Source of the DNA: Paramacrobiotus metropolitanus
Taxonomy: Eukaryota > Tardigrada > Eutardigrada > Parachela > Macrobiotidae
Length of the DNA stretch: 64,000 bases
Reading direction: 5' to 3'
Assembly: GCF_019649055.1 (NCBI RefSeq)
Contig: NW_026570284.1
Coordinates: 124,001-188,000 of the forward strand
In this document: positions 1 to 64,000 of the stretch, in pieces
Layout: the number at the start of each line of letters is the position of its first letter
Position numbering within the stretch: the stretch's first letter is position 1
Made by a program: the position numbers and the translations under genes
Notes under the pieces: model-generated
What the model was told of the DNA's origin: nothing
Database searches by the model: none
Seen by the model: only the letters and a program-made list of their open reading frames with translations

Positions 1-537
1 TTCTTCATCGACATTAGGATAATCAACGTAATTAATGTACTTTTTCATAAAGTCAAAAACTTGACGTTTAAAAGATTGAATATCAGTCGCTTTCCAGTCC
101 CTAAAATAAACCACTCTATGCTCCGGTTGCGCGCATTGAAAAACAGACACCGTTTTGCATAGCTTGTGGTCTGAGCAACTCACATCTGATGGTTGACTCG
201 ACACGTAAAAATTCTTAGGACTGCATAAAATAACATCAATTTTACTGGATGTTGTTATTAAGGCATTATCAGATTGTCTCAGGCGCTGAGCTACCCGAGT
301 GGAACCGATTACCTTATCTTCGAAAGAAAATTCATCCACAAAATCCCTGTACAATTTAACATAGGGGCTACACGAACCAGGGGCGGAATCAATGTTCAAA
401 TCTCCCATAATAATATGATCGCTGTCAGGATGTTTTAGCAGCACTTCTCGTAGATGATCAAATAGCGCTTTAGTCTCAGTTGAATTTGAATCTGGCTGGC
501 GGTAAACAGTCCCAATAACAATTCACTCTAAAATATC
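1..537 (-). pseudogene. Non-LTR retrotransposon endonuclease (APE/EEP) fragment
   Basis: The minus strand reads as an exonuclease-endonuclease-phosphatase domain of the kind found at the N-terminus of LINE ORF2 proteins. An IVIGTVYRQP segment lies near 490-530. The motif IIMGDLNIDS is near 390-415 and SDHKLC near 155-175; GD(F/L)N and SDH are the metal-binding and catalytic signatures of this fold. The frame stays open to the window edge, so the element continues outside. A TGA stop directly precedes IVIGTVYR at about 525-527, and similarity fades by about 540. I read this as a decayed 5'-truncated copy. The family is not resolved. Confidence 0.75.
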
Positions 538-559
538 ACTCTAAAAAAATATTCATAAC

Positions 560-1510
560 TTTTTTCAGTTAATTGGGAATTTTCGAAACCGGTTCAGGTT
601 CAAACTCAAACTTGAGTTCAAGTTGCGAACTTGAACTTAACCATGAGTTTAAAGTTGAACTTGAGCACTTGTGACTTTTCGAAACGCAGAAAACCAAACT
701 TAAGTTACAAGTTAGTTTTAACCGTCGCCTGCACGCGGTAGCGATTCTGCCTTGCGAAAATCTAGTTACTGGATTCATGATCCTTAGGCATCACTTTCAC
801 TTTTCTGATCCAGCGAAAGGTTAGAGTACTCCAACAAGAAAATTCAGAAGTGTTTTTTGATACCAAGGGAGGAAAATTTGGTTGCGAACAAAGGTTTTTA
901 TTAGTGCTTGAATATTACCATAGGGACCTACGAGCTAGAGCTACAAGTGGTGGTGTATGAGTACTCCGTCGTCCATAGGGTCAACATGCTAATTTCAACT
1001 AGACCTGCAGAGATTCATTGTAAACAGAAACGGCGTTCCATGCATTCAAAAAAATTGCTAGTTTATTTTCTATCTTTTGCCACACAACTGCCTAGTGTTC
1101 GCAAAGAGATGAAGTTATCACGACAGTTCAAAGTTTTGCAACGGCAGTCAACAGCCAAGTGGGTAACTGCCGCATCCAACGGTTGGCTCGCGTCAGTTCG
1201 ACAACAGAACTTCAGAAATTGGTCGTCTCAGTTGATCACTTTTTGAAACTGAACCACCAAAAAGTAAACTTGAAAATAAGCAAAGAAGTTAAAGAAAAAT
1301 GTTTGTTTTTCTTAAAGTTTGCTATGGTTCAAGTTTATATTTCAGCCGTTAACAAACGGCAACGCTCCAAAAGTTACTCAAGTTAAAGGGCCTTCCAACT
1401 TGAACTTAAATTGACTTTTGCAAGTTCAAGTTTACGCTCAGACGGGCCCAGCCGTGGCCTCTACTACTTTTTTAACTTGAACTTGAGTTTGGACTCGAGT
1501 TTGAACCGTC
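560..1510. repeat. AACTTGAA/GAGTTCAA-rich low-complexity tracts
   Basis: Two tracts, about 575-715 and 1385-1505, are built from variants of a near-palindromic word: AACTTGAACTT, GAGTTCAAG and related forms. Several orientations are interspersed. The sequence between the tracts (about 780-1380) has the same bias more weakly. Short ORFs here follow the repeat and show no protein-like features. Confidence 0.5.
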
Positions 1511-1782
1511 TTCGAAAATTCACAAATACATATGTGCTTCTCCTTGCTTTTCAGCATTTCAGTTAATGGGAAATGGAAACAGTTGTGGTTGCTATTTTAT
1601 CTCTGCTAATAAATAACAGGCCCTTATTCAGAAAAATTGTATTATTTCGATTTCAATGTCACAAGTGATAAACGCTAGAATTAAACCCACTCTAGCAATT
1701 AATAGTCTGGTTTCTGGAGTACTGACCAGCTGTGCGCAATTCGGATTGGTTTGGTAGTAGTGATCAGGATTGGGTAGTCGCT

Positions 1783-2658
1783 TTATAGGGCGGTTTTCCT
1801 TATACCATCGAGTCTACGGTGCACTGGGTGCCCAAAATTTTTGTGCGTGAATGGGCCACACAGCACTGTGAGCGCCCGCGACATCTGAAGTACAGAGAAC
1901 CGCGAGCAGGTGCGGAACCGAAGCCGTTGCCGAAAGCCTGTCAACCGAGATATTTTTTCCCAACACGAGTGATCATTGCAAATGATCGCCACGGTTAAGA
2001 CGGTCCATGGTGTGATCAGCAGACTAATGAGCGGTTCGATGCCGAGACGTGCGGTGATTGAATCCCTGTTGTGATACCAAGTTGAGATGCACCGTTCCAG
2101 AATAAATGCCAGCCGGAAGTAGTTCATCGCTACCGTTGTACCCATAAGCGTTCGTGTGCCTGCCGCCAGTGACACGATGGTTTCGCGAAACTGACCTTTT
2201 CCCGCGCCTGGACGCCACTGCCGAATCTTTACCAATACACATATGTAAGCGCACGAAAGAAAGCAGCCAAAGTAATGTGGCTAGAACACCGAGGATTGTC
2301 CACATAACCCAGAACGTGCAGGTGGAGCCAACGTTAACGGTGTGCGTACTGCTATTGTTATTTTCCTGCAAAATGATGAAAATTAATACAGTATACGTAC
2401 ACCACAGCTGTTGCACTAAAATAACCTGGTATACAAGTATTTTAATTTTTACCCTCGTGCTGGCATAAGCGGCCAGCGTTTTATGATCCGTTATCAAATT
2501 TTTATAAGCTGTCCAGATGAATAGAACGGATTCCAAGATGAACCGCACAGTGGAAAGAACGAACGTCACCCACACTTGCTGATATATGGGCGCAAGTTTA
2601 CGATAAATAAGCTTCTCGAAATCCGGATGGATATAGAAGTACTCGTCGTTAGTATCAG
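1783..2658 (-). CDS. Putative multi-pass membrane receptor (7TM chemoreceptor-like), 5' end unresolved
   Basis: I assembled three exons from splice sites and phase: 2658-2453, 2365-2233 and 2159 to about 1783. The introns between them are 87 and 73 nt. The first exon opens after a TTTGTAG acceptor, so at least one upstream exon with the start codon is missing. The predicted protein has hydrophobic segments starting around VWVTFVLSTVRFILES, FWVMWTILGVLATLLWLL, a segment ending FRLAFILERCIST, and PLISLLITPWTVLTVAII. The R-x(5)-ER-C pattern after a helix recalls the ERxxAT region of nematode-type serpentine chemoreceptors. That is inference; family membership is not shown. The 3' end may contain another intron, because the last 50 residues are not hydrophobic. 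Confidence 0.4.
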
Positions 2659-2859
2659 CTACAAATTAAAAACATACACCGAAACTGGCAGACACCAGTT
2701 AAAGATACATAGTCAGATTATGTTTAATACAGAAATCTGCTTACATTCCACAGAGATGTTGACCATTTTTCTGTGTTGCTTGTTCAGCCTTGGAACGATA
2801 CTCACGTATGACAAAGTTTCGCTACTGGTACTTCACGCTTTCTAGCGCGATACATTGCA

Positions 2860-5800
2860 AGAATTACAAGGTCGTGTCAGATGTGGTAATAGTATCACTA
2901 AATAATATTAGAAGTAACTACAATTTATACATTTATTATCAGTAATCTGACATAGAAGGTTCTTCAATTGTAAAGCGCCTACCCGAAGTATATAGAAAGT
3001 CTCAAGGCAGTGTGCTGTAATTCTGCAAAGGAATTAAATTTGCGAAACTGGTAAGGAAGCTACGTACACACTCGTAGTGCTATAAATAAACTTCACCACT
3101 CACGTGAATCATTAGCAGCCACTACCTATGTACGAACTGGGGATTTTGCGCCAGGCGATAGCCATGCGACAGCGGGTGCTTAGCACCCGAGGACGTATGG
3201 GCTCTGTTGTGTGTAGAATTTGTAAGGGTAGTATTTTTTGTAGAAGCTGTAGTCTGCCTATATGTCCTCTGGAGAGGACAATTTTCGACATGGGTATTTC
3301 GATATAAATGAAATTTCAATGTGCAGTTTGAAATTAGTTGGTGAGTTGGTTATTTGAGAGTTTGTTGGTGAAAATCTTTGTGTTGTGCGCACTGATTCCG
3401 AAGTTGGAGATTTGATGGTGTTGGAAGTTGGTATTTTTGTTAGTTGAATTTGTTATTAGCGATTGAGGGTTTAATATTAATTGTAGTAACATAATATTAC
3501 TGGTTGGTGGGAGAAGAGAAATTTGTTAAATTAATCACGGATGGTGGAAGTTGGACGAATAGCGGAAGTACATGGTGGTTTTGGAAAAAGTATTTTTGTT
3601 TTGATCATGTTATTTTAATATTTTTTTAGTACTTTGATATGGTTCAATTCTAAATAATAGAAATTTGTCGTTATTTTGATTTTAAGATTTTATGGGTATA
3701 GCTGGTATTTTCTATAAACGTGTCTTCTGTCGTTAGTTTATGCTTATTGTGGTTTCTTGTTTTTATACAATTATTAACCTAAATATTAAATTTTTAATGG
3801 TTCAGGTAATAGTAATGAAGAAGGGTTACGAAACGCCAAAAGGTTATAATTGGCTTTAGCGTGTTTTGCTGGTCAAATAATGCTAACCAACGTGGAAAAA
3901 TTATGAGATTGATAGCATATTAATCGATTAGATAATTACTTTTGGTTATGTTCTGTGCAATGTTCTGTGCAATGTTTCGATGTTCTGTGCAATTAGATAC
4001 TGAAAAAATTCTGACACATTTTGAACATGTATAGAATTGTGATAGTTCTCGTAAAAGTGATATGTAGTAAATTTATAGCTAATAATTAAAATTTAGATAG
4101 GCTAAAAATAAAAATAAATTTTATGAAAGTACAATTTTAAAACAATAATAAACGTACGTTTTTTATGTAGTGTATATTGCATTACATATGATGGATTGCC
4201 ATTACTTGCATTAATATTGTTTTTTCTCTAAGATATTAAGGAAAGAATTTTGAGGGTTCATTTGGGGTTTATACTGCGGACAAATGATTTTCTCCGATAA
4301 ATTTAGTTGGGGATTTGCAATAAAATTTTGTCATGAGAAAATTTGACATAAGAAACAGGTGGATTCAGTCATGCGCTCCACGGCTTCAGTTAGGCCTTGT
4401 CCCGAATTCAAAGCGAATCTTGTTGCGATACAGCAACTCCACCTCGCGAGGTGGCTTCGCGTACCGTATCTGTAGGCGTGGCCACTGCGTAGAGCCACCT
4501 CGTGCGGTTGAGCAACCATACCAAATCTAGATTCGCCTTGAATTCGAGACGAGGCCTTAGTCGTTTCAGTGAATCATTGAACCGTCTCCGCAGCTGTAGA
4601 AATCTTACAAGATTTAACGCATTAGGATGAAATGCTTTTTTCGAAAATTTTTTCGTTGGAGTATTTTCGACAGAATTAATGAATTGTGAAGCTGACATGA
4701 AAATATCCGTCTAATTTAATGCTGCCAAGAAGATAACAGATTCTAGATAAACTGAATCATCACAAGCAGGTGGCTGCAACAGTTTGTATGATTTGGTGGC
4801 TGCACATTTGGCTAGCAGCCTAGCTTATTTATTGACGTCAAATTATCTAAAAGTTCAGATGAAATATTGTATTTTTCAAACAAAATAGTATTGGTACTTA
4901 TTATTTGGTAGGCATTTAGTATTGGTTGGGCGCGGTTGGGCGCATACTTACAACATACAAAAGAAAAATGCGTAACGATATATGGCCTGACTGACCACTT
5001 CCATGAGTTGGGATTCTGTGCAGCGCCCTGGCGTTTTGCCGCCACAGCCGCTAGTTTGTTTGTTTGTGTGGAACGGAAGAAAAAAACGTGACTGAGTGAT
5101 TTGCCCAAGCGGCAGCACCGCCGCAAAGGATACAGTAGCCTAAAATGAGCAAATTTTAATTTATGTACTTTGAAGGAGTATAGATATTATAAACGATAAA
5201 TACCTAGAATGTGCTTCTACTGTGTGCCCCTATAATGTTCTCCTGTCTGTTTTTCCACTGTCAGTTATATATTGTTGTTAAATTTGTAAAGGTAAAAACC
5301 ATAAGAAACCAAGGAAAAACATAACAAACCATAAGAAAACATAAGTTCACAAGAAAAAATTTCACAATCCAATATGGGCGAAATGTCCTTTTTGCCAAAA
5401 TGAAAGCTAGCCGAAGTGATTCAGTGCGGCGGAAATGTAACGCGGCCGAAGTGATCGGACGCGGTAGAATTCATCCTGAAAATATTTCCCGCCTGGCAAT
5501 TAGAGTGCTCCTGGATCAGACTGCTCGGGAGCACTCTTCCCGTTAGGTTTTAAAAGAACACAGTATATCCGTAGAGTTTGAAATCTGGCGAGCGGAAATC
5601 GTCCGACAGTGGGATCAGGCTCCGTTCAATTTTCTTGTATATGCATGATGTATGCGTCTGTGCATGCGTGTCCAAGTTATTTGTAGTTATGCACGTCCAC
5701 GCACGACCCACTAATACCGTAGAAAATCCATGTACCATCCATTTTTTAAAATGGATTTTGTGTGCTAATATTATTGCCACCATTCACTGGGCACTTCAAT

Positions 5801-6120
5801 ACTGTACCTCTATAAATAGAGAGAGATGAGAGTCTGTAGTTATAAAATAGCTACCCTATAATTTAACACTAATTTTTTTTACTTCTATGCGTAGAGACTG
5901 GAGTAAGTCATTAAAGACGTTTTGACGTTTTGTGAATGTGTGCATGTATTTTTCGGCCAATTTAGATCTAATAATGACGAACGATGATGCCCATAACAAA
6001 TGGCAAAGCGCTCTGTTAGGGGCAGCGTTTGTTTGTGTGCTAATAATGACGGTTATAATTCTGATGGGTTTACTAAATACACACAATAATGCCGGTACAC
6101 AGAATTTTCAACGTTATACT
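2860..6120. other. Intergenic, no supported gene
   Basis: AT-rich sequence with no splice-consistent or family-like ORF on either strand. It contains a short direct repeat of TTCTGTGCAATG at about 3950-3990 and the hairpin listed separately at about 4389-4565. Confidence 0.5.
4389..4565. repeat. Imperfect inverted repeat (hairpin or small MITE-like element)
   Basis: The left arm at about 4389-4425 (TTAGGCCTTGTCCCGAATTC onward, then a GCGAATCT core) pairs with the right arm at about 4527-4565, which reads ATTCGCCTTGAATTCGAGAC then GAGGCCTTAG. There are a few mismatches. A second palindrome, CCACCTCGCGAGGTGG, sits inside at about 4439-4454. No clear target-site duplication was found, so transposon status is unproven. 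Confidence 0.5.
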
Positions 6121-6126
6121 TTTATT
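6121..6126 (-). promoter_or_regulatory. Putative poly(A) signal of SELENBP1
   Basis: AATAAA on the minus strand, about 185 nt after the SELENBP1 stop codon. Position and consensus are the only evidence. Confidence 0.35.
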
Positions 6127-6309
6127 ACTTGCTGTTTTAGCTTACGGATGTTTATCAAAAACGCAAACTGAACTTGGATATTAGTTAATATCACGTAACG
6201 GCACGTTAAACTAAATAATATCTGTAGAACAGTGCAGTAGCACGTTTGAAAAATGATTAAAACAAAGACAGGCATGTCTCGAAAGACTAATTCCGCTAGA
6301 AGTATAAAA

Positions 6310-9300
6310 CTACACCCAAATATCGGAGGTACAGTCGCCACCCGGATAGCGCACTTCATGGGCTCGCGCCGGACCATCGGGCTCATTATGCAGATCCACG
6401 TAGAAATCCTCATCGACCTTCATTCCATCGGGAGAACAGTTGAACATGATTATGCCGGAGCCATTTCTGCATGCAAAGGGACAAACAGGAATTAGGAACC
6501 GAAGAAGTCACGTACAGCTAGGCAGCATACGGAACGGAAATGCTGCACCGGTTCAGCTTGAATTTAATAAAATGCGCTACTGTGCAAAGAGAACTTGGAA
6601 AGTGTAATTCTAACAACTCACTTGACCATTTCCGGGTAGAACTGTTTATCATAAGAGTTCAGAATCGACATGGTAACATACAGTCGCTTTCCATCACGCG
6701 ACAACTGCAACATATTTGGACCGGCTCTGCAAAGGGACAAGTGCGACATTTTTTTATTAACATAATGGAAAAGCAAAACTGGCGCTGAGTATAAATTAAT
6801 GGTAAGAAACGTACTGTAAAAAACGTAAATCAGAATGGCAGAAAATTCTTACAAAATGGGATGCCCTTTAACAACCAGTCGTTCAGGCTGTTTATCCAGT
6901 TCTTTGTCTTCGACAACCTTAATTCCGGTATCCGACGAGATGAGACCACCCAAAAATACCTGTAACGGGAAAGATTTACACGTAATAAATACAATATAAA
7001 TTATAATCGTCTACCGATCGAAAACGATTAAAGTTGTAGTATTCAACCGGTTGTTAACCACATACGATGCTTTCGTTTTCCCTACACGTACGAAACCGCG
7101 AATTTCTTACGGAAGATACGAATTTCGGGTTTTTGGTATCGGAAATATTATACTGGCGCACATCTCCATGAAGCCAGTCGGCAAAATAGAGAAACTGATC
7201 GTCCAAGGAAATGATGATATCGGAAATATTTGCTGTAAGGGGAGACGTAAATTTACCATCCGTAGCGAATTACCAATCAGCAACAATTAGTACTGCATCA
7301 CACAGTAGTGATATTTTTTAACAACACACAGACGAGACTTGGCGGATACATCAATATCTACACAGTCTATCCGTAGTTCCTCTTAAACTCTAAGTAAATA
7401 ATAAATACAGAAGCAACTGTTTATCGATCATTTAGATGTACGATCTTTAAGCGGCAGTCGCGGTGTGCCTTATACACAAGATCTTGCTTTACGACAAAGA
7501 TTAATAAAGCACCAGAACGAATAAACTTACCAGGCATTGAGGGCATAGTCCAGTTTTCAACCTGCTTTGGTGGTACTTGGATCACGACTTCCGTAGTCCA
7601 CTCGCCATCCTTTAAATATCAAATACATTCTTCAACTGGAACAAAGACTACAGTTTTCTAATGAACCGCATAAAAAATAGGGGAAATGTTGCATGCTCGT
7701 CTGTTTTATTTTAAACTTTACAATTTGTTACGGATTAAAGAACTGCCATACACGGGCAGCATAGCTGTTTCTTTTCATGTACAGGCATCGATATCTGGAA
7801 AGCTTAGAAACGGAAAATTTTGAACTCTTCACAAACCGGAGTCTTAAAAAATCGTCGTATTGTCGATTCCAGGGCCACACCCACAAACCCTTCGCACGCT
7901 TCCGGATTATGGAGAAAGCGTAGTTCCAGAGGCGTTGTTGAACCAGCACCTTCCTCGCCGATGTGGATAGACTTGATGAGCGTGTGGTCAGCCCAGTTCC
8001 AAAAATGCAAATAATTTCCCAGCTTATTGTTTTTCACGTCTTCCGGTGAGAATCCTTTCATGAAGCAGTTAGGAACACCGAATTCGCTGGATACCTTTAA
8101 ATGGCACAAAATCAGCAAACAATTAATAAAATTAAAGGATTTCTACTGCTACACATGCAATATAACCATTTACAGAACTTTCTACTGCCACAATAATTTA
8201 TCTATTATTTTTGGAAGATAGTGTACGAAACGAAAAACGGATCCCTCAATGACCAAATAATTAACCATACCACAAAAGGTATCAACATATTATAGTGAGT
8301 ACAGTACGCTACTTAATTCTAATGGCTGCCGCCTGCCGACTATCGTAGCGATCATAAAATACTACACAGTATACGCGCATCGGTTCGAGTATTTTTCCTG
8401 CACAGCGGTTATTACTCTTACAATACGAATGCACTTAATTGGAAAGCCTCAGTAGTTTGCAAATGGATTATGGATACCACCGAAAATCACAGAATGAATA
8501 ACAGTGGCCCACATAAATTTTTTATATGCTTAATTATAACCAATATTATCTGTGTTTTGCAGTTTAAAAAATATAGATATAATACTTGAATGCGCGCATC
8601 GTACTGTACACGCAAGTGTACCATGATATTGTGACGCGGCTGATACCAGAAATCATAGCCCATGACCGGTCGGTCATTGCGATTCCACAATCCGGTGGGT
8701 TCGAAGGTTTTTCCATCCAGCAGCAAGAAGGATCCCTTGCCTTCGCCGTACTTATCACCCATGTACGATATCATCACCTCGCCGCTGGGCAGACAGTGCA
8801 CCGTATGGGGATGCGTGGCGTCGAACTTCTCGGCCACTTCCGCGCCGGAAATCACCTTGAACAGTGTGGGTTGCGCGGGATTCTGCACGTCCACAATGTG
8901 AATATTACCGCTGTTGATGCCGGGAACAACGAGATAGCGGTGCTGCATGGCCGGATTCTTGCAGCTGACGCAGCTGTTCCACCCGAAATGGTGTAGTTCA
9001 TCTTTCGGATCAGATGAATACAGACGATGGATGACCTACACAAACATCAATACTTCCAAGTATTCCAATCAGCATTAACATGAGCAATATAACAAACACT
9101 TTACGAAATAAATAAAGTAAAAAAATCAAACCAGTAGATAGATGAAATTTCGATAGATGAAATTACATGACATTAAATTGCGCACGTACAACAAAAAAAC
9201 ATAAGTAATATCATTAATACAGTAGCGAAAAGCTTAGCGCAGGAGTCGATGGCCACGCGCCGCCACAGAAAAACCAGAAAATTGTAATATGTACTTGTAC

Positions 9301-9659
9301 ATCTATCAACTGTGAAATACCAGCATGAGATTGTTGGTTGATTATTAAAAAGTGAGCAGGAAATCTCAACTTACTTTCCCGTAATTGCTGGAACTGGGAT
9401 CAGCGTCTATCGTAGCCAAATATCCGCATTTATCCTGTTCATTCTCTTCCGACTGCAGGCACAGGACGTACAAATATTTTTCCCGTGGCGACTTCATGGC
9501 CTCCACAGGTGTCTGCGCACTGTGGCACTGGCCGGCCACCGCCGTTTCGCCGCAGCATGGCTTGTCGCTGGTCGTTTTGGTATCCTCTTCCGCTTTCTTT
9601 ACCTGCTCCACTTTCTTCTCCACTGGACTGCTCTCTTTCCCTGCAACGCTTCCTGGCAT
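6310..9659 (-). CDS. SELENBP1: Selenium-binding protein 1 / methanethiol oxidase
   Basis: Eight exons: 9659-9375, 9035-8622, 8094-7837, 7609-7531, 7232-7111, 6959-6853, 6726-6622, 6466-6310. All have GT-AG borders and compatible phases, giving 508 residues. The family oxidises methanethiol to H2S, H2O2 and formaldehyde and folds as a seven-bladed beta-propeller. Family blocks seen in order are PVEAMKSPREKYLYV, HHFGWNSCVSC, HTVHCLPSGEVMIS, GYDFWYQPRHN, LRFLHNPEACEGFVG, WLHGDVRQYNISD, and the C-terminal RAHEVRYPGGDCTSDIW. The WNSCVSC cysteines match the selenium-binding region and the histidine-rich blocks the presumed metal site. The start at 9659 adds about 45 residues of Lys/Glu-rich and Cys-containing sequence before the conserved core, longer than the human protein (472). 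No in-frame TGA needs to be read as selenocysteine. Confidence 0.95.
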
Positions 9660-10541
9660 TTTTGCAGTTGCGATATTTTGTAGAAAATCGTGCAAAACTG
9701 GAGAAAACAGTAAACAAGTATAGGAAAAGTCGATCGGATTGCAGGTTGGCAGAACTAACTCACATGCAGCGTAAACACCTAAAGGCGAAGATTCGGCATA
9801 AACACGGGTATTTACTGTACTTCTGGCTTTTGAAATTCTGGCTAATACTGTACTGCACTTTGCGAGTACGGTATAGACTTGCACTGGTAGGTACCAGCAC
9901 AGCGTACGCGGTACTACCTACAGACTACAGTATATCAAGGTGCTTATGAATTGGTTTAAAATAATATGATTACACTGTGCTGACAACAAAAAGTGAGATA
10001 TTGTGATAAGGCGTTAGCGGTTAATTAAGATCTTTATCGGTTTAACCCGGCACGATGCCTGGATGCCCGGTGATCGCGCACCTGCCGAAGTACTGCACAT
10101 ACCATCGATCTACATATAGATATTACGATTTACATTCATAGCTAGCCAGTTAAGACATTGTGAGAAATGTACTATTGGAAATTAAATAAAACTTTTATTG
10201 CTAGCCAATAACTATTGTATTCTCTACTTATACGTAATTACAGTAGGTAGTGAATACGTTTATGCTACTGCATAATGCATACGCTTATGGATTAATCACA
10301 TAAATACCATTCAATCATATTCTAATGCAACCATCAATAATCATTTCACATCTATATTTTGCACTACGCACATGATGCAGGCACTACAAAGCCGCAGCTT
10401 CAAATTTACTCTTTCGTGTGGATCGAAACTAAAAACGCTGGCCTACACCAAAAAGCATATGGCAGAAGAATACGCCCAGTGGGGCTGTAACAAATAAAAT
10501 ACAATTAAAAAAATACAAAAATTAACTTCTTTCAATAAAAC
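9660..10541. other. Intergenic between SELENBP1 and POMT2
   Basis: This interval holds the SELENBP1 5' flank and the POMT2 3' flank. A minus-strand AATAAA at 10194-10199 could be the POMT2 poly(A) signal. No other coding feature is supported. Confidence 0.4.
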
Positions 10542-13500
10542 CTAAAATTCCCATGTGGATAACCATCTCATCCCATGCATGGTGCTGTTAACAGAATCAG
10601 CAAAACTACCACTCATCCCGTATACTAACGGATAAAACAGATAAAAGCTAAAACCCAGAATTACAGCTATCACAACTCCGAAAGTCCACTCAACCACCAT
10701 CTTTCCGCTTTGTCCAAGGCACCGGGTGACAATATCGCAAACAAGGCAAGTAACTAATCCTACAAACAAATGTAAAAGAGAAATAATACCATCACGAAGC
10801 ATGGCAGCTCTCACTTCTCAGTTCAAGTTGCCACATTCAATCATAAAACAATTTTCTGAAAAATTAGTCACTGATTAGTTACTTACCGGAAATCATGCAG
10901 GCAAACATGTGCGCTGGGAAGTAATGATGATAGTACAAGATTCGTCCCATGCAGTAGAAGGGTACATAATGCACAAACCATCCCAAAAACATCCATCGCG
11001 TCGGATGCAGATACTGCGCTTCTAAACGGTCTAACTCCGCATTCGGCTTGTAATTTCGTTTTTTACGTACGGCGAAACAACACTCCACAATTGCATACAC
11101 CAACCACACCAGCATATTCCCCCACCAAATGATGGGATTCCCCAGAAGGTAGATCCGCATTTCACCTGCCGAGAAGAACTGCCCACGCACATCAATAGGC
11201 CACTGCCAAGGTTTGGAAAAGGCTTCGCCTTCCTTCGGCTTCAGTCCACTATTCCCTTTGACCATGACCTTATGGGATTCCAGAAATCGCTTGAGAAAAC
11301 TGGGCGCATGACTACTGAATGTCACATTCGGCAACAAAGGAAAATGGACGAACTCCACATGGAATAATTCATTGTCGAAGGATGTCCGTTTCGGTTTTGG
11401 ATTACATGTCACTTCCAGCTGCTCCCAGGCCCATTTCGGTAATTGTTTGGTTCCAGATTCCAGAATACATCTTGTGTTGTGATGCACTAACCGGAAATGG
11501 TTAACCATTGTTTTCACAATTTCTTTTGGTTGTCCGTTTTCTATCACAACTTCCCATACATCATTTCCAGTCGAATCAGTGCCGTTTTCTCCATATCCAG
11601 AGACCTAAAATTTTGTACATACAAAAGCATTCTCAACTGACAAAAACCCCGGCTTAAAATGTTAAGACAACTAGTTTAGGGAATCACGTGCAGGAAAAAA
11701 TAAATATTCACTTTATCATAAATTCTAGAAACGTTTCGTGATTCAAACGGCATGCTGCAATGAACTCTACTGGTAAACGAAAGAGACAAATGTTGCCACC
11801 ACACTACAAATATCATACGTATCCTGGGTTAGCCTGTTTCACCGCCGAAGCATACATACAATAAACCAAAAAGCGGTATCGAAACAAATTCGGGAACTAT
11901 TTTTAAGATTAATGATAACTTATGCTCCAAAACCAAAAACTTGAATACTCTTAACGCGTTCAAGTATTCAGTCGTTCGTTGTTTTCCTGAAGTACTTAAA
12001 ACACAGAAAGGGCGATTCGATTTGTTTCACAAGACACCAAATTCCGACGGCCAAAATCCTCACCTGATAATGATGCTTCGTGACCGGTGCAGCAAGCCGT
12101 TGAGCATGAAGGTTTTTTCCCGTGACAGCATGTGTTAATCTCAGCAAATCCCCATTGCGTAAAAAATCCACTGTTGTTGGTCCACCCTCCGGTAACTGTT
12201 CGTCAACCTTTTTCAGTCTCCACAAATTATTGTCGTCCTTATGAGCATAGCACGTCACCTGCTGATAACCACTGGATTCTTCGGACGACGAAGGATACAC
12301 ATGGACATGCGAATGCAAATAAGCGCCGTTAGCTTTCGTATTTTTCAGCGCGATCATTGCTCCATATGCAACTTCTCCCGGCATCGTGGCGTTATTCAAC
12401 GGGTTGCCAATTAAAACCGACTGGAACGCTGAACTGTAAAGCCATCTCCCGGTCCGCTGCGGTTCAAAACAGCTAAATGGATGGCGAAGAAACTCAGATA
12501 GAAAACAACCGGAAAAATTATTAAGCACACAGCTCGCGCGGCGGTTTGTTTGCATAGTTGAAAAAAGGAATACAGCTGATCGGACCATAACAATAGTAAT
12601 CGAAAGATGGTCGACAGTCCAACCCAGAGCACGATAAAAATCCCGACAAATTTCACGCACATAGCGCAACTGAGAAAGAATCCGCATAAAATGTGCCAAA
12701 ACCACCAGCGAGCATTTAACGAGCGGTCTTCATGGTGCCAGCTCTTAACGCAAGACCACGTTGTTGCCATGATAAAAAACAACAATGGAGAATCCAGCAA
12801 GATATACCTGAAAGAACAACCGTTGCTTCCAGAAAGACTGCAGAATGCTGCTGTAACATTTTCCTGCGGAAGCAAACGGGCAAAATACTAAAACCTGTAC
12901 CACGACAGAGATTAGAGACACATATAACCTCATACAAAGGAAGGAAAAAATGGCGTAAGAAAAATAAATAGCATCTGGTGAGAAAACTAAATCATTCAAA
13001 AAATTACAGTGCGTCAGCAAAAAACTGAAAAGGCAGATAAAAACTAACGCCTGATACAGTAACAGAATAATATAATAACACAAACAACACGGCGATAAAA
13101 TAAATAAACCAAAAATGCAAGAATTTAAAAAAATTAACAAAAAAGATCGACAAAAAAAAGACTATCGAAAAATATTTTTCGGTTGAAAATGATAAGCCGA
13201 ATTTTCAATTACAAGAAGAGTCACAAAAATTACTTACCGAGAAATCTAAGAAACGATCAACACAACAAGAACAAGAAAATTTTCGGTAAAAAATGATAAG
13301 CCATCTTACCGAGTTAGTGTCGCCATTCCCGTGTCAAACAAAATACACGCCGCCGCCACACTGCTGGCCCGCACCGATTTCGACAGCGCGTAGACAATCT
13401 CGAAGGCCAACGGGACCAGCAGTGCTCCCAAAAACGCGCAGTACACGCGCATGCCCACATAGGGATGATCGTCAAATTTATCCCCGGGTTTATCCCAACT

Positions 13501-13904
13501 GAACGTCCCGTTGTATCCGCTCAGATAGCCCACCAGTGCAATGGACATTTTGCCCAGCGGTGGATGGACGTCGAAGAAAAATGTCCGATTAATGTACCAG
13601 CTGGCCATTTTCCCGAAATGCGTCTCATCCCAGCACACCCACTCGGGAATGGCGATCTGGTAGAAGCGTGTGTACAGACTGAGCAGTGTTAGAATGGTCA
13701 GTGCGCTGAAGCGCGGGCTGATGTTGAAAAATCCACTGGGCACCAATGTTTCGCCCGATGACACTTCTGTCTTCGCCGCAGCGATGGGTTTTTCGGGGAC
13801 ATTTTTGGCAGATTTCTCGGGCTTCGGTGGGCTGTCTTTTTATCTTTTTTATGATTTACAGCGAGATCGGTTTTCTTTTTGGGAGATTTTCCGTCGGTTG
13901 CCAT
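10542..13904 (-). CDS. POMT2: Protein O-mannosyltransferase 2 (two apparent frameshifts)
   Basis: Four exons: 13904-13310, 12807-12064, 11604-10887, 10813-10542. POMT2 is an ER multi-pass enzyme that, with POMT1, transfers mannose from dolichol-phosphate mannose to Ser/Thr, for example on dystroglycan. The first luminal loop carries [10 protein letters not shown] with the catalytic-type Asp-Glu, followed by [11 protein letters not shown] and [14 protein letters not shown] domain follows ([35 protein letters not shown]). C-terminal helices include [20 protein letters not shown] and [13 protein letters not shown]. The frame breaks twice: in an A-run near 13837-13841 (Lys-rich N-terminus) and at the GDGF/YSSAFQ join near 12438-12440. 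Each looks like one missing base, and phases close only if one base is added at each. With those bases the protein would be about 776 residues, against 750 in human. I infer assembly error rather than a pseudogene. Confidence 0.92.
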
Positions 13905-15157
13905 CTGACCACAAAATCAACAGCGCAAACGAGATCACCTAAAAATATATCAATTTATTTAATGCTGAAAAACGACAGCTGGTACATCAAAAACAAACCG
14001 ATACGGGACAAGCGGTAGTACAAATGATAAATCCACAAAAATCTGGAACGCGGTCGCCATAAGTCGTACTGTGTGCTTGAATGAATGGCAAACTCAACTG
14101 GCACACTATTTACGCTATTCGTGTCAACGGCTCGGTCCCACCAGTGAACAATATAAAAAAATGCTTAAAAAACTTACACCCTGATTCAATTGCGGATCAA
14201 ACCTTTGCCTTGAGATAAGAGCCTGCAGCGGACATCCAGATTTCGATCTTCATTATCACAGTCAAACTCAAGCCCAACTGAGCCATACCGAGTAGCGTCA
14301 ACTAATCCACTGTTTCTCATTTTGTATCGTTACGGTCTGCACTTAGGGATCGTATTCGCAAAGACTATAGCGAGTGCGATAACAATATGAAATTGTCCAT
14401 ATCCCCCGAGGCATACCGCTGTTAAAATTTTTAAAACAGGTTTAGGTATTCACTTTATTGCTTTATGACTCCAGGTTTTACAGGCAACAGTTTTACAGAC
14501 AAACACAATCAGCAGTTTAGAAACGAATGTGTAGAACAAGCAGCCGCCTCTGGTGTCGGATTCATCGGAAGCAAAAGAACGCCGCCTTGTGCGGTTGGTT
14601 AGTCTTACCACAACCGTAAAAGTCTTTAGACTATGTACTGTGTTGTCGAGTCAACTTGGCACCTTTTCGTACAGTGAGTTATACGCTAAGCGGATACGAC
14701 TCACTGAGTACATCGCGAGAGTGTTTCCCCATCACAGATTTTGCGAAATGATGTGCCTTTTTCCAAGACAGCATAGAAATTTTCTTTTGCCTTGACTGTT
14801 GAACTTTTCAGTATTCTGATGTGGCTGACTGCAAGACAGAGTATGTCCAGAAAAGTTATCTCATGTTTCTTGAATCTACTTTTCCGACCGATTTACTGGT
14901 TAAACAGTCACTCAGTGTTTGCTCTCTGTAAAAAACGATTGTCGCTACAATTTCCTTAACAATAAAATTCGCACTTCCATATCACCGCATAATCTGATCT
15001 GTTCATTGAACAAATACTTCACAGCTCACGCGAGACATATTCACAGCAGGCGTAAATCAATATTTTGTAAAACTGTTCTAACACAACATATTACTTGTTA
15101 ACAAACATAACTGACAATATTTTACACAGCACTTGATAATATTGTACGCAAAGGCAT
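13905..15157. other. Intergenic, no supported gene
   Basis: This is the 5' flank of POMT2 and 3' flank of the next gene. Plus-strand ORFs here (for example 14553-14795) lack any recognisable domain or splice context. Confidence 0.4.
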
Positions 15158-16396
15158 CTACGCTTGCGACATCCCGTGGGAAGATGGCGGTGGACCAGAG
15201 ACAACCGGCTCATAAGGATGATCCATCACTGCCAAGTGGTCTTTGTAGTACACCGTCGGGCAAAACACCGCAAATGCGGCAGTGGCCACACCCCATACCG
15301 GCGCGGTCAGGACGCCCAGCCGGGTGGGAATCTTTAAGTTCTTGTGGTGCAAGTAACTCCAAAAACCTACAAAAATACTGCGTTCATCAGTTTGTCTTCC
15401 ACCAGCCAGAAAGAAAAGGGCGAAAAAACGAGACTTCTTAAGTCCCTGTTCCGAGAATAAAATTTCTGAAGATACTTTCTCAACTGATACAATTGAAACT
15501 ATCCATCTAAACTCATACGGCGAACAATATAACAATTATTATTATGCTATTGTGTTAAAATAGGATTAAAGCGATGATTAAACATTACAAAAAACATTAT
15601 TGAATGTGCAGTACAATACATACGGTAGCGAAACTGTGTTTGAATAATCAGTATTTATATTTCTAATTGAAAAATGGACACAACTACCGCAGTTCAATTA
15701 ACTGTCAAAGAAATCTCCAGCTGAGAAATTCTGGACAATAGATCAGAAAGTTTTCACGCTACACTGTACACTGTGATTTGAGAATACTTTGTTATAATTA
15801 ATACCAGAGCAAAAATTAAAAAAATTATACTCGCACAGATGCTTGATGCTTGATTAGAAAGAGCCAAAGACAAAAACAAAAGAATTCTGTAAATTAATAA
15901 AAATTTATACAACAGACAATCACAACAGTATACGAATAATACGTGTTAAATGTTAATAATAGTAAGGACTGCGGGTGTTATAAATAATGTGTCTTTAAAT
16001 GGTTAGCGTACTGCAGATTGCAATCTCCAGTGATGTTGATATTCCAAAAATTTTTCTGATTACGTCCTTACCAAATGCTGAACCAATGGCTAATCCATAA
16101 ACACCAAAAGGCCAAATGAAGCTCTGCGCGACGACAGCTTTACGCTTTAATCTGTCCTGAAACGATGGAACCTTCCACTGCGATGGAGATAAATGGGGTG
16201 CCTGCAAGACAAACCACGTTCAAAATCAATATTACAATTACTCACGGTGAATTCACCGTGCTGATACACTATAATGATTTCCTGGCAATTCCTGCCATAC
16301 CAAAGATTGTTGGTCATTCCAACTTTCGGTGTTGTACTTCAGGATGTTTTCCTGGCCTCTGTAGGGATAGGAACGCGGGGCAGCATCAGCAGTCAT
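15158..16396 (-). CDS. Small two-helix membrane protein, possibly mitochondrial, 155 aa
   Basis: Three exons with compatible phases: 16396-16268, 16201-16072, 15366-15158. The start is the ATG at 16396 (MTADAAPRSYPYRG). The second exon gives a basic stretch (QDRLKRKAVVAQ) followed by a hydrophobic helix (FIWPFGVYGLAIGSAFG). The third gives LGVLTAPVWGVATAAFAVF and a Pro-rich tail ending SSHGMSQA. The first intron donor is a weak GTATCA; GTATGG at the earlier Leu codon is an equally phased alternative. Size and two central helices recall complex I accessory subunits such as NDUFA11, but I see no diagnostic motif and do not claim that identity. Confidence 0.55.
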
Positions 16397-17340
16397 GGTG
16401 AATCCCAGTTTGCAACACTGTGCTAGGTTTACGAGGGAAACAATCTCAGTATCATGCAACTGCATATGAACATCTGCAGTGCTTGCAAAATAAAGTGTCC
16501 AGTTGTTCCAACAAACGTTCCAACAAACTCAGGACTTACGACTTTAACAAGAAATCAAATTTTCGAAATCAAAATTGATCAGATGGTTTTTAACTTGCAA
16601 GAGTCCACCTAACTCAGCTCCAAAGCGTCAAATTCAGTTCTCGTAGCATACACCCCCGGGAAGGGTGCTTGAAGATATTTCTGCCAACCGCCTAGAAATA
16701 CCGTATAATATTTTTTGTTTTGATATTATTTTACTTTTTCGAAACTTAGAGTAGTAGTTACTAACAATGTAAGATTCAGCAAAATCACGCTTTAGAAATG
16801 CTTCAAAGCGGTCGGAAAAGCTAGGGTAGTGCGCAATACTCAGCCAAAAGTTTTTTCCCAAAAAAACAGAACTCCAAAAGAAAAATTTTAAAATCGGAAA
16901 ATAGATTCGAATGTGGAAAGGAATTAAAACAACCTACTGAGATATTTCTGAAGCATACAAAAATGATTAATCACTGCCTTTTGCAGAACGGGTTGGATGC
17001 TTCCTGTAAAATAATTACACCAATGACGTAGAGCGCCGTCTTCCTGCGCAGACAGGGGCGTTTTATTACTTCGCATAATTTTGAGATCCACAAAAGTTTT
17101 TCTTTTACAAACAGAAACCGGAAAGGTGAAAGACAAAAAGGGCATATAACACGGATTTCGTCAACCGCCGCGAAAACCGACCACGGCAAAAATTATAAAC
17201 AGAAAAACCCGACTGAAACCCGAAAACACAATAAAAATGTGATGAAACCCATCCGGCAGATCAATCCATCCCCACACCGGAAGACAAATCAACAGGAAGC
17301 ACCCAGCCAATAATAGACATCCGGAATTATTTTCCCTTAA
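16397..17340. other. Intergenic, no supported gene
   Basis: This is the region downstream of Orai and upstream of the small membrane protein gene. Minus-strand ORFs at 16634-16861 and 16924-17189 show no splice context or family resemblance. Confidence 0.4.
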
Positions 17341-17346
17341 TTTATT
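17341..17346 (-). promoter_or_regulatory. Putative poly(A) signal of Orai
   Basis: AATAAA on the minus strand about 20 nt after the Orai stop codon. If used, the 3' UTR is very short. Confidence 0.35.
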
Positions 17347-17366
17347 GTTCCGCTTGGTCCATTTGA

Positions 17367-18316
17367 TTACACCACATCATGCCGCAGCCGTTCCATCTCC
17401 TTATCCAGATCGTCGACTTTATGCGCAATCCGCTCATTCACATGCGCCACCAGGGAGCGGTAGAAGTGGATGGCAAAAATCAGGAACAACAGGATCAACG
17501 GCGCAATGATGGCCGCCGACGCGTACTGCGCACTGGGCAGATCGTGGAATTTCACCCAGCACAGCAGCCCCACATCCACCAGGAACAAAATCAAACCCAG
17601 CAGGGTACTGCAGATCCACGACGCTTCAATGTAGTATTTCATCCGCTCGTGAGGCGATTCCCAGACAGAGTCCTTGGTGGAGGAGGCCGCTTCCAGATTG
17701 GGCAGGATGCAGGTGCTGATCATCAGGGACAGCATGTGGCAGGCTACCAATAGGGTGGTGCACACGCAGAACGCGATGACCAGTTCTGGTGGTCGCGAAT
17801 GACGTCCTTATCAATCTGCACTTCAACCATGGCCACCTAAATGCACATACCAATTTAATCGTATATTAATATTATACCTTCACATTTAAACAAACTAATT
17901 TAGCTTTATTTATTTTTTCCACATTTTTTTGTTATAAAATGTGTTTTGTTTTATAAAACGCTCAGTTTTTTGTTTTTAATAAAACTGAAATAATTATTTT
18001 CATTTTTTGAGAAAAACTGTAACCATAAAAATTAAAAAAGGCTCCAAGGCAAGGCAAAATCTCATAAACGTAACAGCGGTAACAAACTTCTGATTTTTTT
18101 GAGATTCTGATTCTATGGCTCGGCATAATTGAGCCAAGCATGCTGAGTGCTGCGAAAGAAATTTTCTCCATATTCTAAGTTGTTTTCCCGACTTGTTATT
18201 CTTACCATAGCGAACCCGCTGAGAAGAGCCGATGTGCGACTGCTGGCTTTGAGTTTGGCGCGACTGAGCTGCAGATGTTTCCATCGCACTGCCGTGGATT
18301 CCTGGTGCTTGCTCAT
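17367..18316 (-). CDS. Orai: Orai calcium release-activated calcium channel (one apparent frameshift)
   Basis: Two exons are clear: 18316-18206 and 17836-17367. Orai forms the plasma-membrane pore opened by STIM when ER calcium is depleted. The pore helix region reads [16 protein letters not shown] then GFAMVAMVEVQ, essentially invariant in the family, including the selectivity-filter Glu. Later segments are [48 protein letters not shown] and [12 protein letters not shown]. The C-terminal coiled coil ([14 protein letters not shown]) is the STIM-binding element. The loop between TM3 and TM4 is short compared with human Orai1. The frame breaks by one base near 17800-17806, between VQIDKD and RPPELVIAF, and exon length closes only with one extra base. 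A CTTTCTGTTTTTCAG acceptor just upstream of the Met suggests an earlier exon that could extend the N-terminus. Confidence 0.93.
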
Positions 18317-18399
18317 GTTCCTCGGGAAATAGTATAAATCATCTGAAAAACAGAAAGATGTATTCCGTACGGTGTCCATATTCAAGGTAGAGCACTGAA

Positions 18400-20888
18400 T
18401 AGGCACGCAAAATAATCACAAAAGTCAGAAACAGAATGTGGCAAGCGCAATAATAGTTTTTAAAAGAGTAGAACCTGCAGAAAGAACTCAAGAAACGCGA
18501 AACTTTTTGTTTTTGCCCACTATCTGTTTCGTACAGGCAATTAATCCCTTCTCACCAATCAGCAGTTTTATTGATCAAAAGGATGCGGCGGATGCGGATG
18601 CAGATCTGTAGCACGAGAAATTATTCCCACTGCACTACGTTAGCGTCTCGCTGCGAAATGCAAGCAGTTATAGGCACTGCGGCGGGATATGTTTACACAA
18701 TGCTTTTGCAATTCACAGCTACACTCCACTACAATAATTCCACAGTCATAAGGCACGGAAAATCCAATTAAAATTCCAAGCTTTATGTTATTAAATAATT
18801 ATGGTGAAAGCTAAAAGCAAATAAATGCGTAAGCAAAAGTTTTACTCATATTTTATAAAACATAATAGTATAACTATTACAACCGTTTCAATATGCGTTT
18901 TAATAAAACGCATACTCGTACATGCATATTGCATAATTATTATTGATATCGCCAACCAAAACAGTACTTGCCAAGTAAGTTTAAACTAGTAAGTACGTAC
19001 AGATACATAATATCTATATACATTATTACAAAGTTTAAGTATACTCGTATGCCATATATGCGTTTGATAAATTCAGTACAATACTTACGAAGTTACAGGA
19101 CCCGATCCGGAAGCTGGCTCGTTTCAAAAGAACCGGTGTTAAACACAAAATGAGAAATAAAAGGTTTTATGTACAATACTGTACGCCGCATACCGGCACA
19201 TGTCTATCTAATTATGCACTTATGCTAACTGTAAAGCCAACCCGCCTCGAAAGAAAATACCAGGAGAAAAACAGCGAATGAAACAACAGTATTTACAAAG
19301 AATAGTTTTAAAATTATTTTCCTAAATTCCAGAGTCCGTGACTAGTACGAACAGCACATAAAATATTGTGGCTGATAAGGGTTACACCGCGATAACAATA
19401 TCCTGACACATGCACTATAGAAGTACCCGTGCGTGAAAAAATGTGGAATAATACCAATGTACTTACTGCCGACGCTTGAGCTGGGAGAATAATTTAACTG
19501 AGAATTAGTCTCCATAAATCCGCGGTATTGTGCAGCAGAAGGTAAAGTTATAAATCAAAATGGGTAATCAAAATCACAATTGTCCCCGAACTATGCTCCA
19601 TGCAACAGTTCACAGCGGTAAAAAAATGTACGTATTCGGGCCCGGCCTTGATGTGCCTTCATTTTTCCTCGTCTGACAAGACGTGGTTATCTTTATGCGA
19701 AAACTTCTTTGCGACAACATTATCATTATATAAGCAGCTTACGGCAAATATTAATAGTCACTGCATCGTCAGTTAGAAGGCGTAGTAACTACTGTAGCTG
19801 GAGAAAATTTTCCGCTTCCGTAGGAGTAAAAGTGCTTGTTGTCAATTAACGATAAGTCAGTTTGCCCATGCACCGTACTATGTGTAGAAGTATCTGTATG
19901 TAAAATGATAGATGTTACTTTGCCAGTAGCAGGATATCGTGTTGCATTGCTTTCGGGCGTTTAGGTTATTAATTATCACAGTACGTATAAAATTATTAAT
20001 CTGTGGGAAGGTGGTCGCAGTTGGCGCGCACGTGTAGTACAGTGCTAACCAGACTAAAATTAGTTTTCATAACATTTAATGGTTACATCGATGTATGGTA
20101 TCTGTAGGTATGTCGTATGCGTAATGTATAATTTGGCTGGTCAGTCGTACATTTTTATATGCGATAATAAATGGGCTCATCACTTTCTGCTCTTTCGTTT
20201 ACATTAGCACAAGTTCATATACTTCTATTGATATATGTTTTCGTTACCCGAATTACACTCAGCGGTTTAGGCTAGCTACCAGAACTCGGGGCTCTAACTG
20301 TGCATGTTCATTTTAAACAATTAATAAGTATTGTAAATTATTGCATACAATTATCACTAGACACAACTTTTATTAAAGTATCAGTTGCAAGATTCTGTTC
20401 TGAGTTTTCCGTACATGTTTACAAATTGTTAGCTAGACTATGCCAGGTCTCACAAAAAATTCTACAAAATTTATTAATATCAGTGCACAATCGATAGGAT
20501 CGTGGGATCTAAATATACGTGGCTTGAAAATTAATTATAATATTTATGGGCTGTGATGACCCCTCTGGGTCACTTGTTTTCGTAAATAAATTAAATACCA
20601 TAGCAAACATGCAGTTAATTAGCAAATGCGCACGTAGACATAAATAGACAGGACGTTTATCGCTACAGAGATGGCTGGCGAAGCATGATTAAAGTAGGTA
20701 CATGGTTTATTATGGAGAGACGACAACAAGTGAAGCCCGATGAGCCGCGAAACAAATTAGACCGGTACTAGTATCCATTGCATTGTTGTGTCTTTGGACG
20801 CGCGCGTGTTCCGCTTTCAACGCTGTGCCGGGAAGCGCGTTGAACTCGCAATCAAGGATAAGAGATCAATAGGATGAAAAGGTCATCG
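18400..20888. other. Intergenic, no supported gene
   Basis: AT-rich DNA upstream of Orai and downstream of the peptide-precursor gene. Only short ORFs with no domain, no splice-consistent partner and no repeat structure of note. Confidence 0.45.
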
Positions 20889-22496
20889 TCAAGTGCACAC
20901 GATATATACATGTGCTGGTTTGATGGAACGACGTGGATCCATTAGGTGATACTGCGCGGTGTTTCTTGATTGTTCACTTGTACATTTATTAGAACATATT
21001 CGGTCGTATGGGCCAGAACGGCATATTGCGTCCGTAGGTGTGCAGGAAGAGTTTTTTCTCCCGACTGTCTTCCGGTCCGGGAAATTGATCATGCCGCTGC
21101 GGCTAATGCTGCCAGCCGGGCTGATGTAATCCAGTGCCGGGTCAGACCGTTTACCGGCTCGCGGGATAGGAATGGCCATTTGGCTGCGCACAATGGGACT
21201 CATGCGGCGGTATTTTAGCCAGTGACTTCCTAAAGAGCAGGAAATTGTGTCTTGGGCGAAATAGCAACACTTTTCCCGGCAACCGACTTAAAACAAAAAC
21301 ACCCACGGTGCCATGTCAAATTATTGCCTAAATAACCGGCTATTTACAGTTGTTACAATAGGGCAACGGAAATTAGCCAACGAAAAGCAGTACAAATGCA
21401 AGTGTCAGGGATGTTTATCTGAATTCGTCCTACATCCCGGAACACAAGTATATATTATGCAACCGATAAATGCAACATATGCTGTATGTGCGCTCCAATT
21501 CTATTCCGGAACTCAAACAAATTCTGATAAGTACCCAAAAGACAAACATGAAAATGATAGAGACGTTTGTGTGTTATTTGCAGAAACGTAACTACAGAGT
21601 ATTAGCAACAAAGCTCATACCTACGATTGCTTTGAAAATAACATGGGGCAAAAATATACTGCCGTACTGATCATGTCTGCCCCTAGCCACAGCATCAGAA
21701 AATCATAGGATTTTTTAGTTCAGAAAATCATAGGGTTTTTTTAGGAGTATGTGTTTACTTGGGAACAGGTCAACCTATCCAACGTTTTACAATTGATTTT
21801 GATACAAGTCTTCTTAGAAATGCATATAAATATGTTTCAATCAAGAATCTCGTGTATGTTTTACAGTTTTACTTAAACTTTATTTATCGTTGTCAAGATT
21901 ATTATTATTCTCAAAAGAATATTATCCAGATGTTGCCGATATGGCGGCAATAATTTCGACTAACACATGGGATAGATCTACTCCGGTACGGCGATTTTTC
22001 ATAACCAACAGCATTTCTCACATAAGCACTTGCATTTTAAATATTACAGAAAACAAGTAATTACATCATATAGCTGGTTAAATAGCGAAATACAATATTT
22101 TCAGCGCTAGAAGTATAGAAAGGAAGCAAAGCCATTAATTATTAAATCATAATTATACACTGCTGTACACATGTACTTTTAAAACTGCAAATAGCGAACA
22201 CTTAACGTCAGTGTGTTAAGTCATCGGTCAACTGTGAGACTATATCCAGTTGTATTATGATTAATGTAACAAACTGCACATTAGTCTGTGTAAAATTGCG
22301 TTCAAAAATTATGCCCTTTAACTTGTTTGCAGAAAGAACAAAATACCATGTAGTGCGGCTTACTTAACATTGGATAATATCCTTCGTCTTCGAAGTTGGA
22401 AACATCCGGATCCCCGTTGTACATCTCCCCACGCACTAGCCAGCTCTGGCAGTACAGCAAACAGCCGAATATAAGCAAACAGAAGGATGACCACAT
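20889..22496 (-). CDS. Candidate secreted peptide (neuropeptide-like) precursor
   Basis: Exon 1 (22496-22364) begins MWSSFCLLIFGCLLYCQSW, a convincing signal peptide, followed by an acidic segment (DPDVSNFEDEGYYPML). It ends in phase 1 at a GTAAGC donor. Exon 2 (21229 onward) follows a CTGCTCTTTAG acceptor in the matching phase and reads SHWLKYRRMSPIVRSQ then MAIPIPRAGKRSDPALDYIS. The GKR is an amidation plus dibasic cleavage site; RR and GRK sites also occur. The frame as written continues to a stop at 20889 and contains four cysteines. If one A is missing from the run at about 21049-21054, the other frame would end YGRNMPFWPIRPNMF just before a stop. Which C-terminus is real is undecided. 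I do not recognise the peptide family. Confidence 0.5.
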
Positions 22497-22519
22497 TGTA
22501 AAGCACAAAATTATTATTC

Positions 22520-24735
22520 AAGTCGTGGTTCAACGATCCAACGTCCCATGCACCATCAAAAGGTCATCAGCTATTCGGCACAGCGCCCGTCGCGGTTGCC
22601 TGTTTCAGCGAGCTGATTGAAATTAAGTGCGGCGCCGTTTCCTCTGAGATCCTTTATGCACAACTGGACAAGCGTTATAAAGTGTATTTATGTTCCTGAA
22701 CGTAAGTGGATCAAATTACAAACAAGTTGTACATAAGTGTTATTTTATACCTCTTCACTTTGCATACACATCCGGCAAGGAAGGGAAGATTGTAAATTAC
22801 TCCCTTATGGGCGGAGCCTTACGGGCATTTATGCTAACGGGAGTATGAGGAATCAGGAATGCGACTGAAAGAACTGGGACGAGTACGAATGTCATAATTT
22901 TGCAAGGACGCCGTAGTAAAAACGTAAAGCCGCCGGATAGCGCCCTTGTGCACATACTGAGCGCTGCAGACTGATGTATTGTACAAGGAATTCCATGTCC
23001 CGTACGTACACGGAGGTGCATTTACATAAGTTTTCATCCACAATTTCTTGGTGTTCTCGAAACGGCGATACGAACAAACCCGCAATAGTCTAACTCATGG
23101 TCAGAAATCACAACACAGCAATGTTCCTGTACCAGTGGATTTGCGATGACCGGCTTCGCTTCCGGTTGTTACCGTTGGCGTTACATAAGGAGTTTCATTA
23201 GTTATCGCCATCTATTGGCAGTTCGGCGCCACTGGTGCAAGATTAACCTTCTTTACGTTTGGCGTTCCGGTACTTATTACTAACTTCTTTGCAGGATAAA
23301 CTAAAAAACTATAAAACAACCATGGTTTTCCTGTTTTATATGATGTGAAGGCAGTTTATTAGCAGGATGAACACCAACCAATAATAATACAGTACTCGTA
23401 GTGCAAGTATTTTTCCAGCAGTTTCACCTGGTTAATTTCACCTGGTTAGTTTTGCCATATAATCACGCGCTCCAACTACATAATATTATTACCTTCAAGT
23501 GTTTATTAGTATTTTGATCCTTTCTCGTACATACAAGCAAATCATTCATTTGCAGATTGGAACAGCAACATCATCGTTTTTAATTTTCAAAATCCAATGT
23601 ACTCCATTTTGTGGTAGTCCTACTGTCAAAGCCGCTACAGACATTGACACAGTAGTGCTTTGATACTCGTATTATTTCCAGTTTCACTTGTTACAAAACT
23701 GGCATATCTTTCAAGTGCGATGATTAGATACAATTATCCAGTGACTTCACTTAAGGCCGTTCCAAAACTAAACGTAATTTCCGTTTTAAACATTTTTTTC
23801 CAATTTCACTGCGCTGTTGTTGCGTCACTTTGCGGGCTGCAGCAGCAGGGTCAAGCTGCGTAGTTTACACACCGGAAATAATGCCCGGCGATGTGGATGC
23901 GGCTCATAAATATCACCGAAGACGACATTAACGTCTACAACAACTCTCACCTACGTCAAAAAAGTGCCCTGCCTCGTTTAATGAATTAACCGGCGCGCAA
24001 GCAATCACTTTTAAAACTCGTTTATATTTGTTTGTGACCTTCTGCGATAGCAGATAACAAACTGTATATTTTCTTTCAATCGCAACAATGCGGATATATA
24101 CCACCATTCGCCGCACCCTTCAGGCTGAACCCAAACATTCACCGGCACGATCCCATCTAAACAGATCCTAATTCTGATCTATCTTCCCTGCCACGGTGAG
24201 ACCATTCCCCTTTGCGCCCTTTCTAACTTATTGACCGCTGCACTTTTCGTGGTCCTTTTCCGCATCTTGAAGAGGCATGACACTGTTAACCTGTACCCAT
24301 AAGCTGATTGAAAACGCAATACCGGTCACGCACACGCTGGTCCTAAACACCAAGTGCCGCGCAATCGATAGGATCAACAATATTTCGTTATTAAACTTTC
24401 AAGCGAGCCCAACCGCAAAACGATACTGTACATATAAAAGTCAAACTTCCAATTATTACGCATGCAGTGCACCCGGCGTTAATACCCCCGACCGGCCAAC
24501 GACAACACACACCGGTCGTTTCAAAAGCAACATTGCGCGCCTCCTTTCTCCTGCACCCATATCCGCATGCAAATGTCTGCTGTCCCTATCCTATCATTAT
24601 TTTCGCCCCCTTCATACCAGCCGGACGCTGCACAATGCCCTTAGCTTCCTCTCGTCTGAATGCCGCATTCTGGTGTGTAACCGAACGTAGCATTATGTAA
24701 CGACGAGCCGTCGGCATTTTTTTCCAATCTGGCTT
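22520..24735. other. Intergenic, no supported gene
   Basis: This is the interval between the peptide precursor and RACK1. ORFs at 22834-23085 (-) and 24277-24690 (+) have no recognisable domains or splice context. No structured RNA was recognised. Confidence 0.45.
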
Positions 24736-24741
24736 TTTATT
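24736..24741 (-). promoter_or_regulatory. Putative poly(A) signal of RACK1
   Basis: AATAAA on the minus strand about 105 nt after the RACK1 stop codon. Confidence 0.35.
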
Positions 24742-24843
24742 CTTTCTTTAACATTACGACGATATTCAGGTCGAAACATTTTCTCTGTAAAAGCTACACA
24801 AAAAGCGAGGCGTACAGAATTAACCCCCGGTTGTATCCATTAA

Positions 24844-27269
<2,426 letters not shown>

Positions 27270-27299
27270 GTTTGAATCGAATGATTATTATGAGCAGAA

Positions 27300-28061
27300 T
27301 AGGAAAAATTCGGATTATGAATCCTCTAAATAGCTTTAAAGGAATATTCACGTGCGATCCTCCCGACTAAAATGTCTGCAGCAATCAGTACGGACACACC
27401 GGTGCAAGTGCAGATCCGACGATTTGACGATGTGGTAGACCGTAAAGTAGACAGCCTAGTGCAGCGAGCTGTGCCTGAATATTTAGTGGGTATGCGGTTG
27501 ACTAAACCGAGAAATTTTTGAAAGGCATAGTTCGACACGCCACTGACAGGAAACGGATCACGTTCACTACGTTCGATTCAAAATCGGCATAGCTATCCGG
27601 TAGGTTACTCACCAGTCAGTTACTGTACTTACTTATTTGGCATGAAATGCTGTACTTACCTATTTGAACTGGTAGTCCTTTTTAAAACTTAAAAGTTCTA
27701 ACAATTAATTGTGCTACTCATAAACAGTTTTTCGACTTCCGGTTAAAGTTATCTGCGAAACAGATTTCTGATACAATTTTCTCGTTTTATTTTGTTACAA
27801 AATTATCTTTCTCGTATACCAAAGTCAAAAGATGCGGTTAGAGAGAAGCACAATATTGCATCTGGTTAAAAGAGAACAACAACATAATTTACTTGAATAT
27901 TACAATATTCATCCCGGCGACAGCGCCGGCAATGAAATAACATGCGTAAAAACATTACAGCGTAACTACAATGGAACCCGAAAAGGAGCGCCGCTAGCGC
28001 CATGAACACGCAAATGTCCACTAACAACTCCACAATCCGTCAACGACAAGTCACAGCGAGG
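27300..28061. other. Intergenic, RACK1 upstream and UBAP2L downstream flank
   Basis: No gene is supported. A minus-strand AATAAA at 27786-27791 is a possible UBAP2L poly(A) signal, about 270 nt past its stop. Confidence 0.4.
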
Positions 28062-31000
28062 CTATAACGGTCCACCTTGATGTCCCCAATATTGCGCCTG
28101 CGGTCCCTTGTTCTGTTTGTTGCTGGAAACATTCTGCGCATTCATCGCTGAGACCTGCTGTACCGGCTGCTGGATGGGATGCACCGCCTGCTGCGTCATG
28201 ATCGGGAAATATCCGGTCGTTGCGTACGCTCCCGGCTGTTGATTGCCCATTGGCATTCCGAATCCAGGCGAAGGCTTATCAAACTACGTACGAAAATAAT
28301 AAACATATAATACATAACGAAATATTATCATCAATACTGTTCATTAATGACTGAACCCATATTTCATTTTATACAATTAACAATAAGATAAACAATTAAC
28401 AATAAGATTGCAATAACAATAACAATAGCAATAACAATAAGATATACAGTATGTACAAACATCGCTCCTAAAAAAACTACTAAAACTTCTTCCGCTTAGC
28501 AAATAGACAATATGTTAGTTCTTTACCTTATTCACAGGCTTATTGTAGTACCCACTCTGCAGATCGGCACCACTAAGCATTCCTGGACTTCCAGCATCTG
28601 TAAATTTTTCAGCAAACAATCAGCATCGAACTGAATATGGACACGATTCACACGAACTGCCATTCAAACACTACGAGTACGATGAAGTTTTGAACCATTG
28701 CTGTGCAACTTACAAGTCTCATTGCCCTGTCCTCTTAATCCTACGTAAGTGTTGGACGCTCTCGTCACATCACCCAGACCGCTCATATCTCCGTAAGTAT
28801 TTCCGGAATAGCTGTTTCCCAGACCGCCACTACCCTTCGGATAATTCGACTGCATACCAGAATACATCTGTGTCGTATACTGTTGAAAGTTCTGTGCCAC
28901 CGGGGGAGAGAACACTTGGTACGGTCCAGGATACTGGTTCATCTGATGCGGTCCAACTAGGCCTTGCTGTTGGGATACCTGCACCTGCTGATTCGCCAAT
29001 ACCGAATCATTCCGATACTTGTAATCACTGGTTGAGGAATAGCCTAGAGTGTTGTCACGGCCTTGCATGTGGCCCTGGTAAGAATAGTCCATTGGGATAG
29101 CGGGCTGCAAATTGTACAAATAATTTACACATTATGCATCTGAATCCGCAACGAACGTCCTCTGCTAATGCAAGGCATACAATTCAAATTTTATGTTCAT
29201 ATTCGCTAACAGAACGGTTACCTGCATCACATTATGTAGTCTGGGATCGTTCATGCCATCCAAACTCGCGGAATACATAGGATGGAACATCTGCATGGTG
29301 TTCTGTTGTGGAAACGGTTGCTGTTGAATGAACGGTTGATTCATCACGGACTGCGTCACGTTGGGCTGATTTCCTCCGTACGGAGACTTCGAACCTTGAA
29401 GCAATCATTCTTAGGTCATCCATTCAGACATAAATCAGAAATTTGCGGATGATCTTACTCATCGAAGTCGACGGAATTGCTTTCGATGTGCTGTACACCG
29501 GTGTCGTGGAGGACGCCGCCATGGATCGCTGCGGCGACACCGTCACGGTGGTCGGCAACGATGTCGGTGTGGCTTGCGGCATCAGATTCGCAGCACTCTC
29601 TTTAGATGGTGTGGACTGGAAACCGGAATACGAATTGCGGTTGCCCGCCTCGCTGGACAGATTCCCGTACGCCATGCTGGTCGGCGTCGTTGCCGTCGGT
29701 TTCACCGGTGACGCCGAGGGCATCTGCTGGCCGGCCGCGTGGGAGGTGGCAGGATACCCGGCTGCCTGGGAAGCGGTTTGCGGAATATGTCCGGTCGAAG
29801 GAGACACCGCCTGATTCGCGGTCTGCGGAGGACGCTGTGGAGATTGCTGTACAAAGGCCGATGGAGCGCTGAATTTCTCGGCCGACTGCGGAGAGGCTGT
29901 CGGTTTCTGCATTCCCAGACTTGCCGCACTACTGGGATTCGCTCGTACGTCTTGACTAAAAACGCCGTCACCAAAGGCCGCGGGACCGGCCGCTGTAAGC
30001 CCATGCTGCGGCGTGGGTACCGGACCGGAAACGACCGGAGCATTCTGGATATTCCTTGCTGAATACGTGTTTGTCATCATATCTGCAACCCACAAGACTC
30101 AAATAAAATCCAGTACACAGCAATTCAAGCCTGTTGTACTGTACCGTTCTGAGAATTCGTGAACGTTTTCGACTGCATGGGACCTGCAAAGGCACCGGCA
30201 TTCTGGAACGTCTGAGATTTGACAGAATCGGCGGCATTTATAGGCGCCGCATGGATATCTGGTCTTTGTTGCTGCGATGCTTCGTTCCGCGTCGATCCAA
30301 ATTCTTGTGCACTAAAACGGATCCATCACTTGTAATTTTGCCATACACGAATAAGTACTATTCGACGCCCATTGTTAAAAATTTCGCAACCAGCAACCAT
30401 ACCTGGGAACTGCACTATCACTTGCAGCATTCGCAAACGTATTCCTCGAGGAAAACGTCTGACTTTGGGACGGACTGGAAAACTGATTCGCCGAATTTTC
30501 AAGAGGCGGCAGTGAACGGTTGAAAGTGAGACTTCCCAACTGGGAATTGATCTGCGCTACATCGCTCTTTCCCTCCTGCAAAACCAGACATAAACAACAA
30601 CTGCACAATGTAAGAGAAAAAGCGGCATAGACCTACAGTAAGGAGACTAGAACCGGGTAATCCGGGCCCCGACTGCGTATCCGACAGATTTCCCGATGGC
30701 ACTGCGTTACCCTTAGATGCGGCTGGACTGCCGGCAGCAGTAGCATTGGTCTCCATCCCGCGTTGTCAGGTGTGGGACGCGGAGGTGTGCTAGCGAAGGA
30801 TGGATTGTTACCGGTCCACGCTGTTTGTTTCTGTACCATCGCCGAAAATGTGGGACTGCAGGGAAAGTAACCGTTTAAAACCTGAACTTACACTGGCAAA
30901 CTTTCACGCATTACATACCCGGTATTATAATATAATTTAAATGAGTTTTTATAGCGTTAACATAGTAATATACATACCCCGACGTAGTTGCCGTGGATGC

Positions 31001-32896
31001 TGTCTGTTGTGCTGCAGGATTTGCACCTCCAAATGGCTGCGGTGGTCCCGAAGGTGCTGAGCTTCTAGTAAACACTTTTGTCTCTCGAATCTGCAACCGC
31101 AAACACAATTGCACATGAACTGACCAAAAGCTGGTACCAAAATTTTCTCACATCTTCTTTCCAATCATCATCTGTGTCTTCCCATGAATGTTCTCCTCCT
31201 CGCCCTTTTGATGGATCTCCGCCACCCTTAACGCGGGATTCCGATACGGATTTATTAACAGGAGATGCTGGCCGGTCGCGATTTGGCGGCTGCTGAGAAC
31301 GACTGGGCGGCGCTCCGTTCGAGGAATCTGTGTTCAATGACAAAATGAGTAACTAAGCGCCAAATAAATGTTAGAATCACCAAACGAACTTTGATGCGCA
31401 TCTTGTGGAATGAATCCGGATTTCTGCATGGTCTGTACACTGACTTTTCCGCCCCGATTACTGGTACTACGCTGCTGCTGACGACCCCGTCCCCTTCCCA
31501 TTCCGAAAGGCACGTTGGATCGTTCGTCCGTTTCCTGGTCTTTCTTCGCTTTCGGCACTTTTTTACCTTTTTTCCCTGTGGTTTCCCATTCGCTCTACAT
31601 ACACAATATTGCTGCATAAAGACAATTTAAATTAACTCTAATCAAAATTTACGGATAATACCTTTAATTCTCCGCCTTCTAACAAAAGATTCACTGCCGC
31701 TTCCGTATCATTACCAGTATCGTGAAGCGCAATAATGGCATCGTCTGAAGAACATCCCGTCAGCTCCATGACCTAAAAACGTACAGCGTTTGCAGAGTTT
31801 GCAATAGTCAAGAGACCTCAAACCGAATGGGATGGCACTTCTACGAGTAATTGCATTATTATCGCTTAAGCAAACGTTTTATCCAGTAAGCATGCTATTA
31901 CTAACTCCAGAATCCTACACAGACAAGGGAAAAGTGTATACGTATTAAAACTCCATCTCGACTATAAAAGCACCACTACGCCATGGCTATCAGTCTATTC
32001 ACTTCACTACACATTTGAATACAATGCTGCAGTGTAACTACAGATGCCGATTTGGGAGTATTTCAAATATCACGTTCGTTAGCAAATCTCGAATCGGTGA
32101 TAGCACCTATATCTTGCAATTCAAAATTTCGGTAAGAAATAATTACTGCATGAATGTATCAATAAATTACATATAAGTTGCCCAGGGTCGTAGACTTAGC
32201 TGCTTATAAAAACTGAAATTTTTCCAGAAATATGTAATCTGAATAATAATTATACGGAAGGATAGATTAAGGGCTTTAAGGCTCATCAAGTTGTTTTTAT
32301 GGGCAAATTAAACTTGCGTAATTATGGGCAAATCAAATTTATATTAGTGTGCTTCTGCTAGTGCTTTTGGTAACTTTGATGAGCTTATTAAAAAGAGAGA
32401 CCTGCCTTAGTGGCTGCTGCCTAATAATTAACAACAATATTCTAAATGCAGTTCATGATAATAACCGATAACGCAACAATCAAAATCTATTGCGCCATAC
32501 CGCGTTATTAGCACAGACACATTCCCATACCTGCTGCGCTTTTTCCTGAAGTGCGAGATCCTTCCCGGAGGAGTTCTGAAACATCTGTGCCATGCGCAAC
32601 TGTTCAGCGGTAGCCTGGGGTGCCTTTGACGAGACGGTCTGACCAGACGTCGAGGGAGTTTCCGCTGTTTTATCCGCTTTCTTCACATCCTGCACGGGCT
32701 TGCGTTCGGCTTGGCGTCCGGGAGTACTGCGCGCTGCGGACGGCGCCGCTTTCACACTGTCCTCATTCTCCTTGCCCGTCTTCGGAGCTCCTTGGCCTTG
32801 GGGAACCCCAGGACGAACTGGAGTACCCTTCTGTGAACGATTGGCACGATCGCCAGCCATCTGAGCGTCAGATTGTTCCAAAACCGTTGGAGGCAT
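28062..32896 (-). CDS. UBAP2L: UBAP2L / lingerer-type UBA-domain RNA granule protein (one apparent frameshift)
   Basis: Thirteen exons: 32896-32531, 31772-31662, 31594-31381, 31327-31152, 31090-30978, 30855-30637, 30575-30403, 30311-30145, 30082-29459, 29394-29222, 29104-28714, 28597-28527, 28283-28062. They give about 1006 residues. The UBA domain lies across exons 1-2 (QLRMAQMFQNSSGKDLALQ, then VMELTGCSSDDAIIALHDTG with AAVNLLLEGGELK). Exon 3 has SEWETTGKKGKK and an RG-rich stretch (GMGRGRGRQQQR). The rest is low-complexity Gln/Ser/Pro/Asn sequence typical of this stress-granule family, with a Tyr/Gln/Gly-rich C-terminus. The frame breaks once near 30757-30759 (a run of three C on the plus strand). 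The partial paralog at 40394-40613 is uninterrupted at the same place, which supports one missing base here. Intron 12 contains an (AATAAC)n-like microsatellite. Confidence 0.93.
28375..28445. repeat. AATAAC/AATAAG microsatellite
   Basis: Irregular tandem CAATAA/CAATAACAATAG units inside an intron of UBAP2L. Confidence 0.7.
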
Positions 32897-32899
32897 TTA

Positions 32900-34424
32900 T
32901 ACAAAGGGAGCGGTCAAAAACCTATCCGAAGAAAAACGTTTTGTTCGAAGATGACGAGTGAAGAAGTCCATACAGTGCGTACGCTGCTAACGTGCGCCAT
33001 AATTCGTGCGTCATGAAATTCGTACCAGGAAGGAAAGCAGTTCCTAATGGCACACTTGTATACGAAACTTTCACTCACAGTGATTAATGATTTACAAAGC
33101 TGTGGAAAAGATTCAAACTTTAAAGCAAATCATAACAGAATGCCCAAACAAAAAACAACGAAATATAATCAAAAGTTCAAAACCTAGAAACCAGTATTAA
33201 AAGTGCCAGTGTGCCACTCTCGCTAATCGAAATAACCACATCGACCTAGGGACAAGTTAAGTATTGTGGACGGTATTTTTTTGCTGCCTAACTTTACCCA
33301 GTTCAAAATTACCTGTAGGTAGACGTTTTAAGGTCTGTACTCACCGATTTGAAAAGGAATTAACAAATAATTACTCACAAAATTTCAGAATCAAAAAATG
33401 GATACAAACTTTTTCGATTTTGCGGAAAATATGAAATGTTATGAAGGTGCGTGATGCGGTTCTGTGTAGAGCGATTAGTCATGGCTCACGGTACGCAGCA
33501 GGCGTACCACAAGACGTAATACGTACCGCACATACGTCGTCGGGTACTTACGTTACGACTAGCGTTTCGCAAGTCGCAGTGCCCGCCTTCAAGTTTAGTC
33601 GATTTTATCCGAAGCAAAATATATCTGGATGCAAATACAGTATATTCGAAGAAAAATATATCCTGTCCCCGGGCAAACAAATGATTTCTTTTATATTCTT
33701 TAGGATTATTTCGAACAAGCAAAATAATTATGTGAAATGCATGAGCATAACCACACAGGAAATAGAAATTTGATGGATATTTGGGCAATGCAAGCCGCAG
33801 CTGGTCAATGTTCTGTGTTCATCCGCTAACTTATTTACCAGAAAAAAACGTAGAATTATGGGAGGACATATTTTTAAATCATATTTTGAAATACATAAGT
33901 TTGTTTTTGATTGTCTTTCGTAATGCAGGTCAGCAAGTGCAGTCTGTAGTGGTTTCTCTTGAAGCCAAAAAATTATGATCACAGGAAAACCGTGAACAGT
34001 TGAAATTTGCCGCTGCTATTAGGGCGCCATCTATCGCGTACTGCAATGAATCACCCGTACGCACGAGCGCACAGGGATCGCATACCATCGTTTTAAATGC
34101 ATTTGCCTGATCGCTGCCACAGACCAGCAACAAAATTTTGAAACATTTTATTTTAATCCACGATCGTAGCGGATGTTATTTACGGGTTTCTTCCGCCTGT
34201 TGTGTTTACTATATCTACCACGATTTTGAAGTACTTTGTAGTGTGCATGAAAGAGTAATTGTGGTCACAGTTTGATATTCTGTCCACTCAGGAGGTACGT
34301 CGCAGTTATATTGCATAGTGAACCCAGTCTGGTTGTCAACAACGTGGAGTATCCGCTGTTTCCCATAGGGCTACTCTTCTTCCCCCCTTTACAACATCCC
34401 GTGCGCCTCCCTAATCTCGTTAAA
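32900..34424. other. Divergent intergenic region between UBAP2L (-) and PP2A (+)
   Basis: The two genes are transcribed away from each other, so both promoters lie here. The first roughly 550 nt upstream of UBAP2L is partly repeated at about 42950-43590 beside the UBAP2L copy. No coding feature is supported. Confidence 0.5.
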
Positions 34425-36873
<2,449 letters not shown>

Positions 36874-36879
36874 CTTCAC

Positions 36880-38042
36880 TTTTAATTTATGAGTTAACAC
36901 AATAATGAGAAGACAGACGAGATAATTATTGCAGCATCTGTGTACAGATTTGTTGTAGTACGTTGTACGCAGAGGGTATTTTTCGGCTTTCCTGCTACCT
37001 TTAATTGTGAACGCTTAATGTGTCAGCGGCGCTTCGTAAGGGTTCGATAATGTTCAGTTAGCGGAGTACTTAGTAGCACTCTTTTTGTCGCGTTTACTAG
37101 ATTTCTCTCAGCACGTGCGGATTTTTGCGTTTTTTCGCTGGACTTTTTATTGTGAAAGATTGGATTAGATTGGATTCGGATGTTTAACATTGCCGTTTTG
37201 TGTCTACATAAATTTTGAATATGGGACTTATTCCTGATTTGAACTGAAGTAGTCGCAACTACACTAATTTAGCATATTAGCTTGTATTCCATCATCCATG
37301 AACGGAAATCTTCATCGGTTTCTTTTCTGTAGAATCGTATGTTTCTGGATTCGACGATAACAATTTAAGTTACTACAGAAGTGCAGTATGTAACAGACTG
37401 TATGTTCATCGTCCCCTCCATATGTTTCACATTCGCATGACGTACGTATCCGAGAAATTTAACAAAGACTTCGATATTACCAGATACAGATAATCATAAT
37501 ATTGCTGTTACCAAAAAAAGAGGTACAGTAGTACAAGTACAACAAATATTCAATCAAAATATATTCATAAAAGCTAAAACATTCTCAAAGGCTTGAAAAC
37601 AAAAATTACCAGTAGGAAAACAAAATATATGACAACCAACAATACAGTAAAGGAATCGGAATCTAGTCCCCGCAACAATTCTTGGTCCCTGTCGACTTCA
37701 CAACCATCTGCAAACGAATCACTGTTAACCTCAGAATTCAAGAGGTTCGTTCGGCATGCACAACCGTATAATAAACCAACTTACTATAGATTTCAACGTT
37801 AAGCAGTTTATATAATTATAGTAAATGGCACATTTGTTAATCAATAAGCAGTTATTAATTACCTTTCTAATAATCTCAAGCCGCACTGACCTGAAAACGC
37901 TCTAAAGATTCAAAGTCAGCTCAAATCATGAACTACCACCTTTATGTACCACCACGGTCGTGCACAAAGCAGTACATCCAGGTAGCTAAATACAGCGATA
38001 CCATAAACAAGAAAAACCATTTCAAACCGACAGCTTACCTGC
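36880..38042. other. PP2A 3' flank and intergenic DNA
   Basis: The stretch up to about 37215 is shared with the PP2A copy (to about 49430). Beyond that no gene is supported; ORFs at 37593-37802 and 37928-38179 on the plus strand lack features, and the second overlaps the end of the minus-strand Crinkler exon. Confidence 0.45.
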
Positions 38043-39759
38043 TTAATGCCAAGATAACATATAATAAACGGGAGTTGGCAGATTATTCAGTTTTTCCGGC
38101 CAACCGAATGATCCTTTCTCAGCGCTTGATGCGACTGGAGGGCATGATAAAAGGTGTCGATTGGGGACCAAATAAATAAATCGCACACTACTCGCTCCTC
38201 GGCCGACCAGCTCACCGCTTTTGCGGTTCTTGCGCCCTTTTGACTCCTCTACACCGAAAATCTCCGCGTTGCATACATAGCGTACAAATGTAAACAGATG
38301 ATCCATATCAAATGCTTTCTTTTCCTTAGCGGTCGTAATTTGGAAAAACTGAACTTCATTGCTTTCTACGTCCAGAAACGCAGCGTCAAACGCTGGATGG
38401 TACGCAGATACCGGAATCATCCAGCAATTTCGCCTACGCTCCTTAGCGTCCGAAAATGCGGTATTTCCATTACCATATTCAAAGTAAAATACGTCTCGTG
38501 CGCATTCAAGCCGCAGGATTTCCGCAGTCGTAGAGTGTTCAATATCGAAGTAATTGGCGTACACAGGCCCTCCGGTGTGTGTTCCGTGACGGATTGTAGC
38601 TATCACAAACCACTCGAAATAGATTCCAACTACTGTGCAATCCTGTAACAGTGACAAATTGCAAGCTTTCTGGACGACATCGGGAAACACATCTTTCTTC
38701 AACTGGTTCTCAACATAAGCACTAATATAACACGGGACGGCTTCTTTGCCAATGCGTTGCAAACCGATCAACCTGCTTAAGGTAGAAAGCATAACGACGT
38801 CAAGGCCATTCACGTGTTCGCCCCGGGACAAAGACATCAAAGAAATGCCTAAATCTTGCTCCACCGTTTCGAGTGATACAAAAAATATATTGCGCACCGA
38901 CATCCCGACACGGTCAAACTTTACCCGGATCATATCTTTTGCTTTTTCTTTCGTGAAGTCCTGTTCATCGCAGCGAGGATCCACATAATTTCGGTAGTCA
39001 TTCCACAATGTGATTTTGACAGAGGAAAAAAAATTATCACACTCGATGGCGTACTCCAAGTCAAGCAATTCCCACGAACAATGCCGTAAGACTCCGTAGT
39101 CACCGTGTTGAATTTTGGTCAAAAACACATGAAAGGAGGATACATACAACAATCTGCGCTTTGGACGGGTTTCTTCGGCCGTTCTCCACCAATCGAATCT
39201 TCTGCGAACATTTTCGTCAAATCCTGTTTGGGTGTATCCGTCAATTACGATAACGCATGATTCATTGGTGTCTACTTCGTCGATCAATTTTTTGGCGGTC
39301 TCAACATCCAGAACCTCAAATTCCAAAGACTTAATCTGAAGACGCGCTCCGACTATATGAAAGTCAATACAAATTCCAGTATATTTTCCAGGCAATCGGA
39401 TCCATCGGACTCTAAAACGACCGTCCAGTGCAGTACAGATTGCAAACCCGAAAGTTGTGTTCGTTTTCCCGGCTCCGGGAGGACCGAGGATGAAATACGT
39501 GTGGTTGTGATTAGAGGATTTGTTGAGGATTTCTGATAATTCTCTCCACAAAATCTTGTACTCATTACGTTTGAAAAGGAAGAGGTTGGAACCACTGGAA
39601 GTTGGACGCAACTTCGCTAAGTCGGCTAAAAATGCTGGGATTTCCCCCCAGTCCGTCGCATTTTCAATCTTTAAAGACTCAACTTTATTCCTGTCCACGG
39701 GATCGTCCTTGTATTTCCAACTGTTTGCGCATGCTTTTTCTGTACAATTCAGGAGAAAA
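38043..39759 (-). CDS. Crinkler/RHS-type P-loop NTPase plus PD-(D/E)XK-like nuclease exon
   Basis: One long open exon of about 570 codons after a TGTATTTTTGCAG acceptor at 39760. The P-loop GPPGAGKT is near residue 99 of the open frame and a Walker B-like CVIVIDGYT near 175. A RRLLYVSS strand follows, as in the RHS/Crinkler NTPases. The C-terminal part has FDAAFLDVESNEVQFFQITT, matching the D...E/QxT pattern of the fused restriction-endonuclease-like domain. This architecture is known from Crinkler effectors of oomycetes and fungi and from trypanosome RHS proteins, and is proposed to descend from transposon-borne systems. It is an unexpected gene here. The open frame has no Met until roughly residue 290, so a start codon must come from an upstream exon. 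The phase matches the UBAP2L copy exons just upstream (see next entry). Its role in the animal is unknown. Confidence 0.7.
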
Positions 39760-40154
39760 CTGCAAAAATACACACGCACTAGAAAAAGCGCAGTCCAAAC
39801 ATACCTGGTGATCCGCTTGATGAATCCCCTTTTGGTCCATCAAAAACACTTCCAGTATTATCCCAATACCGACCGCGAGATCCGCTCGGCAGCTGCATGT
39901 CATCATGCACAATGTGACAACTGGCGACACATGCTGAATTATTTCTACAAGCAAGCAATCGTAAACTAACTACCACCATCTTTCATAAATTCCAATATTA
40001 ATAAAAAAAACAGGTAACAGGTTTCAGCTAATACCAGTATATCGTACAATTCCCAAAATCAAACGCGATTATAATACGACGAAAATTATCGCATATGTAA
40101 ATACAAAAATACCTCAGGATTACTAATTTCATTTTTCTCACTATTGAAACACAC

Positions 40155-42945
40155 CTGGGTACTGCACTATCACTAGAAGCATTCGCAAACGTATTCATGG
40201 AGGAAAACGCCCGACTTTGGGACGGACTGGCAAACTGATTCGCCGAATTTTCAAGAGGCGGTAAAGAACGGCTTAAAGTGAGACTTCCTAACTGGGAATT
40301 GATCTGCGACACATCGCTCTTTCCATCCTGCAAATTCAGCCGTAAACAGCAACCGCAAAATGTATCTAATACAAAAATGCGGTGTTGATTTACAGTAAGG
40401 AGACTAGAACTGGGCAATCCGGATGCCGACTGCGTATGCGACGGATTTCCTGGTCGCACTGTGCTACCCTTAGCTGCGGCTGGACTACCGGCTGCGACAG
40501 CATTGATTCTCCGTTCCGAGTATTCAGCAGCGGGACGCGGAGGTGTGCTAGCGAAGGATGAATTATTACCGGTCCACGCTGTTTGTTTCTGTACCATCGC
40601 GGAAAATGTGGGACTGCAGGGAAAGCAAGAATTTGAAATCTTAGCTTACACTGGCAAACTTTCACGCATTAAATGCCCGGTATTATAAAATGACTTTTTA
40701 ATTTTTATAGCGTGAACATAATGATTTACATACTCCGACGTAGTTGCCGTGGATGCTGTCTGTTGTACCGCAGGACTGGCACCTCCAAATGGCTGCGGTG
40801 GTCCCGAAGGCGCTGAGCTTCTTGTAAACACTATTGTCTCTCGAATCTGCAACCGCAAGCATAACTGCAAATACAATAAACAGAAGTTAAAACTTTATCT
40901 CACATCTTCTTCCCATTCATCATCTGTGTCTTCCCATGAATGTTCTCCTCCTCGCCCGGTCCACGCTGTTTGTATCGCCGAAAACGTGAGACTGAAGGGA
41001 AAGCAACAATACAAAACCTTAACTTAGACTGGCAAACATCCAAGCGTTACATACCTGGTAAAGCCGGTATTATAAACGAGTTTTTATAGCGTTAACATAA
41101 TAACAATTAACATACCCCGACATAGTTGCCGTGGATGCTGTTTGTTTTGTCGCAGGATTTGCACCTCCAAATGGCTGTGGCGGTCCCGAAGGCGCTGAGC
41201 TTCTTGTGCACATTTTTGTCTCTCGAGTCTACAACCACAAAACACAACTGCAAATAAAATAACCAGAAGTTGTTTACAAAGTTTGCTTACATCTTCTTTC
41301 CGATCATCAATCGTGTCTTCCCATGAATGTTCTGCGCTTCTTCCTTTTGATGGATCTCCGTCGCCCTTAACACGGGATTCCGACACGGATTTATTAACAG
41401 GAGATGCTGGCCGATCGCGATTTGGCGGCTGCTGAGACTGACTAAGCGGCGCTCCGTTCGAGGAATCTGTATTGAAAAAAAAAATCATCAGTGACAATGC
41501 ACCACATATATAACAGAATCACAAAACGAACTCTGGTGCGCATCTTGTGGAATTAATCCGGGTTTCTGCATGGTATGTACACTGACTTTTCCGCTCTGAT
41601 TACTGGTACTTCGCAGCTGCATACGATCCGGTCCCCTTGCCATTCCGAAAGGTACGCTGGATCGCTTTTCCGTTTCCTGGTCTTTCTTCGCTTTTGACAC
41701 TGTTTTACGTTTTCCCCCCGTGGTTTCCCATTTGCTCTATTTACAATATTGCGTAAAGACACTTAACTCTAATCAAGATTCACGGATAATACCTTTAGTT
41801 CTCCTTCTAACAAAAGATTCACTGCCGCTTCCGTATCATTACCCGTATCGTGAAGCGCAATAATGGCATCGTCTGAAGAACATCCTGTCAGCTGCATGAC
41901 CTAAAATACGTAAAGCGGTTGCAGAGTGTGCAATACTCGAGAGACAACGGAACCGTTGGATGGTACTTCTACGAGTATAAAGTGCATAATATCGCTTACG
42001 CAAAATGTTTTATCAGTAAGCATGCTACAGTATTACTCACAACAAAATCCTAGACTGACAAGGGAAAACAGTTTGTATGAATTAAAAGTCCATCCCGACT
42101 GTAAATGCACCACTATGCTATGACTATCCGTCTATTCACTTTACTACACATTTAAATGAATGCAGATTTGGGAATACTTACTATATTTCAAATCTTCCCA
42201 CATTCATTAGCAAATGTCGAATCTGTGATAGAACTAAATCTTGCAATTCAAAATTTTTCGGTATTAAAGAAATAATTACTGCACGAATCCATCGGTAAAT
42301 TACAGATAATAATGCTTATAAAAATGCAATGAATTTGCCACTAAAATTTTTGCTTGACTAATAATAATACATACGCCAGGACTCAGATTTTGATTTTTTC
42401 AGGGTTCAAGTTTTAACTGCGTATTAGTTTGCATTTGCTGGCGCTTTTAGTAAGTTTGATGGCTCTTACTGTACCTATTAAAGAGAGGGACCTGCCTAAA
42501 CACTTAATTAACAATTTAACAGTAACACACGAACAATATAATTCCTGGGAATAGCGCAACAACCAAAATCTAGTGCGCCATACCAAAATTTATGCAGAGA
42601 TACAAATCTCCATACCTGCTGCGCTTTCTCTTGAAGTGCGAGATCCTTCCCGGAGGAGTTCTGAAACATTTGTGCCGTGCGCAACTGTTCAACGGTAGCT
42701 TGAGGTGAACTGGATGAGACAGTCTGTTCAGATGTCGAGAGAGTTTCCGCTGTTTTATCCGTCTTCTTCACATCCTGCACGGGTTTCCGTCCGGCCTGGC
42801 GTCCACGAGTATTGCGCATCTCGTACGGCGCCGCGTTCCCGCTTTCCTCAGTCTTCTTTCTCGTCATCGGAGGTTCTTGGCCATGGGTACCCTCAGGATG
42901 AACGTTAGTGGCCTTCTGTGAACGACTGGGACGATCGCCAGGCAT
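40155..42945 (-). CDS. Partial UBAP2L copy, predicted 5' part of a chimeric gene
   Basis: Nine exons can be placed: 42945-42616, 41900-41793, 41736-41523, 41466-41291, 41228-41116, 40991-40904, 40846-40734, 40613-40394, 40327-40155. They parallel UBAP2L exons 1-7. They keep the UBA region (QLRTAQMFQNSSGKDLALQ, VMQLTGCSSDDAIIALHDTG) and open frames with many amino-acid changes. The original start codon is retained at the equivalent site but is out of frame after a small deletion; ATG at 42945 (MPGDRPSRSQ) would restart. The sixth exon (40991-40904) is a hybrid of exon 6 start and exon 4 end, and exon 5 occurs twice. UBAP2L exons 8-13 are absent. The last exon ends in phase 2 and the Crinkler exon at 39759 enters in phase 2. 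Exon lengths sum to a clean 1083-residue frame if all ten are joined. Confidence 0.6.
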
Positions 42946-43590
42946 CTGCGTCAGCTTGCTCCAAAACCGTTGGAAGCATTCATACAGAGGGAACCGTTCG
43001 AAGCATTCATATAAAGGGAGCGGTCAAAAATCTGTCTAAATAAAACGTTTTGTACGAAGAAGGCGATGACGATTGACGAAGAAGTCAACACAATGCGAAC
43101 GCCACTACCGTGCGTAGTGAAATCCGCAGCTAGATAAACGTTGTGTCATAAAATTCGCGACTGTGAAAGCCCTGAAATCGACCCAGGAATAAAAGCTGCC
43201 AGTTCTCAGAATTTAATGATAGTCATTGAGAGCAGAATATACCGTGAAAAATTACCACATACGTCTGCAATTACTCCACTAATCGAAATAAACACATCGA
43301 CCTAGAGTCTAGGTCCTACGGTAGAATCTAGAGATGAGTTATCATGAGTACTGAAATTAATTGAGGATTGTGGAAAGTATTCTTTTGCTGCCAAAACTTT
43401 ACAAACACTTTACTCAGTGTACTGCTTAAAATTACCTTTTCGGATACTTGTTAACGTCCGTGTTTACCGATTTGAGAAGGAATCAACAAATAATTACATA
43501 GAAAGACAAAGTTCCAGAATCAAAAAAGGGATACAGCTTTCTCGATTTTGATGAAATGTTATCATGTTATGAAGGCATTAGGAGTTAGGA
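40155..43590. repeat. Duplicated block A' (copy of UBAP2L 5' half and upstream flank)
   Basis: This block is similar to about 30403-33440, including introns and the upstream flank. Divergence is moderate, with indels. It ends on the right near the fold-back element at 43633 and on the left between the exon 7 copy and the Crinkler exon. Confidence 0.85.
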
Positions 43591-43622
43591 CCAGGTGCGT
43601 GTGTCTCCCGTAGTGACCGTAC

Positions 43623-43632
43623 AGACTCTAGC
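43623..43632. repeat. Target-site duplication, left copy
   Basis: AGACTCTAGC directly abuts the left end of the fold-back element. The identical 10 bases occur at 44284-44293 after its right end. Confidence 0.8.
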
Positions 43633-44283
43633 ACGCGTTCTTCCCTCGTATGGGAACAATGCGTTCATTGGCTGTGATCACAACCAATAGAAACTGCGAA
43701 ATGGGCTCCATTACATTACCGTCTAGGCGCTACTAATAAATAGGTGCTACTAAATACTTTAATAAATTCGCGTTTGCAACCATGTCTAGGCGCTACTAAT
43801 TAGGTGCTACTAAATACTTTAATAAATTCGCGTTTGCAATGCGAATTTCGTCTAGGTGCTACTAATTAGACGCTATTAATATTTTATTGCAAATTGCAAT
43901 GCACGTGCAATATATGTAGGTGCTACTAATTAGGTGCTACAAATATTTCTAGGTTATTTCTAGCCACGTGTAAGTTATGTCTAGGTGCTACTAATTTGGT
44001 GCTCTGATATTTTATAGTAATACGATGTAGGTCATGTCTAGGTGCTACTAAATAGGTGGCAATAATATTTTATTGCAGTACAATGCAAATTACTAGTATA
44101 TCTAGGTGCTACTAAATTTTTTAATAGCAACGCGATATGAATTGAGGTGCTACTAATTAGGCGCTACTAAATATTTTAGTATAATCGAGCCGTGCAATCC
44201 GGTATTTCACAATTTCTGTTGGTTGTGATGTTAAATTATCACAGCCAATGAGGGCATTGTTCCCATACGAGGGAAGAACGCGT
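43633..44283. mobile_element. Non-autonomous fold-back DNA transposon, 651 bp, with internal minisatellite
   Basis: The element begins ACGCGTTCTTCCCTCGTATG and ends with its inverted complement CATACGAGGGAAGAACGCGT. The terminal inverted repeats extend imperfectly for about 75 nt, through the CAATG, TCATTGGCTGTGAT and CACAACCAA segments. A perfect 10-bp direct repeat flanks it. Long inverted ends, internal tandem repeats and a 9-11 bp duplication are typical of Mutator-like and Drosophila FB-type elements, so I assign it tentatively to that group. No transposase is encoded. Confidence 0.85.
43720..44175. repeat. TAGGTGCTACTAA minisatellite
   Basis: About eight degenerate units, mostly 58-66 bp apart, each containing one or two copies of (T)AGGTGCTACTAA(T/A) plus an AT-rich TATTTTA(A/T) segment. 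The array forms the core of the fold-back element. Confidence 0.85.
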
Positions 44284-44293
44284 AGACTCTAGC
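44284..44293. repeat. Target-site duplication, right copy
   Basis: AGACTCTAGC, identical to 43623-43632. Confidence 0.8.
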
Positions 44294-44539
44294 GGTGTGG
44301 GCGCCGCCCTCGGGGTGCAGGTATGTGTAAAACGTATCCACGATGATGACTTGTTTTGAGTTAAAAGTTGCCACACAGGCTGTTCTTTTTAAAAGAAGGT
44401 GAGAAAACCTCGTGACGATTTTATCCATTACCTTGCTTTCACCGTTTTGTTTTGTGTTTCTAAACGTGCCATGTTGGTGGTTGCATTTCTTGCATAATAT
44501 ACATTATTTCAATATCCTATGCGCGTGATTTAAGTGAAT

Positions 44540-44786
44540 ATGACGAAGAATAAACTTGCCAATCGTCCAGCGAAACCCGATGCCAAAGCAGCCGCCAGTG
44601 TCGCTGTTCCGGCAGCGACACTGGCGGATGGGCGACGAGCTGCGGATGAATATCGTCCGCAATATGATGCGGCAGTATCAGCGAACGGGCTTCGTCTGGG
44701 AGCAGTATGTGGACGGTGAAGGGAAGGGATCGCATCCGTTTACGGGATGGTCCAGTCTTGTCGTTCTGCTGATGTCGGATTTTTAG
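44540..44786 (+). pseudogene. MOGS remnant: 5' and 3' ends fused by an internal deletion
   Basis: The first about 65 nt after ATG at 44540 match the start of MOGS exon 1 ([19 protein letters not shown]). From about 44626 the sequence matches the last 160 nt of MOGS (GGATGGGCGACGAGCTGCGG onward) to the stop at 44784-44786, but in a different frame. The frame from the ATG ends at 44719 after 60 codons. About 2.6 kb of the gene, including intron 1 and the whole catalytic domain, is missing. It cannot encode a glucosidase. Confidence 0.88.
44592..44627. repeat. 15-bp perfect inverted repeat at the MOGS' deletion junction
   Basis: Arms at 44592-44606 and 44613-44627 (core CGCCAGTGTCGCTG and its complement) are separated by the six bases TTCCGG. 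Neither arm pair exists in the intact gene: at 51036-51055 the sequence differs, and the 3' segment at about 53690 has TTGCGG before ATGGGC. Confidence 0.85.
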
Positions 44787-46104
44787 TTTTGGTTTTACAA
44801 AAGCCTCGGCTCAATATTTTGTTTTTTTAATCTGTATACCATCCCGGTCTGAACTGGGAACTGCCATACAGTTACCGGTGTTGTTTTTATCAGCCAGAAA
44901 GCCCTGCTTTCTTTTTTTACAGATGCCGTTTAGTTTTTACGGAACACATCTTTGGGAAGAGTGATCTCCGCAAACCGCGATGATGTCTGTTTCAATCGTG
45001 TGTCACTTTATTAAACTTTATTTCTTATTATTTAGTACATCCCTTTAGTAACCTATACGATTGCACTTAATCGAGTGCTGTACTCTTAAGCGCTGTTTTA
45101 GTTCTGCTGATTCAGTATTTCCGCACACACACGCACAGTTGGCTGATGTGGTTCTGAAACGAGTTGAGAAAAGGAACTTTAGAGTTAACCGCATTTTTGA
45201 ACGTAACTGCACGAGTTTGCAATCGCTTCCACTCCATTCCGTCGCTTATCGTCCTGGTCGCCGTGGTCGGTTACAAACTTATGACTGATGCATTCTTTTG
45301 CGGCTAATCTGGCTACGGAATGTAGGAAGTACTTTACAGATGTTGGACTGATTTCATTTTATTAAGTAGGAGGCTGGCTGTGCGAGTATTAATAATTTTC
45401 TCGCCTTCTTGACATTAAGTATTTTGAGGAAATCATGCTGTCGAGACGTCGAGTGCTGGCCGGGCGAAATTTTAGAAGGACAGTTGAAAACCGCTTCCTG
45501 GATAGACCGAGATCAGCGTCGACGATGTGTCGATGTTATCTGACCTTTGAACATTGCTGCGTGAAGACCCTTTCTGTTCCAGACATGGAGATTCGGCATT
45601 TCCGCATCCGCTTTTACGTCGCGCCGTTTTTTTGATCCCTGGTCCTTCCGTTGACTTCTTGTTCAAAGGTCCCTGATCACCAAACTTCCACAAGGTATCG
45701 TTACTAACTCTACTGTAATATTTTATAACTATTTTGACCACAGTCCAATAGGTGCGCATTATTAACTGGTAAGCTGTGCTTACAATTATGCGGTTTAGGA
45801 ATTCTAACGATAGGATAGAAATACATACGTCGAATCCCGCAACAACCGCTCACACAAACTTGTCCAGGAAGTGCCTTTACTGACTAATTTTTATTTATTT
45901 TATCCAGATTTTTATCCTTGAAATTATACTCTAACAGTGGGATGGCAGTGCCATTAGAGCCGCTCTGCTGTAATTGCTTGTTTTTCCTTGACGTGCACTT
46001 ACGCATGTCAATATTAATGCGTAGTGCAAGGCGGGATTTCGGGATTTGGCACAAATGGAAATGGAATGTATTTGCTGTACCCGCTAATGCTATCTGCGAC
46101 ATAC

Positions 46105-46553
46105 AGTATGGGCATAGAAAAGGATAATACTTAGTGAATATTAAACTCATCATAATTATTTTGCTTATAATTTTGATTAAGCTTATCATAATTGGAAATT
46201 GATCAATTTTAATTATGATCAGCATAATCAAAATTCAACAATTTTAATTAAACTGGAGCATAATTAAAATTGTCCAATTTTAATTTTGCTTATCATAATT
46301 AAAATTCAGTTTTCTTTTGATCAGACTATTTTTATTGTTCATAATTTGACTCAGAATTAAGCTTAAGTATAATTAAAATTGACGAATTTTAATTATGCTT
46401 AAGCTTAATTAAAAATGCACAATTTTAATTACGCTCAGCATAATCAAAATTGCCATAATTTTAATTGAATTAATCATAATGTTTAATTCCCAGCAAAATT
46501 AAGAGTTTAATTATCACTAATAATACTGTATTATCCTTTTCTATGGTATGGGC
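46105..46553. mobile_element. AT-rich MITE-like insertion, 431 bp plus target duplication
   Basis: The element spans 46114-46544 and has 17-bp terminal inverted repeats, ATAGAAAAGGATAATAC and its complement. Inside are many repeats of AATTTTAATTATGCTTA-like words in both orientations. Flanks are AGTATGGGC (46105-46113) and GGTATGGGC (46545-46553), a 9-bp duplication with one mismatch. The paralogous site near 55165-55180 has only ATATGGGCAGCATG with no insertion. Confidence 0.85.
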
Positions 46554-47354
46554 ATTGGGCAGCATGCGTCAAAAAGATGCTGCAATTATTTCCGCAGCAT
46601 ATAAATGATATCAATTTTCTGAATTGTGGCCGAAACTGTTCCGGTTTCCTGTTATTTAATTTTAACTTTCTCACATTTTCCGTGTACTTCTTTTTTATGA
46701 TAATTTTCACTTGGCTGTTGGCATTTGATTTGCGTTTAGGTTCCCTGGTTTGCAATCGCGTCATTGTACAAAATATCTCAGTCCGTCGTAATTTGTGCGC
46801 AGTATTGGTGGATTCAGCCTTAGGTGCTGCTTTCTGCTAGGTTGCATCCTGATTCTGGTTTTCTGGGTTCCTACACATTCTTCTGGAGGCTGTGCTTATT
46901 TGAGGTATAGTCGTGGGGGTACAGTGGTACTGATAATTTGCTGTTGGGAAATCACAATAGCTTTGCTTGTTGCTTGCATCTGTACTGATTGGTTGACTAT
47001 TTTTCAGGTCGCATTTCCTTTACAGTGTGCAACTGCTTTTTGACTGGAACAAATAAAAATGGGAACATGAAGGGGGATGCTGAAAGATTATCTGAAGATT
47101 ATTCATTAGTATCCGAACTGAATTCGTTAGCAGATTTTTGATCTGCCAATGTCTTTCAAGTTCATTTGACAGGTAAAAGCGAAAACTGGATTGCATCGAT
47201 CAGTAAATCGCAGTTCCGCAACGTATTATGGTAATTTTGATTTAACAAGAAAACTAAAATACCTTAGGATCTTGATGATGAAAGTAGTAAATGTATAAAA
47301 CCAATAATTTGTCTTTGCATATTCTCACACACGTCTTGGTGATCGTAAAACAAT

Positions 47355-49430
<2,076 letters not shown>

Positions 49431-49439
49431 GAAGTACAT

Positions 49440-50680
49440 TTTCCTGCTTGAGGCACGCGCGATAACACAAATTTATTGCACATTAGCTCATATTTCGACA
49501 ACGGAATTCAGTATTCATCGCTCGTCGAGTTCTTTTAGGTCAGATATTTATAGTATGCTTCTGGAAACGATAACATCGTAGTGAATTCTGGAAAACCTTT
49601 GCACAGTTTCACCCAAAGATATAATATCGTAATATCATGGTAGAAACAAAGTAGAACAATTTATTTAGTAATTTGAGTGCAGTTATGCAAACAATACTTT
49701 CCATACTTGTAGATCTACATAGTTATTGGGATGTGTGATGGAAGTATATTTTACAGAATCCTGTATTCACAATACTGTTCACAGAGTACTGCATATATTA
49801 TATATATTAAAAAACTAAGTTAATATAGTATAACTAAAATTTAACTAAAATAATATAATTTAACTAACATAATATAACTAAAAATTTTAGTTAGTGAATA
49901 GTATCTGAATCTGTCGGAGTGTACGCTACCGAATACAGATGAATTGTCACGATAAATTTTTTTTCATTATTATTAGTGCTTGGTGGCCTTGAATGAACTC
50001 CGAAAGACGACATACGGTACTTAGGTACTCTGCTTTAGGGTTGTCCGTACTTTTGTTAATAATACAGTTTGGTTTGATGCGGCAGTTCGGCCCGATGAAT
50101 TCTTTTAATAAAAAAACGGAATCACTAAAGTAACGGCGGTGTGCAATACCGGCATTCAGAAAACAAAATTCGAAAGGAAATCTATTACACTCCTTCCCGA
50201 AAGATATACATAATTTTCCAGGGAAAAACTATTAGATAACCAGTAACCATTAATTTTGCCAAACATATAAAATACTCAGTAAATTTCAAGCTCGGGTAGG
50301 CTATTATGGGCCGGGAAAATGCCCGGACGAACGATGTTTTCTTTCATTGAAAATCTGTAAATTTTGAACATAGTTTTCTAAGAAGTAAATTCTTATTTCA
50401 GCAACTGGAAATTAAGTTAATGCTTGAATAGATGTTGGCTTTACACCCCTATATCTAACTTTTATAGAAAACAATTATGACTGACATATTAAAGTGTTTT
50501 ACGTAAGTAAATGGAAATTTGAAATCTGATACATGCAGGTATTACAGTAGTAATTATTTAAGGAGGTATTTTATTTATTATTTATTTCGTAAGTAGGTAG
50601 TATGTACAAGTCACACTACTATTACAGACTTGAGTTTTTAAATTGTTTTTTAATCGCAACTTCGCAAGCAGCAAACTGCG
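49440..50680. other. Intergenic, no supported gene
   Basis: AT-rich spacer between the PP2A copy and MOGS. A stretch at about 49800-49895 has repeats of TAATATAACTAAAATTTAAC. No coding feature is seen. Confidence 0.45.
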
Positions 50681-50982
50681 TGGGCGCCGCCCTTGGGGTG
50701 CAGCCTGTGCAGGCTTTGTGTAAAACGTATCCTATCCATGAACTTGTTGATGATGACTTTTGAAAGTTGCCACACAGCCTGATTTGCACGAGTACAATGA
50801 GAAAACTGTGTGGTTACTAATTTAATTATGACTTTTATCCATCTAGGTGGCTTGCATTAAATGATTAACCCGTAACCGTTTTGTTTTATGTTTCTAAACG
50901 TGCCATGTTGGTGGTTGCATTTCTTGCATAATACACATTATTACAGTATCCTATGCTCAAGATTTAAGTGACTTATTTGACT

Positions 50983-53854
50983 ATGACGAAGAATAAACTT
51001 GCCAATCGTCCAGCGAAACCCGATGCCAAAGCAGCCGCCAACGTCGCTGCTCCGCCATCGCACCAGCAGAACGGGAACGCCTCGAGCAAGAATGCTGCGG
51101 CCAAACAGGAGCATGCCGCACCCAAAGGATCACGCGGACCACCGGTTAAGAAAGTCCGACCGCGCACCGCCACGTTCAACAAGAGCGCTATTATTATCTC
51201 CATCGTGTCGGGCCTGTTGGCCGTCGGAGTGTATCTGCTGCATTCGTATCTGCAGGAGCAGAAGACGCTGTCACCGTTTGCGGGTCCGCTGATTCCGTTG
51301 GACCGCAGTTATACCAATAATCTGCTATGGGGAACATATCGACCGGGCGTATATTTTGGTGTGCGCAGTCGCACACCGAATTCACTGGAGATGGGACTGA
51401 TGTGGTTCTCCTACACATCGTCGCAGTTCGTGCTCCGTCATTTGTGCGATCAGAATGATCGGCTTCTGTGAGTTGGCAAGCTGATACGAATAATCTTGCA
51501 TGCGTTCCAGGTTTTTCGTTGCATTGTATTGATTTGCCGTTGCAGTTCAAATTTCTCGTTAAAAATTTGCATTTTTTTCCAACCACTTTTTTTTCGTTTT
51601 TATCAATTGTGAAATATTTTGAACTTAATGGCTGGTGTTAATTCTGTTTTGTAAAAATGCAATTATTGCTTGCATAAACTAATTTTTGATTTCGCAGAAT
51701 TGTTTTTGAACGATTTAATGATAATATTAATTTAAAAAGTAATATTAATAATCCTGGTTATATTTGTTGTCCTAAATTCGGATGCAGCAGAATACTTGAA
51801 ATGGGGTGTGGTTTATCGCTGCTGCGATTTGCAGGTACGGATGGAAAGAGCACGATGGTCGCACTTTCGGCTACCAAGAAATCATGGACGAAAACATCAA
51901 TATTTCCACCACCTTTCTCAAACGCTACAACGACCACACGAGCGACTGGATATCGCGGCTAAGCATCCATCCTTTATCGACACCCAACGGTGCCGCCGGG
52001 AAGACAAAAGTGGGACTCTTCATCTACTTCCGGTTGGAGGATAAAGGCCAACTGACGCCCATTCTCATAGATGGCGGTCTCGTGGGTCTGGAGGGCTCAA
52101 CACCCTCCCTCGGTGCTTTCAAGGTTAACTTCGTCCAGTACAGTAATCCCATCTCCAGCAGCTTTTTAGCTGCGCAGCTATCCAGTGTCACGAAATTGCG
52201 CGATACGATCCTGAACGGTATTACGATGAATGTGGGCAATGCGCTGCGTCTGGTGGGCCAGACGACTAGTCAGCCCAATCTGATTGTCTTCGAGCTGGCG
52301 GTTATGCCGAAATTCGTTATGGATTTTGTGTATGAGCCGCTGAAGGCGGATCTGAGTAGTGCCGGACTAGGACAGTTGGGCGATGGCTCTATCGGAGAAA
52401 CCATCGCCAAACACCGGCAGCGTTTCCGCGAGCGTTTCCGTGCGATGTTCAGGATTGTGGAGCGCGGCTACAGTGAAGCAGAGAATGAATTTGCCCAGAA
52501 AGTGTTTAGTAATTTGATCGGCGGGATTGGGTATTTTTACGGGGAGTCACTGGTGAAATCGCGATGGTCCGTAACTCCGGCCAAATACTGGACGACGGGA
52601 TTGTACACGGCAGTACCGTCGCGCAGCTTCTTCCCGCGAGGTTTTCTCTGGGATGAAGGGTTTCATCAGCTAGTGATTAGTAAATGGGATGTGGGATTGA
52701 CTCGTGAGATTATGACGCACTGGTTGAATTTGATGAACACGGAGGGATGGATTCCGCGGGAACAGATTTTGGGAGAGGAATCCCGCAGTCGTGTACCGGA
52801 GGAATTCGTCGTACAGAACAGTGATTATGCTAATCCTCCGTCTTTCTTCCTGACCATTGAATCCATGCTGGATGGACTGGATCCCGATCGACCGGATGAA
52901 ATTGACAGAACCCTGAAATTCTTTGAATTCGCCTTCCCACGACTCCAGAAATGGTTTGAGTGGTTTAACACGACACAGCTGGGTCCGGTGCCGGGTAGTT
53001 ATCGTTGGCGCGGCCGCAATGAGACCACCGAGCGAGAACTGAATCCCAAGACGCTGACCTCTGGTTTGGATGATTATCCACGAGCTTCGCATCCTTCCGC
53101 AGAAGAGCGGCATGTGGATTTGTACTGCTGGATGGCGTATGCTGCCGGTATAATGGCGCGCGTTGCCGAAGAAGTCGGTGAGAACGCCGTACCGTATCGC
53201 AATACGGAAGCGTATCTGAAGGATAACAATCTACTGAATCGACTGCATTGGTCAGAAGCGTTGAAATTCTACGCGGATTATGGTCGGCACAGTGATGGTG
53301 TTCGACTGGAACGGCCCGCCGCGCCACGTTCACAGCGACCGGGTCAACCGCCCGTGCAACTGCCCATGGCACGCATGGTGGATAAGGAACCGGTTGTGGG
53401 GCATGTTAACGCTTTCGGTTATGTTAGCCTGTTCCCTGTGATGCTGAGAATTGTCGACCCGTCCTCGCCGCAGTTGGGAGCGTTGTTGGATGCACTGCGC
53501 AATCCCGCGCTGCTGTGGACGGATTACGGCATTCGGTCGCTGGCCAAGAATAGCCCGTTATTTGCCAAATACAATACGGAGCATGATGGACCGTATTGGC
53601 GCGGTGCCGTGTGGATTAATATGAATTATCTGATTGTGAAGGCGTTGAAGTATTATGGAGAGGTGAAGGGACCGTATCAGGAAAAAGCCTTGCGGATGGG
53701 CGACGAGCTGCGGATGAATATCGTCCGCAATATGATGCGGCAGTATCAGCGAACGGGCTTCGTCTGGGAGCAGTATGTGGACGGTGAAGGGAAGGGATCG
53801 CATCCGTTTACGGGATGGTCCAGTCTTGTCGTTCTGCTGATGTCGGATTTTTAG
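50983..53854 (+). CDS. MOGS: Mannosyl-oligosaccharide glucosidase (ER glucosidase I, GH63)
   Basis: Two exons, 50983-51467 and 51835-53854, give 834 residues (human 837). The enzyme removes the outermost alpha-1,2 glucose from the N-glycan precursor in the ER. The start is the ATG at 50983. A basic Ala/Lys-rich cytosolic tail is followed by one signal-anchor helix (IIISIVSGLLAVGVYLLHSY, about residues 67-86), as expected for a type II ER protein. GH63 blocks are clear: LWGTYRPGVYFGVRSRTPNS, YGWKEHDGRTFG, GGIGYFYGES, VPSRSFFPRGFLWDEGFHQL, WIPREQILGEE, NPKTLTSGLDDYPRASHPS, EHDGPYWRGAVWINMNYL, and FVWEQY near the C-terminus. In yeast enzymes the catalytic acids map to the GLDDYPR and WEQY regions. 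The frame is intact. A deleted copy lies at 44540-44786. Confidence 0.97.
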
Positions 53855-53859
53855 TTTTG

Positions 53860-56440
53860 GTTTTACAAAAGCCTCGGCTCAATATTTTGTTTTTTAAGCT
53901 GTATACCATCCCGGTCTGAACTGGGAATTGCCATACAGTTACTGGTGTTGTTTTTATCAGCCGGAAAAGCCCTTCTTTCTTTTTTTACAGATGCCGTTTA
54001 GTTTTTACGGAACACATCTTTGGGAAGAGTGATCTCCGCAAACCGCGATGATGTCTGTTTCAATCGTGTGTCCCTTTATTAAACTTTATTTTTTATTGTT
54101 TAGTACATTCCCTACCTATACGACTGCACTTAATCGAGTACTGAACTCTTAAACGCTGTTTCAGTTGTCAGCACACAGTTGTCAGCACACATACGCACAG
54201 ATGACTAATGCAGTTACGAAACGAATTGAGAAAACTCAGAAAATGTACTTTAGAGTTTACCACATCTTAAACGCAAGTGCACGAGTTTGCGATTGCATCG
54301 TTTATCGTCCTGGTCGCCGTGGTCGGTTACAAACTTATAACTGATGCATTCTTTTGCGGTTAATCTGGCTACGGAAGTAAGAAGTACTTTACAGATATTG
54401 GAGGGATTTGATTTTCTTTTGTGGGAACTCACGGAGGAAGGTTTGGAGACTAACTGGCTATGCGAGTGTGTTAGTAATTTTCTCGCTTTCTTAACATTAA
54501 ACACTTTGACGAAAGTCCTGCTGTCGAGTGATGGTCCGGCGAAATTTAAGATGGTCAGTTGAAAACCACTTCCTGGATAGGCCGGATCAGCGTCGGCTAC
54601 GTGTCGATGTTGTCTGACCTTTGACCATCGCTGCGTGACGACTCTTCCGGTTCCAGCTGACATGGAAATTCGGCATTTCCGCATCCATTGTAAATCGTGC
54701 CGTTATTTTTTAATCCCTGCTCCTCACGTTGACTTCTTGTTCATAGGTCCATCATCACTAACTTCCACAAGCTATCGTTACTAACTCTACTGTAGTATTT
54801 TATAACTATTTCGACCACAGTCCAATAGGTACGCATTATTAACTGGTAAGCTGTGCTTACAATTATGCGGTTTAGGAATTCTAACGATAGGATAGAAATA
54901 CATACGTCGAATCCCGCAACAACCGCTCACACAAACTTGTCCAGGAAGTGCCTTTACTGACTAATGTTTATCTGTTTTATCCAGATTTTTATCCTTGAAA
55001 TTGTACCCTAACAGTGGGATGGCAGTGCCATTAGAGCCGCTCTGCTGTAATTACTTTCTTGTTGCTTTTTTCTTGACGTGCACTTTACGCATGTCAATGC
55101 GTAATGCAAGGCGGATTTGGCACAAATGGAAATGGAATTAATATGTACTGTACCTGCTATCTACGGCATATGGGCAGCATGCGCCAAAAAGATGCTGCGA
55201 TTATTTCCGCAGCATTAATGATATTTCTGAATTTGGCCGAAACTGTTCCGGTTTCATGTGATTTAATTTTATCTTTCTCACATTTTCCGTGTACTGTACT
55301 TAGTTTTTATTATAATTTTCACTTGGCATTTGATTTGCGTTTAGATTCCCTGGTTTTGCAATCGCGTCATTGTACAAAATATCTCAGTCCGTCGTAATTT
55401 GTGCGCAGTACTGGTGGATTCAGCCTTAGACCCTTATCTGTAGGTGCTGCTTTCTGCTAGGTTGCATCCTGATTCTGGTTTTCTGGGTTCCTACACATTC
55501 TTCTGAAGGCTGTGCTTATTTGAGGTATGGTACAGTGGTACTGATAATTTGCTGTTGGGAAATCACAATAGCTTTGCTTGTTGCTTGCACTGATTGGTTT
55601 ACTATTTTTCAGGTCGCATTTCCTTTACAGTGTGCAACTGCATTTTGACTGGAACAAATAAAAATGGGAACATGAAGGGGGGATGCTGAAAGATTATCTG
55701 AAGATTATTCATTAGTATTCGAACTGAATTCGTTAGCAGATTTTTGATCTGCCAATGTCTTTCAAGTTCATTCGCCTCCTGTGACAGGTAAAACCGAAAA
55801 CTGGATTGCATCGATCAGTAAATCGCAGTTCCGCAGCGTGTTATGGTAATTTTGATTTAACAAGAAAACTAAAATACCTTAGGATCTTGATGGATGAAAG
55901 TAGTAAATTTATAAAACCAATAATTTGTCTTTGCATATTCTCACACACGTCTTGGTGATCGTAAAACAACACGGTATTCTTGACTGTGGCACTGTGCGAT
56001 GCTACCAGTACTTACTATTAAACAGTTTTAACTTCAAGCTTTTTCATATAAGTACCGGAATAATTTTACTGACACCATGAATGTTAGCAGTCGAGTCATT
56101 TTCCTTACATCGGAAATATTTCATTTTAGCAAATAGATTCGCTTATTGAGGTATTCTTAGTGAGAAGTATTGATTTTAAAAAAAATAAATTGACTTATTG
56201 GGTTTTCTTAATTTTTATCCATCTTTCCCCTTTCGGAAAATATTGATGCAGATGCGTACAGCAAAAGACAAATGGAATGTATTTCATGACTTCTTATTTT
56301 TGAGTTTCATTAAAATTTTGTTTCAGTTTTTTTTTAATTTTATGGATTTTTACAGTGAAATTTTAAAAATGTCTACAATGTGATATATTTTTTTGTTTTC
56401 GAATGGTTAAGGGTTGTCAACTTATAAAGCTACGTTAGGT
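53860..56440. other. MOGS 3' flank, duplicated as part of block C
   Basis: The stretch up to about 55968 is repeated at 44792-47352 with indels. ORFs in it are not conserved between the two copies, so I treat it as non-coding. From 55968 to 56440 it is single copy and AT-rich with nothing recognised. Confidence 0.5.
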
Positions 56441-56495
56441 GATTGTTTTATGCAATTGCAGGTAAATCATTGTTGTTGATTGATAGTGTATTGAT

Positions 56496-56987
56496 ATGGC
56501 CGCGTCTCCTCCGGCATTTCCTTTGCGCAATCGCAACCGCCCGGCACTGCCTCCTGGCTTCGGGCCCTGCTCCGGGAAGGAGAACAATCCCATTGAACCC
56601 ATCGCGCGTTTCAAAGCGGCCATGTCGCGGGTGCGGCTGGCTGATGGGCGCGTGAAGCGTTCCGTAGCACGGTTACACCTGGCCAAAAAGCGCGCCGATA
56701 TGGCCACCGCCCGCGCCCGTGCTATGCTCAATCGGTTGAAAGCCATCGCCGCCGAGGGACGGAATCGCACCGTGGAGAAGTGTATGCCGCGGCTGCATGC
56801 ACAGATGGAACGGTCCGGCCAACTGTCCGATCACATGAATAAAATTGGGGATCGGGTGCTGCGGAATTTATCCCATCTGGAGAAGGAGACAGCGCGCGCC
56901 TGGGCATACGCGGCCCGGGCGGAAGAAGTGTATGCCAGTCGTGCGGCGGCCAGTGATTCACCGGCTTCCATGGGCGAAGAGCCGTAG
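56496..56987 (+). CDS. Small Ala/Arg-rich coiled-coil protein with a KEN box, 163 aa
   Basis: One uninterrupted ORF, strikingly GC-rich and codon-biased against its AT-rich surroundings. The ATG at 56496 lies 35 nt after a TGCAATTGCAG acceptor-like site, so a 5' non-coding exon is possible. The N-terminus has RPALPPGF (RxxL, D-box-like) and GKENNP (KEN box), both APC/C degron-type motifs. From about residue 38 it is a long Ala/Arg/Lys-rich helix with heptad-like hydrophobics, predicted coiled coil, and the tail is Ser/Pro/Glu rich. I do not recognise the family. A cell-cycle role is inference from the KEN box alone. Confidence 0.7.
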   Translation: MAASPPAFPLRNRNRPALPPGFGPCSGKENNPIEPIARFKAAMSRVRLADGRVKRSVARLHLAKKRADMATARARAMLNRLKAIAAEGRNRTVEKCMPRLHAQMERSGQLSDHMNKIGDRVLRNLSHLEKETARAWAYAARAEEVYASRAAASDSPASMGEEP

Positions 56988-56999
56988 GAGCACGTGGTC

Positions 57000-57635
57000 T
57001 CAATTTTTTATTTCTTTATTAACGTGATATTGCACGGATTGGGAAATGCTTTAAAACGTGTGAAAAGATTTTAATGAAATTTTTGTTAATCTCTTGGCTA
57101 CATTTATACGGTGGGTTAGATAAGACTGATTAAAAGTCGGCCTTCGTTAATTTGCTGTGCAGAAATTTGAAAAAAACGTTTCGTTGGTGTTTTATGGTGC
57201 TGGTGTTGTACATTTTACAGTGTTTATTCGGTAACAGTTCAAGTGCTGTTTTCAAATGGGTGTCGGAAGATTCGCGATCAGTAAAATAACTACCCGTAGG
57301 TATCGATCGTTTTAGTCACATTAGCGCTTCCAAGTATCAGGCGCGTTTATGTATGCAAAGCGTTTATTGCAATTTTCAGTCACATTCCAAAATGCGACCG
57401 GGAACCGTATCTGTGAAAATAATTCCAGTACAGCAATCATTTGTAACACAAAATCAATCAATCACACGGGGTGTACCGAATTCACAATAAATTAAAGGAA
57501 CTTAATGAATCACCGCAAAACTGGACGGAAAAAGTCCAAATTATTGTCATGTCGGGATCAAATACTAGAAAAACAGGTAATTCGTATTCGACAGACCAGC
57601 AATGCGTTAACCGGCTTTAAGATTAAATAAGTAAA
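57000..57635. other. Intergenic between the KEN-box gene and the ABCG gene (convergent)
   Basis: No gene is supported. A minus-strand AATAAA at 57363-57368 could serve the ABCG gene, about 270 nt past its stop. Confidence 0.4.
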
Positions 57636-60600
57636 TCAATTCTTTCGTGCGCGCAGCAGCAGTGCAAAAAAAGCCGCTAATCGAAATCCAATGATGAGGA
57701 CAAACAGCATGTAGATGTTAAAGACGAGGTTATCGGGATTAAAATGCAGCTGCTGTAATACCGCCATCCCGTCGTGCGGGCACGATACATTCCTTGTGCA
57801 ATGGATTTCCGTCACATCGCGCCATTGATTGACCACCAAGGCTTCGTTGCCGTACTTGAACCACGATATATACTGCAGGATAAAAGATAACAAAAAGTCA
57901 GAACCAATCAAAACAAATACTGCAACATCCTTTGAAAACAATTTCGAAATGATAATGCTAAGAGAAATGCAGCTATAGAAATTTAAGTCAACAAGGCGTG
58001 GGCGTCCAATCGACCATTAATGCTGCTTTTTAGAGACAACGTTGCACAATGTAGGACTACGGAAGCAGCAAGATAAGCAATAATCATATTGCATTGTTCA
58101 TGTAAAAAAACAATACTGCGAAACTTCTGGAAAGCGAAAAATATTCAATAGTACTTACCGCAAGCCATATAAAATATTTGGGAACTGTTCCGCTGTTTAA
58201 GAAGAATCCACCAAACAACATGAGAGGCACAAAGAGCGTGGGCGCCAATGCTAAAGCCAAATTTTCCGTCCCCGCCACACAGGAAATCAAATATCCGAAA
58301 CTAACAGCTGCATTTGTGAAGAGAATGACAATGGCACAGGCAATCAAGAAAGCTTCCACCGTCGGATTGAGTCCAATCATCCAGTAAGCAATACACGTAA
58401 AAATAAATGGTAAAATAATAAAAGTAGGAACGTCCACCAGTGTTTTTGACAAAAAATAGACATCCACTCTGTACATGCCATTGAAATGTTCTCGCAAAAA
58501 TATTGGCAGTTCTTGGGTAAAAACGTTGATCACAGCGAACAAATTACCGAAAGTCTGCAATAAACCAAGCGTTTACTGGAAACGCACAAAACATGGTTGG
58601 AAACTTCGTAAATCATTTCAAAGTGTACTGCATTAATCAATGTTATAAAAATTTAAACGTCATTAATCTAACCGATTGACGTCAATGCTGAATTCATCTA
58701 TAAAGCAGCAAAACTTATAAAAACGCTACACTGCTTTGTAACACAAAAAAAATGCGGCAAAAAAATCAGTAAAACGGTACATAAATAAGTTACGCTTACC
58801 ATGTTAGTCAAGAAAAGAAAAATGGCACCATTGATATTCTGCACTCCTTCGGCCGTATTTTCTTGCCTTAAGAATATTATTCCCAGCAAAAGAGCAATGA
58901 AGATCGTCTGAATCAACCGCACTTTCACAATAAGTGGTTCCCGTACAACACTCAAAGCCGACCGCCACATCACCGCGGCGAACTGTCGAAACCAGTTAGC
59001 TTTATATGCTGACTTCTTGGCCATACTTCCAGCCGGAAGTTCATTATTGTGGATTTCCTTGGTAGCCGTCAAGATCTTCCGACCGCGTTCCGAATTCTCA
59101 AAGGCATCACACACCTTCTCCGCCCTCTCCTTACACTCCGCTTCCCGTCCCGGTATAATGGCCAATTTATGAATGTAGTGATCAGCCGGATTGAAATTTG
59201 GTGGGCACGGATAACCCAATTCGGCGAAGAAGTGTTTAGCACGATGAGAATTCCCCAGGTAAGCCACACGACCCTCGGACATGAGCAGCAGCCGGTCAAA
59301 CATGGCGAACACCTCGGAGGAGGGTTGATGAATGGTGCAGCAGACGGTCTTTCCCTTGGCGGCCATATCACGCAGCACACTGACCACATTCTGCGCCATG
59401 AACGCGTCCAGACCGGATGTCGGCTCATCACAAAACATCAGCGGCGGATCTGTTAATACTTCGGATGCAAAGGCCAACCGCTTCATTTCTCCTCCCGAAA
59501 TGCCTTTTATTCGTCCGGGAATTCCGATTTTTGTGTTGGCACATTTGGCTAAACCCAGCTCCGCGATGACCTCATCGACGCGGCGTAAACGGTTTTCTTT
59601 GGAGATGTGCTTGTCCATGCGCACTTCGCTTTGGAATATCAAATGTTCGCGTACCGTCAGCGTTCCCACAAAGAGATCCACCTAAGAACATATCCAAAAC
59701 AATTTTAATTTAAAGGGATCATACAAAAAAGTTACAAACACTAGATTTCCATTTAAACCGGAGGAAGAAACAGTTGGCAAATAAGTAAGTCTGCTTCCGT
59801 GTTAACTACAGCAGTGCTAGAACATTCTTCCCCATCATTACTGACAGTTTCTAGAAACGTTACAGAAAAAATCTGCAATCATATTAATACTGTTTATGGC
59901 CCAGGAAACATATCCTTGCATATGATGATGTAATTTTCCTTTTAACGGCTCCGGTAGCACCTTCAGTGCTATTAATATTATTGTCAATCAAAGCGCAAAA
60001 TAGTGTTCCCTGTGTGAGCAAAGCAAAAATCGATCGGTGTGCATCAAAATTAATCACGTAATGGACCATGATAGACAAGGGCTTTTTCTGACAAATTGCG
60101 AAGGTGTTACAGTGCTCTCGGATGACATCAATGCACAACGGATCACAAGGTCTAATGAATGTTCACAGGATGGCCGCGCTTCCTGCCGAAGCGTGGTAAT
60201 AAGAAAGCCCAGGCATTTTACGCCGGGAATATAATCCTGTATTAGAGTTAATTTTTCTGCGTCTATTCAGGCAACCGGAAACCAAGGCGGAATTGATTTC
60301 ACTGGATCTTGCAGCATCATCGTGCAACACGGATTTAAATGTCACTGTCGGCGTCTGTGCCTCTTTAAAAGATTTTCGTATTGATTTTGCTGGAAAATTT
60401 AAGGAAACCGCAGTGGATGCATTGCCACTATGTCTACACGGGCGGCAAAAGGATCATTCCTTACCTGCTGCACATACGCTGAAATACTGGTGATAGCCTT
60501 CCCGATTTTCCGGTTGTTTATGCATATTGCACCCTCCAGCTTTAATTTACCGCGATTACGTCTGCAAATAGCCACAAAAATTAGCATTCTCGCGTTTGAA

Positions 60601-61782
60601 TGTCACAGTAAGTGCAAATTAAAACTATCCTACAATTACAGCATATAACGGTAACAAAATAATTATGACATAAAATATGTCGTGGAAAAGAAAACATTGG
60701 ACAAGAAAAAAAGCTTTTCCTTATTCTGTTAATGGTTTGCTAGTAATTTTACTCATAGAGAAAAAAACTTTTTTATTCCAGCAATACTTTTTTCATTGGA
60801 ACAAAAAACTATAAATGTGGCTGCCTTTTTTAAATAGCGTGATCGCTAAATTTTAAAATTATGCGTGATATCGCTAGTTCCAGAAAACGTTCACATGCAT
60901 CATGATACATGGGAAACTAATCCCGCTGAATTGTTACAAAACGCAATTGTCTGTTGATAATGTTAATTAAATTAATTCAGATTACCAATGCGGAAACAGC
61001 AATTTCACACGCTAATAAATTCATTTACCCATTGAGCACATTGAGCAATGTCGTCTTTCCAGCACCGCTAGCGCCTACGGGCAAATTCACACCACAGTGA
61101 AAACGCGCACTGGCCAACAAAGAATAATTTCCGACAATCGCCACAATACCCATAATTGCCAGCAACTCGCCGGGACGCACCAATCCGCTGACATTTTTCA
61201 AAATCTGCTTCGGTTCCCGGGCTTCTTCCACTGACCGGGATGTGCAGGGACGCTTCCGGGGTGGCGGCAGCCACACATTCACGTTATGCCAACTGTAACA
61301 ACACGCGCGTGAAAATGCAATTAATTCGTTTAACACTGCCGCAGAATGGCAAGGCGATGTTTAATCTTATCAGTTTGATTACTATGATTATGCTGCAATA
61401 GCCCGCATTCATCTGCTCACAGACTGGTTATCGCGAAAATTTGCAGGTCAAGTTGAAGATAAATTGGCCAGAAAGAAAATATCGAAAAACGATGAATGCG
61501 CAGACGCACACGCACCTCAGTGTAATGGCGTCCAGGTTCTCCATCCCGACCAATTCGGGATGGACGTCGTAATGACTGGAGACGATGGAGGATTTCGTAT
61601 GAAAGCTCCTTGATCCTGTCGCAATAATTTTCATAAACACGGTTTTCTAGAAGACTCCGTATAAAAATAACACAGAAAAACGCCTTAGATAACCTACGAG
61701 GCGAGTAATGTCCATTTTCAGGGAGGAACCTCGCCTCTTCTGCCTTAACATCCACATCCTCATTGAAACTTGCAACGGACAT
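57636..61782 (-). CDS. w: White-type ABCG half-transporter
   Basis: Eight exons: 61782-61698, 61615-61516, 61292-61150, 61074-61029, 60561-60465, 59681-58800, 58554-58159, 57872-57636. Phases are consistent and give 661 residues (Drosophila White 687). ABCG half-transporters dimerise; White pairs with Scarlet or Brown to move pigment precursors into granules. Nucleotide-binding motifs are in order: Walker A GASGAGKTTLLNVLNG, Q-loop AYVQQ, signature ISGGEMKRLAFASE, Walker B LMFCDEPTSGLD, H-loop TIHQPSSEVF. The membrane half has REPLIVKVRLIQTIFIALL, NINGAIFLFLTNM, ELPIFLREH, FGYLISC, LFGGFFLNSGTVP and YISWFKYGNEALVVNQW, then a Cys-containing loop and an RARKN tail, all very White-like. Exons 1-2 (acidic N-terminus) are the least certain part. 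Confidence 0.92.
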
Positions 61783-61789
61783 GGTGGTG

Positions 61790-63520
61790 CAGGCGGAGCG
61801 ATAACTCTCAAAACAGACTCCAAACGCATGCAGTGCAAACGCAATTAAGACAAAAGTGAAGACAGGAGAGCAAAAAAAACTTGCGAAAACGGTAGATAAT
61901 AAATTATGATATCCGCGTCGCACACGTAATACGAGTATACAGATAATTATTGATGTTTTGAATTGCAGCTCTCGATCCTATAAACCAATAAAATAGAAGC
62001 CACACCAATTCGTTCCAAAACAACGATGAGCAATAACATTGATTAACAAATTAAATTAAATTAAAATCCACCAAAGTAAGTCGAACATTCCGATGTGTAT
62101 TTCAACTTCGCATGCAGCACTGACAACACTGGCAATACTTCACAGCTGATGATGCATTCTGGCACTGCATATTGTATTGTACACTGTACAATACAGTAAG
62201 TACATAAATGATAAATACGATACAATCAATAAACAGTTATAAACTGATGAAAAACCAGAACTAATAACTATCGTTTCAAATCAAATACACATTTAAATGG
62301 TACAGAACTGATGGTGAGAAGTGAGAACTACGCAAGAAGCTTAGAAGCTCACGAAAAAAAACAAAAACACCAAAATTAGCAGCGCGTTTTGCAAGTGCGT
62401 TACCTCCTTTAATATTCCGTCTTGCACCCAGTTATCACGAACTGACTGAAAGCCTAGTACTGCATGTATTTAACACTCACTGCGTTGCCGAATGCCGGTT
62501 GGCGGTAGAAGTGCAACACCAAGTAATGCAAGGCGGGAGACAAGTGTACTGTGTACAATAATTATTATATTTGTAGACTATCGAATGATAAGGATAATAA
62601 ATTTTATGGATACGTTGTAGTGCAATTTTATTTTGTTACTCGATAGGTATAATAATTTATACAAATTATGTAAGATAAACAGGAATGTTGGCAGGATCAC
62701 GTTGATTAATCCGTATCCGACAGACTGCAAACGAGGTATGGAACGCTTCTGTTCCTTGCAAACGGTAAGCCGGCAAAACAGGATTACCGTGACGGTCGAA
62801 CTGTTCCTGTTATGCGCCTTAGTACCGGTATGTACAATACGGTACACGATAGTAGTCTAGTTGAATACTGTAGTCAGTATAGTGTACCATGTAACCCTCT
62901 GGATCATACTGGTTCGTAACTGAAGTCGCTGGAATTGGTGTATCTAAAGGGGAATGATACTTGGGAATAAAAGTGCCGCTGACTGCGGAACGGGAACCGG
63001 AAGATGTGGATGGAAGCACCGTGGCAAACAACTGGAATTTGTGTTATCAGACTGCCCTTCGTACAAGTAAGTCCTTAATTTTGCCTTCTGGCATCAATAG
63101 TTTCGATACATTACACAAAACTGTCTGTGTCACTACTCACTACTGCAAGTACAGTAAATTATTTCAAACGCAAACGTAACGGTGCGCGTTAGCAGAATAC
63201 TGAATATTTTTTATACAGTTTTATAATTTTTTTGCAATTATTCACCACGCAAAGCGTTAAGTATTTCCTCTAGCTTCGTCCAGTGCGCTGTTAAAAATGT
63301 GCTGCTCTACTGACAAGTGAGCAGTGCAGAAGTTTTGAACCCAGTTAAAGTGGAAAATTAAGTACACTGCAAATACTCCACTGCTGTACACGCTATAGTT
63401 GGAGAGGTACATTCACAAAAAATAAAGTTTGTACCATTGTATGCCGAAATGGTATGACCTTTCTTTCATCGGCAACATGCAAATCTATCTATACAACTAC
63501 AAAAGAATAAGAAGGTGCAC
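61790..63520. other. Upstream flank of the ABCG gene, no other gene supported
   Basis: AT-rich DNA with short ORFs only. The minus-strand frame continuing upstream of 61782 to 61923 is hydrophobic and could extend the White-type protein, but the Met at 61782 fits the family better. Confidence 0.4.
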
Positions 63521-63530
63521 CTCCAGTGCC

Positions 63531-63983
63531 ATAGTTGGACGAGCTGCAGTACCTGGGCGCTCCACTTCATGATGCTGCCGTGGCGGGGACGCTCACCACT
63601 GCGACAGCACAAATTGCTCCAGTGGTGCGGCGACTGAAAGTGTTACCGGCTCATCACTCCCCGTACTTATTGAAATGCAGCATGGGACCGGTATTTTTAA
63701 AGAATGACGTATAAGTTACGCACTGCTCGGTGTTATCTGCAGAGAGGACTGCTGACTGAATTTGATTCGTGAATACCTATCGGCAATCATCAACGTGAAC
63801 ATTACCGACGTGAACTGGACGCAGGCATTATTTCCAGTTAAAGTCTTGCTGCAAGACCACCTAGCAGAAGGAGGCCTCGGAATCCCGAGTTTTGAGAAGC
63901 TTGCCCTTCTGGCCTTTCTGACCTCGGCTTACACAGTGACCCGGGTGGCAACCAAAATTACCGACTGCGACCCGGAAGTGTAA
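63531..63983 (+). pseudogene. Non-LTR retrotransposon reverse transcriptase C-terminal fragment
   Basis: From about 63538 the plus strand reads DELQYLGAPLHDAAVAG and continues to VLPAHHSPYLLKCSMGP before a stop near 63711. In another frame from 63762, DVNWTQALFPVK is followed by GGLGIPSFEKLALLAFLTSA. The LG(A/I)P and GGLGI-x-S-x(3)-LALLAFL blocks are typical of the region after the RT palm in LINE-like elements. The frame changes between the two parts, so this is a broken copy. The last stop is at 63981-63983. Confidence 0.65.
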
Positions 63984-64000
63984 TGCGGCAACGGCGAAGT

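Follow-up and report, generated by a model that had tools for sequence, protein, structure and literature searches.

A truncated UBAP2L-type duplicate upstream of a P-loop NTPase with a nuclease-like tail: a candidate gene fusion in a tardigrade

In the genome of the tardigrade Paramacrobiotus metropolitanus, a duplicated half of a UBAP2L-type gene lies in the same orientation as, and just upstream of, a long exon coding for a P-loop NTPase with a nuclease-like tail, and this raises the question of whether the two are read as a single hybrid protein or are merely neighbors. The window considered here is the whole analyzed stretch of 64,000 nucleotides, and all coordinates refer to it.

A ten-exon frame and its parental gene

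The first-pass annotation had joined ten exons into one frame of about 1083 residues with GT-AG borders and matching phases, and all of this holds: the nine introns between the minus-strand exons at 38043..42945 are all GT-AG, every exon reads open in its frame, the stop coming at 38043, and the exons sum to 3252 nt, i.e., 1083 amino acids and a stop codon.

42945-42616, minus: exon 1 of the copy, 330 nt; ATG, disordered head and start of the UBA block
41900-41793, minus: exon 2 of the copy, 108 nt; UBA core (w of the UBA block 0.08)
41736-41523, minus: exon 3 of the copy, 214 nt; RG-rich stretch of the parent, here eroded (w 0.75)
41466-41291, minus: exon 4 of the copy, 176 nt
41228-41116, minus: exon 5 of the copy, 113 nt
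40991-40904, minus: exon 6 of the copy, 88 nt; composite of two parental exons
40846-40734, minus: exon 7 of the copy, 113 nt; second copy of the exon-5 type
40613-40394, minus: exon 8 of the copy, 220 nt; one nucleotide more than in the parent
40327-40155, minus: exon 9, 173 nt; last UBAP2L-derived exon, donor CAG/GTGTGT
39759-38043, minus: long exon, 1717 nt; P-loop NTPase, nuclease-like tail (D...QxT), stop 38043

Exons 1–9 are no chance parse, because they can be matched exon by exon to a UBAP2L-type gene at 28–33 kb, with eight of the nine corresponding to single exons end to end and at most 2 bases off (exon 1 at 83% identity without gaps). The long exon is likewise not a product of chance, given its 571 open codons and the presence of diverged paralogues elsewhere in the genome. 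The parental gene and the block duplicated from it are laid out as follows:

28062..32860, minus: parental UBAP2L-type gene, the sole full-length copy found in the assembly; stop 28062 read by eye
40147..43575, minus: partial duplicate of this gene (upstream region and exons 1–9), from alignment
44441..47353, plus: internally deleted duplicate of the divergent neighbor, a GH63 glucosidase gene; lies within the same duplicated block
35170..37288, plus: low-copy direct repeat R1, 94% to R2
47356..49494, plus: low-copy direct repeat R2, 94% to R1

Pieces of the parental stretch 30395-33447 align to 40147-43575 at 71–85% identity, with one 27-bp piece reaching 96%. Thus, the proposal of a duplicated and truncated UBAP2L head is borne out: the gene at 28.0–33.4 kb was duplicated in part, with the edge of the copy at 40147. 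The duplicate stops roughly 8 nt beyond donor 40155, inside the intron after exon 9, and no sequence alignable to the parental intron was found beyond 40147; a functional copy must therefore use a different acceptor or a different 3' end. The copy lacks the 3' half of the gene, for which the assembly search gave a single place, the parent, and UBAP2L-like sequence as such was found at two places only, both in C64. The intact parental exon 30575-30403 ends in phase 2, and the exon that follows, beginning at 30311, accepts it. The composite exon 6 goes back to a tandem duplication inside the copy, with a 387-bp period; its 5' part resembles parental exon 30855-30637 and its 3' part parental exon 31327-31152.

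That the adjacency is meaningless, the UBAP2L copy being either a pseudogene or a misassembly, appears very improbable. Errors or decay do exist here, as is shown by parental exon 30855-30637 being one nucleotide shorter than its counterpart in the copy, and the adjacent glucosidase copy is internally deleted. Nevertheless, copy and parent diverge by 6–17% in the eight matching exons and by 16–28% in the introns, so the copy is not a duplicated contig piece; the locus is internal to a contig of 856 kb; and the copy has kept both its frame and, as described below, a strongly constrained UBA block.

Selection on the copied half

The UBA block matches the PDB sequence 1wj7_A with an E-value of 1.3e-10 over 68/68 query residues, including flanks outside the UBA core. 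The record is named 'Hypothetical protein (RSGI RUH-015)', and we take it to be the UBA of UBAP2L. The Pfam UBA_4 model gives 1.3e-3 on this region, below its cut-off. Like UBAP2L, UBAP2, lingerer and PQN-59, the copy thus has a UBA with family-specific flanks. Between parent and copy, the 62-aa block has a w of 0.08, with 2 nonsynonymous differences on both branches together versus 15.2 expected on a neutral copy branch (Poisson 3e-5). Across 1333 exon bp, parent and copy together show a single frame-breaking indel versus about 10.5 expected on the copy branch, an expectation derived from 16 in 1020 intron bp. Over 438 codons of the copy, a set without exon 5, exon 6 and the sequence flanking the 1-nt difference, dS is 0.21, dN 0.10 and w 0.49, with the N-terminal part (w 0.72) and the RG-rich exon (w 0.75) close to relaxed; the parent-copy rate test presumes equal branches. 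These rates indicate that the UBA block of the copy is under purifying selection and that the copy is not simply decaying. A pure pseudogene was also considered for the copy and was rejected on the w of the UBA block and the near absence of frame-breaking indels.

The description of the copied half as an RNA-granule-type N-terminus survives in part: the UBA is kept, whereas the RG-rich exon is relaxed and its copy (exon 3) has one RG dipeptide versus three in the parent, with one GRGG in exon 6 of the copy. By eye, QLGSLTF/QLGSLTL resembles what we presume to be the FG-FG motif of the G3BP-binding DUF of the UBAP2L family; Pfam returned no match for exon 9 of the copy, the matching parental exon or two 3' ORFs of the parent. 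The order of a UBA followed by an RG-rich region, given for UBAP2L in PMC9250975, is matched at the locus, with the RG-rich part apparent mainly in the parent; unlike the members of that family, the copy comprises the 5' half only and its RG run is eroded.

The long exon and its paralogues

The long exon had been described as lacking a methionine for roughly its first 290 codons; it does begin without one, but the first in-frame Met comes 275 codons in, and the conclusion that it needs an upstream start stands. Its reading as a P-loop NTPase with a nuclease-like tail is supported by the diverged paralogues in the same genome, in which both the P-loop and the D...QxT motifs recur: GPPGxGK[ST] and a later DG (hhDG motif) are invariant in 4/4 aligned sequences, and D...QxT is invariant in 3/3 aligned tails, the tail of paralogue C59 reading differently. 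We take D...QxT to be a nuclease mark; the tail has no Pfam match, and no nuclease is found among its four weak PDB matches (E 0.68). A single-sequence structure model of the long exon has a mean pLDDT of 30.7 and is unusable for fold comparison. The conservation of these motifs in paralogues indicates that the long exon is a real gene.

The Crinkler/RHS label initially given to the long exon gained no support, with no such match found in Pfam, PADLOC, NCBIfam, the protein collection, the viral contigs or the PDB sequences. These searches yielded sub-threshold matches at most, mostly to P-loops. In Pfam, the long exon matches nSTAND3 (PF20720) and AAA_25 (PF13481) alone, at E-values of 0.1 and 0.29 in the P-loop region, and the paralogues fare somewhat better (nSTAND3 at 0.0064 for C59 and AAA_25 at 0.00092 for C35), still below the curated cut-offs; the matches on the long exon span little more than the P-loop. 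The other profile collections gave two PADLOC matches (0.045–0.049, both on paralogues) and, from NCBIfam, sub-threshold matches that include FlhF on the long exon (0.031) and, on C59, a model of replication factor C (4.5e-4). Among PDB sequences, 16 chains were recovered at E 0.075–1, many of them at the P-loop region. None of the 6,183 candidates retrieved from the protein collection with the long exon, or of the 7,275 retrieved with the alignment of four, came under the threshold, the lengths covered reaching 1.75 times that of the query (about 1,000 aa), such that an annotated 1,083-aa fusion would be missed. None of 600 stretches from viral contigs was confirmed. In the collections searched, no relative of this predicted NTPase-nuclease family was found outside the present genome.

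By description, a parallel might still be struck with Crinkler-RHS-type (CR) proteins, which resemble the locus in placing a nuclease-like tail after a P-loop NTPase and in having N-terminal headers that vary. In the accessible portion of PMC5289972, slightly more than a quarter of the CR C-termini combine an NTPase with an REase, and the N-terminal headers are varied, some being ubiquitin-like; that portion does not mention a UBAP2L-derived header. The locus differs from the CR proteins in having neither a Ubl header nor any sequence or profile match to the family, and Pfam finds no header family on either the long exon or the UBAP2L half. Among the titles and abstract openings listed in the literature search, none dealt with such a fusion.

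The junction and the possible hybrid

The two halves look maintained as proteins and are placed compatibly with a fusion. Whether they are actually joined depends on the pairing of donor 40155 with acceptor 39759, which is in phase and has a summed splice score of 18.9 on a profile built from two related genes with 15 introns between them, one of the donors being the parental equivalent of 40155. The donor scores 9.1, against a leave-one-out range of 1.3–9.1 for the 15 reference donors, and the acceptor 9.8, in the middle of the leave-one-out acceptors (−1.8 to 14.0). This acceptor is the top score within 40130-39690 on an earlier version of the profile and the top of 13 rescored within 39836-39655. 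In the window, an acceptor as strong as 39759 occurs at 0.39/kb and a donor as strong as 40155 at 0.18/kb, and the phase match at the junction is by itself a 1-in-3 event. We lean modestly toward a single fused transcript that would encode a hybrid of about 1,083 residues. The competing sites around the junction are the following:

40113..40132, minus: rival first exon (ATG 40132, MKLVIL; donor 40113 to acceptor 39759), summed score 19.1
39805..39944, minus: alternative 140-nt exon, either linking exon 9 to acceptor 39739 or serving as a 5' exon with ATG 39898

The 140-nt exon has an acceptor of 7.7 and a donor of 10.0, and its coding score of 0.07 (coding windows average 0.21) is reached by 16% of 228 presumed non-coding open windows. 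A link through this exon to acceptor 39739 was rejected as the main model: it is in phase, but that acceptor is very poor (−4.7, below all 15 leave-one-out acceptors).

It is a distinct possibility that two genes are present instead, with the NTPase-nuclease having its own first exon (from ATG 40132, 39979 or 39898) and the UBAP2L copy coding for a short UBA protein of its own, which terminates within the last intron, left unspliced, where reading on from exon 9 indeed meets a stop at 40030. The start at ATG 40132 yields a sum equal to that of the fusion and would place MKLVIL ahead of FLLNCTEKACA, the start of the long exon, a combination that by eye is signal-peptide-like. The proposed own start at ATG 39979 also has a model (donor 39870, acceptor 39759), its sum of 15.3 falling below the 18.9 of the fusion. 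Further, the restriction of UBAP2L-like sequence to two places in C64 means that the paralogues carry other heads. Against separate genes, ATG 40132 is only 15 nt from the duplication edge at 40147, which would leave the UBAP2L copy itself as the only source of its promoter and 5' UTR, and the models using acceptor 39739 require a site below all reference acceptors. Moreover, the short gene has neither AATAAA nor ATTAAA from 40155 to 39690, a weak point because each of these occurs about once per kb. Should the genes prove separate, the locus would still be home to a half copy of UBAP2L with a selected UBA and to an NTPase-nuclease family seen by these searches in this genome only.

It is improbable that the join is transcribed merely as a roleless read-through or minor isoform, with the halves selected via separate transcripts. 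The relaxed N-terminus and RG exon, as well as the tolerated internal tandem duplication, would fit such a product; on the other side, two functional products would be required, one without an evident 3' end and the other without an evident promoter of its own.

A segmental duplication took in the 5' half of the UBAP2L-type gene together with the region upstream and a portion of the glucosidase gene, which is transcribed divergently, and the half gene now lies ahead of, and points the same way as, a gene with one large NTPase-nuclease exon. Under the favored fusion, transcription from the copied promoter would run on, allowing the orphan donor 40155 to pair with acceptor 39759. The resulting hybrid would consist of a disordered head with the UBA, an eroded RG stretch, a P-loop NTPase and a nuclease-like tail; we infer the splice junction, the hybrid protein and its enzyme activities from the sequence. 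The UBA head could guide a nucleotide-gated nuclease to ubiquitin-marked targets, such as ribonucleoprotein or foreign or damaged nucleic acid, and the hybrid might act inside the animal's own cells as a domesticated effector-like or defense protein. More tentatively, and with some doubt on our part, the UBA-bearing UBAP2L head, still under purifying selection, might now serve an orphan NTPase-nuclease family as its header, by which an effector-like enzyme would have become a nuclease guided by ubiquitin within the animal's own cells. If true, a header drawn from a host stress-granule gene, its UBA kept by selection, would offer a testable case of animals taming such enzymes.

As for the heads of the paralogues, that of C59 has no second genomic copy by DNA search and hence gives no sign of capture from another gene. 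At the level of ORFs, the three other long paralogues, too, have shorter charged ORFs preceding a large one, which speaks for the fusion. These three also lie close to F-box genes, so a link of the whole small NTPase-nuclease family to the ubiquitin system is conceivable.

The ten-exon frame and its UBAP2L portion

The first-pass annotation had predicted ten exons with GT-AG borders and matching phases that join a duplicated, truncated UBAP2L to a long NTPase-nuclease exon in one open frame of about 1083 residues, and this reading frame was verified exon by exon on the sequence. GT-AG stands at all borders (each exon checked singly), the exon-start phases run 0,0,0,1,0,2,0,2,0,2 from exon 1 to exon 10, and the frame remains open until a stop at 38043, with exon lengths totaling 3,252 nt (1,083 residues). 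The long exon does open with a Met-less stretch, its first in-frame Met lying 275 codons in rather than at the roughly 290 claimed.

Components of the predicted fusion, positions within the window (124001-188000 of contig C64, 855,882 bases)
28062..32860, minus: UBAP2L-type gene (parent)
42945-40155, minus: its partial 5' duplicate, exons 1-9 (copy)
38043..39759, minus: long exon, P-loop NTPase with nuclease-like tail, exon 10

The duplication itself was confirmed: the copy at 40147-43575 aligns piecewise to the parent at 30395-33447 with 71-85% identity, the similarity breaks off at 40147, 8 bases past the donor at 40155, and the parental intron beyond this point has no alignable counterpart at the copy locus. 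A tandem duplication inside the copy, with a 387-bp period, is the source of its composite exon 6 and of exon 7, which repeats the exon-5 type. All 68 query residues of the UBA block align to 1wj7_A (E 1.3e-10), which we take to be the UBA of UBAP2L. Searching the assembly (169.8 Mb, 533 contigs) brought up just two UBA copies, and the 3' half of UBAP2L once. PMC9250975 reports UBAP2L as conserved across metazoans, and a gene of this type points to an animal genome. A 1-nt difference sits in copy exon 8, corresponding to parental exon 30855-30637, where the parent has one nucleotide less; the frame of the copy fits the following exons and that of the parent is broken, which may reflect an assembly error or a damaged parent. 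Besides this parent, the assembly yielded no other UBAP2L gene of full length.

Parent and copy compared over 438 codons give dS 0.213, dN 0.105 and dN/dS 0.49; copy exons 5 and 6 and the bases surrounding the 1-nt difference are excluded.

dN/dS by region, parent versus copy
UBA block: 0.08
N-terminus: 0.72
RG exon: 0.75
Exon 4: 0.28
Copy exon 7 versus parental exon 5: 0.27
Copy exon 9 versus parental exon 7: 0.30

In six introns, the 1,020 bases aligned contain 25 indels, of which 16 have a frame-breaking length; in seven exons, 1,333 bases contain only two, one of 3 nt and one of 1 nt. On a neutral copy branch about 10.5 frame-breaking exon indels and 15.2 nonsynonymous changes in the UBA block would be expected, versus at most 1 and at most 2 seen. 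Because both fall far under neutral expectation, the copy has, judging from these substitution and indel patterns, been maintained as a protein for a large part of its existence at minimum, and above all in the UBA.

The junction and the proposed function

In a small splice profile drawn from 15 introns of parent and copy, donor 40155 scores 9.1, at the top of the leave-one-out donors (1.3 to 9.1); acceptor 39759, at 9.8, falls mid-range among the leave-one-out acceptors (-1.8 to 14.0). The two sum to 18.9, and equally strong sites occur at 0.18 (donor) and 0.39 (acceptor) per kb.

Alternatives at the junction
40113: in-frame donor, score 9.3
39944-39805: in-phase 140-nt exon, requiring acceptor 39739 (score -4.7)
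ATG 40132, donor 40113, acceptor 39759: own-start model of the long exon, sum 19.1
ATG 39979, donor 39870, acceptor 39759: own-start model of the long exon, sum 15.3

The long exon might instead possess its own first exon, with the UBAP2L copy as a gene apart. Since the ATG 40132 model does as well as the fusion in splice score (19.1 versus 18.9), such scores cannot separate the two. This ATG follows the edge of the duplication by 15 nt, which counts against the long exon having an old promoter at that position. We regard separate genes as the less likely arrangement. The ATG 40132 model places MKLVIL ahead of FLLNCTEKACA of the long exon, which by eye looks like a secretion signal. That the copy exons and the long exon share one predicted transcript has, on the present sequence, a somewhat better than even chance.

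In such a fusion the UBA head might guide an NTPase-gated nuclease. For human UBAP2L, the review PMC9250975 connects ubiquitin with the UBA, and both G3BP binding and stress granules with the DUF; it cites conflicting results on the need for the RGG region in stress granules. In the copy the UBA is kept and the RG exon is weakened, a combination that would fit guidance by ubiquitin better than the building of granules.

The long exon and its paralogues

A genome search with the long exon returned six matches: its own locus in the window and, at 25-39% identity, four further places, one of them in two pieces.

Paralogue places and neighboring genes
C35: two pieces, a TAA inside the second
C10: one place
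C59: one place
C376: piece at the contig end
L015:340-1386 (C35), L016:6205-7155 minus (C10), L027:2252-3109 (C59): F-box genes
L015:2465-3193, L016:5373-5807, C59:624749-625009: second ORF family

In an alignment of four, the conserved columns include GPPGxGK[ST] and a DG further on; FD...VxFxQxT is kept in three tails, that of C59 differing. The searches gave no support to the earlier family label Crinkler/RHS. The P-loop is kept and the domain order is similar to that of Crinkler-RHS-type proteins in PMC5289972, a likeness by description and not an established membership. Pfam gave sub-threshold matches alone for the long exon and paralogues (those of the window's exon around the P-loop) and none for the nuclease-like tails; PADLOC and NCBIfam matches were weak or sub-threshold, PDB sequences matched weakly, and the protein collection and viral contigs yielded no match for the long exon. 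A single-sequence structure model of it was unusable (pLDDT 30.7).

At the long C35, C10 and C59 loci the F-box gene and the second-family ORF each lie within about 10 kb; neither was found in the window. On C43 a second-family ORF (C43:630922-631359) and F-box-like matches occur, with no nuclease match in the 28.5 kb examined there. The C35 paralogue (L015:4499-6490) has its one in-frame TAA between the NTPase and the nuclease-like part. Acidic, repetitive ORFs lie 5' of the long ORF on C59 (L017:2642-3690), a stretch for which the genome search found no second copy and matched just a 50-bp inverted segment inside it.

Layout of the duplicated block

The UBAP2L parent and a GH63 glucosidase gene (Glyco_hydro_63, 3e-202) are divergent neighbors, and the duplicated block comprises the UBAP2L 5' half together with a glucosidase fragment at 44441-47353 that has lost most of its coding sequence. 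This half-gene block is flanked by two low-copy direct repeats, each 2.1 kb long and 94% alike (35170-37288 and 47356-49494). Only three short fragments of them were found elsewhere in the genome, and the repeats could drive gain or loss of the block. Tandem and inverted units around GTCTAGGCGCTACTAATTAGGTGCTAC lie at 43633-43839 and 44204-44283; with up to 2 mismatches GTCTAGGCGCTACTAATTAGGTGCTAC occurs at 42 places genome-wide, versus 0 for the reversed control, and the units are perhaps a small mobile element family. An AT-rich tandem array of 36/71-bp units occupies 46169-46466.
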